From contig NZ_JAKZEW010000020.1 in the NCBI RefSeq assembly GCF_022548875.1, positions 1 to 64,000 on the forward strand: a DNA stretch of 64,000 bases, in the 5' to 3' direction. The stretch's first letter is position 1, and each line of letters opens with the position of its first letter. Source of the stretch: Glycomyces sp. L485. GTDB taxonomy: Bacteria; Actinomycetota; Actinomycetes; Mycobacteriales; Micromonosporaceae. The translations under genes were made by a program, and so were the position numbers. The notes below the pieces were generated by a model. The model saw only the letters and a program-made list of their open reading frames with translations. It was not told the DNA's origin and made no database searches. Shown here piece by piece: positions 1-64,000 of this stretch.

Positions 1-260
1 CTCACTACTACCAGCTGATCTGAGCTGGTGCCGACCTGACCAACTGCGAAGCCAAGCCGCAGTTCTCGTTTCATCTGTCGCATCGCAGATCGCCGCTGAT
101 GGACTGCGGCAACTTCAGCGAGAGCCGACACGACGAGTCGACTCAGCCGCCCACGCCATCGAGTCCGTCCAGAAATGCAGAGTTACTGCGAACAGATCGA
201 CAGAGCACCGTTCGCAGTAACCATTCACCTGCCTGTTCGAGCAGGTCACGAGCTGCACGA
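1..260. other. No supported gene; contains inverted repeats
   Basis: No reading frame here shows convincing actinobacterial codon use. Visible structures are a 6-bp hairpin at about 11-28, a perfect 11-bp inverted repeat at 183-220 (listed separately) and a short 5-bp hairpin near 229-246. The stretch lies downstream of the candidate minus-strand gene that ends at 261, so terminator or recombination functions are possible, but nothing decides between them. Confidence 0.4.
183..220. repeat. Perfect 11-bp inverted repeat, 16-bp spacer
   Basis: The arms TTACTGCGAAC (183-193) and GTTCGCAGTAA (210-220) are exact reverse complements separated by 16 bp. The arms are AT-richer than the surroundings. 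This geometry fits an operator for a dimeric regulator or a recombination core site; no T-run follows, so a classical intrinsic terminator is less likely. No function is assigned. Confidence 0.5.
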
Positions 261-671
261 TCAACCTGAAATGGACATGAGGTCGCTGGCGGCGCGGAGC
301 ATGCTCGGGCGCGACGGGAACGCCAAGGTGTGGGCGTCGGGTCGCAACGCAGCAGGGCGGGACAGTCCGAGGAGGTCGGCGCGGGCGCGACGGCGGAGGG
401 CGGTGTCAGTCTGCCGTCCAGACTGATCGGTGCCGTGCCGCTGCGGAACCAGGCGGGACTCTTTTGGTGCCGCGGTGCCGTCCATGGGCACGAGTTCGGT
501 TCGGGCTCGCCGGGCGGCACGGCGGCGGGCGGCGGCGAGCCGTTTGGCCTCTTCCTTGGCGGCGGCACGAAACTCGGCGACCTGGTGATTTCGACAGGTG
601 GTTTGGGTCGCGGTTGGGTGGAAAGTTTGGGACGCGTTCGGCCTTGGGAACTTGAAGGATTTATCTGTCAT
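261..671 (-). CDS. Hypothetical protein, arginine-rich
   Basis: A 136-residue reading frame from ATG at 671. It has a basic, alanine/arginine-rich central helix (about residues 27-58) and no recognised domain. Support is codon use: third positions in the middle of this frame are strongly G/C, unlike the overlapping plus-strand frame upstream of the DUF402 start. The start lies only 12 bp from the divergent DUF402 start, which leaves little room for two promoters, so either start could be somewhat further inside. Function unknown; the gene itself is moderately uncertain. Confidence 0.4.
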   Translation of the reverse strand: MTDKSFKFPRPNASQTFHPTATQTTCRNHQVAEFRAAAKEEAKRLAAARRRAARRARTELVPMDGTAAPKESRLVPQRHGTDQSGRQTDTALRRRARADLLGLSRPAALRPDAHTLAFPSRPSMLRAASDLMSISG

Positions 672-683
672 AGGCTTTGCGCC

Positions 684-1340
684 ATGAGTTTTCAGGTCGG
701 GCAGACGATCCTTCATCGGGACATCCATCACGATGGCCGCATCACATCAGCGGTGGCGGTTCGGGTCGTCGCCGACGACGCCCGCGGACTGCTGACCTGG
801 ACCGCGGAAGGATCGCAGGTCATGTGGCGGACCACTCTGCATGGCGAACGCGTCCGCAAGTTCAGTGTTGATGAACTGGCCGTGGTGCCGACGATGCTCT
901 CCCCAGGACAGTGGGCCGGAACCAACGTGCTGAGGCTCACCCCGCCCGGCGCCTCGCATTCGATCTGGTGGTTCTTCGACGCCGATGGGGTCTTCTGCGG
1001 CTGGTATGTGAACCTGGAGACGCCCTCGCAGAGATGGTCGGGCGGCTTTGACATGACCGACCTGGTGCTCGACATCTGGGTGGAACCGGATCGATCCTGG
1101 AAATGGAAGGATGAGGACGAGTTCGCCGAGCGGACGGGGCATCCCGACTACTGGTCGGTGGAGGAAGCAGTCCCGGTCAGGGCCGAGGGCGAACGCGTGA
1201 TCGCGTTGATCGAGGCCGGGGCGTATCCCTTCGACGGAACCTTGACCGACTTCAAGCCGGACTCGGAGTGGGAAGCGACGGTGCTACCTCCGCTTTGGGA
1301 TCACCATGTCTCGGACCTCCCTCCCGCGATCGTCGTCTGA
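684..1340 (+). CDS. DUF402 domain protein
   Basis: A 218-residue protein. The pattern of tryptophans and acidic residues (residues about 90-150: the SIWWFFDADGVF stretch, then WYVNLETP, then a DLVLDIWVEPD stretch) is typical of the DUF402 family, whose members include nucleoside di/triphosphate hydrolases. ATG at 684 is chosen because the frame upstream lacks family similarity and overlaps the candidate minus-strand gene. The last 30 residues look non-family and the stop TGA (1338-1340) coincides with the possible end of the adjacent IS21 remnant, so the natural C-terminus may have been replaced by insertion. The exact substrate is not inferable. Confidence 0.75.
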   Translation: MSFQVGQTILHRDIHHDGRITSAVAVRVVADDARGLLTWTAEGSQVMWRTTLHGERVRKFSVDELAVVPTMLSPGQWAGTNVLRLTPPGASHSIWWFFDADGVFCGWYVNLETPSQRWSGGFDMTDLVLDIWVEPDRSWKWKDEDEFAERTGHPDYWSVEEAVPVRAEGERVIALIEAGAYPFDGTLTDFKPDSEWEATVLPPLWDHHVSDLPPAIVV

Positions 1341-2718
1341 CGAGCTGTTGTAACTTGCGGGGGTTCGCGAAGCCGGATGCGTTTCGATCGCGGAGGTCGG
1401 TGGTCGGGGTGGTTAGGATCGTGTCTGGTCGGGTCGCGTCGCGTTCGGCGAGGGTGGTCATGAGCCGGTAGGACTCCTGGCCGGTCTCGATGACATGGCC
1501 TTTGAAGGTGAGCCGGTCGACGATGGCGCCGCAGAGCCGCTCATCGGTGAAGGTCTTGGACCACTCTGAGAACGGCGCGTTGGAGGCCACCGCGATCGAG
1601 CGGCGCTCCTCGCGCTCGGTGAAGATCTGGAACAGCAGCTTCGCCCCGGTCTTGTCCAAGTTGAGATACCCGAACTCGTCCAGACACAGCAGGTCGTAGC
1701 GGCCGTATTTGTGGATGGTCTTGGTCAAGCGCTTCTCGTGCGCGGCCTCGATCAGCTCGTTAACCAGGGCCGCGGTGGTGGTGTAGCGGACCTTCAGGCC
1801 TGCTTCGGCGATGGCGGTACCGATGCCGATGAGCAGATGGGACTTGCCGGTCCCGGAGCCGCCGATGAGGCAGAGCGGCTGGCCTGATTGGACCCAGGAC
1901 GGGTCGGCGAGCGAGTTGACCTGCTCGGGGGCGACGTTGTGGTTGGCGCCGTAGTCGAAGTCCTCGATGCGTTTGGGGCGGTGGAAGTTCGCGCCGCGGA
2001 TCAGGCGTTCCTTGCGCCGCTCGTCGCGGTGCTCGCACTCATTTTTCAGCAGCTCGAGCAGGAAACCGCGATAGTTGGAGCGTTCGCGCAGGGCGTGCTC
2101 GGTGATCTCTGCGTAGTGGTCGCGGATACTGGGCAGGCGCAGGGCGATGCAGGCATCGATGATGGCCTCGTCGACCGGGTCAAGGCCACTGTCTGCGGCG
2201 GTGCGGGGATTGGGCACTCGGGTGGTGCCGGTGATCTGGGTCAAGGGGGTCTTGACCGTGCCCGGCTCGAACTCCTCGACCGGCGCCTGGCGAAGCAGCA
2301 GCGCCTCAACCGCGAATCGCTCGCCGACCGACTCCAGACTGCCGTGAACATGCCGGGAGTCCTCGGCCGCGTCGATGACGGCGAGGCGCTCGTTGAGCTC
2401 GGCGAGCGAGTCGACCATCGGCGGCGGGACCAGGTGATTGCGCCGGAACCGGCCGCCTTCGTGCTCGACCCCGCCCTTCTCATGCGCACCCTTCGCGCCA
2501 GGCTGGCAGTAGAACGCGTCGAAACCCATATGTGAGCGGAAGCCCAGCCATCGCTGGGTTTCCTTGCGGGACCGCCCCAGCAGCACCTTCGTCACCGCCG
2601 GCGAGAGGTTGTCGTAACGGACATGCCGGGTCGGAAGCCCACCGAGCACCCCGAAGGCCTCGATGTGGCCCTCGGTGAACGCCTCCTGGCCGCAGGACGC
2701 GTAGATGCTTCTCCGCAC
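1252..2718 (-). pseudogene. Fused istA'-istB remnant (IS21-family transposase and helper ATPase)
   Basis: One 488-residue frame joins two different IS21 proteins. Residues about 1-155 match the C-terminal half of the IstA integrase domain (RSHMGFDAFYCQPG, then GAHEKGGVEHEGGRFRR). From about residue 178 the IstB helper ATPase begins, with Walker A GGSGTGKS at 277-284 and a Walker B-like LLCLDEFGYL near 335. The IstA N-terminus with its HTH and first catalytic Asp is missing, as is the region normally between the two genes, so an internal deletion must have joined them in frame. The frame also runs past the probable IS end into the DUF402 gene. It cannot encode an active transposase. Confidence 0.85.
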
Positions 2719-2720
2719 TA
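1338..2720 (-). mobile_element. IS21-family insertion sequence, degenerate
   Basis: Extent inferred from the istA'/istB similarity. The left boundary is proposed at 1338 because the DUF402 stop there begins a TGACGAGCTGTTG sequence, and IS21-family ends start with 5'-TG; the right boundary is lost in the truncated istA near 2720. No matching second terminal repeat was found by eye, so it is an immobile remnant. Confidence 0.55.
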
Positions 2721-2776
2721 CGATTTTGCCCTGGTTGATGGGTCAATCGACATGGCCCGATCAGGCCCCGCTCGGC

Positions 2777-3463
2777 ATGCTGACGATGGCCGATGTGGAG
2801 ACGCTGAGCTTCAGCGAGGTCCTCGTCAAGGGTGCCCGACTAAGATCGGCTAATGGAGTTTCCCCGCTCACGCCGGTACATCGATTCGGGAAGGTTCGAC
2901 TCTGGATTGGTTGGCTCGCATGGCTTATGATGGCATTTGCTGCCGTGGTCCTTATTATGTGTATTCGGGCGTTGGTCATCAAGCCGTCAATCTCGCCGCT
3001 TCCCATGCTTGCGTTCGCCCTTTTCATCATGTTGAGCTGGAGGCGTGGGCTTCTTCTCGCCCCGGCAGTCACGACCGATCCTGAGGGCATCACCTTGCGT
3101 ACTGAGTCCGGCCGGAGCGGCATCTTCGTCCGCTGGGAGCACGTTGAAGCCGTGGTGATCTGGTATGACAGCTATGGCGGACATAAAACGACCATGATCG
3201 GCATCAGAGTGCCGGACGGATACCGATTCGACAACGAGGGCAAGTTTCCGGTGGTTGAACCCCAGGACCGACCGTATCCGGATACGAGGGTGCCCGAGGC
3301 GATCCGCAAACGGTCAGTGCGTATCGCCGCTACCCGCAGCCGCAGGATCGCTCGGTTGATCAGGTCCAGCGGCATGGATGTGCCGGTTTTCGAGGTCCCT
3401 GATCGCTTCTTCGGCGTGGTACGCAGGCTCGCCGGTAGTGGAACGTGGGACCAGCATCGATAA
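2777..3463 (+). CDS. Membrane protein with PH-like cytoplasmic domain
   Basis: Two hydrophobic segments lie at about residues 40-60 and 70-90. They are followed by a soluble region with TTDPEGITLRT and GIFVRWEHVEAVVI, the strand pattern of bacterial PH-like (bPH) domains. The remaining C-terminus is basic. The gene begins right beside the truncated IS21 copy; ATG at 2777 (228 residues) is a working choice and starts at 2786 or later are possible, because the native upstream region was probably replaced by the IS. Role unknown. Confidence 0.55.
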   Translation: MLTMADVETLSFSEVLVKGARLRSANGVSPLTPVHRFGKVRLWIGWLAWLMMAFAAVVLIMCIRALVIKPSISPLPMLAFALFIMLSWRRGLLLAPAVTTDPEGITLRTESGRSGIFVRWEHVEAVVIWYDSYGGHKTTMIGIRVPDGYRFDNEGKFPVVEPQDRPYPDTRVPEAIRKRSVRIAATRSRRIARLIRSSGMDVPVFEVPDRFFGVVRRLAGSGTWDQHR

Positions 3464-3603
3464 CCACTGTGGTGACTCCTCAGAACCGCGCGTGGCGGAC
3501 TTCGTGAATCGCCTGGTGCCAAAATAGACGGTGACCGGCTCGCAACACCTGGCACACCATCGAACAGCTCGAGAATCGCCATGTTCGCGAGAGCAGGCAT
3601 GGG

Positions 3604-3780
3604 TCAGCCTTCCTTCCGGCGGGGTTCTGGGGATTCGGGGGCGCGGCCCGTAAAGGCCACGAACGCGTCGTCGAGGCTGCGCTGGTCGACGCGGAGATCT
3701 TCCGCCACGACCTGCGCCCTGGCGAGAGCCCCCGCGACGCTGCTCAGCAGCTGCCCGCTGCCGGTGACCAGCCAGCGGCC
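3604..3780 (-). pseudogene. C-terminal fragment of an ABC transporter ATP-binding protein
   Basis: The last 58 codons of the frame read as the end of a drug/ABC-2-type exporter ATPase, with the DUF4162-like tail containing LRVDQRSLDDAFVAFTGR. Everything upstream (Walker A, signature, Walker B) is absent. The similarity stops at about 3780, where an unrelated oxidoreductase fragment begins on the opposite strand. It is a decayed remnant left by a rearrangement. Confidence 0.6.
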
Positions 3781-4128
3781 TTCGGTGATCTCGCGGTCCA
3801 GATCGCCAAGTCGCTTGGCGCCCATGTCATCGACACTGCCAGCGCGGGCAAGCACGATTTCGTGCGGAGCCTGGGCGCTGACGAGATGATCGACTATGCG
3901 GCGGTCGATTTCACCGAAGTGGTGTCGGATGTGGATGTGGTCCTCAATACGCTGCCCGGTGACTATGCGGAGCGTTCGGTGTCGGTGCTGCGGGACGGCG
4001 GCGCGCTGGCCGAGTTGCACCTGTCGAATGCGGAGGCGGTGTTCCCCGAGGCGGCCCGGCGCGGCCGCCGTCGACTGACGCTCCCCGGCCGAGTCGTCGA
4101 TTCTTCTGCCGGTGCGGATGGGCGCTGA
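3781..4128 (+). pseudogene. C-terminal fragment of a zinc-type alcohol dehydrogenase/quinone oxidoreductase
   Basis: The frame starts abruptly inside the Rossmann fold: FGDLAVQIAKSLGAHVIDTA corresponds to the dinucleotide-binding helix after the missing glycine-rich loop. It continues with DFVRSLGADEMIDYAAVDF and a central VDVVLNTLPGD. The N-terminal GroES-like domain (about 150 residues) is missing, and the C-terminus after about 4070 also loses family character. It abuts the ABC-transporter tail at 3780. Confidence 0.65.
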
Positions 4129-4172
4129 CACGATGTCGGTAGGTCAACGACTACAGGTCAAGGGAGATTGCG

Positions 4173-4574
4173 ATGGTGTCGGTCCTCAATCCGTATCTCG
4201 TCTTCGACGGCAATGCGAGGGAGGCGATGGAGTACTACCGCGATGTGCTCGGCGGCGAGCTGAACATCAACACCTTCGGTGAGTTCGGCCAGTCCGGTGC
4301 GACCGCGGACAAGGTGATGCATGCTCGGCTGAAGTCCGACGCGGGCGTGATCATGGCTTCGGACACGGCTCCGGGCATGGCATACGAGCCCGGCCGGAAC
4401 TTCTCGATCAGTCTCAGCGGCGAGAACGCCGACGAGTTGCGTGGGTACTGGAACGGACTGTCGAAGTCCGGGACGGTCACCATGCCTCTGGAGAAGCAGA
4501 TATGGGGCGATGAGTTCGGTGCCTGCGTCGACCGGTTCGGCATCAGCTGGATGGTCAACATCAACTCCCGATAG
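4173..4574 (+). CDS. VOC superfamily protein, PhnB/glyoxalase type
   Basis: A 133-residue single-domain protein. It opens with LNPYLVFDGNAREAMEYYRDVLGGEL, the hallmark of PhnB-like VOC proteins, and closes with the family's WGDEFGACVDRFGISWMVN strand. Such proteins are paired beta-alpha-beta folds, often metal-binding; their substrates are mostly unknown. An AAGGGAGA ribosome-binding site lies 8 bp before ATG 4173. It stands alone, followed by a strong terminator. Confidence 0.85.
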   Translation: MVSVLNPYLVFDGNAREAMEYYRDVLGGELNINTFGEFGQSGATADKVMHARLKSDAGVIMASDTAPGMAYEPGRNFSISLSGENADELRGYWNGLSKSGTVTMPLEKQIWGDEFGACVDRFGISWMVNINSR

Positions 4575-4584
4575 CCGTACGCGG

Positions 4585-4620
4585 CGGGGTGCGGCCGCCA
4601 GAAGCGGCCGCACCCCGTTT
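4585..4620 (+). terminator. Intrinsic terminator of the VOC gene
   Basis: A perfect 14-bp stem (4585-4598 with 4604-4617), 5-nt loop CAGAA, then TTT. It begins 11 bp after the VOC stop codon. Confidence 0.85.
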
Positions 4621-4651
4621 CGCTGTGTCTGCGACGGGCCGGGGTACGCGT

Positions 4652-4834
4652 CTACAGGATGCCGATGAGGACCGACGGCAGGGCCGGCGTGCTGCCGAGT
4701 TCGATCCCTTGGAGGGTCCGGTTACGTCGAAGGTCGCCTCGCAACTTCCCAATGCACTCCTGGGGCGGCATGGCTTCCTCTGGCAGTCCTCCGCTTCGGT
4801 GACTTGCCGTCGCCGTCGTCCACGCCCGGGGCAT
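4652..4834 (-). CDS. Possible small ORF, unknown
   Basis: A 60-codon minus-strand frame from ATG 4834 that ends in a hydrophobic tail (ALPSVLIGIL). G/C third positions in its second half make it look weakly coding, but no family is recognised and there is no clear ribosome-binding site. It could be the tail of a decayed gene. Confidence 0.2.
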   Translation of the reverse strand: MPRAWTTATASHRSGGLPEEAMPPQECIGKLRGDLRRNRTLQGIELGSTPALPSVLIGIL

Positions 4835-4859
4835 GAAGTAAGCACGGCTCGGCACAGTT

Positions 4860-4892
4860 GGCGCTACCGGCGCTACCGGCGCTACCGGCGCT
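4860..4892. repeat. 9-bp tandem repeat (GGCGCTACC, 3.7 copies)
   Basis: Three exact GGCGCTACC units (4860-4886) and a partial fourth. The array lies just beyond the stop of the small protein ending at 4882, so the last units overlap its 3' end. It is a simple slippage-prone array. Confidence 0.8.
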
Positions 4893-5106
4893 GGTTGCGG
4901 GGATGGCGCCGGGCTGTGCGTTCGTTGCCGATCTTGTAGGCGCCGGTCCAGCGGGCCATGACGAGCCCGGGGTCGCCTTCGTCGACTTCGGCGAGGAACT
5001 TGGCCGCCCGCCCACCTCTGAGCGTGGCCGCGGCCCGGCCGCGGTGGACGATGACGACGGTGCCGTCGCCGCGCTGGCTGTAGGAGAACCCGTTTGGTGC
5101 GCCCAC
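4882..5106 (-). CDS. Small conserved actinobacterial hypothetical protein
   Basis: A 74-residue protein with the pattern GFSYSQRGDGTVVIVHRGRAA, then TLRGGRAAKFLAEVDEGDP and MARWTGAYKIGNER. The regular beta-strand character and basic tail resemble short conserved hypothetical proteins of actinobacteria, but no function is known to me. Its start lies 12 bp beyond the rhomboid stop, so it is probably the distal gene of a rhomboid operon. The C-terminal arginines are encoded beside the 9-bp tandem repeats. Confidence 0.6.
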   Translation of the reverse strand: MGAPNGFSYSQRGDGTVVIVHRGRAAATLRGGRAAKFLAEVDEGDPGLVMARWTGAYKIGNERTARRHPRNQRR

Positions 5107-5118
5107 CGGAGTCCTCCC

Positions 5119-5733
5119 CTACCCGAACTTCGGTGTCTCGGGCCCGGGTGTCGGTCGATTGCCTCGTCCGAGGGCGAATGCGGCCGCGAGGCCGCCGAGG
5201 AAACCGAACAGGTGTCCCTGCCAGGAGATTTGCGGCTGGCTGGGGAAGATGCCCCACACCATCGAGCCGTAGACGAGGATCAGCAGGACGCCGATGGCGA
5301 TGTCCCCGAGGCTTCGCACGAAGACGCCTCGGCCGAGCAGGTAGCCGAAGAGTCCGAACACGATGCCGGAGGCGCCGACGGTCACCGATCCGGGGGGCGA
5401 GGTGAGCCAGACGCCGAGGTCGGACACGATCACGATGACGCCCATGGCGACCCAGAACGCGCGCCAGTCGCGCAGCGCCGCGACGGTGCCCAGGACTGCC
5501 AGCGGGACCATGTTGGAGATGAGGTGGCCCGTGCCGCCGTGGAGGAACGGCGCGGCGATGAAGCCTGGCAGTATGCCGTCGGCCTGGCGGGGCACGATCC
5601 CGTACTGCGTGAGTGCGACCGGAGTGACCAGGTCGGCGAGCAGGACCAGCCACATGGCGGCGATGACTGTGCCCCACAGTGTCAGCGCTCGCCTGAGCGG
5701 GTGGGCTGGTCGGGTCGTGGGCCCGGCGGTCAT
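5119..5733 (-). CDS. Rhomboid family intramembrane serine protease
   Basis: A 204-residue polytopic membrane protein. The rhomboid signatures are in order: the HLISN segment (70-74), catalytic Ser122 in GASG, and catalytic His174 in WQGHLFGF. About six hydrophobic segments lie between residues 18 and 190. Rhomboids cleave transmembrane helices inside the membrane; the substrate is unknown. ATG at 5733 is the first Met that gives a short cytoplasmic N-terminus; the long open frame upstream is antisense noise from the FKBP gene. Confidence 0.88.
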   Translation of the reverse strand: MTAGPTTRPAHPLRRALTLWGTVIAAMWLVLLADLVTPVALTQYGIVPRQADGILPGFIAAPFLHGGTGHLISNMVPLAVLGTVAALRDWRAFWVAMGVIVIVSDLGVWLTSPPGSVTVGASGIVFGLFGYLLGRGVFVRSLGDIAIGVLLILVYGSMVWGIFPSQPQISWQGHLFGFLGGLAAAFALGRGNRPTPGPETPKFG

Positions 5734-6172
5734 GGTGCTCCTTGGATCGCTGGGGTGCGTCGCTGGCTGATTGAAGCGTAGCGGCCCCATCGGTGTGGCG
5801 GCCACGTCGTTTCGCGCCCGGGTAGGCGGCGGCGACCGCGGTGAGATGCGGGGACGAGGAGGTACGGGCCGAGCCCGGTCAGGACGACGCCGGTGAACGC
5901 GGTGGCGCCTCCCGCGGTGACGCGTCCGCGCCTCGAATCGAGGGGTTTGACGGCGCTGGCGGCGGCGGTGAAGCTCGCGGCGGGGCGAGGCGAGCCGCTG
6001 CGTGCGTTCTTGGTGGACCGGCCGGCCACTCGTGGCGAGGCGACCCGTTTTCTCGCTTCGACGATCTTCCAGCGTGTGCACCATCCGGTGCTGAGGCACC
6101 TGCCCGAGACTTCCTGGATCTCGCGTTCGGGACAGGTGACGGGTCCGGTGCGGCGGGTGGTAGTTTCCTGCG
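5734..6172. other. No confident gene (439 bp)
   Basis: Between the divergent rhomboid and FKBP genes. A plus-strand GTG frame from 5893 (to 6252) has a middling codon pattern but no recognisable domain and would overlap the FKBP signal peptide, so it is not called. The segment must hold the promoters of both neighbours; no clear consensus was identified. Confidence 0.4.
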
Positions 6173-6724
6173 GTGGCATTGAGCCGAGTTTGGAAGCCGC
6201 TGGCCGGGGCCGCTTTGTGCGCGGCGCTGTCGGCCGGTTGCGGCGCCGGTGACGATGAGAGCACCGGTGAGGGTAGTGGACAGGAGTCTGGTGTGGTGGA
6301 GATCAGCGCGGGCTGCGAGGTGTCGGTCTCGACCGATTCTTCGGCGAAGCCCGAGGTGAGCGTCCCTGACTGCGAGCCGCCGACCGAGTTGTTCTCGGTC
6401 GACGTGGTCGAGGGTTCGGGTCCCGAGGCGGCCGCGGGTGACGCGGTGTCGGTGCAGTACGCGGGCTTCAACTGGTCGACCGGTGAGCAGTTCGACGCTT
6501 CATGGGATCGGGGTGCGACGCCGTTCGATGTGACGCCGCTGGGGTCGGCGCCGGTCATCCAGGGCTGGAACGACGGGCTGCTGGGTGCGCAGGTCGGTGA
6601 CCGGCGGCTGCTGGTGATCCCGCCGGATCTGGGCTACGGCGCGGCCGGTGCCGGTGGTGTGATCGGTCCGAACGAGACGCTGGTGTTCGTCGTTGACGTG
6701 GTCGCGATCAACGGCCAATCCTAG
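6173..6724 (+). CDS. FKBP-type peptidyl-prolyl isomerase, lipoprotein
   Basis: A 183-residue exported foldase. The signal peptide ends in a lipobox LSAGC (19-23), so Cys23 is the predicted lipidated residue. A Ser/Gly/Glu-rich linker follows. The FKBP domain (about 75-183) has VQYAGFNWSTGEQFDAS, the FDVTPLGSAPVIQGWNDGL loop and the IPPDLGYG segment. FKBPs isomerise Xaa-Pro bonds; here it would act on secreted proteins at the outer membrane face. GTG at 6173 is used because it gives the intact signal peptide. A perfect terminator follows directly. Confidence 0.92.
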   Translation: MALSRVWKPLAGAALCAALSAGCGAGDDESTGEGSGQESGVVEISAGCEVSVSTDSSAKPEVSVPDCEPPTELFSVDVVEGSGPEAAAGDAVSVQYAGFNWSTGEQFDASWDRGATPFDVTPLGSAPVIQGWNDGLLGAQVGDRRLLVIPPDLGYGAAGAGGVIGPNETLVFVVDVVAINGQS

Positions 6725-6726
6725 GC

Positions 6727-6774
6727 GGATACGGCGAGGGGCCCGACCGATCGGTCGGGCCCCTCGCCGTATCC
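6727..6774. terminator. Bidirectional terminator
   Basis: A perfect 24-bp palindrome (6727-6750 with 6751-6774), effectively a long stem with a tight loop, 3 bp after the FKBP stop and ending 7 bp before the stop of the convergent SRPBCC gene. Symmetry and position suit termination from both sides. Confidence 0.85.
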
Positions 6775-6781
6775 CGGGGCT

Positions 6782-7201
6782 TCAGGTCGCGGTGACGTAG
6801 GCGGCGCAGGAGTCCAGGAGCATCTGGCTGCCTTCTTCGGCCTGGTCGTGGGCCTCCTGGGTGGTGCAGTCCTGGGAGATCTCCATGCGGGTGCGGTCGT
6901 CGCCCAGGTCGGTCAGGGTCAGGACCATGACCTCGGGTTCGTCGCCGGGGACGTCCATGCTCATGTCGAGGCGCTCGTGCTCGACGACGTCGCGGTAGGT
7001 GCCGGTGATCGGGACCTCCTGGCCGTCAGGGGAGGCGACGGTGGCCTGCCACTACCCGCCGGGCCCGACGTCGAGGGCGACCGAGCCGGGCACGGAGTAG
7101 CTCCAGGCTTCGTAATGGCGCTGGTCGGTCCAGGCCTGCCAGATCTTGTCGACGGGGGCGTCGGCGTCGGCGGTGACGGTGTAGCGGAAGTCGGTGGTCA
7201 T
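6782..7201 (-). pseudogene. SRPBCC (AHSA1-like) protein interrupted by an amber stop
   Basis: Reading from ATG 7201, the frame gives a START/SRPBCC beginning (RYTVTADADAPVDKIWQAWTD, then YEAWSYSVPGSVALDVGPGG). It then meets TAG at 7054-7052 (codon 50) and continues in the same frame with WQATVASPDGQEVPITGTYRDV to a natural stop at 6782. Without the TAG the product would be 139 residues, normal for this ligand-binding fold. No frameshift is needed, so a single base change (for example from CAG, AAG or TGG) explains it. A sequencing error is the alternative. Such proteins bind small hydrophobic ligands; the role here is unknown. Confidence 0.8.
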
Positions 7202-7340
7202 GGTGGTGGCTCCTTGATGGCAGCGGTGTCGTCTTCTCCTGGTGTGGACGCGGCCGGGCTGCCCGATTCATCGCCGGGCGCCGAACTCTCTTCACGCTCC
7301 CGGTTCAGGCCCGCATGGGCCGCATGCGGGCCTGGCCGTT

Positions 7341-7631
7341 TCAGGCGCCCCCGGCGATCGAGGGCAGGATCTGGACGGTCTGACCTGGCGCGAGGGCGGT
7401 CTCGAGGCCTTTGAGACGCCGGCATTCCTCGTCACCGATGTAGACGTTGACGAAGCGGCGGACGTTCCCGGCCTCGTCGCGCAGGCGGCGCCCGAGCCTC
7501 GGGTGGTCGGCTTCGATGCGGTCGAGCAGGCCGGCGAGGTCGGCGCCGTCGTCGACGGCGACGCTGATGCGGCGGGCCCCGCCGCATTCGCTGGCGAGCG
7601 CGGCGGGGATCTTGACGTCGATGTCCATCAT
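7341..7631 (-). CDS. MoaD/ThiS-family ubiquitin-like protein
   Basis: A 96-residue beta-grasp protein. It starts with a DIDVKIPAAL strand and ends with LAPGQTVQILPSIAGGA: the family normally ends in Gly-Gly, where the C-terminal glycine is adenylated or thiocarboxylated. Here one residue, Ala, follows the Gly-Gly, so processing would be needed for sulfur-carrier function. The start overlaps the stop of the BNR-repeat gene by 4 nt (ATGA), so the two are translationally coupled. No adenylating enzyme gene is in the window. Sulfur carrier and small protein modifier are both possible roles. Confidence 0.8.
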   Translation of the reverse strand: MMDIDVKIPAALASECGGARRISVAVDDGADLAGLLDRIEADHPRLGRRLRDEAGNVRRFVNVYIGDEECRRLKGLETALAPGQTVQILPSIAGGA

Positions 7632-8779
7632 TCGCGGGTCTCCATGGCGCGGACGCTCAGCACGTCGGGCAGGTGCGCGGCGACCGGGTGCCATTGGCCG
7701 TCGGCGTCGACGGCGGTCCACACGTCGCCGCAGCGGGTGCCGAAGTACCAGGCTGGGTCGGACGCGTTGTCGTGGCAGGCGGCGTCGCGCAGGACGATCC
7801 CGAAGTACGCCTCGGTCGGCAGTCCGGTGCCCCACTGGTGCCAGGTCTCGCCGGCGTCGTCGGTGCGCCAGGCCGAGATGCGGTGGTCGGGCGGGAAGCG
7901 GTCCATGGCGTCGGAGACCGGGTAGGCCATGGCGACGCCGGCCTGGGTCGGGTGGGCGGTGACGTTGAAACCGAAGTTCGACGGCAGGTGCTCGGAGATG
8001 TTGGTCCAGCCGGCTTCGGGCTTGTCCGAGCGGTAGGCCGGTCCGTGGCTTTGGACGAGGAAGGTGCCTTCGGCGTCGCGGGCGACCTTGTGGATGCACT
8101 GGCCCGAGGCCGGTTCGGGGTCGGGCCCGTAGTCGACGGTGATGCCCTGGGTGACGCCGGTCCAGCTCTGGCCGTCGTCGTGGGTCTGGTAGATCCCGCC
8201 GGCGGACATGGCGATGGTGAGCGTGTCCGGCTCGTTCGGGTCGGGGACGATGGTGTGGACCGCCGCTCCCCCGCCGCCGGGCCCCCAGGTCTCGTGGTCG
8301 GGGTGCTCCCACAGGGCGCGGTTGAACGTGAAGGTCTGACCGCCGTCGTCGCTGCGCCACAGCGAGGTCGGTTCGACTCCGGCCCACACGCGGCCGTCTT
8401 GGAGGCCGAAGGTGAGCTGCCAGATGCGTTTGACGGTGTTCTTCTTGTCCGAGTCGGGCTGGTCGACGCCGGGGGCTTCGGAGAAGTCCAAGGGCCGGTA
8501 AGGCAGGTCCTGCGGGAAGGCGAGCGGCGCGGCCTCCGGCTCGTGCCAGGTGGCGGCGAGGTCGTCGCTTCGCCAGACGCTGGGCCCGAAGTGCGGTGAC
8601 TCGGCGCCGACGAGGATCGTGCCGGTCTCGGGGTCGCAGGCGACGGCGTAGATCTCCGAGACGGCGGTGAAGCCGTCGGCGTCGAGGGAGTGCGGGCCTT
8701 TGAGCACCCATTCGCGCCGGTCGGCGCTGGTGGCGGTGAACAGGCCTTTCTTGGTGCCGATGAGGACGAGGTATCCCAT
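7628..8779 (-). CDS. BNR/Asp-box repeat protein (sialidase-like beta-propeller)
   Basis: A 383-residue protein built of repeated Asp-box-like turns: SDDLAATW, SDDGGQTF, HDDGQSW and TDDAGETW, spaced as in beta-propellers. It starts MGYLVLIGTKKGLF and has no signal peptide, so it is cytoplasmic. It resembles proteins annotated as exo-alpha-sialidase or VPS10-like, but the catalytic Arg triad and Tyr/Glu pair of true sialidases are not evident, so enzymatic activity is not claimed. It is first in a two-gene operon with the MoaD-like protein, which suggests a functional pair. Confidence 0.8.
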   Translation of the reverse strand: MGYLVLIGTKKGLFTATSADRREWVLKGPHSLDADGFTAVSEIYAVACDPETGTILVGAESPHFGPSVWRSDDLAATWHEPEAAPLAFPQDLPYRPLDFSEAPGVDQPDSDKKNTVKRIWQLTFGLQDGRVWAGVEPTSLWRSDDGGQTFTFNRALWEHPDHETWGPGGGGAAVHTIVPDPNEPDTLTIAMSAGGIYQTHDDGQSWTGVTQGITVDYGPDPEPASGQCIHKVARDAEGTFLVQSHGPAYRSDKPEAGWTNISEHLPSNFGFNVTAHPTQAGVAMAYPVSDAMDRFPPDHRISAWRTDDAGETWHQWGTGLPTEAYFGIVLRDAACHDNASDPAWYFGTRCGDVWTAVDADGQWHPVAAHLPDVLSVRAMETRE

Positions 8780-8876
8780 GTCCGGGTCTCCTAGCCGGGT
8801 GTGCGGATGTTGTCGTCCTCATCGTCGCGCGTCGGTGTGACGTTTTGGGGATCTTGACCGATCGACCCGGGGTATT

Positions 8877-9395
8877 TCAGGCCCCGAGCTGCGCAAGGAG
8901 GTGCTTGACGGCCTCGTCGGGGGCCAGGCCGGTGGTGTCGACGACGGTGGTCTCGCGGGCCATCCAGTCGCTCAAGGCCCGCTCGTAGACCTCGCGGTGG
9001 TCCAGTCGCCAGGCCTTGGCGCCGGTCTCGACCGTGTCGGCTTCGACCCGTTCGGCCCACACCTCGCGCTCGGCGTGGAGCGTGAACGCCCGCATCGGGA
9101 TGTTCGCCTCGGTGAAACCGTCGACCAGTTCGGTCCAGTACCGGTGCTGCAGGACGGTCTGCGGGATGACCAAGGTGCCGCCGGTGAAGTCGAGGACCTG
9201 CCGTGCGGGCTCGATCGTCAGGCCACGCCACGGATCCCAGTCTTTGAAGTCCTCGCAGGGGATGTCGCCGATGATGGGCCGCAGGAGGTATCCGATGTGC
9301 TCGGAGTCGAACAGGCGGGCCGGGAGGGCCTGTGCCAGGAGGTCCGCGAGGGTCGACTTGCCGGCACCGTAAGTGCCGTTGAGCCATACGATCAT
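8877..9395 (-). CDS. AAA/P-loop protein, TmrB-like
   Basis: A 172-residue P-loop protein with Walker A GTYGAGKST at 7-15. The following organisation (FDSEHIGYLLRP, then DFKDWDPWRGLTIE, LVIPQTVL and FTLHAEREV) parallels TmrB, the Bacillus subtilis tunicamycin-resistance ATP-binding protein, and its actinobacterial relatives. In this family ATP binding is coupled to nucleotide or drug handling; the role here is inferred only from similarity. ATG 9395 puts the P-loop at the usual distance from the N-terminus. It is divergent from the HNH lipoprotein gene. Confidence 0.75.
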   Translation of the reverse strand: MIVWLNGTYGAGKSTLADLLAQALPARLFDSEHIGYLLRPIIGDIPCEDFKDWDPWRGLTIEPARQVLDFTGGTLVIPQTVLQHRYWTELVDGFTEANIPMRAFTLHAEREVWAERVEADTVETGAKAWRLDHREVYERALSDWMARETTVVDTTGLAPDEAVKHLLAQLGA

Positions 9396-9444
9396 TCGAG
9401 CGATCCTTGCAGCGTTCGGGCGTGTCGTTCGGGTCGTGAATGTG

Positions 9445-10875
9445 CTACGTTGCCCTCGCTCCTTCCCAACGTCCCCGGTCAGACAGGATCCTCGCATGTC
9501 CACCCGTTCCCGCCTCGCCGCCGCCGTCGCCGCGGCGGCCTTGCTGCCCGCGCTGGCCTCCTGCGAAGCGGTCGACGACCTGCTCGCCGAGGCCACCGAG
9601 ACGCCCGCGGACGCCCCGGCCGCTTCGGGCGACCAGTCCGAACTCATGCCGTTCACCGTCGAAGTGGACGCCGCCACTCTGAACGCGGCGATCGAGGCGC
9701 TCACCGTGGCCGAGGAAGCCGACGAAGGCTACGACCGGTCGCTGTTCCCGCACTGGAACGACCTGGACGGCAACGGCTGCAACGCACGCGAGGACACGCT
9801 CGTCGCCGAGGACCGGTCGGGGAACCTCAGCGACGCCGACTGCGGCGAGGCCATGACCGGCGAATGGGTCTCGATGTACGACGGCGAGACCGTGACCGCG
9901 TCGGGCGATCTCGACGTCGACCACTTCGTGCCGCTCAAGGAGGCGTGGGGCTCCGGTGCGCACGCCTGGTCGACCGAGGAGCGGGAGGCGTACGCGAACG
10001 GGCTCGACCAGCCGTGGCATCTCGTGGCCGTCACCGCCTCGTCGAACCGGTCGAAGTCCGACAAGGACCCCGCCGACTGGATGCCCGAGCTCGGCGAGGT
10101 CGCCTGCGCCTACATCTGGGCGTGGGTGCAGGTCAAGACCGAATGGGACCTGAGCGTGGACGCCGCCGAGGCCGAGGCGCTCCTCGGCTACGCCGCCGAC
10201 TGCTAAGCCGAGCGCCAGCCAGGTGACGCCGAGCTGCGCGGCCCGAGCCTGCTCGGCCTCGCTCATCGCATCGCGCCCGGTGGCCTTGGCGATGAACGCG
10301 ACCGGCTCCCAGCCCAGATCGTCGAGTCGTGCGGCATCCCCCAGGAGCAGCTCGGCGATGACGTCGGCGGCCTCAGGGGACGTCCAGCGGGCCCGGCCTG
10401 CGGCATCTGCCAAGTCGACACCGTGGACGGCGAGCTCGACGACGCGGGTGATCAAAAAGTCCTCCAAGGTCATCGGGTCGCCGTGGCGGGTCGTCACCAG
10501 GCGGCCGGGCGATGCGCCCGCGCACCGGGCGGCGATGCCGTTCCAGATGCGGTCGAATTCGGCGGCCAGCGCCGGTCCGCCGATCGTGGCCGCTGCGGCG
10601 GCGCCGTCGATCCGGGCGGCGTTGGCGGCGGCCGAAAAGCGCGCGTCGTCCCGGTAGTATCCGGCCGCGTCCACCGTCGCCACCGCAGGCGGCGACTCGT
10701 CGAGCATCGGGTCGAGGCGGGCGAGGGTCGTGTTGATGTGTGCCAGCAGCGCGGCGGCGTCCCACGGCACGCACCTGGTGGGCGCCGACCACTGTCGGGT
10801 CTCCAGTTCGGTGGCAGCCGCCGACAACCGCGCCGACTCGGCGCGCAAGGCGGTAAGTGCGACACTGTCGACCAT
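9445..10875 (-). CDS. MDMPI-type (mycothiol-dependent maleylpyruvate isomerase family) protein with antisense C-terminal extension
   Basis: Residues 1 to about 222 form a DinB/MDMPI domain: the N-terminal four-helix bundle, then TLEDFLITRVVELAVHGVDLADA with the metal-ligand His region, and the usual end near GVTWLALG at about 10207. No stop is present there. The frame stays open for another 255 codons through the antisense strand of the HNH gene, giving 476 residues. The extension has no family similarity and its composition is that of antisense sequence, so the ancestral stop was probably lost. Family members use mycothiol or metal for isomerase or transferase chemistry. Confidence 0.65.
   Translation of the reverse strand: MVDSVALTALRAESARLSAAATELETRQWSAPTRCVPWDAAALLAHINTTLARLDPMLDESPPAVATVDAAGYYRDDARFSAAANAARIDGAAAAATIGGPALAAEFDRIWNGIAARCAGASPGRLVTTRHGDPMTLEDFLITRVVELAVHGVDLADAAGRARWTSPEAADVIAELLLGDAARLDDLGWEPVAFIAKATGRDAMSEAEQARAAQLGVTWLALGLAVGGVAEERLGLGGVHAQVPFGLDLHPRPDVGAGDLAELGHPVGGVLVGLRPVRRGGDGHEMPRLVEPVRVRLPLLGRPGVRTGAPRLLERHEVVDVEIARRGHGLAVVHRDPFAGHGLAAVGVAEVPRPVLGDERVLACVAAVAVQVVPVREQRPVVAFVGFLGHGERLDRRVQSGGVHFDGERHEFGLVARSGRGVRGRLGGLGEQVVDRFAGGQRGQQGRRGDGGGEAGTGGHARILSDRGRWEGARAT
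9496..10206 (+). CDS. Secreted HNH endonuclease-like lipoprotein (DUF1524/GmrSD C-terminal type)
   Basis: A 236-residue exported protein. The signal peptide ends at a lipobox LASC (Cys23), followed by an acidic/Ala/Pro linker. The HNH core is recognised by DGNGCNAREDTL, then DLDVDHFVPLKEAW (catalytic DxDH) and the HLVAVTASSNRSKSDKDPADWMP segment. This matches secreted HNH nucleases common in actinobacteria, which probably degrade extracellular DNA. ATG 9496 is the only start giving the signal peptide. Its 3' part lies opposite the extension of the MDMPI-type gene. Confidence 0.87.
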   Translation: MSTRSRLAAAVAAAALLPALASCEAVDDLLAEATETPADAPAASGDQSELMPFTVEVDAATLNAAIEALTVAEEADEGYDRSLFPHWNDLDGNGCNAREDTLVAEDRSGNLSDADCGEAMTGEWVSMYDGETVTASGDLDVDHFVPLKEAWGSGAHAWSTEEREAYANGLDQPWHLVAVTASSNRSKSDKDPADWMPELGEVACAYIWAWVQVKTEWDLSVDAAEAEALLGYAADC

Positions 10876-11190
10876 GGGTGAATCCTATTCGCCCGCTTGA
10901 CAGAAGTGAAGCCGCTGTGACTTTCGCGGGACTGATCCGCCGGGTCCTCGACCGGGTGTACCACCGGGCCGACGCGCACCGGGCCGCGTGGGCGCGGGGC
11001 GGGCTCAGCGCCACCGACATCGTCGAGATGCGGCCCGGACCCGAACGGCAGGCCATTGAGGACGATACCGACCGGCGTGACGAGCCGGTCTGCGGCGCCC
11101 TGAGCGGGCATGAGCGCCTGGAGCTGCTCGCTGGAATCGGGGCGCTCCCCGACTGCCTCCGCGCACCGGACCCGGTATAGGTTGCGGGCC
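10876..11190. other. No confident gene (315 bp)
   Basis: Divergent promoter region between the MDMPI-type gene (minus) and the TPR gene (plus). A plus-strand frame from GTG 10917 could encode about 87 residues up to 11180, but it lacks a good ribosome-binding site and recognisable similarity, so it is left uncalled. Confidence 0.4.
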
Positions 11191-11679
11191 ATGACGACCG
11201 CAGATTGGGACCGGCGTGCCGCGGCGCTGTGGGAGACCTTCGACGACTACGCCCCGGACGCGTTCGTCGAGGCGATGGAGGCGCTCGCGGCCGAGTGCGC
11301 GGACGACCCGGTGGCGCTGTTCGAGATCGGCGGCGCCCACGATTCGACCGGCCGCACCCGGGAGGCGATCGGCTATTACCGCAGGGCGCTCGACGGCGGC
11401 CTGGACGCATCGCGGCGCCGGCAGGCGACGATCCAGATGGCCTCGTCGATGCGCGAGACCGGTCGGCCCGAGCAGGCACTGGAACTGCTCGACGCCGAGG
11501 CGGCGGCCGGGTCGGACGAGTACGACGGGGCGATCGCGATGTGCCGGGCGTTGACGCTCGCGAAGCTCGGCCGCGACCGCGAGGGCTTGTCGGTCGCGCT
11601 CATCGCGCTGGCCGGTCACCTGCCGCGCTATGGGCGTTCGACGGTGAACTATGCCAGGGGCCTGCTCGGCGAGGCTTAG
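11191..11679 (+). CDS. Tetratricopeptide repeat protein
   Basis: A 162-residue soluble helical protein. Helix pairs typical of TPRs are visible: DPVALFEIGGAHDSTGRTREAIGYYRRALDGGL, followed by RQATIQMASSMRETGRPEQALELLDAE and AIAMCRALTLAKLGRDREGLSVALIALA. It is likely a protein-protein interaction module; its length and single-domain form match small actinobacterial TPR proteins. Start at ATG 11191. Its stop shares four bases with the stop of the convergent nucleotidyltransferase. Confidence 0.8.
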   Translation: MTTADWDRRAAALWETFDDYAPDAFVEAMEALAAECADDPVALFEIGGAHDSTGRTREAIGYYRRALDGGLDASRRRQATIQMASSMRETGRPEQALELLDAEAAAGSDEYDGAIAMCRALTLAKLGRDREGLSVALIALAGHLPRYGRSTVNYARGLLGEA

Positions 11680-12425
11680 GTGTTGGCGGCGAGGCGGCAG
11701 GCGGTGGCCACGACCGGTCTTTGGTGTTCGTCGAAGACCGCTTCGAGGCGGTCGGCGGCGATCAGGTAGAGCTTGAGGCCGGCGCGGCAGGAGGTGTCGA
11801 GGTCGGTCGGGGCGGTGCCGGTCGCGGCGTCCCATGCCTCGGTCCAGTCGGGGCCTTCGGTGTCGCACACGAGGTTCCACAGTTCGTTCTCGGTGCGGTA
11901 GAGGATGCGGTCGGCCGCGGCGATGAGGCCGGGCAGTTGCAGGGCGAGGATGGCCCGGTTGGCGGCGGCGGCACGGGGGTTGCCTCCGGCGAGCATGCCG
12001 GCGACTTTGTGGACTTCTTCGGCGAGGCCGACCAGGCCCTCGGCTGCCCATTGGTCGGCTTTGGCGGCGATGGCGTCCCATCGCCAGGCGCCGGCTTTGT
12101 ACTTGGTGCGGGTGAGCAGGCCTTCGGGGTCGGTGAGGATGTGTGCGGCGCGCCAGGTGGGGACGGCGACGGGCGCTTCCGATGGCTGGTCGAAGGCGGC
12201 GTCGATCTGTTCGGGGGTTTTGCGGCCGATGGTGACCATGCGGCCGTCGATGTCGAAGACGTCGAGGTCGCCGGGGGTGTCGGTGACGGCGATGAGGTCG
12301 ATGTCGGAGTCGGGGTGGTCGGTGCCGAAGGCGATCGATCCGGTCAGCGCTATGCCGCGGGTGGTCGCGGCGATCTGTGCGGCGACGGCTTCGGCGATGG
12401 CGCGTGCTTGTCGGGTGTGGTCCAC
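11676..12425 (-). CDS. Nucleotidyltransferase domain protein
   Basis: A 249-residue protein with the polymerase-beta-type active site: GS at 29-30 and the two catalytic carboxylates Asp41 and Asp43 in TGSIAFGTDHPDSDIDLI. The C-terminal helical half (about 110-249) resembles that of aminoglycoside- or lincosamide-nucleotidyltransferase-like proteins. It may transfer a nucleotide to a small molecule or protein; resistance is possible but not shown. The stop overlaps that of the TPR gene. Confidence 0.8.
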   Translation of the reverse strand: MDHTRQARAIAEAVAAQIAATTRGIALTGSIAFGTDHPDSDIDLIAVTDTPGDLDVFDIDGRMVTIGRKTPEQIDAAFDQPSEAPVAVPTWRAAHILTDPEGLLTRTKYKAGAWRWDAIAAKADQWAAEGLVGLAEEVHKVAGMLAGGNPRAAAANRAILALQLPGLIAAADRILYRTENELWNLVCDTEGPDWTEAWDAATGTAPTDLDTSCRAGLKLYLIAADRLEAVFDEHQRPVVATACRLAANT

Positions 12426-12468
12426 GGTGACGAGTATGTGCTCGCCGTGCGCGGGCCGCCACGGGTTT

Positions 12469-12858
12469 TCAAGACACGGACTTGTAGTAGTCGATCTTGC
12501 CGATGATGTAGCGCCGTTTGGCCTCGAAGTCGGCGATGCGTTCGTCGACGGCGTGTTTGTGGTCTTCGAGGAGTCGGATGCGTTCGGCGACGGTGGCGTC
12601 TCCGGCGCGGACGAGTTCGGCGAAGCGGCACATCTGCTCGATGGGCATGCCGGTGTCGCGCAGGCATTTGAGGGTGCCGAGCCATTCGAGGTGGGCGTCG
12701 GTGAAGCGCCGCTGGCCGGTCTTGGTGCGGTCGACGTCGTCGATGAGGCCGACGCGTTCGTAGTAGCGCAGGGTGTCCATGGTGAAGCCCGATCGGCGGG
12801 CGCATTCGCCGATCGAGTAGCCGGGCGGGGAGGTCAGGTTGGCAACCACGGATCCCAA
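12469..12858 (-). CDS. MerR family transcriptional regulator
   Basis: A 129-residue protein with the MerR winged helix: YSIGECARRSGFTMDTLRYYERVGLI, then RRFTDAHLEWLGTLKCLRDTGMPIEQM. A long dimerisation coiled coil follows (about residues 85-120). The C-terminal effector part is short and lacks metal-binding Cys, like regulators of the aldo-keto reductase/NmlR type. It is divergently placed from an aldo-keto reductase whose promoter carries a classical MerR dyad, so it very likely controls that gene. Confidence 0.9.
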   Translation of the reverse strand: MGSVVANLTSPPGYSIGECARRSGFTMDTLRYYERVGLIDDVDRTKTGQRRFTDAHLEWLGTLKCLRDTGMPIEQMCRFAELVRAGDATVAERIRLLEDHKHAVDERIADFEAKRRYIIGKIDYYKSVS

Positions 12859-12909
12859 GGATAGCCGCTCGCCTCGGAGAGTGCGGCTCGCCGGTGTCTG
12901 CCTGCGGGT

Positions 12910-12940
12910 TTGCGCTGGAGTCCACTCCAGGTCCTAGCGT
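12910..12940 (+). promoter_or_regulatory. MerR-type promoter and operator of the aldo-keto reductase
   Basis: A -35-like TTGCGC (12910-12915) and a -10-like TAGCGT (12935-12940) are 19 bp apart, the over-long spacer that MerR proteins untwist. Between them lies the dyad CTGGAGT-CC-ACTCCAG (12915-12930). The gene start is 32 bp downstream. Confidence 0.85.
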
Positions 12941-12972
12941 CGAGAGCGAATCGATGGGAAGGAGGGTCCGCG

Positions 12973-13932
12973 ATGGAGCGGATTCGCATTGGAGACCGTG
13001 GTGTTGAGGTCTCGCGGATGTGTCTGGGCGCGATGGCGCTCGGCGGCGTCCAGGACAAGGAGACCTCGTACGCGATCCTCGACCGGTTCGTGGAGTTGGG
13101 AGGGAATTTCATAGACACCGCCAACTGCTACATGTTCTGGGTCGAGGGCGGCACCGGGGACGAGTCGGAGCTGATGCTGGGCTCGTGGCTAGCCGACCGA
13201 GGCGTGCGGGACGAGGTGGTGCTGGCGACGAAGGTGGGGCGGCGTCCGACGTTCCCCGGCGGCGGCATGGAGCACTCGGAGCCGCTGACGGCCGCGCGGA
13301 TCGGTGAGTCGATCGACGAGTCGCTGCGGCGGCTGGGAACCGATCGCGTCGACCTGTACTGGACGCACCGCGACGACCGCCAGACGCCGCCCGAGGAGAC
13401 CGTGGCGGGGCTGTCGGCGGTCGTGGCGGCGGGGAAGGCGCGGATCGTGGGCGCGTCGAACCACACCGCGTGGCGGGTCGAGCGGGCCAGGCACCTGGCT
13501 GAGGCGGCTGGCGCTCCGGCGTACACGGCGATGCAGAACCGGTATTCGTATCTGCGGCCGCGGCCGGCCACGGTGCTGCCCGAGGGCGGGCACGTGCATG
13601 CGGCGCCGGAGGACCTCGACTACGTGGGGTCGACGCCGGGGATGGCGATGCTGACGTATTCGGCGCTGCTGTCGGGCCGGTACACGCACAAGCCGCTGAC
13701 CGAGCCGTACCGGCATCCGGGCACCGACGCGCGGCTGCGGGTGCTCGACGAGGTGTGCGCCGAGACCGGCGCGAGCCGCAACCAGGTCGTGTTGGCGTGG
13801 CTGGTGGCGCACGAGGCGCCGCTGGTGCCGCTGGTCGGGGTGTCGTCGGTGGCGCAGTTGGAGGAGGTCGTCTCGGGTATCGGGCTGCGGCTCGACGACG
13901 ACCAGTGGCGGCGGATGTCCGAGGCGGCTTAG
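12973..13932 (+). CDS. Aldo/keto reductase
   Basis: A 319-residue (alpha/beta)8 NADPH-dependent oxidoreductase. The catalytic tetrad is in place: Asp48 and Tyr53 in NFIDTANCY, Lys87 in LATKVG, and His132 in LYWTHRDD. The cofactor part near the end reads VPLVGVSSVAQLEEV. AKRs reduce aldehydes and ketones. With the MerR dyad upstream, it is probably induced by a reactive carbonyl or similar ligand. A GGAAGGAGG ribosome-binding site precedes ATG 12973. Its stop overlaps that of the convergent sulfotransferase. Confidence 0.9.
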   Translation: MERIRIGDRGVEVSRMCLGAMALGGVQDKETSYAILDRFVELGGNFIDTANCYMFWVEGGTGDESELMLGSWLADRGVRDEVVLATKVGRRPTFPGGGMEHSEPLTAARIGESIDESLRRLGTDRVDLYWTHRDDRQTPPEETVAGLSAVVAAGKARIVGASNHTAWRVERARHLAEAAGAPAYTAMQNRYSYLRPRPATVLPEGGHVHAAPEDLDYVGSTPGMAMLTYSALLSGRYTHKPLTEPYRHPGTDARLRVLDEVCAETGASRNQVVLAWLVAHEAPLVPLVGVSSVAQLEEVVSGIGLRLDDDQWRRMSEAA

Positions 13933-15149
13933 CGGCGGTGCTGGTTCAGGCCGGTGACGAATTCGACGTAGTCGCCGAAGGCCTGTTCGATCGTGGCGTG
14001 GTCGAGGCCGTAGCGGCCGAGGGTGTACTCGTGCAGGCGGCGGTCGATCGGCCGTGACAGGGCCGCTTCCAGGCGGCTCCTGTCGCGGCCGGTCCATGGC
14101 AGGTCGAGTTCGGCGAACAGTTCGGGCACGTACGTGTGCGGGTCGGACATCAGCCAGTGGTAGCCGACGTCGTGGATGGCGGCGCGGTCGATGGTGGTGC
14201 GCTGGTCGCGGGCGCCGGCGACGCCTTCGGACAGGATCCGCAGCCACATGCGGCCGATGTCGGCGAGGTCGACGGCGCCGGGTTTGATGTGGAGGCGGTG
14301 GAGGCTCTCGGCCATGGAGCACATCGATCCCATGACGGTGCTCGGGTCGCGGTGGGTCCACACGATGTCGGCGTCGGGGAAGACTTCGCGGATCGATGCG
14401 ATGCTGAACAGGTTCCCGGGGTGTTTGATGACCCACCTGGCGCGGGGCCGCTCGTAGGAGAGGACCTGGAGGGCCTCTTTGAGGAGCCGGTAGTCGGCGC
14501 TGAAGTCGTGTTCGGTGAGGAAGTCGAGGTAGTCCCATATGGGGGCCACGGCGCAGTGCAGCGCGGTGTGGTCTTTGACGAAGTAGTCCTCTTCTTCGCC
14601 GTCGGCATCGACGGGGTGGATGATGTTCCAGTCGGGGCTGATCTGCAGGGTCATGTCGACGCGTTTTTGGGTCTGCTTGATCTGCCGGGCGCGGGTGGCG
14701 TCGTCGACGGCGAGGCCGAGGTTGTACATCTCCCACAGTTTCGGGCCGCGGCACCCGTCGGCGCGGGCGAGGATCTTGTGGGTGAGGGTGGTGGCGGTGC
14801 GCGGCAGGCCGACGACGAAGATCGGGCGGTTCACCGGCTCGTCGAGGATCTTGGGGTGCTTGGCTTGGAGGCCTCTGATCCGGTAGCGGTTCTCGATGCG
14901 GGATTTGACGAGGTCTTGGGCGCTTCTCCAACCGACGCCGGAGAGCCCTTCGATGGCGGCGAAGCAGCCCAGGAGGGTCTTCAGGTCGGCCAGGTCGGTC
15001 TGGTCGGCGTCGGTGAGGGCGACGCCGCCGTTCGCCGCTGCGGCCTTGCGCCGGATCGCTTCGAAGACGCGGTCGACGTCGCGTCTGGTGATCAGGCCCG
15101 GGGCGAGCATGGTGTTGTACAGGTGCAGGCGGGCGGTGGTGCGTCGCAT
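13929..15149 (-). CDS. Sulfotransferase family protein
   Basis: A 406-residue protein. The 5'-phosphosulfate-binding loop is VVGLPRTATT (112-121), and the 3'-phosphate-binding part is WTHRDPSTVMGS in the region PDADIVWTHRDP. The N-terminal 100 residues are helical. The length and loop match the Sulfotransfer_3 type common in actinobacteria, which transfer sulfate from PAPS to lipids, glycans or small molecules. The acceptor is unknown. It lies just downstream of, and in the same direction as, the YjbQ gene. Confidence 0.87.
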   Translation of the reverse strand: MRRTTARLHLYNTMLAPGLITRRDVDRVFEAIRRKAAAANGGVALTDADQTDLADLKTLLGCFAAIEGLSGVGWRSAQDLVKSRIENRYRIRGLQAKHPKILDEPVNRPIFVVGLPRTATTLTHKILARADGCRGPKLWEMYNLGLAVDDATRARQIKQTQKRVDMTLQISPDWNIIHPVDADGEEEDYFVKDHTALHCAVAPIWDYLDFLTEHDFSADYRLLKEALQVLSYERPRARWVIKHPGNLFSIASIREVFPDADIVWTHRDPSTVMGSMCSMAESLHRLHIKPGAVDLADIGRMWLRILSEGVAGARDQRTTIDRAAIHDVGYHWLMSDPHTYVPELFAELDLPWTGRDRSRLEAALSRPIDRRLHEYTLGRYGLDHATIEQAFGDYVEFVTGLNQHRR

Positions 15150-15182
15150 GGTTTCCTCGTCGGGGTGTCGGGGTCGGCCGCG

Positions 15183-15602
15183 CTAGCCGAGGTAGGTGAT
15201 GCGCACGGTCCGGTTCGGGTTGTCGCGGTTGGTGTCGACGATGACGATCGACTGCCATGTTCCCAGAGCGGGGCTGCCGGCGATGACAGGGATCGTGGCG
15301 TGCGGGGCGACCAGGCCGGGCAGGATGTGGTCCCTGCCGTGCCCGGTGGAGCCGTGCTGGTGGCGCCAGCGGTCTTCGCGCGGCAGCAGGTCGGCCAGCG
15401 CGTCGAGCAGGTCGTCGTCGGAGCCGGCGCCGGTCTCGATGATGGCGACGCCGGCGGTGGCGTGTGGGACGAACACGTTGAGCAGGCCGTCGCGGGCGCC
15501 GATCTCGCGCAGGAACGTCTTGCATTCGCCGGTGAGGTCGCGGACGGTCTCGCGGGGCCCGGTGGTGATGCGGATCGTGGTGGTGTGGAAGCTCTCGCCC
15601 AT
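15183..15602 (-). CDS. YjbQ/UPF0047 family protein
   Basis: A 139-residue protein whose C-terminal half carries the family pattern HGRDHILPGLVAPHATIPVIAG followed by LGTWQSIVIVD. HATAGVAIIETG and the two conserved His residues also fit. UPF0047 proteins form trimers; thiamin-phosphate synthase activity has been reported for some, but the physiological role is unsettled. ATG 15602 is chosen because the family starts close to the first beta strand. A sulfotransferase follows 33 bp downstream. Confidence 0.88.
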   Translation of the reverse strand: MGESFHTTTIRITTGPRETVRDLTGECKTFLREIGARDGLLNVFVPHATAGVAIIETGAGSDDDLLDALADLLPREDRWRHQHGSTGHGRDHILPGLVAPHATIPVIAGSPALGTWQSIVIVDTNRDNPNRTVRITYLG

Positions 15603-15710
15603 GGTGTCGATCCTGCCATGTTCTGTGCCGTCCCGTGTCGCACCGGGGGTCGGTTCTCGCCTCGGGGCTGTGCGGTCCGGTTGTCGGTGGTTTCGACTAT
15701 GGTGGGGTGC

Positions 15711-16688
15711 ATGTCGTCTGCTGAGATCGCCGAGTCCGGTTGGGAGGCGGGTGCGGTCGCCGCCTCGCCGGCCGCCGACCCGTATCGGGCCTATTTGGAC
15801 TCGTTGGGGTCGGCCGAGTCGCGGCGGACGATGCGGGGGTGCCTGGACCGGATCGCGCAGTTGCTGGCCGGGGACGAGTCGGTCTCCGGGGAGGGGCAGC
15901 CGTGGCACCTGCTGCGCTATGAGCACACTTCACGCCTGCGGGCGGCGATGTTGGACCGTGGCTGGTCGGGCGCGTACGTCAACAAGCATCTGGCGGCGCT
16001 GCGGCGGGTGTTGAAGGAGGCGTGGCGGCTGGATCTGATGGCCGCAGAGGATTATCAGCGGGCCTGCGACCTCGCGCCGGTCAAGGCCGCACGGCTGCCG
16101 GTGGGTTCGCAAGTGGACGCCGAGGCGCTCGGCGCGGCCCTGTACGCGTGCGACATGGACTCCTCTCCTGCCGGGGCGCGGGACGCGGCGGTGCTGGCGA
16201 CACTGTATTCGACCGGGTGCCGCCGCTCGGAGATCGCCGCGATGCGCCTGGTCGACTACGACGCGGCCGAGCGGTCGGTCCGGATCGTCGGCAAGGGCAA
16301 CAAGGAGCGCCTGGTGTATCTCACCGAGGCGGCCCAGGAGCGCCTGGAACGGTGGATGGGCGTGCGCGGCGTCACGCCCGGGGCATTGTTCTGCCCGGTC
16401 AACAAGGCCGGGCGGCTGCGGCGGACCGGGAACCGCCTGTCGGGCATGACCGGGCAGGCGATCGCCGACCTGCTGACGAAGCGGCTGGTGGAGGCGGGTC
16501 AGCGCCGCCACACCCCGCACGATTTCCGCCGCACGTTCATCGGCGAGCTCCTCGACGCCGGGGTGGACCTGGCGATCACGCAGTCGCTGGTCGGGCACGC
16601 CTCGCCGGCGACGACGGCCCGCTACGACCGGCGTCCGGCGCGCCGCTCCCGCGAGGCGGTCGACCGGCTGCAGCTGCCCGAAACGTGA
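15711..16688 (+). CDS. Tyrosine recombinase (XerC/D-like integrase)
   Basis: A 325-residue site-specific recombinase. The N-terminal SAM-like core-binding domain spans about 20-115. Catalytic residues are all present: Arg171 (TGCRRSE), Lys in GKGNKER (about 195-198), His270 and Arg273 (HDFR), His296 (VGHAS) and nucleophile Tyr305 (TTARYDRR). The TTARYDRR ending is typical of integrases of mobile elements rather than the housekeeping XerC/XerD. Start ATG 15711 lies 108 bp from the divergent YjbQ start. No matching attachment sites were seen, so it may be a domesticated remnant. Confidence 0.88.
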   Translation: MSSAEIAESGWEAGAVAASPAADPYRAYLDSLGSAESRRTMRGCLDRIAQLLAGDESVSGEGQPWHLLRYEHTSRLRAAMLDRGWSGAYVNKHLAALRRVLKEAWRLDLMAAEDYQRACDLAPVKAARLPVGSQVDAEALGAALYACDMDSSPAGARDAAVLATLYSTGCRRSEIAAMRLVDYDAAERSVRIVGKGNKERLVYLTEAAQERLERWMGVRGVTPGALFCPVNKAGRLRRTGNRLSGMTGQAIADLLTKRLVEAGQRRHTPHDFRRTFIGELLDAGVDLAITQSLVGHASPATTARYDRRPARRSREAVDRLQLPET

Positions 16689-16738
16689 TGTCGCATTCCG
16701 GCTAGCCGTTGTCGGTGCCGGCGGGCACGCTTAGTGGC

Positions 16739-18250
16739 ATGGCCCTTTCTGCGATTCTCGGCAACGAGGAGCGGCTCGCCGCGGCCGTGGCCGGCCGCGA
16801 CGCCCGGTTCGACGGATGGGTGTTCCTGGCGGTCACCTCCACGCGCATCTACTGCCGGCCCTCATGCCCGGCGGTGAAACCCAAGCGCGAACACATGCGG
16901 TTCTACGCATCGGCCGCGGCGGCCCAGGAGGCCGGATTCCGGGCGTGCAAACGCTGCCGCCCGGACGCGGCGCCGGGCTCGCCGGCGTGGGACTGGCGCT
17001 CGGACGTGGCCGCGCGGGCGATGCGGCTGATCGGTGAGGGCGTGGTCGACCGCGAGGGCGCGACCGGGCTCGCCGCCCGGCTCGGATACTCGCTGCGCCA
17101 ACTCGAACGGCTCCTGATCGCCGAGGTCGGCGCGGGTCCGGCCGCTCTGGCGCGAGCGCAGCGCGCGCAGTGCGCCCGGGTGCTCATCGAGTCGACGAGC
17201 CTGGAGATGGGCCGGGTCGCGTTCGCTGCCGGGTTCGCTTCGATCCGGGCGTTCAACCGCACCGTCGCCGAGGTCTACGCCTGCTCCCCCACCGAACTGC
17301 GGCAGCGGGCCGCCGCCCGCGGCGACGGCTCCTCGGACGCGGGCGGGGTGATCGGTCTGCGTCTGGCCTACCGGGAGCCGTTCGAGGCGTCGAACCTGTT
17401 CGGGCACCTGGCCGCGGCCGCCGCACCCGGTGTCGAGGAGTGGCGGGCCGGCGCCTACCGGCGCACGCTGCGCCTGCCGCACGGCCCCGGTGTCGCCTCG
17501 CTGCGCCCGGGCCCGGGCTATGTCGAGTGCCGTCTGCGCCTGGCCGATGTGCGGGATGTGAGCGCCGCGGTCGCGCGGTGCCGGCGCGCGCTGGACCTGG
17601 ACGCCGACCCGGTCGCCGCCGCCGAGGTCCTGGAGGCCGACCCGCTGCTGGGCCCGTCGGCGAAGCACACGCCCGGCAGGCGGGTGCCGCGCAAGGCCGA
17701 CAGCGCCGAATACGCGCTGCGGGCGGTGATCGGCCAGCAGGTCTCGACCGCGGCCGCGGCGACGATCGCCGCTCGCCTGGCCGAGCAGTACGGGGAGGCG
17801 GTCGCCGACCCCGACGGGGGTCTCGGGCGGCTCTTCCCTTCGCCCGAGCGGATGGCCGAGGTCGACCCGGCCGACCTGCCGATGCCCGGGCGGCGCAAGC
17901 GGACGGTGCTGTCGCTGGCGGCGGCGCTGGCCGACGGGCGCGTCGATGTGGGCCCGGGCGCCGATTGGGCATCGGCCCGTGCGGCGCTGGCGCTCCTGCC
18001 GGGGGTCGGGCCGTGGACGATTGAGATGATCGCCATGCGTGCGTTGGGCGACCCGGACGCGTTCCCGGTCGGCGATCTGGGCCTGGTCAGGGGTGCCGAG
18101 CGCCTGGGGCTGCCTGCCTCGCCGAAGGCGTTGGCCGCCTCGGCCGAGGCGTGGCGTCCGTGGCGGGCGTATGCCACCCAGTATCTGTGGGCGACCAGCG
18201 ACCATCCGACGAACAAGGTGCCGACCGGCCAGGAGGAGACCGCACGATGA
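16739..18250 (+). CDS. Ada-AlkA fusion: methylphosphotriester sensor and 3-methyladenine DNA glycosylase
   Basis: A 503-residue three-part protein. Residues 1-80 are the Ada N-terminal zinc domain with Cys39, Cys43, Cys70 and Cys73; Cys39 accepts methyl groups from phosphotriesters. About 85-190 is the AraC-type HTH. About 205-503 is AlkA, with [18 protein letters not shown] (HhH) and the catalytic Asp in AFPVGDLGL. It both senses alkylation and excises alkylated bases. The AlkA half is full length. Its stop overlaps the start of ogt by 4 nt (ATGA), forming an alkylation-repair operon that it probably activates itself. Confidence 0.93.
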
Positions 18251-18750
18251 GCGCGAACGTGAACGGCGCGAAGCATTTGACGATGGACTCGCCGCTGGGG
18301 CTGATCGCGGTCTCGGCGGTGGAGGAGGGCCTGACGCATGTCCACATGGGTGTCGAGGAGGTGAAGGGGGCGTGGGGGCCCGAGGAGCCGACGCCGGTGC
18401 TGGAGGCCGCGCTCGAGCAGTTGGAGGCGTATTTCGCCGGTGCGCTGACCGAGTTCGATCTGCCGCTGGCGGCCGGCGGCACTGATTTTCAGTGTCGCGT
18501 GTGGGCGGCGTTGCGGACCGTCCCCTACGGCGTCACCGTGTCCTATGGGGATATCGCGCGCGAGGTCGGGAATCCGGCGGCGGTGCGTGCGGTCGGTCTG
18601 GCGAACGGGTCGAACCCGATCGGGATCGTCGTCCCGTGCCACCGGGTGATCGGGGCGAACGGGAAGCTCACCGGCTACGCCGGCGGGGTGTGGCGCAAGG
18701 AGTGGCTGCTGGCGCTCGAACGCGGTGAGCAGTCCCTGTTCGCCGTCTAG
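18247..18750 (+). CDS. ogt: Methylated-DNA--protein-cysteine methyltransferase
   Basis: A 167-residue suicide DNA repair protein that removes methyl groups from O6-methylguanine. The active-site motif VVPCHRV holds acceptor Cys131. Upstream is the HTH DNA-binding element ([15 protein letters not shown]) and the [11 protein letters not shown] stretch with the arginine finger. Translation is coupled to the preceding Ada-AlkA gene by a 4-nt ATGA overlap. The stop codon shares CTAG with the convergent gene. Confidence 0.95.
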
Positions 18751-19190
18751 ATCAAGGTGATGCGCAAGTCGACGGTGACGGCGTCGTCGTCGACGATGAG
18801 GGTCGCCGAGTAGCAGATCTCGGTGGTGCAGCCGGAGGGGATGATGCCGGTGGCCGCCCCTGTCGGGGTCGTCCCCGACACCAGCGGCGCGTCCATGTCG
18901 TTGCCGGCGATGAAGTCGCCGAAGTCGCCGGCCGGGACCTCCACGGTGGCCTCGCCTCTCGATCCGGGCGTGGGGGTGTGCAGTTCGGCCAGGTCGGCGT
19001 CGAGGACGTCGGTCGAGTCCGGGTAGTGCAGGTGCGTGGCCTCGGCGACCGTCGCCAGGCTCGGCGGGCTGCCTCCCGACAGGGCCCAGCCGACCGCCCA
19101 CGCGGCGGTGATGAGTCCGGTCAGGGCGACGGCGAGCCATACCGCCGCGGTGATCGCGCGGCGCCCGGTCGCCTCTGGCGGAGTGGTCAT
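18747..19190 (-). CDS. Membrane-anchored hypothetical protein
   Basis: A 147-residue protein with one N-terminal transmembrane helix (about 12-36) and an extracellular domain with two cysteines ([10 protein letters not shown]), probably a disulfide. No family is recognised. The start lies 4 bp beyond the stop of the MDMPI-type gene, so the two are co-transcribed. Its stop overlaps that of ogt on the opposite strand. Confidence 0.65.
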
Positions 19191-19194
19191 CGGT

Positions 19195-19833
19195 TCAGAG
19201 GGCGCTGACGTCGTCGCCGGCGCGTTCGGAGCGGGCCAGGGCCCGGATCACTGCGCTCTGTCCGTGGCGCCGGGCGGACAGCCGGGTGAGGATCCAGGTG
19301 GCGGTGTCGAACACGTCCGCGTCGAACTCGGGTGTGTCGATCCCGACCGAGCAGGCGAGGTCGTCGGCGTGGACGACGATCTCCATGATGCGGGTGATGA
19401 GGAAGTCGTCGAATCCGGTCGCGTACGGCCAGCGCACGGCCCCGCCGATCGCGTTGTCGCCGAGGGCGGGCAGGCGGTCGTGGAGGTCTTTCAGTGCGGT
19501 TTTGGCCTCGGTGAGGACGGTCTCGGGGCCCGAGGCGGCGTCGTGTTCGCCGCCGGTGCGGATGGCGGTGTTGTAGGCGTTGTCGGTTCGGGCGCCGAGC
19601 CAGGCGGCCCGGTCGAAGTGGTCGAGGACGCCGATGACCGCTTTGCCGGTGAAGTCGGTGTCGAGCGCTTCGGCGCCGGAGCGGATCTGGGCGGCCAGGT
19701 GCGCGGCGAGTCCGCCGACGGTGAACCCTTCGAGGGCCGAGCCGCTCTCCCACGCTCCGGCGACGTCGCCGTCGGCGAGGAGGTCGACGGCGGTCTGGGA
19801 CGCGGTGAGGTACTGCTTCCTGATGGGTGTCAA
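19195..19833 (-). CDS. Maleylpyruvate isomerase N-terminal (MDMPI/DinB-like) protein
   Basis: A 212-residue four-helix-bundle protein. Family marks are GFTVGGLAAHLAAQI (first metal-side His), WPYATGFDDFLITRIMEIVVHADDLACSVG (conserved His-Asp) and the C-terminal helix. The family includes mycothiol-dependent isomerases and uncharacterised proteins. It has normal length, unlike the paralogue at 9445-10875. It sits in an apparent operon between the peptidase-like gene and the membrane-anchored protein. Confidence 0.8.
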   Translation of the reverse strand: MTPIRKQYLTASQTAVDLLADGDVAGAWESGSALEGFTVGGLAAHLAAQIRSGAEALDTDFTGKAVIGVLDHFDRAAWLGARTDNAYNTAIRTGGEHDAASGPETVLTEAKTALKDLHDRLPALGDNAIGGAVRWPYATGFDDFLITRIMEIVVHADDLACSVGIDTPEFDADVFDTATWILTRLSARRHGQSAVIRALARSERAGDDVSAL

Positions 19834-19845
19834 CGCGGTGCCTTT

Positions 19846-20847
19846 CTAGCGCACGGAGACGTGGACGTGGTTGGTGTGGTCGGCCGCGGGCGTGCCGTTG
19901 GCGCCGGAGTAGGACCGCCATCCGCTCGAGGGCGACCAGAACTGGCGGTACCAGATGACGTATTCGATGCCGAGTGTGCTGGCGTTGTTGACGTACCAGG
20001 CGGCGAGGCGGTCGCCGTAGTCCTTGTCGCCGCCGGTGGCCGCCTGGTTCTGGAAGCCGCTGGAGTTGGCCGAGAAGTCGCAGGCGCGGCCTTTGGGGTG
20101 CTCGCCGGATCCGGACGGCCGGTAGCACGAGACGTAGCGGGTGAAGCCAGCTTCGCGGGTCTCGTTGTAGACGTGGAGGGTCCGGGGGGTGAGGCACCCG
20201 TCGGTGGTGGGGTCGTCCTCGGTGCAGCCTTCGCTCGGCAAGGATCCGTCGGAGTTGCGTGCGACCGGGTCGGCGGCGGGTGCGCCGCCGTCGGAGCCGG
20301 GCCCGGCGGCCTTTTCGGCACGCAGGTCCTCCAGTTCCTCTTCGAGGTCGTCGGCGGCCTGTTCGGCGTCTTCGAGGGCCTGTTCGGCGGCTTCGATCTC
20401 GTCGGCGTGCGCCTCTTTCTCGGCTTCGAGCCGGGTGAGCAGGTCGCCGGCCTCTTGGACGAGGGCGGCGCGCTCGTCGGCGAGGTAGCCGGTGAAGGTC
20501 AAAGCGTCGACCATGCTGTCGGGGCTTTCGGCGGACAGGAGCGCGGCGGTGGTGCGCAGGTCGCCTTCGGTGTGGAGGTAGACGGCGTACTCGTTGAGGT
20601 CGTCGGCGAGTTCGGTCAGGTGCGTCTGGGTTTGTTCGATCTCGTCGGCGAGGTCGTCGGCCCGTTGCTCGGCGGCGGTGACCTCGTCTTCGGCGTCGGC
20701 GACGGCGGCGATGGCGTCGGCGAGGTCGGACTCGAGGGTCTCCTCGTCGGGGTCGGCCATCGCGGGAGCGGGCAGCAGCGCGCAGATCGCGGCGATGCAC
20801 ACCATGGGGAGGATTCTTCGGCGCACTTGGTGTCTCTTGCCTTCCAA
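19846..20847 (-). CDS. Secreted coiled-coil protein with C-terminal D-Ala-D-Ala carboxypeptidase-like domain
   Basis: A 333-residue exported protein. The signal peptide is cleaved after about PAPAMA (31). A long acidic coiled coil covers about 33-185, similar to the N-terminal coils of RipA/NlpC-type wall hydrolases. The C-terminal domain (about 215-333) has HPKGRACDFS and the ending NHVHVSVR, characteristic of VanY/ARB_07466-like peptidases with metal-binding His and Asp. It probably acts on peptidoglycan cross-links at the cell surface. It starts 17 bp past the ExoIII stop. Confidence 0.82.
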   Translation of the reverse strand: MEGKRHQVRRRILPMVCIAAICALLPAPAMADPDEETLESDLADAIAAVADAEDEVTAAEQRADDLADEIEQTQTHLTELADDLNEYAVYLHTEGDLRTTAALLSAESPDSMVDALTFTGYLADERAALVQEAGDLLTRLEAEKEAHADEIEAAEQALEDAEQAADDLEEELEDLRAEKAAGPGSDGGAPAADPVARNSDGSLPSEGCTEDDPTTDGCLTPRTLHVYNETREAGFTRYVSCYRPSGSGEHPKGRACDFSANSSGFQNQAATGGDKDYGDRLAAWYVNNASTLGIEYVIWYRQFWSPSSGWRSYSGANGTPAADHTNHVHVSVR

Positions 20848-20863
20848 TGCTGGGGCAGCGGAT

Positions 20864-21643
20864 CTACAGGTCGAGTTCGAGCACGACGGGGGCGTGGTCG
20901 GAGGCGCCTTTGCCTTTGCGTTCGTTGCGGTCGACCCAGGCGTCGGTGACCGCGTTCTTGCATGGCGCGTTGACCAGGGCGAGGTCGATGCGCAAGCCGC
21001 GGTTCTTGGGGAAGTCGAGGTTGCGGTAGTCCCAGAACGTGAACGGCCAGGCGTGTTTGAGGGCTCGGGGGAACACGTCGGTCAGGCCGGCTGATTCGAT
21101 CTCGGCGAGGGCGGCCCGCTCGGCCTTGGTGACGTGGGTGGTGCCGGGCCATTCCTCGACGTCCCAGATGTCGTCGTCGCTCGGGCAGATGTTGAAGTCG
21201 CCGAGGACCGCGAACGGGGCCGGGCCGGCGGCCGGGCCCGCGGCGGTGGACTTCAGCGCTTCGAGGAACGCGAGCTTGTAGGGGAAGTGCGCATCGGTCA
21301 CGTCGCGGCCGTTGGGGACGTACACCGACCACAGGCGCAGGCGCCCGCAGGTCGCGGCGATGACGCGGGCTTCGTCGGCTTCGGCGAACCGCGGCTGGCC
21401 CTCCAGTCCGCGCACGATGTCGTCGATGCCGACGCGCGAGAGGATGGCGACGCCGTTCCAGCGTCCGGTGCCGTGGGCGGCGATCTCGTAGCCTGCCGCT
21501 TCGATGGCGGCGACGGGGACCTCCTCGGCGGCGCATTTGAGTTCCTGGAGGCACACCACGTCGGGCTGTGCGGACTCGAGCCAGCCCAGGAGCCGGTCGA
21601 GGCGGGCTTTGACCGAGTTGATGTTCCACGTCGCGACGCGCAT
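20864..21643 (-). CDS. xthA: Exodeoxyribonuclease III (paralogue 1)
   Basis: A 259-residue AP endonuclease/3'-5' exonuclease. Landmarks are MRVATWNINSVKAR, the metal-binding Glu34 in CLQELKC, VYVPNGRDV, LGDFNICPSDDDIW (catalytic Asp/Asn) and the terminal SDHAPVVLEL. It repairs abasic sites and 3' blocks. ATG 21643 matches the usual N-terminus; upstream codons are unrelated. A second paralogue lies 2.5 kb away at 24115. Confidence 0.95.
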   Translation of the reverse strand: MRVATWNINSVKARLDRLLGWLESAQPDVVCLQELKCAAEEVPVAAIEAAGYEIAAHGTGRWNGVAILSRVGIDDIVRGLEGQPRFAEADEARVIAATCGRLRLWSVYVPNGRDVTDAHFPYKLAFLEALKSTAAGPAAGPAPFAVLGDFNICPSDDDIWDVEEWPGTTHVTKAERAALAEIESAGLTDVFPRALKHAWPFTFWDYRNLDFPKNRGLRIDLALVNAPCKNAVTDAWVDRNERKGKGASDHAPVVLELDL

Positions 21644-21731
21644 GGGCCTCACGATACCTCTCCGCTGTCGGGGGCGCGTCGCCGCTGGTCGCAGAGCCGC
21701 AACGGTCACGTTCGGTGACCGGTCCCGGTCC

Positions 21732-24011
21732 CTATTGTTCGCGTCCGGCGGACGCGGCGCGCTCTACTGTGGTCCCACCGGGCGAGCCCGGCGGCGCGTC
21801 CTCGGGCCTGGGCCCGACGGTGACGGCCAGCAGCCCGAACCCGATCGAGACGGCGAACCCGGGGACGGCCGTCCCCGAGTCGTTGACGCTGAAGCCGATG
21901 ACGGCGATCGCGCTCAAACCGATCACGGCCGCGGCCGTCCGCGGCGTCGTCACCGGGCCCCTCTTGCGCCAGATCCACACCGCGCCGACCGCCGCGGCGA
22001 GCACGAGGTACGTCAACGGCCCGCCGACGGTGCCGATCGCCGCAGCCGCCTTGCGCAGCAGCACCTCCCCGGCGTCGCCGTCCAAGACGGTGCCGACGAA
22101 CCGGCCCAGGTGCGTCTGGTCGGCCTCGGGCCGCAGGTAGTCGAGCGTCCCGGCCACCGCCAAGACCCCGGCGGCGATGCCGCCGGCGGCCACCAACGCC
22201 CCCACGTTGAGCCGACGCCCCCACAACCGCATACACGCCAGGACACAGGCGGCGACGAGGGTGAGGGTCCCACCCATGTTGCGCCCGAGCGTGGGCGCGC
22301 CCACGCACGCGATCGCCGCAGCCGACAGCACGACCGGGCCGACATACAACCCACGTCCCTTCCACGGGGTCAGGCAGATCAGCAAGATCACCGCGGCGGC
22401 GAACACGGCGAAGGCGTAATTGCCGAGCCCGGCGAACCGCGCACCGGCCTGCGCCGTATACCCCATAGGGGTGTGCAGGGGCCAGGTGGCGCCGGTGAAC
22501 TGGTCGACGGCGATCAGCGCGGCCGTCACCGCGGCGACACCGATGGCGGGCCTGGCGCCCTCGCGCAGCCACGGCAACGACACCACGACCGTCACCGCGG
22601 CGACCACAGCGGCGATGATCGCCCAGAACGCCAACTCAGGGTTCTCCGCCCGCCACCACGGCGGGATGCCGGCGGCGACGCCGGCCACCGGAATCGACGA
22701 AACTGCCAGACACACCGTCTTCGCGGTCCTTCGCAGCCGGGCCGGGCCGGTGAGCAGCCAGACCGCCGCGGCGACCGCGAGGCTGCCGAGCGCGGCGAGC
22801 GCGCCGTAGAACTTCCAGCCGACCCCTGCGACGGCGCTGGCGGCCTCGGTCTCGTCTATGCCGGAGGCGACGGCTGCGGCGGAGGTGTGTTCGGGGTCGG
22901 CGTCGACGGCGGCCGGCCGCCCGGACATGGCCGGCGGCACGTCGGCGCCGATGATGTCCAGCGCGGTGGGCGCGAGGTCGACCAGCTGGACATAGCCGTC
23001 CCTGCCGGTGGTCGCGGAGGTGAGCTGCCCCGGCTCGACACCGTAGCCGGTGTAGATGACCGGGTGCAGCGAGGAAGGGGCGGCCTCGTCGGCGATGCCG
23101 GCGATCATGAGCCGCCACCGGTCGGGCAGGGCGGCGGCGACGTCAGTGATGGCCGCGTCCGCTTCGGAGGCGGCGGCGACGCGGATCGGGTCCGGTTCGG
23201 CCCCTTCGGCCGGGTCGTCGCCGGCGCTCACGTCGGTGTCGGTCTCGCCGATCGCGTCGTAGTCGGTGCTGGTGTCCGTGTCGGCCACGGCCTGGTCGCC
23301 GACGATGACACCGGGGTCGACGACGACGATGTCGCAGGTGTTCATCGCCTCGGCGAGGGATTCGAGGTCGGCGCCCCAGTAGGCGAGGCCGCCTTCGGGA
23401 TCGGCCGCGGCCAGGGCGGCGCCCACGCCGATCGCGGCCACGCACAGCCCGTCGTCGACTTCGACCGGTTCCTCGCCCGACGCGGCGGCATCCTCGGCGG
23501 CCCGAGCCTGGTCGTCGGCCAGATCGACGACGGCGTCGGCGAGGGACCCGAGGCGGGCGCCGTAGTTGTAGCCGGCGTTGGCCTCCTCCAACTCGCCATA
23601 CCACGGCAAGGTCCACTCGCCGCCGGAGGCGACCGGCGCGGGGATCCGCGACTGGGCCATGCAGGCGGCGTCGCGGGCGGCGAGCCCGCCGGCCCGCTCC
23701 CCGGCGCCCAAACTCACCCACCCGGCCTCGGCACACGTCCACGCGCCGATCGAGCGGACACTCATGGACGCGGTGGCGCCGGCCCCGGCCAGATCCCACA
23801 ACGTCGGCGTCTCCGCGGCGTCGATGTCGTGCCAGGTCAAGCCGGGCACACCGACGATGACGACGCCGCCGGGCTCACCGACGGCCTCATCGCCCTCCTG
23901 GGCCACAGCGACCGCCGGCACCGCCAGAACACCGATGAGCGCCGCCGAGGCGCCGGCGAGGATCCGCCTCCACCAGTTACGGCCCGTACCCGAGCCCGCC
24001 GCCGAAGTCAT
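21732..24011 (-). CDS. Large membrane protein with extracytoplasmic alkaline-phosphatase-like domain
   Basis: A 759-residue protein. A signal/TM segment (about 15-38) leads into a roughly 370-residue outer domain with features of the alkaline-phosphatase superfamily (PTLWDLAGAGATASM near the N-terminus, LMIAGIADEAAPSSLHPVIYTGYGV later). Eight to ten transmembrane helices fill about 410-735. This layout is known from conserved actinobacterial membrane proteins of unknown function. The nucleophile residue is not certain. ATG 24011 is chosen for the signal sequence. The tail is charged and cytoplasmic. Confidence 0.7.
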   Translation of the reverse strand: MTSAAGSGTGRNWWRRILAGASAALIGVLAVPAVAVAQEGDEAVGEPGGVVIVGVPGLTWHDIDAAETPTLWDLAGAGATASMSVRSIGAWTCAEAGWVSLGAGERAGGLAARDAACMAQSRIPAPVASGGEWTLPWYGELEEANAGYNYGARLGSLADAVVDLADDQARAAEDAAASGEEPVEVDDGLCVAAIGVGAALAAADPEGGLAYWGADLESLAEAMNTCDIVVVDPGVIVGDQAVADTDTSTDYDAIGETDTDVSAGDDPAEGAEPDPIRVAAASEADAAITDVAAALPDRWRLMIAGIADEAAPSSLHPVIYTGYGVEPGQLTSATTGRDGYVQLVDLAPTALDIIGADVPPAMSGRPAAVDADPEHTSAAAVASGIDETEAASAVAGVGWKFYGALAALGSLAVAAAVWLLTGPARLRRTAKTVCLAVSSIPVAGVAAGIPPWWRAENPELAFWAIIAAVVAAVTVVVSLPWLREGARPAIGVAAVTAALIAVDQFTGATWPLHTPMGYTAQAGARFAGLGNYAFAVFAAAVILLICLTPWKGRGLYVGPVVLSAAAIACVGAPTLGRNMGGTLTLVAACVLACMRLWGRRLNVGALVAAGGIAAGVLAVAGTLDYLRPEADQTHLGRFVGTVLDGDAGEVLLRKAAAAIGTVGGPLTYLVLAAAVGAVWIWRKRGPVTTPRTAAAVIGLSAIAVIGFSVNDSGTAVPGFAVSIGFGLLAVTVGPRPEDAPPGSPGGTTVERAASAGREQ

Positions 24012-24114
24012 GCCTCGTAGTGTATGGGGTCGCCGCCGCCGAGCGAGCCTATCCCTGCCGTGGCCCTCCTCTCGCCTGCATCGCATCCACCGCCCCGGAC
24101 GCTAGGCTGGCCGC

Positions 24115-24921
24115 ATGCGCACCATCGCCACCGCCAACGTCAACGGAATCCGGGCCGCCGCGAAGAAAGGCCTGGTCGAATGGCTCCAGAACACCGAAGC
24201 CGACATCGTCCTGCTCCAAGAAGTCCGCGCCACCGCCGACCAGGTGCCCACCGAGGTCACCGACAACGACCAATGGCACTGGCTGCTGGCCCCGGCCGAG
24301 AACCACGGCGCGAAGGGCCGCGCCGGCGTCGCCGTCCTCACCCGCGACCAGCCCCAGGCGACCCGCATCGGCTTCGGATCAGACGAGTTCGACACGTGCG
24401 GGCGCTACGCCGAGGTCGACCTGCCCGGCCTGACCGTCGGCAGCCTCTACCTGCCCTCCGGTGAGACCGACACACCCCGCCAGGAAGAGAAAGAGCGGTT
24501 CATGGACGCCTTCGCCGACTACCTCACCGCCGCCGCCGAACGCGCCCGCACCGAACACCGCCACCTCATCGTCGGCGGCGACTTCAACATCGCGCACACC
24601 GAAGCCGACCTGAAGAACTGGCGCGGCAACAAGAAGACCGCCGGATTCCTCCCGGGCGAACGCCAATGGCTCACCGACCTGTACGACAAGCACGGCTTCA
24701 CCGACGTCGTCCGCACCCTCCACCCCGACGTCGAAGGCCCCTACTCATGGTGGTCCTACCGCGGCCGGGCATTCGACAACGACACCGGCTGGCGCATCGA
24801 CCTCCAGGTCACCACCGCCGCGACCGCACCGAAGGCGCAACGAGCCTGGGTCGACCGCGCCCCCTCCCACGACACCCGCTGGTCCGACCACGCCCCGGTA
24901 CTGGTGACCTACGACCTCTGA
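24115..24921 (+). CDS. Exodeoxyribonuclease III family (paralogue 2)
   Basis: A 268-residue endonuclease/exonuclease/phosphatase fold protein of the ExoIII type. It has MRTIATANVNGIRAA, metal-binding Glu36 in LLQEVRA, LYLPSGETDTP, VGGDFNIAHTEADLKNW and the SDHAPVLVTYDL end. It differs clearly from the xthA paralogue at 20864 (LKNWRGNKKTAGFLPGE and WWSYRGRAFDNDTGWRIDL), so it is an older duplication rather than a recent copy. It may form a transcription unit with the helicase 44 bp downstream. Expected activity: AP-site incision and 3'-5' exonuclease. Confidence 0.92.
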   Translation: MRTIATANVNGIRAAAKKGLVEWLQNTEADIVLLQEVRATADQVPTEVTDNDQWHWLLAPAENHGAKGRAGVAVLTRDQPQATRIGFGSDEFDTCGRYAEVDLPGLTVGSLYLPSGETDTPRQEEKERFMDAFADYLTAAAERARTEHRHLIVGGDFNIAHTEADLKNWRGNKKTAGFLPGERQWLTDLYDKHGFTDVVRTLHPDVEGPYSWWSYRGRAFDNDTGWRIDLQVTTAATAPKAQRAWVDRAPSHDTRWSDHAPVLVTYDL

Positions 24922-24965
24922 CCCCACCTGGCGGTCCGGTCACACGCCAGGCACCATTGAACGTT

Positions 24966-27452
24966 GTGAGCCTCATCGACTTCCTGCCCGACACCGACCG
25001 ACCCGAACCCGACGACGTCTACGAGGCGTTCACGGCATGGACCGAAGACGCCGGCATCGCCCTCTACGAACACCAAGAAGAGGCCCTGCTGGCGATCTGC
25101 TCGGGCTCCAACGTCATCGCGGGCACCCCCACCGGATCGGGCAAGACGCTCATCGCCGCCGCCGCGCACTTCAACGCACTCGCCCACCAACGCACCTCCT
25201 TCTACACCGCCCCGATCAAAGCCCTGGTCTCAGAGAAGTTCTTCGAACTGTGCGAGCAGTTCGGCACCGACAACGTCGGCATGCTCACCGGCGACGCCGC
25301 CGTCAACCCCGACGCGCCCCTGATCTGCTGCACCGCCGAGATCCTCGCCAACCTCACCCTCCGCGAAGGCGCCGCCCTCGACTGCGACTCGGTCGTCGCC
25401 GACGAGTTCCACTTCTACACCGAACCGGACCGCGGCTGGGCCTGGCAAGTCCCCCTGCTGGAACTGTCCCGCGCACAGTTCACCCTCATGTCCGCCACCC
25501 TCGGCGACACCGCGTTCTTCGAAACCGACCTCACCCGCCGCACCGGACGCGAGACCGTCCTGGTAGCCGGATCGACCCGCCCGGTCCCCCTCGACTACGA
25601 ATACCGCAAAACCCCCCTGCACGAGACCGTCGAGAACCTCGTCAACCACGACCGGGCCCCCGCCTACATCGTCCACTTCACCCAAGCCGCCGCCCTGGAG
25701 ACCGCCCAGGCCCTCGCCAGCCTCAAACTGGTCGACAAAGACGCCAAGACCGCGATCAGCACCGCACTCGGCGGCTTCCGCTTCACCACCAAGTTCGGCG
25801 CCACCCTCTCCAGACTCGTGCGAGCGGGCATCGGCGTCCACCACGCCGGCATGCTCCCCAAATACCGCCGCCTGGTCGAACGCCTCGCACAACAGGGCCT
25901 ACTCAAGATCATCTGCGGCACCGACACCCTCGGCGTCGGCATCAACGTCCCCATCCGCACCGTCGTCTTCACCGGACTGGCCAAATACGACGGCCGCCGC
26001 ACCCGCCGCCTGCGCGCCCGCGAATTCCACCAGATCGCCGGCCGAGCCGGCCGCGCCGGCTTCGACACCGAAGGCTTCGTCGTCTGCCAGGCCCCCGAAC
26101 ACGTCATCGAAAACGAGAAAGCCCTCGCCAAATTCGGCAACGACCCCAAAAAACGCAAGAAGATGGCCAAGAAGAAACCCCCCGAAGGCTTCGTCGGCTG
26201 GACCGAGGAAACCTACTTCAACCTCTCCGAAGCCCAACCCGAACCGCTCACCAGCCGCATGCACATGAGCCACGCGATGCTCATCAACATCCTCGCCCGC
26301 GGCGGCGACGCCTTCAGCCACGTCCGAGACCTCATCGAAGACTCCCACGCCGACCGGCCCGCCCAACTGCGCATGGCCCGCACCGCCCTCACCATCGCCC
26401 GAACCCTCCGCGACGCCGGCATCATCGTCATCGACGCGGAATCGGTGAAACTCACCGTCGACCTGCCCGACCACTTCGCACTCAACCAGCCGCTCGCCCC
26501 GTTCGCGCTGGCCGCCCTCGCCCTGCTCGACCCCGAGGGCGAGGAGTACGCCATGGAGGTCGTCTCGGTCGTCGAGGCCACACTCGAGGGCCCCGGCCAG
26601 ATCCTGGCCGCGCAGCGCAGCAAGGCCAAAGGCGCCGCGATCGAGGCGATGAAAGCCGACGGCGTCGACTACTTCGACCGCATGAACCGCCTCGACGACG
26701 ACCAGATCGACTACCCCAAGCCCCTCGCAGAGCTCCTCGACGAAGCCTTCGACGCCTACAAGACCAGCCACCCGTGGGCCGCGGACTACCAGCTCGAACC
26801 CAAGTCGATCCTCCGCGAGATCTGGGAACAGCACATGAGCTTCGGGGAGTACATCGGCGTCTACGGCCTGCCACGCGCCGAGGGCCTGCTCCTGCGCTAC
26901 CTCTCCAGCGCCTACAAGGCCCTGATCCAGACGCTGCCCGAAGGCGCCGGCGGGCCCGAACTCGACGACCTGACCTCCTGGCTGGGCGAGACGATCCGCC
27001 AGACCGACTCCTCGCTCATCAACGAGTGGGAGCAGTTGACCAACCCCGCCGACCAAGGCGACGACATCGACGTCGGACGCCCGGCCCGGGCCTTCACCGA
27101 CAACGAGCGGGCCTTCGCGATCGCGGTGCGCAACACGGTCTTCCGACACGTCGAGCTCGCCGCCAACGACAAGCCCGCCGCGCTGGCCGCGTTGGAGACC
27201 GGCTGGCCGGAGTCGAAATGGGACCGGGCCTTGGAGGCGTATTTCGACGCCCACGACGACATCGGCACCACCACCAGGGCCCGCAGCGACGACTTCCTCG
27301 ACGTCCGCAAGGAAGGCCGCACCTGGACGGTGCGCCAGACCATCGACGACCCGGCCGGGGACCGCGACTGGGCCATGGTCTTCACCGTCGACCTCGACGC
27401 CAGCGACGAGGCCGGCGCCGTCGTCATGGGCATAGAGGACTTCACCGACTAG
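24966..27452 (+). CDS. DEAD/DEAH-box helicase with DUF3516 (Ski2-like)
   Basis: An 828-residue superfamily 2 helicase. Motif I is GTPTGSGKT, motif II is DEFH, motif III is SATLGD, and motif VI contains HQIAGRAGRAG. The C-terminal about 400 residues form the DUF3516 region common in actinobacteria. It should be an ATP-driven RNA or DNA unwinding enzyme. GTG 24966 is proposed: it sits just ahead of the SLIDFLPD sequence, and upstream codons are antisense/overlap with exonuclease paralogue 2. A second Ski2-like helicase, HelY, is at 47659. Confidence 0.92.
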   Translation: MSLIDFLPDTDRPEPDDVYEAFTAWTEDAGIALYEHQEEALLAICSGSNVIAGTPTGSGKTLIAAAAHFNALAHQRTSFYTAPIKALVSEKFFELCEQFGTDNVGMLTGDAAVNPDAPLICCTAEILANLTLREGAALDCDSVVADEFHFYTEPDRGWAWQVPLLELSRAQFTLMSATLGDTAFFETDLTRRTGRETVLVAGSTRPVPLDYEYRKTPLHETVENLVNHDRAPAYIVHFTQAAALETAQALASLKLVDKDAKTAISTALGGFRFTTKFGATLSRLVRAGIGVHHAGMLPKYRRLVERLAQQGLLKIICGTDTLGVGINVPIRTVVFTGLAKYDGRRTRRLRAREFHQIAGRAGRAGFDTEGFVVCQAPEHVIENEKALAKFGNDPKKRKKMAKKKPPEGFVGWTEETYFNLSEAQPEPLTSRMHMSHAMLINILARGGDAFSHVRDLIEDSHADRPAQLRMARTALTIARTLRDAGIIVIDAESVKLTVDLPDHFALNQPLAPFALAALALLDPEGEEYAMEVVSVVEATLEGPGQILAAQRSKAKGAAIEAMKADGVDYFDRMNRLDDDQIDYPKPLAELLDEAFDAYKTSHPWAADYQLEPKSILREIWEQHMSFGEYIGVYGLPRAEGLLLRYLSSAYKALIQTLPEGAGGPELDDLTSWLGETIRQTDSSLINEWEQLTNPADQGDDIDVGRPARAFTDNERAFAIAVRNTVFRHVELAANDKPAALAALETGWPESKWDRALEAYFDAHDDIGTTTRARSDDFLDVRKEGRTWTVRQTIDDPAGDRDWAMVFTVDLDASDEAGAVVMGIEDFTD

Positions 27453-27490
27453 ACGGTGAATCGAGGCCGAAACCGAAGGGAGCCGCCGAC

Positions 27491-27910
27491 GTGGCGCTGA
27501 ACGTCACCGATGACATCGTCATCCCCGAAAGCGAGCTGACCTGGCGGTTCTCCCGCTCCTCGGGGCCCGGCGGGCAGGGGGTCAACACGACCGACTCGCG
27601 CGTCGAGCTCGTCTTCGACCTGCGCGCGACCAAGGCGTTGCCGCCGGCGCTGGTCGAGCGTGCGCTGTCGCGTCTGTCGGGCCGGGTGGTGGACGGGACG
27701 GTGACGGTGACGGCCTCGCAGTTCCGTTCGCAGTTGCAAAACCGGCGCGCGGCGGCCGAGCGGCTCGCCGAGCTGCTGCGCAAGGCCATCGCGGCGCCGC
27801 CGCCGGCTCGGCGGGCGACCAAGCCGTCGAAAGGGGCGAAGCGGCGGCGGCTGGAGTCGAAGCGGCGCCGGTCGATCGTCAAGCGGTTGCGGCGCGACAC
27901 CGACGACTAG
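27491..27910 (+). CDS. arfB: Alternative ribosome-rescue factor / peptidyl-tRNA hydrolase ArfB
   Basis: A 139-residue ICT1/YaeJ-type hydrolase. The catalytic GGQ motif is residues 27-29 (SSGPGGQGVN), followed by the release-factor-like domain and a basic C-terminal tail (KPSKGAKRRRLESKRRRS) that binds the mRNA channel of stalled ribosomes. It hydrolyses peptidyl-tRNA on non-stop complexes. GTG 27491 follows a GAAGGGAG ribosome-binding site. It lies 38 bp after the helicase; its stop shares CTAG with the convergent oxidoreductase. Confidence 0.94.
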   Translation: MALNVTDDIVIPESELTWRFSRSSGPGGQGVNTTDSRVELVFDLRATKALPPALVERALSRLSGRVVDGTVTVTASQFRSQLQNRRAAAERLAELLRKAIAAPPPARRATKPSKGAKRRRLESKRRRSIVKRLRRDTDD

Positions 27911-28899
27911 GTCATGGTGATGACGATGTTGCCGCGGGCGTGGTGGCCGTACATGTGGGCGACCGCTTTCGGGGTGTCCTCGAGCGGGTAGGCGTGGTCG
28001 ATGACGGCTTCGATCGCGCCGGTTTCGAGGAGTCCGGCGATGGCGGTGAGCCTGTCGCGGGTGAAGTCGCCGTGGATGAAGCGCACGTCGGCGCGGCGGA
28101 GCAGCCCCAGGAGGTAGGCGCGGCCCATACGCCCGAGGCCGGCGAGCATGCCGCCGGTGTTGCCGACGCTGTTGGGCATGAGGACCCCGCCGGGCGCCAG
28201 CGCGCGGGCGGCGCGGCCCGGCGGATGGTTGAGGACGTTGTCGAGGATGGCGTCGTAGCGTTCGGAGCCGGCGGTGAAGTCGGTCCGGGTGTAGTCGATG
28301 GCGTGGTCGGCGCCGAGGCGGCGGACGGTGTCGAGGTTGGCCGGGCCGCAGACGGCGGTGACCTCGGCGCCGAAGTGTTTGGCCATCTGGATCGCGAAGG
28401 TGCCGACGCCGCCGGAGGCTCCGTTGACCAGCAGGCGCGTGCCTTCGCGGACGGGTGCGGTATCGCGCACCGCCACAAGGGCTGTCAGGGCCGACATGAC
28501 CGAGGCGGCCGCCGCCTCGAAGGTGACGCCGGCGGGTTTGGGGATGAGATTGGCGGCCGGGGCGACGGTGTACTGGGCGAAGGTGCCGGCGGTGGCCATC
28601 GTGCTGGTCCACAGGGTGCCGAAGACCTCGTCGCCGGCCTTGAGGTCGGTGACGCCCTCGCCTGCGATCTCGACGACGCCGGCGACGTCGGTGCCGCGCA
28701 CGGCGCCGCCCCGGGGCGGGCGGGCATTGCCGCGCAGGAGGTAGGGGACGCCGGCGACGGCGATCCAGTCGGGGGTGTTGACGCTCGTGGCCCGCATGCG
28801 CACCAGCACTTCGCCCTCGCCGGGCGAGGGACGGTCGATGTCAGTCAGTCGCAGCACCTGCTCGGGTGCGCCGAAGCGTTCCTGGACGACGGCCTTCAT
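27907..28899 (-). CDS. NAD(P)-dependent alcohol dehydrogenase / quinone oxidoreductase
   Basis: A 330-residue MDR-family enzyme. The GroES-like half has MKAVVQERFGAPEQVL, then GTDVAGVVEIAGEGV; the Rossmann half has the NADP loop VNGASGGVGTFAIQMAK. Structural and catalytic zinc ligands are absent, which places it with the zinc-independent quinone oxidoreductases. Two palindromic boxes lie just upstream (28918-28955) and a TetR gene follows on the same strand, so it is probably repressed by TetR and induced by a small electrophile. Confidence 0.9.
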   Translation of the reverse strand: MKAVVQERFGAPEQVLRLTDIDRPSPGEGEVLVRMRATSVNTPDWIAVAGVPYLLRGNARPPRGGAVRGTDVAGVVEIAGEGVTDLKAGDEVFGTLWTSTMATAGTFAQYTVAPAANLIPKPAGVTFEAAAASVMSALTALVAVRDTAPVREGTRLLVNGASGGVGTFAIQMAKHFGAEVTAVCGPANLDTVRRLGADHAIDYTRTDFTAGSERYDAILDNVLNHPPGRAARALAPGGVLMPNSVGNTGGMLAGLGRMGRAYLLGLLRRADVRFIHGDFTRDRLTAIAGLLETGAIEAVIDHAYPLEDTPKAVAHMYGHHARGNIVITMT

Positions 28900-28917
28900 G
28901 GCCCCTCCTCAGGTTTC

Positions 28918-28955
28918 CTTACGATGTAAGACTCACGGTAGTCTTACTGCGTAAG
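28918..28955 (-). promoter_or_regulatory. Twin TetR operator boxes of the oxidoreductase gene
   Basis: Two 13-bp palindromes of the form CTTAC-NNN-GTAAG occur at 28918-28930 (centre GAT) and 28943-28955 (centre TGC), 25 bp centre to centre. They sit 18 bp before the oxidoreductase start. A third related box lies upstream of the TetR gene. Confidence 0.75.
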
Positions 28956-28985
28956 GCTGTCGAGCGCGGGCCCCGGACCGACACT

Positions 28986-29681
28986 TCAGGACGCGACCCG
29001 CAACCGCTCGAGACCGTCGAGGATCAAATCGAGCCCGAACTCGAACTCAGCCTGAAAATCGCACCAGCCCAACCGCCCGCTCACCCCATGACTCGCCTCG
29101 GCTGCCATCGCCGCCAAATGCGGGACCTCGACCGCCATCGCCGCCAGCGCCTCCTCCGCCCCCTCCCCCGGCGGCTCGAACAACTCCTGCGAGAACCCCA
29201 ACGCCCGACTCCCCAGCGCATGCAAGGCCCGATGCCCCAGGTCGTAATCGAACCCCCCGCGGCGCATCAGACCGAGCACGCCGTCGTAGTAGCGCACCAC
29301 CGCCAGACTCGTACCCCGGCGCGTCTCGAACACCCCCGGCGCCCACGGATGGCACAACAGCACCTCACGCGCGGCCAAGACCCGCATGCGCATCGCCCGC
29401 CGCCAGTCGTCCTCCGGCGCAGGCGATGCGAGACCGGCCACCGCCCGCTCGATCTCGGCCATGACGACCTCGACCAGACCGTCGAGAACCGCCTCCTTGT
29501 TCGCCACATGGTGGTACAGCGACATCGCCTCCACCCCCAGCGACTCGGCCAGACTCCGCATCGTCAGCGAACCGACCCCCCGCGCGTCAGCCAGCGCGAC
29601 GGCCGCGCCGAGGACCCGCTCCCGGCTCAGACGGACCTGCCGATCGACCCTCGACTCCTCACGTGTCGCCACAGCGCACAC
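28986..29681 (-). CDS. TetR/AcrR family transcriptional regulator
   Basis: A 231-residue regulator. The N-terminal HTH reads SRERVLGAAVALADARGVGSLTMRSLAESLGVEAMSLYHHVANKEAVLDGL. The C-terminal ligand domain (residues about 80-225) resembles the TetR_C type with long helices. It is encoded just upstream of the oxidoreductase on the same strand. Boxes of one palindrome type occur in front of both genes, so it likely represses both. The inducer is unknown. Confidence 0.9.
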   Translation of the reverse strand: MCAVATREESRVDRQVRLSRERVLGAAVALADARGVGSLTMRSLAESLGVEAMSLYHHVANKEAVLDGLVEVVMAEIERAVAGLASPAPEDDWRRAMRMRVLAAREVLLCHPWAPGVFETRRGTSLAVVRYYDGVLGLMRRGGFDYDLGHRALHALGSRALGFSQELFEPPGEGAEEALAAMAVEVPHLAAMAAEASHGVSGRLGWCDFQAEFEFGLDLILDGLERLRVAS

Positions 29682-29700
29682 CCCCTCCTAGCGACGCTAC

Positions 29701-29713
29701 CGTACAGCGTAAG
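29701..29713 (-). promoter_or_regulatory. Putative TetR autoregulatory box
   Basis: CGTACAGCGTAAG differs at one position from the CTTAC-NNN-GTAAG boxes upstream of the oxidoreductase. It is 19 bp before the TetR start (29681), where repression of its own promoter would be expected. Confidence 0.55.
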
Positions 29714-29784
29714 AACCGCCCGGCCCCGGCAGCGGAACGCGGCCAGACGACAGGATTCGAACAACCACCTTCAACAATGAGGCC

Positions 29785-30405
29785 TCAATCCACCGGCAAC
29801 TCGACACGCAGCTCCCCCACCGCCTCAACCACCGCCGCACCAGCAGTCCGCCCCGCCAACCACGCACCCAACACACCCGCATCAACACACGCCAGATCGA
29901 ACACCACCGCCGACCCGAACACCACATCGACCAGACGAACATCCCCCCGGGCCCGCAACTGCCCTTCAAGACTCCCCGCCCAAACATAATCGACCACCAC
30001 ACGCAACCGCGTCCACCAAGCCAACGCGACAGAACCGGCCCCATCCACCGCATCAGACACCGAAGCACCATACGCACGCACCAGACCACCAGCACCCAGC
30101 TTGACACCACCGAAATAACGCGTGACCACCGCGAGCGTATCGGTCAACTCCCGACCACGCAGCACCTCAAGCATCGGCGCCCCCGCCGTCCCAGCAGGCT
30201 CACCATCATCAGCCGACCGCTGAACCGCCCCTCCATCGAGGACGTACGCAGTGCAATTGTGCGTCGCATCCCAATTCGCCCTGCGATGCGCCGCGATCAA
30301 CTCCCGCACCCGCACCTCATCGGCCACCCGATACAACGTGCACACGAACCGCGACCTGTTCACGACCGTCTCACCGACAAACCCGTCGACAGCGATAATG
30401 CGCAC
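29785..30405 (-). CDS. YigZ/IMPACT family protein (UPF0029)
   Basis: A 206-residue protein. The IMPACT domain is clear: ANWDATHNCTAYVL, then SADDGEPAGTAGAPMLEVL and VVTRYFGGVKLGAGGLVRAYG. The C-terminal about 75 residues match the DUF1949 domain. The family is widespread in bacteria and relates to yeast Yih1, which dampens Gcn2; the bacterial role is unsettled. It is 4 bp downstream of the truncated response regulator and co-oriented. Confidence 0.9.
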   Translation of the reverse strand: MRIIAVDGFVGETVVNRSRFVCTLYRVADEVRVRELIAAHRRANWDATHNCTAYVLDGGAVQRSADDGEPAGTAGAPMLEVLRGRELTDTLAVVTRYFGGVKLGAGGLVRAYGASVSDAVDGAGSVALAWWTRLRVVVDYVWAGSLEGQLRARGDVRLVDVVFGSAVVFDLACVDAGVLGAWLAGRTAGAAVVEAVGELRVELPVD

Positions 30406-30409
30406 AGCC

Positions 30410-30805
30410 TCAGCCCACGACCCCGTGCTCCAACAAACGCACCGACACCGACGCCTCCCCGTCAGACGCCGCCCGCACCGCCTCCACCAGCAACGTCGGA
30501 CCCGAATCCTTCAACAAGAACCCCGTCGCCCCCGACCGCAGAACCCCGTACACATACTCATCGGTATCCGGACCCGACCCGATCACCCCCGACAACAACG
30601 ACCGAGCCGCCTCCAACCCGTCAAGACCCGGCAACCGAATATCGAACGAACACACATCCGGACGGTGGCACCGCGCCGCCGCAACGGCCTCCACGCCGTC
30701 GGCGGCAACGGCCACCACCTCCATGTCCGGTCGAGCGTCGATGATCGCCCGAAACCCGGCCCGCACCATCTCCTGATCATCGGCGATCAGCACTCGAATC
30801 GTCAC
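30410..30805 (-). pseudogene. Truncated NarL/LuxR-type response regulator (receiver only, shortened)
   Basis: A 131-residue frame from GTG 30805. The receiver has Asp9-Asp10, the phosphoacceptor Asp55 (SFDIRLPGLDGLEAARSLL) and the LKDSGP segment of the fourth/fifth strands. The Thr-containing strand normally before DEYVY is replaced by GVIGSGPDT, and the DNA-binding HTH is missing altogether (the protein stops at LLEHGVVG). It may be a degraded regulator or a free-standing receiver, but loss of the phosphorylation-switch Thr argues against signalling. The start overlaps the preceding membrane protein gene by 4 nt. Confidence 0.6.
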
Positions 30806-31146
30806 ATGTGAAGGCTATCGCCCACCCCGACCAATTCGAGCTCACCCGTGGTCGTCAGCATCGCGGTAGTGGCCGCGCTGGCGGCCGTCGCGGCCGCGAC
30901 GGCTTCGCGGTGTCGGATGATGAGTGTCACGCTGACCATGATCAGCCACGACATCTCGAGGATGATGAGTCCCCAGTCGGCGCCCATGATGGCCGACGCG
31001 AGGAGGATGACGCCGCCGCAGGCGACGATGAGCAGCGATACGGGTTGAGTGGCCGTGATTCGCCGCGTCTGAATCAGCAGGTAGTTGGCGACGCAGAGCA
31101 GCGCACCGCTGATCTGCAGAACCATGCGCAGGTCAATGTCCGGCAT
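30802..31146 (-). CDS. CBU_0592-type small membrane protein
   Basis: A 114-residue protein with three transmembrane helices (about 7-27, 37-55 and 60-80): LRMVLQISGALLCVANYLLI, SLLIVACGGVILLASAI and GLIILEMSWLIMVSVTLII. The LLCVANYLLIQ opening resembles the CBU_0592 family of short membrane proteins. Role unknown. The gene is 3' overlapped by the truncated response regulator (GTGA). Confidence 0.65.
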   Translation of the reverse strand: MPDIDLRMVLQISGALLCVANYLLIQTRRITATQPVSLLIVACGGVILLASAIMGADWGLIILEMSWLIMVSVTLIIRHREAVAAATAASAATTAMLTTTGELELVGVGDSLHM

Positions 31147-31195
31147 CGGCAGGTTCTTTCTGTGTCATGGGTGGAAAGGAGGAAGCGAGGGCACA

Positions 31196-31221
31196 CCGAA
31201 GCGGCGGCGCTGCCGCTTCGG
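31196..31221 (-). terminator. Hairpin between the zinc-ribbon and membrane-protein genes
   Basis: A perfect 10-bp stem (31196-31205 with 31212-31221) and 6-nt loop, about 40 bp after the zinc-ribbon stop on the minus strand. A smaller GGAAC/GTTCC hairpin (31236-31248) precedes it. No T-run is present, so it may be a terminator aided by other factors or an RNA stabiliser. Confidence 0.5.
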
Positions 31222-31261
31222 GTGGAAGGGATTTTGGAACGAGGTTCCGAAGTTCTCGGCG

Positions 31262-31453
31262 CTAGGCGGTGGTTGCCTTCGCCACAGGTCGGCTCCGGGC
31301 CGTCACCACGGCCGTGGCTCCGCGCAGCACCCTGGTCTGGAGCGACCCGCAGGCGCAGCGCGTCCACATGGTGACGCCCGACGGCGTGGGATGGACTGAC
31401 ACGGTCGTTACCGGTTCATCATCGGGCCAACCGCAAAATGGGCAGCGCAGCAT
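31262..31453 (-). CDS. Small zinc-ribbon protein
   Basis: A 63-residue protein beginning MLRCPFCGWPDDEPV and later WTRCACGSLQTR; the CxxC and CxC pairs form a zinc-ribbon knuckle. A strong AGGAGGAA ribosome-binding site lies 7 bp before ATG 31453, which decides this start and strand against the overlapping plus-strand frame. Such small proteins are often nucleic-acid-binding. It is divergent from the LysR gene. Confidence 0.65.
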   Translation of the reverse strand: MLRCPFCGWPDDEPVTTVSVHPTPSGVTMWTRCACGSLQTRVLRGATAVVTARSRPVAKATTA

Positions 31454-31565
31454 GGGCCATTCCTCCTCACAGGATGTCTTGAGAACATTGGGATCGTGCG
31501 GGTCGACGCCCGCTGGTACCAACGGTAAGGCCTCATTCGGGCGGGCCACAAGACGGCGACAGCCC

Positions 31566-31580
31566 GAGTTTGCGAAACTC
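31566..31580. promoter_or_regulatory. Candidate LysR-type operator
   Basis: The palindrome GAGTTT-GCG-AAACTC lies 41 bp upstream of the LysR start and within the divergent region before the zinc-ribbon gene, where an autoregulatory LysR site would be expected. Confidence 0.45.
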
Positions 31581-31620
31581 ATCGTGAAGCAATGGCTTAA
31601 GCGTCCAGGGAGCTGCTGAA

Positions 31621-32568
31621 TTGATCGATCTGCGTCGTCTCCATGTGCTGCGCGCCATCGCCCACCACGGGACCGTCTCCGGTGCGGCGAAGTCGCTGCA
31701 CATGTCGACCTCGGCCGCCTCGCAGCAGATCCGGCTGCTGTCCAAGGAACTCGGGGTCCCGCTCCTGGAACCGGTCGGGCGGCGCGTGCGCCTTTCGTCG
31801 GCCGCGCAGATCCTCCTGGCGCACATCGACGCCATCGAGGCGATGTGGCGCCTGGCCGAAGCCGAGCTCCAGGCCACCGAGGGCGAGCCGTCCGGGCTGC
31901 TGCGGCTGTGCGGCTTCCCCACCGCGATCGCGACGCTCCTGGCGCCGCTGGTCGACCGGGCCCGCGACCGCTACCCGGCGATGGAGCTGCGTCTGCGCGA
32001 GACCGAGGCCTCGGAGAGCTTCGACCTACTCTTCGCGGGTGAGGCTGATCTCGCACTCGTCGAGGCCACCCCCGAGAACCCGCCTCCCGAGGACATCCGA
32101 TTCGACTCCCAGACGGTCTTCAACGACCCGTTCGACCTCGTCGTTCCCGGCGGACACCCGTACGCCGGGGCCGAGTCGGTCGACCTGCGGTCACTGGAGC
32201 GCGAGCCGTGGGTGATCGGCGTGCCGGGTTCGATCCACCGCCGGCATGTGCTCACCGCCTGCTCGAACGCCGGATTCCGGCCTACGGTGGTCGGCGAGGC
32301 GCGCGAATGGACGGTGATCGCGGTCATGGTCGCCCACCACCTCGGGGTCGCACTCATCCCCCGACTGGTCGACCTACCGCCCCACCTCGACCTCGTGCGC
32401 GTGCCCGTCAGCGGTCCGTTCACGCCTTTCCGCCATTTCCGGGCCGTCACCCTGCGCGGCGGCCAGCGCCGCCCGGCGGTCTCGGCGGTCATGGAGCTGC
32501 TGGACGAGCTGGTCCGTGAAGCCGAGGGCATCGGCCGCGCCGAGGAGCCCTTCCACGAGCTGCCCTGA
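31621..32568 (+). CDS. LysR family transcriptional regulator
   Basis: A 315-residue regulator. The N-terminal HTH (3-60) is LRRLHVLRAIAHHGTVSGAAKSLHMSTSAASQQI; the substrate-binding domain follows from about 92. The start is TTG 31621. It precedes the MurA-like gene by about 100 bp in the same direction, and has a palindrome upstream. The effector cannot be read from the sequence. Confidence 0.9.
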   Translation: MIDLRRLHVLRAIAHHGTVSGAAKSLHMSTSAASQQIRLLSKELGVPLLEPVGRRVRLSSAAQILLAHIDAIEAMWRLAEAELQATEGEPSGLLRLCGFPTAIATLLAPLVDRARDRYPAMELRLRETEASESFDLLFAGEADLALVEATPENPPPEDIRFDSQTVFNDPFDLVVPGGHPYAGAESVDLRSLEREPWVIGVPGSIHRRHVLTACSNAGFRPTVVGEAREWTVIAVMVAHHLGVALIPRLVDLPPHLDLVRVPVSGPFTPFRHFRAVTLRGGQRRPAVSAVMELLDELVREAEGIGRAEEPFHELP

Positions 32569-32669
32569 ACCACAACGGCCCCAAGCGCACCCCACTGGCA
32601 CGCCGAGAGTGGCACAGGCAGTGGCGGTGATCACCGATGCTGGTGCCGCCCGTCCGCTAGTCTGACGCC

Positions 32670-34025
32670 ATGATCGACACCGATATTGGCGTCCGGCCCG
32701 CGACTTCCCCGATCCATCTGCGGGTCCGCGGCGGCGTCAAGCTGTCGGGGTCCATCGACGTCAAGACGTCCAAGAACGCCGGGGTGGCGCTGCTATGCGC
32801 GAGCCTGCTGAACAAGGGCACCACGACACTACGGCGTGTCGCGCGCATCGAGGAGGTCATCCGAATCTTGCGCGTCCTGTCCAGCATGGGTGTGCAATAC
32901 CGGTGGCTCGGCGCCGACGGGGACCTGGAGATCACCCCGCCCGAGCGGCTCGACCTGTCGCGCATCGACGTCGACGCGGCCCGGCGCACTCGGTCGATCA
33001 TCATGTTCCTCGGTCCGCTCCTGCACGACTACACCGAGTTCGAGCTGCCGTTCGCCGGCGGCTGCGATCTGGGCGACCGGACCGTCGAGCCGCACATGGT
33101 CGCGCTGCGCCGATACGGCCTGTCGGTGGAGACTTCGCACGGGTGCTACCACGCCTCGGTCAAGGAAGATGTGGAACCGCCGCGGTCTATTGTGCTGACC
33201 GAACGCGGGGACACCGTCACCGAGAACGCGATCATGGCCGCCGCGCGGTGCCCGGAGTCGACGACGATCCGCAACGCCTCGTGCAACTACATGGTTCAGG
33301 ACCTGTGCTTCTTCCTCGAACGGCTCGGGGTGCGCATCGAGGGGGTCGGGACGACCACGATCACCGTCCACGGCAGGGAGACGATCGACGTCGAGGTCGA
33401 CTACGCCCCCTCGGAGGATCCGATCGAGGCGTGGAGCCTGATCGTGGCGGCGATCGTCACCGAATCGGAGATAACGGTCAACCGGGTGCCGATCGAATTC
33501 GTCGAGATCGAACTGGCGTGCGCAGAGGAGATGGGCCTGCGCTACTCCTGCAGTGAGGAGTATCTGGCCGCGAACGGCCGCACCCGACTGGTCGACCTGA
33601 CCGTCTTCCCTTCGCAGCTGCGCGCGCCGATCGACAAGATCCACCCGATGCCCTTCCCTGGCTTGAACATCGACAATCTGCCGTTCTTCGCGCTCATCGG
33701 CTCCTGCGCAGAGGGGTCGACCATGATCCACGACTGGGTGTACGAGAACCGGGCGATCTACCTGACCGAGCTGAACCGGCTCGGTGCCCGCGTGCGACTC
33801 CTCGACCCGCATCGAATCTATGTGGATGGACCGGTGCGGTGGTCCGGCGCCGAGGTCGTTTGCCCGCCGGCCCTGCGCCCCGCGGTGGTGCTGCTGCTGG
33901 CGATGCTGCGTGCCAAAGGTACCTCCGTGCTCCGACACGTCAACGTGATCCACCGCGGATATGAGCAGCTCGCCGAGCGCCTCAAGAAACTCGGCGCCGA
34001 AATCGAGGTCTTCTGGGGCGACTGA
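32670..34025 (+). CDS. MurA-like UDP-N-acetylglucosamine 1-carboxyvinyltransferase paralogue
   Basis: A 451-residue EPSP-synthase-fold protein. The active-site Lys/Asn are in VKTSKNAG (Lys35-Asn36). The loop cysteine is Cys132 in FAGGCDLGDRTVEPH, equivalent to Cys115 of Escherichia coli MurA. Length is slightly longer than canonical (about 420). Sequence outside the motifs diverges (NASCNYMVQDLCFFLERLG, DKIHPMPFPGLNIDNLPF), so this may be a specialised MurA2 rather than the main peptidoglycan enzyme. A hypothetical membrane protein follows. Confidence 0.85.
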   Translation: MIDTDIGVRPATSPIHLRVRGGVKLSGSIDVKTSKNAGVALLCASLLNKGTTTLRRVARIEEVIRILRVLSSMGVQYRWLGADGDLEITPPERLDLSRIDVDAARRTRSIIMFLGPLLHDYTEFELPFAGGCDLGDRTVEPHMVALRRYGLSVETSHGCYHASVKEDVEPPRSIVLTERGDTVTENAIMAAARCPESTTIRNASCNYMVQDLCFFLERLGVRIEGVGTTTITVHGRETIDVEVDYAPSEDPIEAWSLIVAAIVTESEITVNRVPIEFVEIELACAEEMGLRYSCSEEYLAANGRTRLVDLTVFPSQLRAPIDKIHPMPFPGLNIDNLPFFALIGSCAEGSTMIHDWVYENRAIYLTELNRLGARVRLLDPHRIYVDGPVRWSGAEVVCPPALRPAVVLLLAMLRAKGTSVLRHVNVIHRGYEQLAERLKKLGAEIEVFWGD

Positions 34026-34035
34026 CGCGCCTCCG

Positions 34036-34617
34036 ATGTGTGACACTGCTGCAATGGATATCGCGCCCAACGTTCCCCCGCACGCCTATGCGCTGCTGAG
34101 TCTCATGCGCAGCCATCTGCGTCACCTGGAGAAGGTCGACGCCGAGCCGCTGGCCACGCCGCAGTGGACGGCCGCGGCGGAGTCGGCGCGGACCGTCGCG
34201 GGCATAAAGTACCCCGGCGAGGCGGTCACGGCCCAGGACATCCCCATGATCGTCGGCACCGGAGCCCCCCAGCGCCGCCGCCACCTGTACTGCTCGATGC
34301 CCTGCACGCCGGCCGTCGCCGCCAAGGCCGACGAGTGCGAGGTCGCGATCTTCACCTACAACCGGCGCGGGCGCATCCAGCCTGCCAACCGGACGGCCGA
34401 TGAGCGCCAGTCTCGCGCCTGGTACCCGCCGGCGAAGGCCATCGCCCCGATGCGCCTCATCGGCAATGAAGCGTGGGAGCCGGTCGTGGAGGCGACCGGT
34501 GAGTCCGGCCGCCCGGGAGTCTTCGAGGCCGCCTCGGGCTGGCTCGTCCTGCTCCTCCTCATCGCCTTCCTCGGCACCTCGGCCTACTTCGCACTCCGCT
34601 TCACAGGGATCATCTGA
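34036..34617 (+). CDS. Hypothetical protein with C-terminal membrane anchor
   Basis: A 193-residue protein (or 187 if ATG 34054 is used). It begins 10 bp after the MurA-like stop. One transmembrane helix near the end (about 167-188: WLVLLLLIAFLGTSAYFAL) makes it tail-anchored; the rest is soluble with several Trp/Arg-rich turns. No family is recognised. Placement suggests co-expression with the MurA paralogue. It is followed by a strong terminator at 34705. Confidence 0.5.
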   Translation: MCDTAAMDIAPNVPPHAYALLSLMRSHLRHLEKVDAEPLATPQWTAAAESARTVAGIKYPGEAVTAQDIPMIVGTGAPQRRRHLYCSMPCTPAVAAKADECEVAIFTYNRRGRIQPANRTADERQSRAWYPPAKAIAPMRLIGNEAWEPVVEATGESGRPGVFEAASGWLVLLLLIAFLGTSAYFALRFTGII

Positions 34618-34704
34618 CCCGGTCGAGCAGGCGGTCGCTGTGCGGTGAGGGCTGGGCACAGATCGACACGGGGATCACTTCGCCAAGGCCTGAACCGTGG
34701 CAGC

Positions 34705-34731
34705 GCCGTTCAACCCGGCGGGTTGAACGGC
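34705..34731 (+). terminator. Intrinsic terminator-like hairpin
   Basis: A perfect 12-bp stem (34705-34716 with 34720-34731) and 3-nt loop GGC, 88 bp after the hypothetical protein stop. There is no long T-run. Confidence 0.65.
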
Positions 34732-34782
34732 AGAACTTGAACGGACCCAGCCGTGTTCATTGCGCTACCCGTCGAAGCGGAG

Positions 34783-34886
34783 AGGTTTCTCTTGGTGAGC
34801 GCGTGGGCGCAGCCCACGCTCCTTTCTTCGGCGGACGGTGACCTCGGGATGCAGAGAGGTACTCTACCTCGGAGTCGATATATATT
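34783..34886 (+). repeat. Direct repeat copy A (~104 bp)
   Basis: From 34791 to 34886 this is identical to 36290-36385 apart from one C/T difference in a hairpin loop; the preceding AGGTTT also matches after a 1-nt gap. Inside are a hairpin with GCGTGGGC/GCCCACGC arms (34801-34819) followed by TCCTTTCTT, a GAGGTA-CTC-TACCTC dyad and a terminal GTCGATATATATT box. Confidence 0.9.
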
Positions 34887-35143
34887 TCATTATGAATGCC
34901 AAGGCGTTACCGCATTTTCGTGCCGGCATCTCCGAAGATCTCTCTGAGAATAACCATTCGGCCAGTTCGGACGGACATTAGACCTTGCCCCTCCCCTCGA
35001 ACCATCGTATGATCCCCACCATACGTACTCGCTTGAGCCGCGCATCCCCAGCGAGACGCCAAGACGCGACCCAGCGCTAGCAGCGTATTGCCCGATCCAT
35101 TAGCCCCCGTCTTCGCACACGGAATCTCGCAAAGGAGCGACCC

Positions 35144-36238
35144 ATGGAATTCAATGAACGGATTGCCGCGCTCATCACAAAAGTCCGGAATCAGCGCGAC
35201 ATGGTCCAGACCGAAGAGGGCGCCAAGAATGCCTTCATCATGCCGTTCATCTCCACCATTCTGGGATACGACGTCTTCGACCCGCTCGAGGTGGTCCCTG
35301 AATTCACCGCAGACGTCGGCTTGAAAAAGGGCGAGAAAGTCGATTATGCGATCCTTCACGGCGGTGAAGTGCAGATCCTCATCGAATGCAAGCGGTCGAA
35401 CGGGCAACTGACGGCCGAGCACGCCTCCCAACTGTTCCGGTACTTCGCCGTGACCAACGCCCGCATTGCTATTCTCACCAACGGTGAGGTCTACCAGTTC
35501 TACACCGATCTCGACGCACCTAATCGCATGGACGCCAAGCCGTTCCTCGTACTCGACTTCCATGACATCGACGAGACCCTCCTTCCGGAGCTGCGCAAGC
35601 TGACCAAGGAGTCATTCGACCTCGAATCGATCATCAGCGCCGCCGAGGAGTTGAAGTACATCGGCCAGATCAAGCGAACGCTCGCAGCTCAATTCAAAGA
35701 GCCCGAATCCGAATGGGTCAAGTTTCTCACGACGCGCGTCTACGACGGTTCCTTCACGCAACGGGTGCGCGAACAGTTCACTCCACTCGTCGCGAAGGCG
35801 GCTACCCAATTCCTCAACGACCAGGTCAACAGCCGGCTCCAAACAGCGCTCGGATCAGGATTCGCCGCTCCGAGCGAGCCCGAGACAGCCGAGTCGTCCG
35901 CCGACGAGCCGAGCGACGATGAAGGCACCGATCGCGAATCCGACGTCGAGACCACCCTCGAAGAGATCGGCGGCTACCAGATCGTCAAGGCCATCGCCTG
36001 CAGCGAGGTCAAGCCCCACCGGATCATCCACCGAGATGCCAAGAGCTACTTCGCGATCCTGCTCGACGACAACAATCGCAAACCTATAGCCAGGCTCCAC
36101 TTCAACGGCAAGAGCAAGAAGTACCTCGGCACCTTCGACGCCGACAAGAACGAGCGTCGCCATCTGATCGACTCGCTCGACGACATCTACCTGTATTCGG
36201 ATTCCATCCGAGAGGCTGTACAGCGATACAAGGACTGA
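35144..36238 (+). CDS. Orphan HsdR-N-type nuclease (PD-(D/E)xK)
   Basis: A 364-residue protein resembling the N-terminal nuclease domain of type I restriction HsdR (HSDR_N_2). Active-site residues are Asp67 (KVDYAI) and Glu81-x-Lys83 (IECKRS). A Ser/Glu/Asp-rich linker (about 240-270) joins a C-terminal domain (about 275-364) with FAILLDDNNRKPIARLHFNGKSKKYLGTF, found in some other stand-alone proteins of this type. No helicase, methyltransferase or specificity gene is nearby. Codon use has more A/T than neighbours and the gene is flanked by ~100-bp direct repeats, so it was probably acquired. It could act in phage defence, but this is inference. Confidence 0.8.
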   Translation: MEFNERIAALITKVRNQRDMVQTEEGAKNAFIMPFISTILGYDVFDPLEVVPEFTADVGLKKGEKVDYAILHGGEVQILIECKRSNGQLTAEHASQLFRYFAVTNARIAILTNGEVYQFYTDLDAPNRMDAKPFLVLDFHDIDETLLPELRKLTKESFDLESIISAAEELKYIGQIKRTLAAQFKEPESEWVKFLTTRVYDGSFTQRVREQFTPLVAKAATQFLNDQVNSRLQTALGSGFAAPSEPETAESSADEPSDDEGTDRESDVETTLEEIGGYQIVKAIACSEVKPHRIIHRDAKSYFAILLDDNNRKPIARLHFNGKSKKYLGTFDADKNERRHLIDSLDDIYLYSDSIREAVQRYKD

Positions 36239-36282
36239 GCGTGCGCCACCGTACTGGTCACGCGACCTCTTGCGGGACGGGC

Positions 36283-36385
36283 AGGTTTTCTTGGTGAGCG
36301 CGTGGGCGTAGCCCACGCTCCTTTCTTCGGCGGACGGTGACCTCGGGATGCAGAGAGGTACTCTACCTCGGAGTCGATATATATT
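36283..36385 (+). repeat. Direct repeat copy B (~103 bp)
   Basis: Near-identical to copy A at 34783-34886: the same hairpin (loop GTA instead of GCA), dyad and GTCGATATATATT box. Copy B lies 45 bp after the nuclease stop and 89 bp before the padR start, so it is part of the padR upstream region and probably the native copy. Confidence 0.9.
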
Positions 36386-36437
36386 CTATGTAGAGTGATG
36401 AGGTGTGGTTGGGCGCCACGGCGGTGCTTGTCTTGGT

Positions 36438-36450
36438 GTCGATATATATT
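36438..36450 (+). promoter_or_regulatory. GTCGATATATATT box at the padR promoter
   Basis: Third copy of the box found at the ends of both direct repeats. It is 23 bp before the padR ATG and could overlap the -10 element. Its AT-rich core in GC-rich DNA and its position suggest a PadR autoregulatory site. Confidence 0.55.
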
Positions 36451-36473
36451 GTGGAATCTGCGATGATGTGGGC

Positions 36474-37037
36474 ATGCTGAAGATGGCCATACTCGGATTC
36501 CTGCGGGACTTCCCGCTCCACGGCTACGACCTCAAGAACCGGGTCGCGGCGCTCGCCGGCCACGTCCGGCCCATCGCCGACGGCACCCTCTACCCCACCA
36601 TCAAGAAGCTCGAAGACGCCGGCTGCCTCACCCGCCGGACCGCCCCCGGATCGGTCGCCGCGCCGCGCCACATGCTCGAGATCACCCAGGACGGCACCGA
36701 CCAGCTGCGCCGGTGGCTGCGCAACCCCGAACCGGTCTTCATCACCGACGACAACAAGTGGTATGTCCTGCTCGCCTTCCTCCACCACCTGGAGAACGCG
36801 CGCGAGCAGTCCATCGTGCTCGCCCGCAGGCGCGAATTCCTCGACCAGCCCACGCAGTTGTTCTTCGACGAGCACGGCAGACCCATCCCCGCCGACCAGC
36901 TCGACTCGCCGTTCCGCAAGGGGCTCATGCAGATCCACCGCTCGTTCAACCTTGGCGAGATCGACTGGCTCGACAGCCAGATCGCCGAGCTCGACCGCCG
37001 CGCCGGCTACACCGTCCGCCAGCGCACCGGCGACTAG
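36474..37037 (+). CDS. PadR family transcriptional regulator
   Basis: A 187-residue regulator. The winged helix reads MLKMAILGFLRDFPLHGYDLKNRVAALAGH, then DGTLYPTIKKLEDAGCLTRR. The C-terminal Vir-type helical domain extends to about 187 and begins after ITQDGTDQLRRWLRNPEP. GATATATATT-type boxes sit in front of it and in both direct repeats around the neighbouring nuclease, so it may regulate itself and perhaps the acquired gene. Its stop overlaps that of the convergent Hsp70-like gene. Confidence 0.9.
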   Translation: MLKMAILGFLRDFPLHGYDLKNRVAALAGHVRPIADGTLYPTIKKLEDAGCLTRRTAPGSVAAPRHMLEITQDGTDQLRRWLRNPEPVFITDDNKWYVLLAFLHHLENAREQSIVLARRREFLDQPTQLFFDEHGRPIPADQLDSPFRKGLMQIHRSFNLGEIDWLDSQIAELDRRAGYTVRQRTGD

Positions 37038-38377
37038 CCGTTGAGGATGTTGGCCAGCAGCACGAAGAAGACCACGAACAGAATCACCACGGTCGCGCCG
37101 GTCACCAGCACCGCCGGCTCCTGATGGAGCGGGCGGTGCGCCGGTGCCTGCTGGACCATCGGCTGCGGCGAGTGCTGCTGCGGTTGCATGATCGGGTTCT
37201 GGGGAGGCAGCATCTGCGGCGCCTGCACCGGCGGGCGCGGCGCCGAGGTCATGCCGCCGGGCGAGACGGGGCCGCCGGAGGTCGGGCCGGTCGGCGGCAT
37301 CTCGTTCGGGATCGGGCCGGTCGAGGCGCGCACGGCGCCTTCGACGACGACGGTCTCGGGCTGCTCGAACGTGTGCGGCGGCACACCGAGCTTGGTGTGG
37401 ATGAGCTGGGAGATCATGGGGATGCGCGACGAGCCGCCGACGAGGAAGATGCCGACGAGGTCGGCCGGGTTCAATCGCGCGGCGCTGATCGCTCGCTGGA
37501 GGCAGTCGACGGTGCGCTCCAGCGGCGGGCGGGCGATGTCCTCGAACTCCGCGCGTGTCAAGTGCGCGTCGACCTCCAGGGCCGGCAGGTGGATGTCGGC
37601 GCTCGCAGTGCGCGAGAGGGTCTCCTTGGCGCCGCGTACGTCCTCATAGAGCATGCGGCGGTAGCGGCGGTCGCGGTCGTCGGAGGGGCCCAGAAGGCGC
37701 CGCCAGTCGTCGGGGTGCGAGGCGCCGTAGGTCTTGCCGAGATGTTCGACGATCCCGTGGTCGAAGTCGAGGCCGCCGACGTCGCCGACGCCTTCCTCCG
37801 CGAGCACCTCGAACCCCGTCTGGGTCCGGCGCACCACGGTCGCGTCGAACGTGCCGCCGCCGAGGTCGTAGATGGCCAGGCTTCGCCCCGGGGGGACGGC
37901 GGTGCCGAGCACTGAGGTGAAATAAGACGCCGCGGCCACCGGCTCGGGGATGAGCTGGGGCGCGGGCAGTCCGGCGAGGCGGGCCGCGTCGACCAGGATG
38001 GAGCGGCGGCGCTCGCCCCAGCGCGCCGGGTGGGTCAGGCGGACCTGGCCGGGCATCTGGCCGGCCTGGCGCTGGGCTTCGAGAGCGACCTGCTGGAGCA
38101 CGTAGGCGAACACCTGGGGCACCGGGATCTCGGAGGTCCCCAGGAACACCGAGCCGTCGTCGATGCGGCGCTTCGGGTTCGGTTCGAAGCGGGCGGGGTC
38201 CATGCGGGCGTTTCGTTCGGCGTCGCGTCCGACGAGCATGCGGCCGTCGGAGTTGTAGTAGACCGCCGAGGGCAGGATCGGCGCGCCGTCGAACAGCAGC
38301 GGGCGGACTCGGCCGTCGGCCGAGCGCAGCACGGCGACAGTGTTCGAGGTTCCGAAATCGATTCCAAGCACGTGCAT
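37034..38377 (-). CDS. Hsp70-family ATPase with C-terminal membrane anchor
   Basis: A 447-residue protein. The actin/Hsp70 ATPase fold has MHVLGIDFGTSNTVAVL, IYDLGGGTFDATVV and LVGGSSRIPMI. Instead of an Hsp70 substrate-binding domain there is a Pro/Gln-rich linker (about 355-415) and a terminal transmembrane helix (about 420-445). It is therefore a membrane-tethered, Hsp70-like ATPase of the kind common in actinobacteria, and probably not a general folding chaperone. Its stop shares CTAG with padR. Confidence 0.88.
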   Translation of the reverse strand: MHVLGIDFGTSNTVAVLRSADGRVRPLLFDGAPILPSAVYYNSDGRMLVGRDAERNARMDPARFEPNPKRRIDDGSVFLGTSEIPVPQVFAYVLQQVALEAQRQAGQMPGQVRLTHPARWGERRRSILVDAARLAGLPAPQLIPEPVAAASYFTSVLGTAVPPGRSLAIYDLGGGTFDATVVRRTQTGFEVLAEEGVGDVGGLDFDHGIVEHLGKTYGASHPDDWRRLLGPSDDRDRRYRRMLYEDVRGAKETLSRTASADIHLPALEVDAHLTRAEFEDIARPPLERTVDCLQRAISAARLNPADLVGIFLVGGSSRIPMISQLIHTKLGVPPHTFEQPETVVVEGAVRASTGPIPNEMPPTGPTSGGPVSPGGMTSAPRPPVQAPQMLPPQNPIMQPQQHSPQPMVQQAPAHRPLHQEPAVLVTGATVVILFVVFFVLLANILNG

Positions 38378-38837
38378 GTGAGAACTCTCCCTCGGCGCTG
38401 CTTGCGAGCCGTAAATTAGCCAAGTCTGCACACACCATACTGGTCTCTCCTACTGCGGCTGAGACCCTGTCGGCCTCGCGAGGGGCGCCGGCGGCAGTTT
38501 GCCCGCTGGGCCGGCGGCGTTCTCCGCGCTAGGTTGGGGGGAGGCGTCGGTGCAGCCGCGTCCCCGTTGCGCCTCACCGTGGCGCAATCGTGACGGTGTT
38601 GTGTCACACTTCAAGGGGATGGCCGTGGCGGTCCGAGACTCGCCGCGCCACACTTGGGGGTCGATGTCGGGAAGCATCCGGCCAGGTCTCGGCGTTGAAC
38701 AGTGCGAACTCCGGTGCTCCGCGTGACCAGAACAGCTCGACCGGAGCGGCAGACCTCTGCGGCGAAGCTTGCGAGCCGTGATTTTTCGAGGTCAGCAGCG
38801 TATTTCAGGGCAAGTGCTCAAGAAAGTGCAGGGGAAC
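38378..38837. other. Divergent intergenic region upstream of rbpA (460 bp)
   Basis: Separates the Hsp70-like gene from rbpA. Short open frames are present in all phases but show no similarity. A SigR-like GGGAAG-N19-GTT element is at 38669-38696. No other structured element is convincing. Confidence 0.5.
38669..38696 (+). promoter_or_regulatory. Possible SigR-like promoter of rbpA
   Basis: GGGAAG and GTT are 19 bp apart, close to the GGGAAT-N18-GTT consensus of thiol-oxidative-stress sigma factor SigR. rbpA in Streptomyces is a known SigR target. One base off in the -35 and a 1-bp longer spacer leave this uncertain. Confidence 0.35.
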
Positions 38838-39179
38838 ATGGGCGACAGAATGCTGAGGGGCTCACGTCTCGGCGCCGTCAGCTACGAATCAGACCGCAAC
38901 ACGGAGCTGGCCCCGCGCCAGACTCGCGATTACGTGTGCCCGCAGGGCCACCGTTTCGAGGTGCCCTTCGCCGTCGAGGCTGAGATCCCGCTGACGTGGG
39001 AGTGCCGGCTCGACGGGTCGACGGCCAAACTCGTCGACGGGGAGGAGCCCGAGACGAAGAAGACGAAGCCGCCGCGCACCCACTGGGACATGCTGCTGGA
39101 GCGTCGCTCCATGGAGGAGCTCGAGGACATCCTCGACGAGCGCCTCCAGGAGATGCGCGCCCGCCGCGGCGAGAGCTAG
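38838..39179 (+). CDS. rbpA: RNA polymerase-binding protein RbpA
   Basis: A 113-residue actinobacterial transcription factor. The zinc/core domain has YVCPQGHRFEVPF and LTWECRLDG; a basic linker (ETKKTKPPRTHW) and the sigma-interacting domain (SMEELEDILDERLQEMRARR) follow. RbpA binds RNA polymerase and group I/II sigma factors and stabilises open complexes. ATG 38838 with GCAGGGGAAC upstream fits. Terminator at 39194; convergent fxsA overlaps it. Confidence 0.96.
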   Translation: MGDRMLRGSRLGAVSYESDRNTELAPRQTRDYVCPQGHRFEVPFAVEAEIPLTWECRLDGSTAKLVDGEEPETKKTKPPRTHWDMLLERRSMEELEDILDERLQEMRARRGES

Positions 39180-39193
39180 GGCGACAGGCTCGC

Positions 39194-39228
39194 GGGCTCC
39201 GGTCATTCGATGGACCGGGGCCCTTTTT
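39194..39228 (+). terminator. Intrinsic terminator after rbpA
   Basis: An 11-bp stem GGGCTCCGGTC (39194-39204) with GACCGGGGCCC (39213-39223), including one G-T pair, an 8-nt loop and TTTTT (39224-39228). It spans the stop codon of the convergent fxsA gene. Confidence 0.88.
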
Positions 39229-39706
39229 CGTGCCCGTAGTCCGGTCCTCGGTCTGCGTCGCGCTCGTCGAGGACCTCCCCATCGACGACCTCGCCGCCAC
39301 CGAAGCGCATCGGGGGCGTCCGGGCGGCGATGTGGCGGCCCAGGCCGCGGAACAGCAGCCGCGTCGGCGGGAACAGCAGCAGCAGGCCTATCAAGTCGGT
39401 GACGAACCCGGGGACGATGAGGCACACCGCTCCGCCCACCGCGTAGCCGTTCGGCGTCGCGCGCGAGGGGTCACCACCGGAGTTGAGGTAGTCGCGTGCG
39501 GCCCGGAAGGACTTCGCCCCCGCGTACGGGAGGAGCGCCACCCCGAGGAAGGTGGTGGCGATGAAGACCAGCAGCGTGTAACCGATCCCTATGAGGTAGA
39601 TCAGTCCGAAGAACGCCGCGGCCTCGGCGACGATCCAGGCCGCCAGCGCGGCCCGGATGGGATAGGGCGCCCGTGCGGGCGCGTTCGGCTCTCGGCGTTG
39701 CGTCAC
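39203..39706 (-). CDS. fxsA: FxsA-family membrane protein
   Basis: A 167-residue membrane protein with the FxsA arrangement: two N-terminal helices (about 25-62), a short cytoplasmic segment with [12 protein letters not shown], a hairpin helix ([31 protein letters not shown]) and an acidic tail. FxsA of E. coli relieves phage F exclusion; its cellular role is unknown. The start overlaps the ppm stop by 4 nt. Neighbour order fxsA-ppm-lnt beside rbpA is conserved in actinobacteria. Confidence 0.9.
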
Positions 39707-40518
39707 CGTTCAATCCTGCCACGGCCGAGAGCGCCCCGCAGTTGCCGCAGGCGGTGGGCGATGCCCCAGCGGGTCACGTTGCGCAGCGCCTCGACGGTGA
39801 TCGACCGGTTCATCTTGGAGGCCCCGGCACGCCGTTCGGTGAAGGTGATGGGGACTTCGGTGATCGCGAAGCCGGCCATGACCGCGCGCCAGGTCAGATC
39901 GATCTGGAAGCAGTAGCCGACGGAGGTGACGGTGTCGAGTTGGAGTTTGTGGAGGGCGTCGAGGCGGTAGGCGCGGTAACCGGCGGTGACGTCTCGGACA
40001 TCGAGCCCGAGCATGAGCCGGGTGTACATGCCGGCGCCCCGGGAGAGTGCGAGGCGGTGGAGGGGCCAGTTGCGGACCTTGCCGCCCCGGATGTAGCGCG
40101 AGCCGATGGCCAGTTCGGCGCCGCCGAGGGCGTCGAGGAGGCGGGGCAGGTCGGTGGGGTCGTGGGAGCCGTCGGCGTCCATCTCGACGACGGCGCCGTA
40201 GCCGTGCCGGCCCGCCCAGGCGAACGCGGCGATGTAGGCGGCGCCGAGGCCGCGCTTCTCGGTGCGGTGGAGGACGTGGACCTGGTCGTCGTCGGCGGCG
40301 AGGGCGTCGGCGATGTCGCCGGTGCCGTCGGGTGAGGAGTCGTCGACGACGAGGACGTCGGCCGCGGGGCAGGAGCGGCGGGTGGCTGCCACGACGTGTT
40401 CGAGGTTGTCGCGTTCGTTGTAGGTGGGGATGACGACGAGCGCCGGTCCGGGCCAGTTCACGTCTGCGCGGGGTTCGCGACGGTCGGGTTGGTCTGGCCG
40501 GTCCGGTGTGGTGCTCAT
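39703..40518 (-). CDS. ppm1: Polyprenol monophosphomannose synthase
   Basis: A 271-residue GT2 glycosyltransferase. Motifs are [43 protein letters not shown], the DxD-like [11 protein letters not shown] and [15 protein letters not shown]. It transfers mannose from GDP-mannose to polyprenol phosphate, supplying Ppm for lipoglycans and protein O-mannosylation. In mycobacteria Ppm1 is fused to Lnt; here the two are adjacent separate genes with lnt upstream, 11 bp apart. Confidence 0.95.
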
Positions 40519-40529
40519 GTCGGTGCTTC

Positions 40530-42179
40530 CTAGTCTGGCGACCTGCGGTCGGCTCGGCGGTGCCGGAGGTTGAGCGCGGCCGCGGCGGCCAGGACGGCTA
40601 CTGCGGCGCCGGTGAGGATTGCTTCGGGCAGGATACCGGCTTCGGTGGCCGGTGTGGTCCGCTCAGAGAGGGTCAGTTCTTTTTGGATCACGGCGGCGGT
40701 GTTGAACTCGGTTGCCTGTTCCAGGGTCCCGGTGTGGTCGGTGAAGGCCGAGACGCCGACGGTGGAGGCCATCAGGCCGTCCCTGCCGTGTTCGATGGAG
40801 CGCAGCTGGACCATCGCGAGCTGCTGCTGGGCCTCGTTGGTGTCGAAGGTGGCGTTGTTGGTCTGGACGGCCATGATCTGGGCGCCTTCGCGGATGGACT
40901 CGCGGGTCTCGTGGTCGAAGGCGACCTCGAAGCAGATCGATCCGGAGATGGTGAAGCCGGCGGCGGGGATGACGCCCGGCTCGGTGCCGGGAGCGAAGCC
41001 GGCGACCGAGTCGATGCCCGCGGCCATGCGCGGGTCGATCCAGCCGGCGACGGTCCGGAAGAAGCCCTTGTAGGGGACGTATTCGGCGAAGGGCACGGGG
41101 TGCTGCTTGGCGTACATGAAGACCGGGCCGTCCACCGGGTCCCAGACGATGCTCATGTTGTAGCGGTCGCCGCTGTCATCGGTGACCAGGCCGCCGAGGA
41201 CGATCGGGGCGCCGATCGCGGCTGCGGCGTCGCTGATGAGCTCGTAGGCGTCAGCGTTGTTGATCGGGTCGATGTCGGAGGCGTTCTCGGGCCAGACGAC
41301 GAGGTCGGGGCGGTCGGCACGGCCTGCGTTGACGGCTTCGGCAAGATCGAGGGTGGCGTTCACGTGGTTGTCGAGGACGGCGCGGCGCTGCTCGTTGAAG
41401 TCCAAGCCGAGACGCGGGACGTTGCCTTGGACGACGGCGATGTCGACGCTGTCGCCGTCGGGCGCGGTGGCGCCGATCGGGAGGGCGAGGGGCCCGAAGA
41501 CGGCTACGGCGGCCGCGGCGGCGAACGCCGCGGTCTTGCGCCAGTCGGGGCTTCTCCACACGGCGGTGAGGATGAGTCCTGCGGCCAGGGCGACGAGGAA
41601 GGACACGAGCGTCGGGCCACCGAGCCAGGCGGCGGCCGCGGTGGGCGCCTCGGCCTGGCTGAAGGCGAGCCGGCCCCAGGGGAAGCCGTCGAACGGCTGG
41701 TGGGAGCGCAAACTCTCCTGCGCGACCCAGGCGAGCCCGGTCAGCGGCGCCCAGGCCCAGCGGTGGCGGTCGATCAGGCGTGAGCAGGCGGCCAGGCCGG
41801 CGCCGAGGATGCCGGTGCCCAGCGCTTCGAGCGCGCACAAGAAGACCCAGGGCCACTGGCCGACCTGCGTCGAGGACCAGGCCAGGAGCGGCAGGAAGAA
41901 CGCCATGCCGTAGACGAAGCCGATGCCCAGGCCCGCGCGCGGGCGGCGGCGGTGGACGGCGGCGCCGAGGCCGGCGACCGACACGATCGCGAGCGGCCAC
42001 CATCCGTAGGGCGGGAACGCGAGCACGGCCGCACCGCCCGAGGCGAGGGCGAGCATCAGCGCGGCGGGGAGGCCGAGCCTGCGCCCGTAAGCCGAGTCGA
42101 CGGTCAACGCGAGGCGAGGCCTCCCGCTCGTGGGCGGTGCCGGCCGCTCCTGTGCGTCACGGTCGATGACGGTGCTCAA
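40530..42179 (-). CDS. lnt: Apolipoprotein N-acyltransferase
   Basis: A 549-residue membrane enzyme. Seven or more transmembrane segments (about 38-245) are followed by the extracytoplasmic nitrilase domain: Glu in [11 protein letters not shown], the region [15 protein letters not shown] with catalytic Lys, and Cys in [11 protein letters not shown] final helix anchors the C-terminus. It transfers the third acyl chain to lipoproteins; several lipoproteins are encoded in the window. The leader upstream is long and structured. Confidence 0.94.
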
Positions 42180-42673
42180 GTGCCGCTCCTTGTTCGCTTT
42201 CCAGGGGGTTGATCAAAGCCTACCTGCGGGTACGGCAAAGGGGCGTAGCTGTGTCTGCTACGCCCCTCGCACGGGTTTCTCCCAGTCCCTGTACGGCCGG
42301 TGTCCCCTGCGGCGTCGGCTGGTGATCTTCGGACCAACTCGCAACCATCTGGCTGATCGACTGCGAGTTGTTGTCTAGGGATCACCTACGTCTGCCGCGG
42401 GTCCACCACCGGCGACCGGCTCGCCTTCCTCCGCCGACCCCCGCGATCTGGACCTGGCCGCCGGTAGCGGTGCGGCCGCGCCGCCACCTTGTCCAGTCTG
42501 CGTGGGAGCAAAGCAAGTCGAGTCGCCCCCGACGTTCGGCGATCTTTCCGTTTCCGGTCGTTCGCCGAGGACCAGACCACCGTAAGCCAAACTGTGCCGC
42601 CAGCGTCAACCGGGTCGCGATATTGACCCAGCAATTTTTCTCGTGTCCGGGAGCGGCGCAGCGTCATCGCTGG
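42180..42673. other. Structured intergenic region upstream of lnt (494 bp)
   Basis: No gene is supported. Hairpins: GGGGCGTAGC/GCTACGCCCC at 42240-42249 with 42257-42266 (followed by TTT on the minus strand), and CAACTCGCA/TGCGAGTTG at 42335-42343 with 42362-42370 (18-nt loop). Both would lie in the lnt leader on the minus strand, so attenuation or a cis-regulatory RNA is possible. The half nearer the amidohydrolase (42380-42673) shows only weak, unassigned minus-strand frames. Confidence 0.45.
42240..42266 (-). terminator. Hairpin with short T-run in the lnt leader
   Basis: A perfect 10-bp stem with 7-nt loop; on the minus strand it is followed by TTTGCC, 61 bp before the lnt start. It could be an attenuator or the terminator of an upstream short transcript. 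Confidence 0.5.
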
Positions 42674-44209
42674 TCAGCTCCGGCGGTGGATGACGTGCCC
42701 TTCTGCGACGGTGACAGCGCACTTCGGGTCGGGTGTGAGCGGATCACTCAAGTCGGGGAGGGCCCCGTCAGTGAGGTCCCACACGGTGAAGTCGGCGCGC
42801 ATGCCGGGGCTCAGCGAACCGGAGTCGTCGACGCCGAGGGCCCTCCAGCCGCCTTTGGTTGCGGCGGTGAACGCGGCGCCGAGGGAGAGCCGCAGGGTCG
42901 GATTGTGGTGGCGCACTGCGGCTCTGACGCCGCCCCAGGGATCGAGGGGGGTGACCGGCGCATCGGAGCCGAATGCGAGGGGGACGCCGACGCCGGCCAT
43001 GCGCGAGAACGGGTTCGCGTTCAGGGCCGCCTGAGTGCCGAGGCGGGCGGCGTACATACCGTCGGCGCCGCCCCAGGCTGCGTCGAAGGCGGGCTGGACG
43101 GAGGCGTGGATCCCGTAGTGGACCATGCGGGCGGTGAGGGCGGCGTCGAGCAGTTCGGCGTGCTCGATGCGGTGGCGGGCTTGCCGGATCGCCTCGATGC
43201 CGATGGCCTGTTCGGCGAGGTCGAGGCCGTCGAGGACGGTCGATATGGCGCCGTCGCCGATGGCGTGGAAGGCCGCGGGCAGGCCGTGGCGGTGGCAGTC
43301 GGCGAGGTGGTCCCTGACCTGGGACGAGGTGAAGTACTGGACACCGGTGGTGTCGTCGTCGCGGTAGGGCGTGCGCAGGTACGCGGTGCGGGCGCCGAGG
43401 GACCCGTCGATGGACAGGTCGCCGCCGCAGCCGTGGGCGCCGATGTCGCGGGCCTTGGCGGCGGCGCACAGCTCGCCCCACCAGCCGTGGACGGCCGGGT
43501 TGGTCCGTTCGGCCCCGAGTGCGATGAGGCCGGTGAACTCGGCTTCGGTGTGCGGGTCGCTCCGGGTGGGGATGGTGTGCTCGGCGAGCGCGGCGATGCC
43601 GAGGCTCGCGGCCCGCTCGAGCGCGGCCTGGGCGGTCGCGAGGCGCTGCGAGACGGGGATCTGTGCGTTCAGGTAGCCCCGGGCGGCCTTGTGCGCCATG
43701 CGTTTGAGCACGCCGGTGCCGACCGAGTGGTCGAGGGTGTACAGATCGGGGTGGGCGTCGAGGACGCGGGGACCGGCGATGCCGGTGTGCCCGCAGGTGC
43801 GGGAGAGGTAGGCCAGTCGGCCTCCGGCGGCGTTCTCGACTTCCTCGGGTGTCGGGAGGGTCGGGTCGTCCCAGGTGGTCTCGTCCCAGCCGTGGGCGAG
43901 GACGATCGCGTCGTCGGGCAGCGCGGCCGCGAAGCCCGCGACCTTGTCGAGCGTCGCCCGCGCCGAGGGCAGGCCCGCCAGGTGGAGGCCGATGAGGGAG
44001 GCGCCGGCGCCGGTGAGGTGGACGTGGGAGTCGACGAACGCCGGGGTCACCAGCGCCCGGTCGAGTTCGACGGTCTCGTCGGCGGCGGGGGCCTCGTCGT
44101 CGGGCCCGATCCAGGCGATCCTGTCGCCCTCGACGAGCATGGCGGTCGCGTCCGGGCTGGTGGGGCTCAGAACTCGGCCACCGCGCCACAGTGTCTTGAG
44201 GAGGCTCAT
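42674..44209 (-). CDS. Amidohydrolase family protein (YtcJ-like)
   Basis: A 511-residue metal-dependent hydrolase. Key positions: FVDSHVHLTGAG (metal His pair), LSRTCGHTGIAG, AAFHAIGDGAI (metal His), RIEHAELL, and AFGSDAPVTPLDPW (metal Asp). This is the Amidohydrolase_3/YtcJ arrangement. The composite beta-sandwich is split between both ends, as is usual. Substrates of these enzymes are rarely known. It ends just upstream of, and in the same direction as, the unlinked intergenic region; the ABC transporter operon ends 13 bp before its start. Confidence 0.9.
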   Translation of the reverse strand: MSLLKTLWRGGRVLSPTSPDATAMLVEGDRIAWIGPDDEAPAADETVELDRALVTPAFVDSHVHLTGAGASLIGLHLAGLPSARATLDKVAGFAAALPDDAIVLAHGWDETTWDDPTLPTPEEVENAAGGRLAYLSRTCGHTGIAGPRVLDAHPDLYTLDHSVGTGVLKRMAHKAARGYLNAQIPVSQRLATAQAALERAASLGIAALAEHTIPTRSDPHTEAEFTGLIALGAERTNPAVHGWWGELCAAAKARDIGAHGCGGDLSIDGSLGARTAYLRTPYRDDDTTGVQYFTSSQVRDHLADCHRHGLPAAFHAIGDGAISTVLDGLDLAEQAIGIEAIRQARHRIEHAELLDAALTARMVHYGIHASVQPAFDAAWGGADGMYAARLGTQAALNANPFSRMAGVGVPLAFGSDAPVTPLDPWGGVRAAVRHHNPTLRLSLGAAFTAATKGGWRALGVDDSGSLSPGMRADFTVWDLTDGALPDLSDPLTPDPKCAVTVAEGHVIHRRS

Positions 44210-44221
44210 GCCTCCAGTGTC

Positions 44222-44968
44222 TCAGCCTGCGGGGTGGAGCACGCGGTGGAGGAAGCTCTGGGCACGTTCGGTCTTGGGATCGGTGAGGACCTGAGCGGGC
44301 GGGCCCTGTTCGACGATGGCGCCGTCGTCGAGGAAGACCACGCGGTCGGCGACCTCGCGGGCGAAGCCCATCTCGTGGGTGACCACGAGCATCGTCATGC
44401 CCTCCGAGGCCAGGCCCTTCATGACCGACAGGACCTCGCCGACCAGTTCGGGGTCGAGCGCCGAGGTCGGCTCGTCGAACAGCATGAGCTTGGGGCCCAT
44501 GGCCAGAGCGCGGGCGATCGCGACGCGCTGCTGCTGGCCGCCGGACAGCTGCAAGGGCCGGGCCTGCTCCTTGCCTTCGACGCCGACCTCGGCCAGGCGC
44601 CGGCGGGCCTCGGCGTAGGCGGCGTTCTTGGAGCGGCCGAGGACGCGGCGCTGGGCGATCGCGACGTTGTCGAGGATCGTCAGGTGGCTGAAGAGGTTGA
44701 AGTGCTGGAAGACCATGCCGATCTCGCGCCTGGCGGCGTCGAGGTCGACGTCGAGGTGGGTCATGTCGTGGCCGGCGGCCCCGACGGTGCCGGCGGTGGG
44801 CGTCTCCAAGAGGTTGACGCAGCGCAGGAGCGTCGACTTGCCCGATCCGGAGGGCCCGATGACGCAGACGACTTCGCCTTCGGCGACGTCGAGGTCGATG
44901 CCGCGGAGCACTTCGTTGTCGCCGAAGCGCTTGTGGAGTCCGCGGATGGTGACGATCGGCTCGCTCAC
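44222..44968 (-). CDS. glnQ: Polar amino-acid ABC transporter ATP-binding protein (GlnQ-like)
   Basis: A 248-residue ATPase: Walker [11 protein letters not shown]-loop FQHFNLF, signature [15 protein letters not shown], Walker [13 protein letters not shown] and H-loop VVTHEMGF. It energises the adjacent permease. GTG 44968 overlaps the permease stop by 4 nt (GTGA). The amino-acid class (GlnQ/HisP) follows from sequence and from the permease and binding protein; the exact substrate cannot be told. Confidence 0.94.
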
Positions 44969-45771
44969 TTGCGGCCCTCCTTGTCTTCGAGGCGGCGGGC
45001 CAGTGTCGAGAGCGGCACGGTCAGCAGCAGGTAGAGCAGGCCGCCGACGAGCAGCGGGGTGGCGTTGGCGGTGGATGTCAATTCGGAGCGGGCGAACCTG
45101 GTCAACTCCATCGTGCCGCTGGTGACGCCGAGGACGAACACCAATGACGAGTCCTTGGTGAGCAGCACCAGTTCGTTCGTCAGCGGCGGGATGACGATGC
45201 GGATCGCCTGCGGCAGCACCACGGTGATCATGGTGCGGGTATGGCTCATTCCCAAGGACCTGGCGGCCTCGACCTGGCCGCGCGGGACGGCCTGGATGCC
45301 GGCGCGGACCGACTCGGCGATGTACGCCGAGGAGGTCAGGCCGAGGCCGAGGGCGACCTGCCCGTAGACGCCGCCGGGGTACTGGATGCCCGGGAACGCC
45401 TGGGGGACGCCGAAACCGACCAGGAACAGCACCAGCAGTGCCGGCAGGCCGCGGAAGATCTCGACGTAGCCGGTCGCGAACCACCGGTATGGCGCGAACG
45501 TCGAGGTGCGCATGAGCGCGACGGGGACGCCGACGACCATGCCGAAGACGAATGCGAGGAGGGTGTAGGCGACGGTGTTGCCGAAGGCGACCCACACATC
45601 CGGGAACATGGCGGCGGCGATGTCGGTGCGGAGGAACGACTCGGCGATGCGTCCCCAGTCCGCGAACGCCGCGACCAGGGCGAGGACGGCTATCGCGACC
45701 AGGTACTGGATGGCGCGGGCGATGCGGCGGCGCTGGCGCACCGTCAGCCCGGTCTTGGCTTGGGCGGTCAC
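44965..45771 (-). CDS. Polar amino-acid ABC transporter permease
   Basis: A 268-residue inner-membrane permease of the HisM/GlnP family. Its transmembrane segments begin at about 20 and the EAA loop is [28 protein letters not shown]. Only one permease gene is present, so it would work as a homodimer. It starts at GTG 45771 and overlaps the binding-protein stop by 4 nt, completing a three-gene operon with coupled translation. Confidence 0.93.
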
Positions 45772-46556
45772 TGGTCGATGCTGCCCTCGGTGTAGGGCTC
45801 GTGGAACCACTTCTCGTAGAGCTCGGCGTAGGTGCCGTCCTCGAAGGCCTCGTCGAGCATGGCGTCGACCTCGTCGAGCAGTTCGGTGTCGCCCGTCTCG
45901 ACGGCGAAGGCGTAGTGCTCGTCGGTCGGGATGGTCTCGGCGAGCGTCAGGTCGCCGGACAGTTCGACCATCTGGGTCCAGGTGGGGAGGTCGGCGACGG
46001 AGGCGTCGGCGCTGCCGGAGCCGAGCGCCGAGACGATGTCGCCCATGCTCTCGAAGGAGACGATCTCGAAACCGTACTGGTCGGACACCGAGTCGGCGTA
46101 GGCCTCTCCGGTGCTGGCCGCTTGGACGGCGACTCTGGTGCCGTCGAGGTCGTCGAGAGAGGCGATGCCGGAGCCGGCAGCGGTGACCAGGGCCTGGTCG
46201 GCGCGGTAGTAGGCCTGTGACATGCCCATGGCCTCCTGGCGCTCTTCGGTGATGGAGATGCCGGCGGCGGCGATGTCGCAGGTGCCTGCATTGAGCGCGC
46301 TGCCGGACTGGATGGCGTCGAAGTCGATCTCGACGACTTCGACGGTCTGGTCGAGGCGATCGGCCAGCAGATGCATCAGGTCCATGTCGAAGCCGACGTA
46401 TTCGCCGTCCTCGAGAGATTCGAACGGGACGAACGGGACGTTGGTGCAGACGGAGAGGGTCTCGTCGTCGCCGGAGTCGGACGAGCATGCCGTAGCGGCG
46501 AGCCCGGTCCCGATCATGGCGAGTGCGGCGACGGTGCGGCGGGCGTTGGTGTTCAC
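45768..46556 (-). CDS. Amino-acid ABC transporter substrate-binding lipoprotein
   Basis: A 262-residue SBP_bac_3 protein. The signal peptide ends with ATACSSD (lipobox Cys24). Landmarks are [40 protein letters not shown] and the [13 protein letters not shown]-terminus. It binds a polar amino acid outside the membrane. GTG 46556 with AAGGAG spaced 7 bp is the best start; the open frame extends upstream without signal-peptide logic. Confidence 0.93.
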
Positions 46557-46740
46557 CGGGATGCTCCTTAAGGCTTCGCGGTCGGTTGCGGATCTTCCAG
46601 GTCGTGCAACCTCCATCGTTGTGGCACCCGGCCGGGTTTGGGGCAGGTTTCGCATTCCGAGACGGCATTGTGCCTCGCGATCGTCGCCGGGACCGCTTGC
46701 GAGCGGCAGATCATCGCCCCTGCGTGAGACAGTGGTGTGC

Positions 46741-47640
46741 ATGCTCATGCTCATCGACGCCGCGTCCCTTTGGTACCGGGCGTATTACGGCCTCCCCTCC
46801 TCGATCAAGGCGCCCGGCGGGGCGCGGTCGGGCGCGGTGCGGGGCTTCTTCGACGGCCTGGCCACGCTGTCCAGGCGCTTCTCCCCCACCGAAATGGTGT
46901 GCTGCCTGGAGGGCAATTGGCGGCCGGAGTGGCGCACGAACCTCATCGGCGAGTACAAGGCCGCCAGGGCCCTTGAAGACGGCTCGGAGGCGACCCCGGA
47001 GGGATTGGACGCCCAAGTGGCGGCGATCGAGGCGCTGCTGCCGGCGCTGGGGGTGGCGACGGCGACGCACCCGGATTTCGAGGCGGACGATGTGATCGCG
47101 ACGCTGGCCGCGCGCACGGCGGAGCCGGTCTGCGTGGTCACCGGCGACCGGGACCTGTTCCAGCTGGTTGACGACGGACGGGACCGGAACGTCGTATACC
47201 TCGCCCGCGGGATATCCAAGGCTGAAGTGTTCGATGCGGAGGCCGTGGCGACGAAGTTCGGCGTCGCACCCGACCACTACGTCGACTTCGCGGTGCTGCG
47301 CGGCGACCCCTCCGACGGACTGCCGGGCGTCAAGGGCATCGGAGCGAAGACGGCGGTCAGCCTGGTGAACACCTACGGCGGCGTCAACGGCATCCGCGCG
47401 GCCGCGATGGAGGAGGGCTCGGAGATGCCGGCGCGGCAGCGGCAGGCGATCGCGGACGCCGCCGACTACCTCGACCGGGCACTGAAGGTCTCGACGGTGG
47501 TCGACGACGTGGAACTGCCGCTGATCGACTCCAGCCTGCCGACCGGGCCCGCCGACTCGGAGACGGTGGAGGCGCTGACCGAGCAGTGGGGCGTCGGATC
47601 GGCACTGCGCCGTTTCCGTGAGGCCGTCACCGCCGAATAG
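46741..47640 (+). CDS. 5'-3' exonuclease (FEN/PIN family)
   Basis: A 299-residue flap-nuclease-like protein. Acidic metal sites: MLMLIDAASLWYRAYYG, DFEADDVIATLA, VVTGDRDLFQLV, and the H3TH segment LRGDPSDGLPGVKGIGAKTA. It equals the nuclease part of DNA polymerase I encoded separately, like the gene next to helY in mycobacteria. It likely processes Okazaki-fragment flaps or repair intermediates. ATG 46741; convergent with helY. Confidence 0.92.
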   Translation: MLMLIDAASLWYRAYYGLPSSIKAPGGARSGAVRGFFDGLATLSRRFSPTEMVCCLEGNWRPEWRTNLIGEYKAARALEDGSEATPEGLDAQVAAIEALLPALGVATATHPDFEADDVIATLAARTAEPVCVVTGDRDLFQLVDDGRDRNVVYLARGISKAEVFDAEAVATKFGVAPDHYVDFAVLRGDPSDGLPGVKGIGAKTAVSLVNTYGGVNGIRAAAMEEGSEMPARQRQAIADAADYLDRALKVSTVVDDVELPLIDSSLPTGPADSETVEALTEQWGVGSALRRFREAVTAE

Positions 47641-47658
47641 GTGAGGTGTCTTCGTGGA

Positions 47659-50394
47659 TCAGACGTCGGCGACGACGCCGCGCCTGATGGCGTCGACCGC
47701 GTCGAACGCCTCGTCGGCCAGCGCGTTGGACGACCGGGTGCCGATCACCCGCGCGGCCGTGCCCATCTGGTGGAGCAGGTCGGCGGTGCGGCGGGCCCAG
47801 CGCACGAAGTCGCCGCCGGGCATCGGCCAGGGGCCGTCCGAGGCGGCCAGCGCCTTCGACAGCTCCTCGCCCCTGGCCCACCGGTACATCGGCCATGCCA
47901 AGCCCAGCTGCGGCTTCGACGTCAGCGACAGGCCCCGCTGGTTCTCGGCCCGGCGGATCGCCTCCCATCGCCTGCCGGTGGCGGCGACGGCATCGTTGAT
48001 GGGGCCGGGCACCGCGACGAAGAACTCGTCCTCCTCGAAGCGGGACTCGTAGATGACCGTGGAGGCGACCGCGGCCAGTGAGGGCGCGTCCATCCCCTCC
48101 CAGACGCCGTCGCGCAGGCACTGGGCGACCAGCAGGTCGGTCTCGCAGAAGATATTGCGCAGCAACCGCCCCGAGTCGGTGACGGCCTCTCCTTCGAGGT
48201 AGCCGAATTCGGTGAGGACTTCGCGGACGGCAGTGAACTGGCGGGCCAGGGAGTGCTCCCTCCGGCCGGCGCGGCGCCGCAGGTTCTCCTCCTCCCGGTG
48301 CAGGCGTATCCAGCGGGAGGCGTGAACGGTGTGCTGGTGGGTGTCGGGGCACGAGCGGCACGGGTGGGCGCGGACCTCGTCGCGCAGTTTCGCGATCTCG
48401 GGCGTGTCAGCGGCTCCGCCGCGCCTGGTGGGTTTGCGGGCGTCGCGGGTGGCCTCGCGCAGGGACGCGGCCAGGTCCGCGCGTTCGCGCGGGTCCTTGC
48501 GGTTGAAGTGCTTGGGGATGCGGATGCGGGTGGCGACCTCGACGCCGCCGTCGAACGCGGAGGTGTCGAGGCTGCCGGTCCAGCCGTCGGCGGTGACGAC
48601 GGCCCACCTCGGGTCGTGCCCGGCCTTGCGGTGGCTGGTGGGGCGCAGGAACACCGCCCATCCTGCGTGCTTGCCGCGGGCGATCCACACGACGTCGCCG
48701 CCGCGCAGTTCTCCCAGTGTCGAGCGGGCGGCGTCCTTGCGGGCGCCCTTGCGGCGCTTCTGGGCGCCTCGCTCGGCGTGCGCGAGCCGCTGGGTGAGCT
48801 CGTAGTACTCCAGGAAGTCGCCGAAGTCGCAGGCGGCGGCCTCGGCCGACTCGGCGGCCTTGCGGCCGACGGCGCGGGCCTGCTCGGCGATGTGGACGGC
48901 CTCGGTGTCGGACTGGAACTGCGCGAACGAGGAGGCCAGGACCTCCTGGGCGCGGTCGACACCGGCGGCGCCGATGAGGTTGACGGCCATGTTGTAGGAC
49001 GGCGCGAACGACGAGTTCAGGGGGTAGGTGCGTTTGGAGGCGAGCCCGGCTACCTCCTTGGGGCGTATGTCCTGGGCCCAGATGGTGACGGCGTGGCCCT
49101 CGACGTCGATGCCGCGCCGCCCGGCCCGGCCGGTCAGCTGCGTGTACTGGCCGGGGGTGAGCATGACGTGGTCGGAGCCGTCGTACTTGATCAGCCGCTC
49201 CAGCACCACCGATCGGGCGGGCATGTTGATGCCCAGCGCGAGCGTCTCGGTGGCGAACACGGCCTTGAGCAGGCCGCGCTCGAACAGCTTCTCGACGACC
49301 CCCTTGAACACGGGCAGCAGCCCGGCGTGGTGAGCGGCGATGCCGGCGGCGAGCCCGTCGAGCCACCGTTCGAAGCCGACGGCTTCCAGGTCGCGGGCCT
49401 CGATGTGCGCGGTGGCGGCGGTGGCGTAGTCGATGATCTCGTCGCGCTCGGCGCCCCCGGTCAGTTGCAGCCCGGCGCGGACGCACTCGTCGACGGCGGC
49501 GTCGCAGCCGGCGCGGGAGAAGATGAAGTAGATCGCCGGGAGCAGCCCGGCCCCGTCGAGGCGCTCGACGACGCGGCCGCGCTCGACGTGCGGCCTGCCG
49601 CGGCGTCGCCCGCCGCCGTGGCGTTCGGAGCGCTCGCGGGCGCGGGCGTCCTTCTTGAGCAGTTCTTTGGAGACGTAGTCGCCATCGGGCTCGAACAGGT
49701 CGAGTAGGGATCCGCCGACCATCATGTGCTGCCACAGCGGCACCGGGCGGGTCTCGGAGACGACGACCTCCGTGGAACCGCGCACGCTCTTGAGCCAGTC
49801 GCCGAACTCCTCGGCGTTGGAGACCGTCGCCGACAGGCTCACCACGCGGACCTCTTGGGGCAGTTCGATGATGATCTCCTCCCACACCGCGCCCCGGAAG
49901 CGGTCGGCGAGGTAGTGGACCTCGTCCATGACCACGTAGCGCAGCCCGGAGAGGGTGGGAGAGCCGGCGTAGATCATGTTGCGCAGGACCTCGGTGGTCA
50001 TGACCACGATCGGGGCCTCGCCGTTGATGACCGTGTCGCCGGTGAGCAGCCCGACGTTCTCGGCGCCGTGGACGGCGGTGAGATCGTTGAACTTCTGGTT
50101 CGACAGCGCCTTGATCGGGGTGGTGTAGAAGCACTTGGCGCCCTCGGCGAGTGCGAGGTGGACGGCGAACTCCCCCACCACGGTCTTGCCGGCGCCGGTG
50201 GGCGCGCATACGAGGACGCCGTGGCCGTCCTCCAGGATCCGGCAGGCTTGGATCTGGAAGTCGTCGAGTTCGAAGGAGTAGTCCCCGGCGAAGGCCGCCA
50301 GTTCCGGCCAGGTCCGCCGTGCTTTGGCGGCGGCCTGTCGCTGGGCGGGGGATCGGTCGTCTGCATAATGCATGTCGCCGGTGGAAGACACCAT
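47659..50394 (-). CDS. helY: DEAD/DEAH-box RNA helicase HelY (Ski2/Mtr4-like)
   Basis: A 911-residue SF2 helicase. Motif I APTGAGKT, motif II DEVH, motif III SATVSN, and motif VI GRAGRRG are evident; the beta-hairpin/arch-like insertion and C-terminal helical domain (DSHCT-like) complete it. A Cys-rich patch (HPCRSCPDTHQHTVHA) lies in the C-terminal half. HelY sits beside tatC in mycobacteria. ATG 50394 gives a start close to the helicase domain. Confidence 0.93.
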   Translation of the reverse strand: MVSSTGDMHYADDRSPAQRQAAAKARRTWPELAAFAGDYSFELDDFQIQACRILEDGHGVLVCAPTGAGKTVVGEFAVHLALAEGAKCFYTTPIKALSNQKFNDLTAVHGAENVGLLTGDTVINGEAPIVVMTTEVLRNMIYAGSPTLSGLRYVVMDEVHYLADRFRGAVWEEIIIELPQEVRVVSLSATVSNAEEFGDWLKSVRGSTEVVVSETRPVPLWQHMMVGGSLLDLFEPDGDYVSKELLKKDARARERSERHGGGRRRGRPHVERGRVVERLDGAGLLPAIYFIFSRAGCDAAVDECVRAGLQLTGGAERDEIIDYATAATAHIEARDLEAVGFERWLDGLAAGIAAHHAGLLPVFKGVVEKLFERGLLKAVFATETLALGINMPARSVVLERLIKYDGSDHVMLTPGQYTQLTGRAGRRGIDVEGHAVTIWAQDIRPKEVAGLASKRTYPLNSSFAPSYNMAVNLIGAAGVDRAQEVLASSFAQFQSDTEAVHIAEQARAVGRKAAESAEAAACDFGDFLEYYELTQRLAHAERGAQKRRKGARKDAARSTLGELRGGDVVWIARGKHAGWAVFLRPTSHRKAGHDPRWAVVTADGWTGSLDTSAFDGGVEVATRIRIPKHFNRKDPRERADLAASLREATRDARKPTRRGGAADTPEIAKLRDEVRAHPCRSCPDTHQHTVHASRWIRLHREEENLRRRAGRREHSLARQFTAVREVLTEFGYLEGEAVTDSGRLLRNIFCETDLLVAQCLRDGVWEGMDAPSLAAVASTVIYESRFEEDEFFVAVPGPINDAVAATGRRWEAIRRAENQRGLSLTSKPQLGLAWPMYRWARGEELSKALAASDGPWPMPGGDFVRWARRTADLLHQMGTAARVIGTRSSNALADEAFDAVDAIRRGVVADV

Positions 50395-50492
50395 GCGCTC
50401 AAGCCTAATGGCTTGCTGTGACAACGACACAGGCGCGGCATACATGCTCACCCGGTTGTGACGACGCCTACACGGCCAGGTATCGTCCGGTT

Positions 50493-51230
50493 GTGCATCA
50501 GGATTCCTCACCAGGTGACGATGAGGGGGGCCGCGGCAATATCGACGCGGTCCTGTTCGATTTCCACGGCACGTTGGCGCAGCTCGAACCCTTGACACGA
50601 TCGGTGTCACTCGCGGCCGAGGCGTGCGGGCGGAGCATGTCGCCGCTCTCGGTCACCGCGCTGGCGGACGCCATCGGCGCGCAGGGCTGGCTGGGCTCGG
50701 GGCTGGAGGCGCGCGTGCGTCCGCACTTCGCCGACGCCTGGGCCGACCGGGACCTCGACGAGGACGCCCACCGGGAGGCGTTCACCGCGCTGGCCGCGCA
50801 GGCCCACGGCGTCTTCGACGGCCTCGCCGATGCGCTGTACGACCGGCTCGCCTCCCCCGAGGGCTGGGTGGCCTACGCCGACACGCTCGCGACGCTGGTG
50901 TCGCTCAAGGCGCAGGGCTACCCCATCGCGCTGGTCAGCAACATCGGTTTCGACGCCCGCCCGGTGCTGCGCCACCTTGGCCTCGACCGGTTCATCGACG
51001 TATGGGTCCTGTCCTACGAGATCGGTTACTGCAAGCCCGACGAGAAGATCTTCTACGCCGCCTGCCACGCACTCGACGTCGAGCCGTCGCGGGTGCTCAT
51101 GGTCGGCGACTCGATCGCCGACGCTGGGGCGAGCCGGATCGGAGCACGCACCTACCTGCTGCCGCACGCCGACGCCGGGCGCGTCGTCGGCTTGGAAGCG
51201 GTCCTGAGACTGGTGCGGGCCGGAGTCTGA
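50493..51230 (+). CDS. HAD superfamily hydrolase
   Basis: A 245-residue haloacid-dehalogenase-like protein. Motif I is LFDFHGTL (the nucleophile Asp is present, but the usual second Asp is His). Motif II is LVSNIGF, motif III contains YCKPDEKIF and motif IV VGDSIADAGASR. The DFHGTL variant occurs in many actinobacterial homologues. GTG 50493 is used: codons upstream lack a convincing ribosome-binding site. It interrupts the helY-tatC order known from mycobacteria and ends with a hairpin built over its stop codon. Confidence 0.85.
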   Translation: MHQDSSPGDDEGGRGNIDAVLFDFHGTLAQLEPLTRSVSLAAEACGRSMSPLSVTALADAIGAQGWLGSGLEARVRPHFADAWADRDLDEDAHREAFTALAAQAHGVFDGLADALYDRLASPEGWVAYADTLATLVSLKAQGYPIALVSNIGFDARPVLRHLGLDRFIDVWVLSYEIGYCKPDEKIFYAACHALDVEPSRVLMVGDSIADAGASRIGARTYLLPHADAGRVVGLEAVLRLVRAGV

Positions 51231-51241
51231 GACTCCGGCCC
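51217..51241 (+). terminator. Terminator hairpin with the HAD stop codon in its loop
   Basis: A perfect 11-bp stem (51217-51227 with 51231-51241) whose 3-nt loop is the TGA stop at 51228-51230. tatC converges 44 bp downstream. Confidence 0.7.
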
Positions 51242-51284
51242 GTTCACTCTCGCTTCATTCCTGTCGTGTCCTGCCCTGAGCGGG

Positions 51285-52253
51285 TCAGGTGATGTCGTCG
51301 TATCCGTCGACGCGTCGTCCGAGGCGGTTGCGTCGCACCGGGTCCTCGTCGTCCTCGTCGACCTCGGAGGAGCCGACCGGGTCGGCCGCGCCGACGCCGT
51401 CGGCCTCGCCGATGTCACCGGCCTCGTCGTCCGACCATTCGGGCTCGTCGTGGATCCCGCGCCGTTTGTCGTTGATCGTGGCGATGCCGACGGCGCCCAT
51501 GTAGAGGATGAGCATGCAGATCGCCAGCGCCGTCATCCCGAACGGGTCGGGGGTGGGCGTGAAGATGGCGGTGAACAGGAAGCTCACGAACACCACGATC
51601 CGCCACCAGCTGAGCATCTTCCTGGCAGTGACGATGCCCATGACGTTGAGCATCAGCATGATCAGCGGGAATTCGAATCCGAGCCCGAACACCAGCATCA
51701 CCGCGAGGTAGAAGTTGATGTAGTTCTCCAGGTTCAGGGCGATCTGCAGCCCTGTGTCCTGTTGGAGGAGCATGATGAATTCGAGGCCGTGGCTGACCAC
51801 GAAGTAGGCCAGGACGGCGCCGGCCAGGAACAGCGGCGCGGCGATGCCGATGAACATGTAGGCGTACTTGCGCTCGTTGCGGTGCAGGCCGGGCGCGATG
51901 AAGGCCCACAGCTGGTACAGCCAGATCGGCGAGGTCGCGACCAGTGCCATGTACAGCGAGACCTTGAGGTACAGGCCGATGTGGGAGACCGGCGAGTTCA
52001 AGGTGAAGTTGCACAGGGCCTGTTCGCCGTCTTCGATCGGCGCGCCGGAGGCGCTGCAGTAGGGCTGGGCGAGGAACTCGATGACGCTCTTGGAGAAGAC
52101 CATCGCCACCGCGGTCCCCACCAGGATCACGAGGATGGCGATGACCAGCCGGGTCCGCAGGTCCTGCAGGTGCTCCATGAGAGTCATGGAGCCGTCGGCG
52201 GCACGCTGGAACTTGGACTTGCGTCTGCCTTCGCGCCGGGGTTTGACAGCCAT
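51285..52253 (-). CDS. tatC: Sec-independent protein translocase TatC
   Basis: A 322-residue six-helix membrane protein that recognises twin-arginine signal peptides. Signature: MEHLQDLRTRLVIAI, FIAPGLHRNERKYAYMFI and LVFGLGFEFPLIMLML. The C-terminal tail (about 275-322) is very acidic, longer than in E. coli. Downstream of tatA in the same transcript. Confidence 0.96.
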   Translation of the reverse strand: MAVKPRREGRRKSKFQRAADGSMTLMEHLQDLRTRLVIAILVILVGTAVAMVFSKSVIEFLAQPYCSASGAPIEDGEQALCNFTLNSPVSHIGLYLKVSLYMALVATSPIWLYQLWAFIAPGLHRNERKYAYMFIGIAAPLFLAGAVLAYFVVSHGLEFIMLLQQDTGLQIALNLENYINFYLAVMLVFGLGFEFPLIMLMLNVMGIVTARKMLSWWRIVVFVSFLFTAIFTPTPDPFGMTALAICMLILYMGAVGIATINDKRRGIHDEPEWSDDEAGDIGEADGVGAADPVGSSEVDEDDEDPVRRNRLGRRVDGYDDIT

Positions 52254-52275
52254 ATTCGTTTAAGCGGCGTCCGGC

Positions 52276-52560
52276 CTAGCGGGTCTTCTTGCGGTCGGCT
52301 TCGACCGACTCACCGTCGATCACGGTCTCGTCGACCGACTGCGGTGCTTCGAGCGGCTCACGGGAGTGCTTGGGCTCTGCGCGGTTGTCCGTGTCGGCCT
52401 CGGGGTTCGACGAGTCTGCCTTCATCGCTTCGGTCTCGGACTTGAGGATGCGCATCGAGCGGCCCAGACCCCTGGCCATGTCCGGAAGCTTCTTGGAGCC
52501 GAACAGCAGCAAGATCACAATGACGAGAATGATGATGTGCCAGGGTTTCAATGCGCCCAT
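52276..52560 (-). CDS. tatA: Sec-independent protein translocase TatA
   Basis: A 94-residue translocase subunit. One N-terminal helix (HIIILVIVILLLFGSKKLP) with the FGSKKLP hinge is followed by an amphipathic helix and a polar tail. TatA oligomers form the channel for folded proteins. ATG 52560 follows GGAGGGATC; tatC starts 22 bp later. Confidence 0.95.
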   Translation of the reverse strand: MGALKPWHIIILVIVILLLFGSKKLPDMARGLGRSMRILKSETEAMKADSSNPEADTDNRAEPKHSREPLEAPQSVDETVIDGESVEADRKKTR

Positions 52561-52798
52561 TGTTCGATCCCTCCGGATATATGTCAGTGACGTTAACCAT
52601 CGTATGCCCCCCGATCGCATCCGGCCACAGAGCCTTGCGGGCTGCGATCGGTCGGCGGGCCCAGAAGAGCGTGCGAGCCGCCTGCCTCGATAGTCGGCGA
52701 GCCGGACAAGCATGACCGACGGTTGACAGTTCCGTCAACACAGGAGCCTCAGAGATCTCCGATCTTTATCAGAATGTGGCTCCGATTACGGGACCGTG

Positions 52799-53008
52799 TC
52801 ACTTCTGCGGCATTGAGCCCGCTACGCGCTCGGCGTCGGCCATGGTCGCGTTCAGGCGTTCGGAGAGTTCCTGCGCCTGTTCGGCGCGTTCCTTGAGTCG
52901 GTCGAGCCCGGCGTTGAGTTCACGGAGGGGGCCCAGGAGCTTGAGGGCGGCGACCCCCAGCAGCACGAGCCCGGCGAGCGCCAGTGCGCCCGATATCGCC
53001 CAGATCAT
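52799..53008 (-). CDS. Small membrane protein in the paf-tat locus
   Basis: A 69-residue protein with one transmembrane helix (about 4-24) and a heptad-like amphipathic helix behind it (ELNAGLDRLKERAEQAQELSERLNATM). It overlaps the pafC stop by 4 nt (ATGA), so it is co-translated. Role unknown. Confidence 0.65.
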   Translation of the reverse strand: MIWAISGALALAGLVLLGVAALKLLGPLRELNAGLDRLKERAEQAQELSERLNATMADAERVAGSMPQK

Positions 53009-53985
53009 TGCGACAGTCTAGCGGCGTCCGCGTACCGGGCGAGGGCGGCCCTCGCGGAGTCCTTGACCGATTCGCGCAGCTCGGCAGGGGCGATGACCTG
53101 TGCCTCCCCGCCGAGACCGAGGACGAGGCGGCGAGCCCAGTCGAGGTCGCGGACGCGCATGGTGACCCTGCGGTGGCCGTCGGCCTCGCCGACGACCTCC
53201 TCGCACGGGTAGGAGTCGGTGATCGACTTCGCGCCCGGACCGACGCGCAGTTCGATGCGAGGCAGCTCGGCCTCCAGGAACGCGGTCGGGGCCGGTTCGG
53301 CGCTGTCCGCGGCTCCCGCAGGTCCGCGGCTCGCCAGTCCGGCCGAGGACGCGGCGGGCTCGTCGATGACGGTGCAGGCGTCGATGCGGTCGAGGCGGAA
53401 CTGGCGGACCTCTTCGGCGGAGCGGCACCAGGCCCGCAGGTAGGCGTGGCCTTCTGCGGCGACGACCTCGATGGGGTCGATGATGCGTTCGGAGGTGGTG
53501 TCGCGGCTGGCCGAGTAGTAGGTGATGCGGGCGGCATTCCCGGATTCGACCAGGGCCGCGTAGCGTTCGACGTCGGCCTCGGCGACGGTGTCACGGACGG
53601 GCACCTCGGTGGCCTCGACGCCTGCGGCCGCGGCGAGCTTGTCGAGTGCCGAGGCGATCGCGGCCCGGTCGCCGACGCCGGGCGTGTCCGCCAGGACCCG
53701 CAGTGCCACCGACAGGGCGAGGGCCTCGTGGCCGGCGAGGCGCACGGGCCTGTCCATGCCGGCCGCGAAGATGACGCGGACGGTGTCGGCGTCGAAGGCG
53801 ATGTCGATGAGGTCGCCGGGGCCGTAGCCGGGCAGGCCGCACATCCACAGCAGCGTCAGGTCGGCCCGGATCTGGACGACCGGGACGCCGAAGTCGTCGG
53901 CGAGTTCGCTGATCGGCACCCCTTCGGGGCGGGCGACCAGGTACGGGACCAGGTTCAGCAGCCTGGCGACCCTCGTGTTGGTCAT
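53005..53985 (-). CDS. pafC: WYL-domain transcriptional regulator PafC
   Basis: A 326-residue regulator. The N-terminal HTH (NLVPYLVARPEGVPISELADDFGVPVVQI) leads to a WYL domain (about 140-215: ARITYYSASRD, then HAYLRAWCRSAEEVRQFRLDRI) and a WCX C-terminal part. With PafB it forms the heterodimer that controls the SOS-independent DNA-damage response in mycobacteria. The 4-nt overlap with pafB enforces coupled synthesis. Long open frame upstream is antisense. Confidence 0.93.
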   Translation of the reverse strand: MTNTRVARLLNLVPYLVARPEGVPISELADDFGVPVVQIRADLTLLWMCGLPGYGPGDLIDIAFDADTVRVIFAAGMDRPVRLAGHEALALSVALRVLADTPGVGDRAAIASALDKLAAAAGVEATEVPVRDTVAEADVERYAALVESGNAARITYYSASRDTTSERIIDPIEVVAAEGHAYLRAWCRSAEEVRQFRLDRIDACTVIDEPAASSAGLASRGPAGAADSAEPAPTAFLEAELPRIELRVGPGAKSITDSYPCEEVVGEADGHRRVTMRVRDLDWARRLVLGLGGEAQVIAPAELRESVKDSARAALARYADAARLSQ

Positions 53986-54956
53986 GCCGGGTCCTCCGCG
54001 AGGTTCTGCAGGCACGTGACGGTCTCCTTGACCAGGTCCGGCGGTTCCAGTACGAGCACGTCGGAGCCGAACGAGGCGAGCCAGGAGGCGGTGTGGGGCG
54101 TGTCGGTGTAGGAGAAGCACACCTCGTCGCCCTCCTCGCGCCTGGGCCCGATCTGGTCGGCGCGGCGGCGCACGCCCCAGGCGGTGCGGGGCCGCACCAC
54201 GACCCTCGCTCGCGAGGGGATGTGCTGCTCCTCGGCCTCGGAGGCGAAGGCGAGCACGTCGACGTCGTCGGGGATCGTGTAGGCGTCTTCGGGGCCGGTC
54301 AGCCGGACGTTCCCGTTGATGCGGGTGAGCCTGAAGACGCGCTGGGCGGCGCGATCGAGGTCGTAGCCGGCGACGTACCAGCGGCCGCGCCAGGCGGCGC
54401 AGCCCCACGGTTGAAGGCGGCGGTGCTGCGGAGTCCCGTCGCGGGGGCCCATGTAGTCGAAGGCGACGGCGCGGCGCGAGGCGATGGCCTCCAGCAGTGG
54501 CGAGAGCGCGGCCTCGGTGCCGGGCAGTGCCTTGACCGGGCTGGAGGCGGCGTGGGACTCGACGTCGATGCCGGCGGCGCGGAGCTTTCGCAGGGCCTGG
54601 GCGGTCCCGGACTGGAGTTCGGGCTGGTGCCAGAGCCTGGCGGCGGCTGCGACGGCGGCGGCCTCGGCGTCGGTGAATTCGATCTGCGGCAGCTCGAAGT
54701 CGCCGCGGGCGATGCGGTAGCCCGGTTCGGTGTCGAAGTAGGGGTCGACCCCGGATTGGAGGGGGACTCCGATGCGGCGCAGCTCGGCCTTGTCGCGTTC
54801 GAACTTGCGCTGGAACGCTTCGTGGGCGCGCTTGTCTTCTGGGTCGTGCTCGTAGCCGGGGACGGTCCTGGCGATCTTGCTCGCCGTTTGGAAGCGCCGC
54901 GACGACAGCAGGCACAACACCAGGTTCACCAGCCGTTCAGTGCGATCGTTCGACAC
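53982..54956 (-). CDS. pafB: WYL-domain transcriptional regulator PafB
   Basis: A 324-residue partner of PafC. HTH (ERLVNLVLCLLSSRRFQTASKIARTV, with the ERDK-like FERDKAELRRIGV), WYL domain (AVAFDYMGPRDG, WYVAGYDLDRAAQRVFRLTRI) and WCX region (VVVRPRTAWGVRRRA) are present. Divergent from the DUF3866 gene. Confidence 0.93.
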   Translation of the reverse strand: MSNDRTERLVNLVLCLLSSRRFQTASKIARTVPGYEHDPEDKRAHEAFQRKFERDKAELRRIGVPLQSGVDPYFDTEPGYRIARGDFELPQIEFTDAEAAAVAAAARLWHQPELQSGTAQALRKLRAAGIDVESHAASSPVKALPGTEAALSPLLEAIASRRAVAFDYMGPRDGTPQHRRLQPWGCAAWRGRWYVAGYDLDRAAQRVFRLTRINGNVRLTGPEDAYTIPDDVDVLAFASEAEEQHIPSRARVVVRPRTAWGVRRRADQIGPRREEGDEVCFSYTDTPHTASWLASFGSDVLVLEPPDLVKETVTCLQNLAEDPA

Positions 54957-55062
54957 CTGCCCAGATTATGCCCTCGGGCAGGTGCTCGCCATCCAGGTCG
55001 CCCCTCGGCGAGCCGCGCGAGCCGTGCACCGGCCCCGCCCGGCCCCTTGATAGTGTCCGGTC

Positions 55063-56154
55063 GTGATCAGATGGCGATACGGCACCGTTCGCGCAGTTCG
55101 CGGCGGCTGGCGGGGCTGCACCGAGCTGGAGGTCGACGTCGAGGCCCGCGAGAGCGAGGGGGCGTTCTCGTGCCGGGGCCTGGCATATGACGAGCTCGTC
55201 GGCGCGCCCGAGGCCGGGGACCGGGTCCTGCTCAACTGCAACGCCATCGCCAAGGGCCTCGGCACCGGCGGATACGCGCTGGTCGTGGCCTTGCCCGATC
55301 GGCTCCCGCCGGACGTGGAGGCGCCGGGGCACATCGTCAAGGCCCGCTACACGCCGATGCAGGCGATGCGCCTGGCCGTCGACGAGGACGACTCGCCGCA
55401 CCGGGCCGCGGTCGAGGGCTGCGAGGACCTCGGCGGGATGCCGGTGGTCGTCGCGGACTTGCATTCGGCGCTCGCTCCGGTCCTCGCCGGAATCCACGCG
55501 ACCGCGCCGGACGCGAAGGTCGCCTACGTCATGACCGACGGAGGGTCGCTCCCCGCCTGGTTCTCCCGCCAGCTCGACCAGCTCTCGGACCGGCTCTGCA
55601 CGGTCGTCACGGCCGGGCAGTGCTTCGGCGGGGACCTGGAGGCCACGAACGTCCACAACGCGCTCATCGCCGCGAAGGTCGTCGGCGGAGCCGACATCGC
55701 GATCGTCGCCCAAGGCCCGGGAAACCTCGGCACCGGGACCGTCTGGGGCTTCTCCGGGACCGCCGCGGGCGAGGCCGTCAACGCCGCCGCCGTGCTCGGC
55801 GGACGCCCCGTGGCCTCGCTCCGCATCAGCGAAGGCGACGCCAGGGAGCGCCACCGCGGCGTCTCGCACCACTCCATGACCGCCTACGGCAAGGTCGCGC
55901 TCTCCGGCGCCGACATCCCCGTCCCGGACGAGCTGCCCGCCGAGCTGGAGTCGAAGATCAAATCGCAGCTCGCCGGGCTGCCCGACCGACACCGGCTGGT
56001 CGAGGTCGACTGCTCGGGGCTGGTCGAGGCCATGGAGGCGCTGCCGGTGCGGCTGTCGACCATGGGCCGCGGTCTGGACCGCGACCGCGTCTACTTCGTG
56101 GCGGAGGCCGCCGCCGGGCGCCACGCCGCGCTCTTGGCGCTCTCGCGCGGCTAG
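55063..56154 (+). CDS. DUF3866 family protein
   Basis: A 363-residue protein of a family usually found near the proteasome/paf genes in actinobacteria. It has MIRWRYGTVRAVRGGW, GHIVKARYTPMQAMRLAVDE and RHRGVSHHSMTAYGKVAL. No characterised activity is known. GTG 55063 matches the family start. It is divergent from pafB, and its stop shares CTAG with the small membrane protein. Confidence 0.85.
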   Translation: MIRWRYGTVRAVRGGWRGCTELEVDVEARESEGAFSCRGLAYDELVGAPEAGDRVLLNCNAIAKGLGTGGYALVVALPDRLPPDVEAPGHIVKARYTPMQAMRLAVDEDDSPHRAAVEGCEDLGGMPVVVADLHSALAPVLAGIHATAPDAKVAYVMTDGGSLPAWFSRQLDQLSDRLCTVVTAGQCFGGDLEATNVHNALIAAKVVGGADIAIVAQGPGNLGTGTVWGFSGTAAGEAVNAAAVLGGRPVASLRISEGDARERHRGVSHHSMTAYGKVALSGADIPVPDELPAELESKIKSQLAGLPDRHRLVEVDCSGLVEAMEALPVRLSTMGRGLDRDRVYFVAEAAAGRHAALLALSRG

Positions 56155-56384
56155 AGAACGAACAGGACGAGAATCCACAGGGCGACCACGCCCGCCAGCG
56201 CGAGCGCGAGCACCCAGGTGGGGACCGTGTACTCACCACGGCGGTTGCGTGCGATCTCCTCGCGGATGCGCTCGGTCCTGCGCTTGTAGGCCTCGACCGG
56301 GTCCCACAGGCCACGGCGGCCGCCCCGTTCAGGCTCGCGGCCTTCGCGTTGGCCGGAGTCGTGGTGACTCACTGGTTTCCTCAC
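56151..56384 (-). CDS. Small membrane protein coupled to pafA
   Basis: A 77-residue protein: a polar Arg-rich N-terminal half, then one transmembrane helix (about 54-76: [24 protein letters not shown]). The start overlaps the pafA stop by 4 nt (ATGA). Small membrane proteins at this position occur in other actinobacteria; function unknown. Confidence 0.65.
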
Positions 56385-57739
56385 ATGCTGGCGATGAGCT
56401 TGTCGACGCGTTCATCGCGGGAGCGGAACGGGTCCTTGCACAGCACGGTGCGCTGGGCCTGGTCGTTGAGCTTGAGGTGGACCCAGTCGACGGTGAAGTC
56501 GCGCCGCCGCTCCTGGGCCTTACGGATGAACTCGCCCCGCAGGCGGGCGCGGGTGGTCTGCGGCGGCACCTCTTTGGCCTCGAAGACCTCGACGTCGTGG
56601 GTGAGGCGCTCGGCCTCGCCGCGGGCCTCCATGAGGTGGTGCAGGCCGCGGCCGCGCCGGATGTCGTGGTAGGCCAGGTCGAGTTGGGCGACGCGCGGGC
56701 TGGACAGGGCCAGGCCGCGCTTCTCCCGGTAGCGCTCGATGAGCTTGAGCTTGGCGACCCAGTCGATCTCGCGGGCGACCGAGTCGAGGTCGCCGGTCTC
56801 GACGGCCTGGAGGACCCTCCCCCACAGTTCGAGGACGCGCTTGGTGACCGCGTCAGCGCCGCGCTGGTCGACGAAGTCCATGGCCTTCTCGAGGTATTCG
56901 CGCTGGATGTCCAGGGCGGAGGCCTCGCGGCCGGAGGCGAGTCGGACCAGGCGCTTGCCGGTGGTGTCGTGGCTGATCTCGCGGATGGCCCGGATCGGGT
57001 TCTCCAAGGTGAGGTCGCGCATCGTCACGCCGGTCTCGATCATCCGCAGCACGAGGTCGGCGGAGCCGAGCTTGAGCATCGTGGTGATCTCGTTGATGTT
57101 GGAGTCGCCGACGATGACGTGGAGGCGCCGGTAGCGCTCGGCGTCGGCGTGTGGTTCATCGCGGGTGTTGATGATCGGACGCGAACGGGTCGTTGCCGAG
57201 GAGACGCCCTCCCAGATGTGCTCGGCGCGCTGCGACAGGCAGTAGCGGGCGCCTCTGGGGGTCTGGAGGACCTTCCCGGCCCCGCAGATCAACTGCCGTG
57301 TGACCAGGAACGGGATGAGCACCTCGGCGAGGCGGCCGAACTCTCCGTGGCGGCTGACCAGGTAGTTCTCGTGGCAGCCGTAGGAGTTGCCGGCCGAGTC
57401 GGTGTTGTTCTTGAACAGGTAGATGTCGCCGGCTATGCCTTCGTCGTGGAGGCGCTTCTCGGCGTCGATCATGAGTCCTTCGAGTATCCGCTCCCCCGCC
57501 CGGTCGTGCTTGACGAGGTCTTCGACCGAGTCGCACTCGGGAGTGGCGTACTCGGGGTGGGACCCCACGTCGAGGTACAGCCGGGCGCCGTTGCGGAGGA
57601 AGACGTTGGAGGAGCGCCCCCAGCTGACGACGCGCCTGAAGAGGTAGCGGGCCACCTCGTCCGGGGAGAGGCGGCGCTGTCCCCTAAATGTGCAAGTGAC
57701 CCCGTATTCGGTCTCTAGTCCGAAAATGCGCCTGTCCAT
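56381..57739 (-). CDS. pafA: Pup--protein ligase
   Basis: A 452-residue ligase that links the Pup C-terminal Glu to lysines of targets. Family hallmarks: [18 protein letters not shown] (ATP/Mg Glu), [59 protein letters not shown]. The C-terminal domain (about 400-452) is complete. Paralogous to Dop at 60239; the shared motifs allow clear discrimination by the N-terminus MDRRIFG versus MTVRRIMGTE. Confidence 0.97.
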
Positions 57740-57933
57740 GTCGAAACCCTACCCCGATTCGTATGAGGAGAACACCCCCCGCGATCAAACGGTCCCAGAA
57801 CGCGACAGGCACTATGGAGCTGTAGACGACTGCCCCGGTCGGGCCGGCGACGACCATCCACATGAGTGGGATCGATCCGCGTCGCGACCGGAGCGGACTC
57901 CGGTTCCGGCCGTCGCCGGCCTTCCCAATGGTT

Positions 57934-57973
57934 CCCCGCCGCCTGGCCGCGAAAACGCGGTTCGGCGGCGGGG
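57934..57973. terminator. Nested hairpin between prcA and pafA
   Basis: Outer 10-bp stem (57934-57943 with 57964-57973) and inner CCGCG-AAAA-CGCGG stem, separated by 3-nt bulges. It lies 19 bp after the prcA stop (minus strand). No T-run, but the structure could end or stabilise the prcBA mRNA. Confidence 0.65.
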
Positions 57974-57992
57974 CTTCGGCTCGACGCGTCCG

Positions 57993-58760
57993 TCAGGACT
58001 CGGTCGCCTCGGGGCCCTCGTCGAAGGCCCCGGTCTCGTCGGTTTCGACCGAGGATGCGGATCCTGCGATCGGCATGAGCGCTTCGAGGGCGGCGCCCTC
58101 GATGCGGCGGAAGACCCGGCCGGGACGGGCTCGTTCGAGCATCGCCACCTCCATGACGTCGGTGGTGAGCTCCCGCCTGGAGCCGTTGTCGCCCCCGGAG
58201 GTGAGGGCGCTCAGCGCCAGTGCGAACGCGTCGGCCAACGGCGCGTTGAAGTCGTGCCCGACCTTGAGGACCTCGACGAGCTGGTCGGCCTGGCCGCCCA
58301 TGGCGAGGTAGCCCGGTTCGTCGAGGATCGACCCGTCGAATGTGAGCCGGTAAAGCTCATCGTCCTCGGGGGCGGACCCGACGCCGGCTACGCAGATCTC
58401 GACCTCGAACGGCTTGGTCTGCTCGGTGAAGATCGATCCGAGCGTCTGGGCGTAGGCCTTGGCCAGCGAGGCGGCGGTGACGTCGCGGCGGTCGTAGGAG
58501 TAGCCGCGGAGGTCGGCCATCCTGACGCCCGCGGTGCGCAGGTTCTCCAGCTCGTTGTACTTGCCGACGGCGGCGAAGCCGATACGGTCGTAGAGCTCGT
58601 AGAGCTTGTGGAGGGCCGTCGAGACGTTCTCGGCGACGAAGAGGACCCCGTCGGCGCAGGAGAGCACCACGACGTTGCGTCCGCGCGCGATGTTCTTGCG
58701 GGCGTATTCGGACCGGTCCCGCATGATCTGCTCGGGACTGGTGTAGAACTGCATTCCCAT
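57993..58760 (-). CDS. prcA: 20S proteasome alpha subunit
   Basis: A 255-residue non-catalytic ring subunit. The N-terminal gate region ([33 protein letters not shown]) and the core ([32 protein letters not shown]) are typical. It lies 13 bp downstream of prcB. The acidic C-terminus ([17 protein letters not shown]) is longer than the folded core. Rings of seven subunits form the entry gate to the protease. Confidence 0.96.
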
Positions 58761-58773
58761 GTCCGTGGTCCTC

Positions 58774-59607
58774 TCAGCCGTAGGGGTTCTCGGTGCGGGC
58801 GGCGATGACCTCGCGTGCCACTTCGGCCACGGCGGCCTCGTCGACTCGCTTGGTGCCTTCGGCCGTGGCGGTCATGACGACCGGGTAGAGGTCGCGGGTG
58901 GGGTCGGGTCCTCCGGTGGCGGAGTCGTCGTCTGCGGCGTCGTACAGCGATTCGACGGCGAGTTTGACGCACTCCTCGGAGCTCAGTCCCCGCCGGAAGC
59001 GCTTCTTCAGCGCGCTCTTGGCGAATATCGATCCCGAGCCGATCGAGTCGTAGTCTCGCTCCTCGTAGATGCCGCCCACGACGTCGAAGCTGTAGATCTT
59101 GCCGGCTTCGGCTTCGGCGGCGTCCTGGTCGTATCCGGCCAGCAGGGGGACGACGGCGAGGCCCTGGAGGGCGATGCCGAGGTTGCCCCTGAGCATCGTG
59201 GCAAGCCGGTTGGCCTTGCCGCTCAAGGTCAGCGGCGCGCCTTCGATCTTCTCGTAGTGTTCGAGTTCGACCTGGTAGAGCTTGACAAGCTCGATGCCGA
59301 GGCCGGCCGTCCCCGCGATGCCGATCAGCGAGTAGCCGTCGGCGGCGAAGACCTTCTCGATATCGCGGCTGGAGATGTAATTGCCCATTGTGGCTCGTCG
59401 GTCGCCCGCCATCACGACGCCCTCGGCGGTCTTCATGGCGACGATCGTGGTCGCATGCGCGCTCACCTCGGCATAGTCCCCCGGCGGCAGCGGGCGTCTG
59501 CCCGGGAGCAGCTCGGGGGCGGCCTGGATCAGAAACTCCGAGAACGAGGAGGTTCCAGCCGTCATATACGCGTTCGGTAGCTTGCCTGGGATTCCTTCAC
59601 CTGTCAC
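58774..59607 (-). CDS. prcB: 20S proteasome beta subunit
   Basis: A 277-residue protease subunit. A propeptide of 52 residues precedes the catalytic Thr53 in HA-TTIVAMK (the P1 residue is Ala where many homologues have Gly). Other marks are [16 protein letters not shown] and [18 protein letters not shown]-like core strands. Self-cleavage exposes the N-terminal threonine nucleophile. GTG 59607 follows GGGAGGTC. pup lies about 200 bp upstream, further than usual. Confidence 0.96.
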
Positions 59608-59806
59608 GACTTGACCTCCCTATTTCCATATTCAATAGCGCGGCCCGTGTTCGGTGGCCTGTCGAACCGAAGGGCCGTCGGTGGTGCAGAGCACCTGGTG
59701 CGTCACCAAACTACAGCCGACGAGCTTCGCTAGACCGGCCGATCTTGAGCCGGTCATCGTCGCCAGGACGCACCAGGCAACCCTTTGTCCACTGGCAGGG
59801 GGCCTT

Positions 59807-60022
59807 CTACTGGCCGCCCTTTTGCACGAACGAGCGGACGAATTCCTCGGAGTTGGTCTCCAGGACATCGTCGATCTCGTCGAGCAGGTCGTCTACTTCC
59901 TCGGTGATCTCTTCGTGACGCTCGGCAATCTCGGGGTCGACAGCGGCCTCTGTGGCCTCGGCGTCAGTGTCCTGCCGTGACCGCTGCGACTGCGACTGCC
60001 CGCCGGAGTCCTTCGCTGCCAT
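59807..60022 (-). CDS. pup: Prokaryotic ubiquitin-like protein Pup
   Basis: A 71-residue intrinsically disordered tag. The central coiled-coil-forming helix ([35 protein letters not shown], shown here from positions 37 on) binds Mpa. It ends in Gly-Gly-Gln, so Dop must deamidate the terminal Gln before PafA can ligate it. 199 bp separate it from prcB and 216 bp from dop. Confidence 0.97.
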
Positions 60023-60191
60023 CGCTTTTCCCTTCTACCTTCGAACGCCGGCCTTCGACCGACGGTGAATAAACCGTACCGCGAAGGTACGACACCACGC
60101 CAGATACGACGCCGTTCCGGCCCGCAATATTCCGACGCCCGAAACATCCCACATGGGTGAAAGACGAGCACACAGGGAGATTACGACATCA

Positions 60192-60209
60192 CCGTCCGAT
60201 GCCGGACGG
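60192..60209 (-). terminator. Terminator-like hairpin after dop
   Basis: A perfect 7-bp stem CCGTCCG/CGGACGG with 4-nt loop, about 30 bp after the dop stop on the minus strand. The pup gene may therefore have its own promoter in the 60023-60190 stretch. Confidence 0.55.
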
Positions 60210-60238
60210 CTGGGAAATACGCCCAGGGCGAACAGGCC

Positions 60239-61744
60239 CTACTCGGCGGTGATGACGTCGAGGAGGTCCTTGGCGGCCTCGCAACGGTCGAACAGCTCTC
60301 CCACGTGCACCTTGGTGCCTCTCTCCGGCTCCATCATCGGAACCCGCACCAGCGAGTCCGCACCGACGTCGAAGATCACCGAGTCCCAGGACGCCGCAAC
60401 GACTTCGGACGGGTAGCGGGCGAGGCACCGGCCGCGGAAGAACGCCCGCGTGTCCGCAGGCGGCTCGGTCATGGCATCCATGACCTCGACGTCGGCCAGC
60501 AACCGCTGCATCGACCCGCGCTTGACCAGCCGGTGGTACAGGCCCTTCTCAGGGCGCACGTCGTGGTACTGCAGGTCGATCGCCTGGAGCTTCGACGCGC
60601 CCCAGTCGAGATCCTCGCGCTCGCGGTATCGGTTGAGCAGCGAGAGCTTCGCCGGCCAGTCGAGCATGTCGGACAGCTCGGACGGGTCGCGGGCCAGCGC
60701 GTCGAGCACGTGGGCCCACTTGTCGAGGACTTCGCGCGTGTCGGGGTCGGCGTCCGCGCCGCAGTAGTCCTCGGCCTGTTCCAGGATCGACTGTTGCAAT
60801 TCGACGGCCGTCATCCGCTTGCCGTTGCGCAGCTCGATCTTGTGCGACAGCGACGGGTCGTGGCTGACCGCGCGCAGCTCGGCGACGGGCTCGCTGATCG
60901 CCAGGGAGCCGTCGAAGGCGCCGGCTTCGATCATCGACAGCACGATCGAGGCGGTGCCGACTTTGAGGAACGTGGCGTTCTCGGCGAGATTCGCGTCGCC
61001 GATGATGACGTGCAGGCGCCGGTAGCGCTCGGCGTCGGCGTGCGGCTCGTCGCGGGTGTTGATGATCGGCCGCTTGAGCGTGGTCTCCAGGCCCACCTCG
61101 ACCTCGAAGAAGTCGGCCCGCTGGGAGATCTGGAATCCGGCCTCGGAGGCGTCCTGGCCGATGCCGACGCGCCCGGCCCCGCAGAACACCTGGCGGGTGA
61201 CGAGGAACGGCGTGAAGTGGGAGACGATCTCGGAGAACGGGGTCTGGCGCGACATGAGGTAGTTCTCGTGCGCGCCGTAGGAGGCGCCCTTGTTGTCGGT
61301 GTTGTTCTTGTACAGGTTGATCGGACCGATGCCGGGCGTGTGGGCGGCGCGGTGCGCCGCCTCGGCCATGGTCATCTCGCCGGCCTTGTCGAACAGGACG
61401 ATCTCGCGCGGGTTGGTGACCTCGGGCGTGGAGTATTCGGGGTGGGCGTGGTCGACGTACAGCCGCGCGCCGTTGGTGAGGATGACGTTGGCCAGACCGG
61501 TGTCCTCGTCGGCCAGGTTCTCGGCCGGATCATAGAGGGCGCCGGTGTAGGTGAAGCCGCGCGCGTCGCGCAGGGGCGTCTCCTCTTCGTAGTCCCACCG
61601 CGCCCGACCTCCCTTCGACAGCTCGGGACGCGCGGCGTAGGCGTTGACGATCTGGGAAGAGGTCACCATCGGGTTGGCCCCTGGCTGGCCGGGCACGCTG
61701 ATCCCGTATTCGATCTCAGTGCCCATAATGCGGCGTACGGTCAT
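60239..61744 (-). CDS. dop: Pup deamidase/depupylase
   Basis: A 501-residue PafA homologue. It deamidates the Pup Gln end and removes Pup from targets. Markers: MTVRRIMGTEIEYGISVPG, LYVDHAHPEYSTPEV, INLYKNNTDNKGASYGAHENYLM and [21 protein letters not shown]. It retains the Dop-specific insertion (Dop-loop) after GRARWDYEEETPLRDARGF. ATG 61744 matches the family start. Confidence 0.97.
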   Translation of the reverse strand: MTVRRIMGTEIEYGISVPGQPGANPMVTSSQIVNAYAARPELSKGGRARWDYEEETPLRDARGFTYTGALYDPAENLADEDTGLANVILTNGARLYVDHAHPEYSTPEVTNPREIVLFDKAGEMTMAEAAHRAAHTPGIGPINLYKNNTDNKGASYGAHENYLMSRQTPFSEIVSHFTPFLVTRQVFCGAGRVGIGQDASEAGFQISQRADFFEVEVGLETTLKRPIINTRDEPHADAERYRRLHVIIGDANLAENATFLKVGTASIVLSMIEAGAFDGSLAISEPVAELRAVSHDPSLSHKIELRNGKRMTAVELQQSILEQAEDYCGADADPDTREVLDKWAHVLDALARDPSELSDMLDWPAKLSLLNRYREREDLDWGASKLQAIDLQYHDVRPEKGLYHRLVKRGSMQRLLADVEVMDAMTEPPADTRAFFRGRCLARYPSEVVAASWDSVIFDVGADSLVRVPMMEPERGTKVHVGELFDRCEAAKDLLDVITAE

Positions 61745-61895
61745 GCCTTTGAGCGTAGTCCGTCGTTCGCCGCAACGGCTCCTTGCGACCGCTTCCAATC
61801 GGATTTATGCGATTCGGGCTTGCCTGAGCGCCTCCGGACCTGCCGAATCCTCGATCTCGCAAATCGATCCGTCTCTGCCGCATACGATCACCTCG

Positions 61896-63068
61896 ATGGG
61901 GAGGATGAGGGAGGCGCATCAGGACCAGGGGTTCACTCGCTCCTACCTGCCGAACGAAAGTCCGTGGACGCGTATCACCGGCGGCGATCCGCGCTCGGTG
62001 CTGTGGCTGCGCCTGCTCCCGCTCCTGGCGATGACGCCGCTGGTCTTCTTCGCCATCGACCCCGACTTCCTGCGCTACACGTACCTGATCTTCACCTTCC
62101 CGGTGCTGACCGCGCTCGTCAACGGCCCCGTAGCGACCACGTTGGCAGTCCTGGCTGTGGCCACGTTCGTCGCTTCGGGCAGGAATGCGTTCGGCCTGCT
62201 GGAGCTGCCGGCGAGCGGCTGGCCCGACGTGATCGCGATCCTCTCACTCGGCTCGCTGTCGGTCCTGCTCGCCTGGATAAGGGACCGGGTGGTGCTTCGG
62301 CTGCTGAAGATGACCAGCGTCGCCGAGACGACGCAACTGGCGATCCTGCCCGAGCTCCCCGAGCACGTCGGGCCGCTCAAGGTCGCCTCGGCGTACCGGA
62401 CCGCCGCGGGAAGTCCGGGACTGGTCGGCGGCGACTTCTTCGACGTCCACCGCACCGACCACGGGATCCGCCTCGCCATCGGCGACGTCCAGGGCCACGG
62501 CCTGAGCACGGTCCGCATCACCGAGGCGGTCCTCGGCAGCTTCCGCGAGGGCGTCCTGGACGATCCGGATCTGACGGCTCTGGCCGCGCGCCTGGAGCGA
62601 CGGGTGGCGCTGGACAACCGCGGGCGCAGCGAATGGGAGCAGACGTTCGCGACCGCCGCCCTCATCGAGATCCCTCCCGGGGAGCACCTCGTACGCGTGA
62701 TGCTGTGCGGGCACCCGCCGCCGCTGATCGTCCACGACCGGACCGAGCCGCTCTCACCCAAGCCTCGGCCGCCGCTGGGTCTGGCGGAATTCGGTCCGAC
62801 GTCCGCCGAGGTGCTAGAGCGACCACTGCGCCCCGGCGCGCTGATCATCGCCTACTCCGACGGTCTGGTCGAGGCGCGCAACCGCGCCGGGGAGAACTTC
62901 CCGCTGATCGACCTGGTCGACAGACACGTGAGCGAAGGCGAGCGGGATCCGCACCGGCTGCGCGCGCGGCTGCGCCACGACTTCCGTACCGGCCGCTACG
63001 TCCGCTCGGACGACACGACCCTGCTGATCACGCGGTTGGTCGGAGACGCCGATCGGCCGGCGGGTTAG
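61896..63068 (+). CDS. SpoIIE/PP2C-type protein phosphatase with membrane domain
   Basis: A 390-residue protein. Three to four transmembrane helices (about 36-130) precede a SpoIIE/RsbU phosphatase domain (about 160-385) with GGDFFDVHRTDHGIRLAIGDVQGHG, MLCGHPPPLIV and IIAYSDGLVEARNRAGENF. Such phosphatases regulate anti-sigma-antagonist (STAS) proteins. ATG 61896 is chosen over the shadowed upstream frame; ATG 61905 is an alternative. Inserted between dop and mpa, convergent with mpa. Confidence 0.85.
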   Translation: MGRMREAHQDQGFTRSYLPNESPWTRITGGDPRSVLWLRLLPLLAMTPLVFFAIDPDFLRYTYLIFTFPVLTALVNGPVATTLAVLAVATFVASGRNAFGLLELPASGWPDVIAILSLGSLSVLLAWIRDRVVLRLLKMTSVAETTQLAILPELPEHVGPLKVASAYRTAAGSPGLVGGDFFDVHRTDHGIRLAIGDVQGHGLSTVRITEAVLGSFREGVLDDPDLTALAARLERRVALDNRGRSEWEQTFATAALIEIPPGEHLVRVMLCGHPPPLIVHDRTEPLSPKPRPPLGLAEFGPTSAEVLERPLRPGALIIAYSDGLVEARNRAGENFPLIDLVDRHVSEGERDPHRLRARLRHDFRTGRYVRSDDTTLLITRLVGDADRPAG

Positions 63069-63084
63069 CCCGCCGGCCGATCGG
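63049..63084. terminator. Bidirectional hairpin spanning the phosphatase stop codon
   Basis: A perfect 16-bp stem (63049-63064 with 63069-63084) with a 4-nt loop TTAG that contains the phosphatase stop TAG. It is 33 bp from the convergent mpa stop, so it can terminate in both directions. Confidence 0.85.
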
Positions 63085-63116
63085 ATCACTCACTCGGTGC
63101 CGGATGCAGCCCCGCG

Positions 63117-64000
63117 CTACAGGTACTGACCGGTGTTCGACACGGTGTCGATGCTGCGGCCGGAGTCGGAGCCCTTGCCGGAGACGAGCGTGCGGATGTA
63201 GACGATCCGCTCGCCCTTCTTGCCGGAGATCCGCGCCCAGTCGTCGGGGTTGGTGGTGTTCGGCAGGTCCTCGTTCTCGCGGAACTCATCGACGGTGGCG
63301 TCGATGAGGTGCGTGAGCCGCAGTCCCTTCGACTGCGATGTCAGGAAGTCCTTGATCGCCATCTTCTTGGCCCGGGCCACGATGTTCTCGATCATGGCGC
63401 CCGAGTTGAAGTCCTTGAAGTACAGGACCTCCTTGTCCCCGTCCGCGTAGGTGACCTCCAGGAAGCGGTTCTCCTCGACCTCGGAGTACATCCGCTCGAC
63501 CACCGCCTGGATCATCGAGGACACCGTGGCCTCGCGGTCCTTGTCGTGCTCGGCGAGGTCGTCGGCGTGCAGCGGCAGGTTCTGGGTGATGTACTTCGAG
63601 AAGATCTCCTTCGCCGACTCGGCGTCGGGCCGCTCGATCTTGATCTTGACGTCCAGGCGGCCGGGCCGCAGGATCGCCGGGTCGATCATGTCCTCGCGGT
63701 TCGAGGCGCCGATGACGATGACGTTCTCCAGGCCCTCCACGCCGTCGATCTCCGACAGCAGCTGGGGGACGATGGTGTTCTCCACGTCGGAGGAGACTCC
63801 TGAACCGCGGGTGCGGAATATCGAGTCCATCTCGTCGAAGAACACGATGACCGGCATGCCTTCGCTGGCCTTCTCACGAGCGCGCTGGAAGACCAGGCGG
63901 ATGTGCCGCTCGGTCTCGCCGACGTACTTGTTCAGCAGCTCGGGGCCCTTGATGTTGAGGAAGTAGCTCTTCGAGGAGGCCTCCTCACCGCGCATCTCGG
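63117..64000 (-). CDS. mpa: Proteasome-associated ATPase Mpa/ARC (3' part)
   Basis: The last 294 codons or so of the AAA+ unfoldase; the 5' part lies beyond 64000. Visible: [18 protein letters not shown] (Walker B and pore neighbourhood), [28 protein letters not shown], and arginine-finger-containing [14 protein letters not shown]. The C-terminus is NTGQYL, whose penultimate Tyr docks into the proteasome alpha ring. The ring captures Pup through coiled coils outside this window. Confidence 0.96.

Follow-up and report, generated by a model that had tools for sequence, protein, structure and literature searches.

Replication fork traps, in which a terminator protein acts at ter sites, are represented by Tus in Escherichia coli and its relatives and by RTP in Bacillus subtilis. 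The accessible text of a 2019 survey counts two unrelated fork trap systems described so far, distributed over four clades, and presents ter sites as non-palindromic sequences that point toward dif (PMC6549158). According to the available portion of a further paper, the promoters of tus and rtp each contain a ter site through which the gene is autoregulated (PMC10331603). A third source, in the part consulted, describes PadR proteins and RTP as highly similar in topology and dimer organisation and states that PadR regulators commonly autoregulate (PMC3506622).

The locus discussed here lies in a stretch of 64,000 nucleotides of Glycomyces sp. L485 DNA, analysed as a whole and referred to as the window. 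A nuclease gene is enclosed by two direct repeats, the second of which is the leader of a padR gene. With a probability of about 0.6, both repeats are instances of a Ter-like element that belongs to a replication fork trap in which PadR is the candidate terminator protein. The features of the region are the following:

32670..34025, + strand: murA-like gene, syntenic marker
34054..34617, + strand: tm187, a reading frame of 187 aa with no Pfam or NCBIfam match
34790..34886, + strand: copy A of the repeat, with hairpin, spacer, dyad and Ter-like core
34801..34819, + strand: terminator-like hairpin of copy A, GC stem with pyrimidine tail
34856..34870, + strand: dyad GAGGTACTCTACCTC of copy A, GAGGT-N5-ACCTC
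34867..34886, + strand: Ter-like core A, CCTCGGAGTCGATATATATT, 1 mismatch to the core pattern CCTCGNNGYCGATATATMTC
34985..35013, + strand: promoter-like sequence of the nuclease gene, TTGCCC-17-TATGAT, from an 8-species comparison (a single scan is at chance level)
35144..36238, + strand: solo HsdR-N nuclease of the PD-(D/E)XK type, 364 aa (PF04313, PHROG 4225)
36289..36385, + strand: copy B of the repeat, with the same parts (hairpin, spacer, dyad and Ter-like core), forming the padR leader
36300..36318, + strand: terminator-like hairpin of copy B, GC stem with pyrimidine tail
36355..36369, + strand: dyad GAGGTACTCTACCTC of copy B, GAGGT-N5-ACCTC
36366..36385, + strand: Ter-like core B, CCTCGGAGTCGATATATATT, 1 mismatch to the core pattern CCTCGNNGYCGATATATMTC
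36431..36450, + strand: degenerate third core TCTTGGTGTCGATATATATT beside the padR start, read by eye
36474..37037, + strand: padR, winged-helix protein and candidate terminator protein (PF03551)

The initial annotation had described two direct repeats of about 100 bp with a single difference around an HsdR-N-type nuclease, each with a hairpin followed by a pyrimidine run, the dyad GAGGTACTCTACCTC and a terminal box, GTCGATATATATT, with copy B as the padR upstream region. This description holds in all these respects, the box being contained in each copy, and the length is corrected from 96 to 97 nt: the repeats at 34790-34886 and 36289-36385 are offset by 1499 and differ solely at position 34810, a C/T mismatch in the hairpin loop. 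The lower-GC stretch of about 250 bp that had been noted between the copies is also real, since the 257 bp beside the nuclease have a GC content of 57.6% and the nuclease gene one of 57.9%, against 68.8% for the window. In the 4.42-Mb draft genome, a search with a 104-nt repeat matched solely these two places at E <= 0.001. The sequence GTCGATATATAT occurs three times in the window against 0.01 expected, and its third occurrence, at 36438-36449, is not embedded in a full repeat. Judged by identity, the two window copies stem from a duplication that is recent or has undergone conversion: they are 99% alike and only 71-80% alike to the repeats of other species.

The core of the element is a non-palindromic sequence of 20 bp, often accompanied by a dyad on its left and sometimes by a GC hairpin. 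Allowing up to 2 mismatches, the pattern CCTCGNNGYCGATATATMTC gave 140 matches in 22 of 22 Glycomyces genomes, with 3-10 in each, counts that are not an independent test because the pattern was drawn from these same genomes; the independent tests are the reversed pattern, which had no match in any of the 22, and the genera outside Glycomyces. A covariance model built from 13 copies found 1-5 elements per genome in the 22 genomes at E <= 0.01, four of them in the window genome. The core was matched in 96 of 300 genomes of the wider family. Sets of at least four matches were confined to Glycomyces, all five genomes of group g5, G033, G034 and G316; the other genomes had up to 3, and the reversed control sometimes had 1 or 2. 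The left dyad partner is present at 51 of 72 distinct sites, compared with a mean of 6.5 and a maximum of 17 for shuffled flanks. A perfect GC hairpin stands within 120 nt to the left of the core at 26 of 80 sites, 22 of them at a distance of 40-59 nt, and on the right flank at 9 of 80.

As both repeat hairpins score as terminator-like, and the window region holds 7 such sites where 1.6 are expected, the repeats could be plain intrinsic terminators duplicated by chance. This explanation is highly improbable: the dyad and the core are conserved, also at the many sites that have no perfect hairpin on the left. Ordinary dispersed terminators were rejected as well, the hairpin pattern recurring elsewhere in the genome once, at 3 mismatches. 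A structured RNA was another discarded candidate, as the 104-nt repeat folds as free RNA no better than its shuffles (z -0.48). The hairpin pairs do covary among 13 related sequences, with 4 pairs changed on both sides and 93.1% of cells paired, and none of 500 shuffles reached such covariation values.

The core is also found within genes. It lies inside hrpB in G000, G008 and G011 (HrpB was named by match for G000), where it requires the codon ATA. This codon is rare, the 38 coding-like frames of the window using it for 21 of their 619 Ile codons. The core also overlaps the 3' end of a DUF2264 gene that adjoins a sigma-factor gene. The sites are thus not confined to promoters.

The sites lie around the terminus in Glycomyces and three related genera, with one orientation on each side. 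Among the matches listed, the order '-...-+...+' was observed in 17 of the 18 two-orientation contigs counted, that is, in 12 of 13 from Glycomyces and in all five from other genera (G066, G034, G033, G025 and G161), so that several short non-palindromic sites form two groups of opposite orientation around the terminus. The exception is contig G016:C4, where the order is broken by a site with 2 mismatches. Contigs with a single orientation and matches with 3 mismatches were left out of this count, and so was G316, from another genus, because its four matches (order +++-) are copies of one different sequence; its inclusion gives 17 of 19. One site, G014:C6:342785, was added from the covariance search and not from the core pattern. 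Of the matches with 3 mismatches, 10 of the 14 within 400 kb of the switch agree with the polarity, and 18 of the 32 elsewhere do so.

The chromosomes of G066 (6,841,557 bp) and G034 (3,937,850 bp) are single contigs with dnaA as their first gene. With up to 2 mismatches, the 7 sites of G066 occupy 38.5-50.5% of the chromosome and the 6 sites of G034 occupy 44.6-50.9%. An origin in place of a terminus was rejected, as dnaA is half a chromosome away in both. In G014 the cumulative GC skew reaches its minimum after the '-' site at 342,785 and before the '+' site at 424,133. In the 400 kb around this minimum neither a DnaA nor an RpmH motif was seen, and a single GyrB-motif match was judged spurious. 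The GC skew of G066 has no clear switch. A dif-like 28-mer was located in three genomes and lies inside the switch gap in two of them, at 3,373,717 in G066 and at 1,534,053 in G161. In the third, G025, it is found at 26,364, which leaves one '-' site with 2 mismatches, at 53,030, on its wrong side. No dif-like site turned up in stretches of G014, G010, G008, G033 and G034.

The same polarity and position around dif-like sites would be expected of polar terminus markers for segregation or dimer resolution, which would guide a translocase toward dif and leave forks unimpeded. This proposal is considered quite improbable, although less so than that of plain terminators. FtsK guidance sequences are far more numerous than the 3-10 sites per genome counted here. 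In addition, a site before the gene of its own candidate protein reproduces the arrangement of tus and rtp, as given in the portion of the source cited above (PMC10331603).

That candidate protein is the product of padR. The window PadR matches PF03551 alone in Pfam at E <= 0.001 (E 3.8e-13), and its structural model, with a mean pLDDT of 86.7, has a long C-terminal helix, in agreement with a winged-helix protein of the PadR type. The genus search covered 22 Glycomyces genomes and found a close padR in 21, and the repeat precedes it in all 21, which places a site in the promoter region of the candidate terminator gene throughout. Outside the genus, orthologs of 63-72% identity are situated among the sites in G033, G034, G066, G025, G161 and G174. 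The upstream site is clear in G033 and G034 and degraded to a box in G025, G161 and G174, while the upstream gap of padR in G066 has no box, so that a clear or degraded box precedes padR in 5 of these 6 genomes. In the examined part of G085, padR was not found.

It could be argued that the core is an ordinary PadR operator, serving the repression of padR and a few other genes, and that inversions spread inherited copies of it, which gave rise to the clustering at the terminus. The constant presence of the element in the padR leader of Glycomyces, the common autoregulation of PadR regulators mentioned in the part of the source consulted (PMC3506622) and an inversion that did occur between two elements in G011 agree with this explanation. 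A regulon, however, does not predict the switch of orientation at the terminus across four genera, found in all but one of the contigs counted among the matches listed, and sites also lie inside hrpB and at the 3' end of the DUF2264 gene; this explanation is regarded as unlikely. The terminal sequence that was called a regulator box at the outset belongs to a recurrent site whose polarity around the replication terminus is fixed.

The common gene order of the locus in Glycomyces is lysR-murA-tm187-[nuclease]-repeat-padR, with the exceptions of G021, where tm187 was not found, and G011, where padR is apart from the rest. G011 has undergone an inversion of ~110 kb with both ends at Ter-like elements, its ends now reading nuclease-element-DUF2264 and padR-element-sigma factor. 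Two same-facing cores stand before padR in G034 and in G004, 293 bp and 103 bp apart, respectively. In G017 a full-length element (G017:C23:186988) is located ~106 kb from padR, in the opposite orientation and with other flanking genes. G006 has no nuclease and carries a different reading frame of ~125 aa, which has no Pfam match, between two Ter-like elements before padR.

The nuclease contains the HSDR_N domain (Pfam PF04313, E 9.9e-13), the other parts of HsdR being absent, and matches PHROG 4225 over its length (E 4.5e-124). Its family is widespread and often occurs on viral contigs: among the matches listed, relatives make up at least 579 of 596 stretches in genome contigs, and they are further represented by 423 of 429 stretches in viral contigs and by 18 of 50,697 phage records. 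In Corynebacterium phage Juicebox the gene for a relative has the immunity repressor on one side and a peptidase gene on the other, and the integrase gene is near. The nuclease on a contig labelled Glycomyces fuscus groups with Streptomonospora, which points to a wrong label or contig, or to gene transfer. A defence system was set aside, given that PADLOC returned a weak type IIG match alone (E 2e-4), and no solved structure matched the nuclease at E <= 10.

The initial annotation proposed that the nuclease entered as a cassette, together with the duplicated padR control region or by recombination at it. A part of this model stands. An uninterrupted single-copy repeat without the nuclease exists in 13 of the 21 Glycomyces genomes that hold the locus, which, with the broad and partly viral distribution of the family, is in keeping with an acquired gene; the low GC content of the insert, the near identity of the two window copies compared with those of other species and the different reading frame between two elements in G006 also speak for the model. 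The repeat pair, on the other hand, is not the general route of arrival. Eight of the 22 genomes carry the nuclease, every time at the padR locus, and of the seven other species that have it at the same place six are without the upstream repeat; repeats at both ends, as in a mobile cassette, are restricted to the window and G021, where the upstream copy is diverged (E 7.5e-9). Moreover, the nuclease tree, which mirrors the species tree for G015/G011 and for G014/G005/G007, follows it in one clade in a way that argues against entry by this route. The window nuclease, which may be inherited or regained, is unplaced in the protein tree and is grouped with this clade by the DNA tree (93/95). To account for which genomes have the gene, the species trees require 5 or 6 changes. 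Att sites and site-specific integration were discarded, given that the insert has no integrase and that most carriers are devoid of the upstream repeat.

The further suggestion that the nuclease is served by the duplicated padR control region found no sign in its favor. All eight nuclease genes are preceded by a promoter-like sequence of their own, TTG[CT][CT]n-16..18-TAnnnT (a weak match in G021), and none of 1000 shuffles reached eight of eight, although a scan of the window region alone is at chance (1 found, 0.7 expected). This also weighs against the cassette model, which as a whole is doubtful. Deletion of the nuclease by recombination between the copies is possible, and no instance of it was observed. 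The position of the nuclease at the terminus is most likely incidental.

The fork trap reading, in which the repeats are Ter-like elements, can be formulated as follows. PadR, encoded inside the site region, would bind the core and turn it into a polar barrier. Forks coming from the origin would meet the GATATATATC end first and pass, and those leaving the terminus would meet the hairpin, the dyad and the CCTCG end first and be stopped. The hairpin, located on the blocking side, may shield the site by keeping transcription from sweeping PadR off, and the element before padR would also autoregulate this gene. In the window the element is present in duplicate, and the nuclease, whose usual place is the terminus side of the padR element, sits with its own promoter-like sequence between two same-facing copies. 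By the logic of a trap the terminus would be to the left in the window, and a leaving fork would encounter first copy A, then the nuclease and copy B, and finally the degraded third core and padR. Since doubled elements before padR are also found in G004 and G034, the duplication may strengthen the barrier.

Taken as a whole, the chances are a little better than even that Glycomyces and three related genera possess a fork trap of independent origin, the third of its kind, which recruited a PadR-family repressor as terminator protein and has ~3-10 polar Ter sites on either side of dif. The window would then show the Ter element in duplicate at the gene of the terminator protein, the nuclease having been caught between its two copies. 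No report of a PadR-based fork trap in Actinobacteria was found in the literature searched, mostly papers outside subscription. If true, such a trap would be the third system and would support the repeated evolution of fork traps, and it would connect RTP with a common family of repressors that has the same dimer fold, according to the part of the source consulted (PMC3506622). The reading is directly testable, as it involves one protein and a 20-bp site.

Compared with RTP/ter of Bacillus subtilis, the system proposed here has a similar dimeric winged-helix candidate protein, a site before the protein's own gene, and non-palindromic sites with two adjacent dyads that are oppositely oriented around the terminus. 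It differs in that the protein is a PadR (PF03551) and not an RTP (PF02334), the site sequence is unrelated, the family is actinobacterial, the sites are more widely spaced and the arrest is predicted. With Tus/ter of Escherichia coli and relatives it shares several polar sites of ~20 bp that are distributed across 70-940 kb of the terminus region, including sites inside genes and one in the promoter of the gene for the protein, here the candidate. Instead of the Tus family (PF05472), the candidate is a winged-helix PadR, the core sequence is unrelated, and arrest is again a prediction. The nuclease resembles the solo HsdR-N endonucleases of PHROG 4225 in its full-length match, but it is chromosomal and adjoins a Ter-like element. 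Finally, PadR-family autoregulators such as bcPadR1, LmrR and AphA resemble the candidate in their family and in having a box in their own promoter, whereas here the box recurs with a polarity linked to the terminus and also inside coding sequence.
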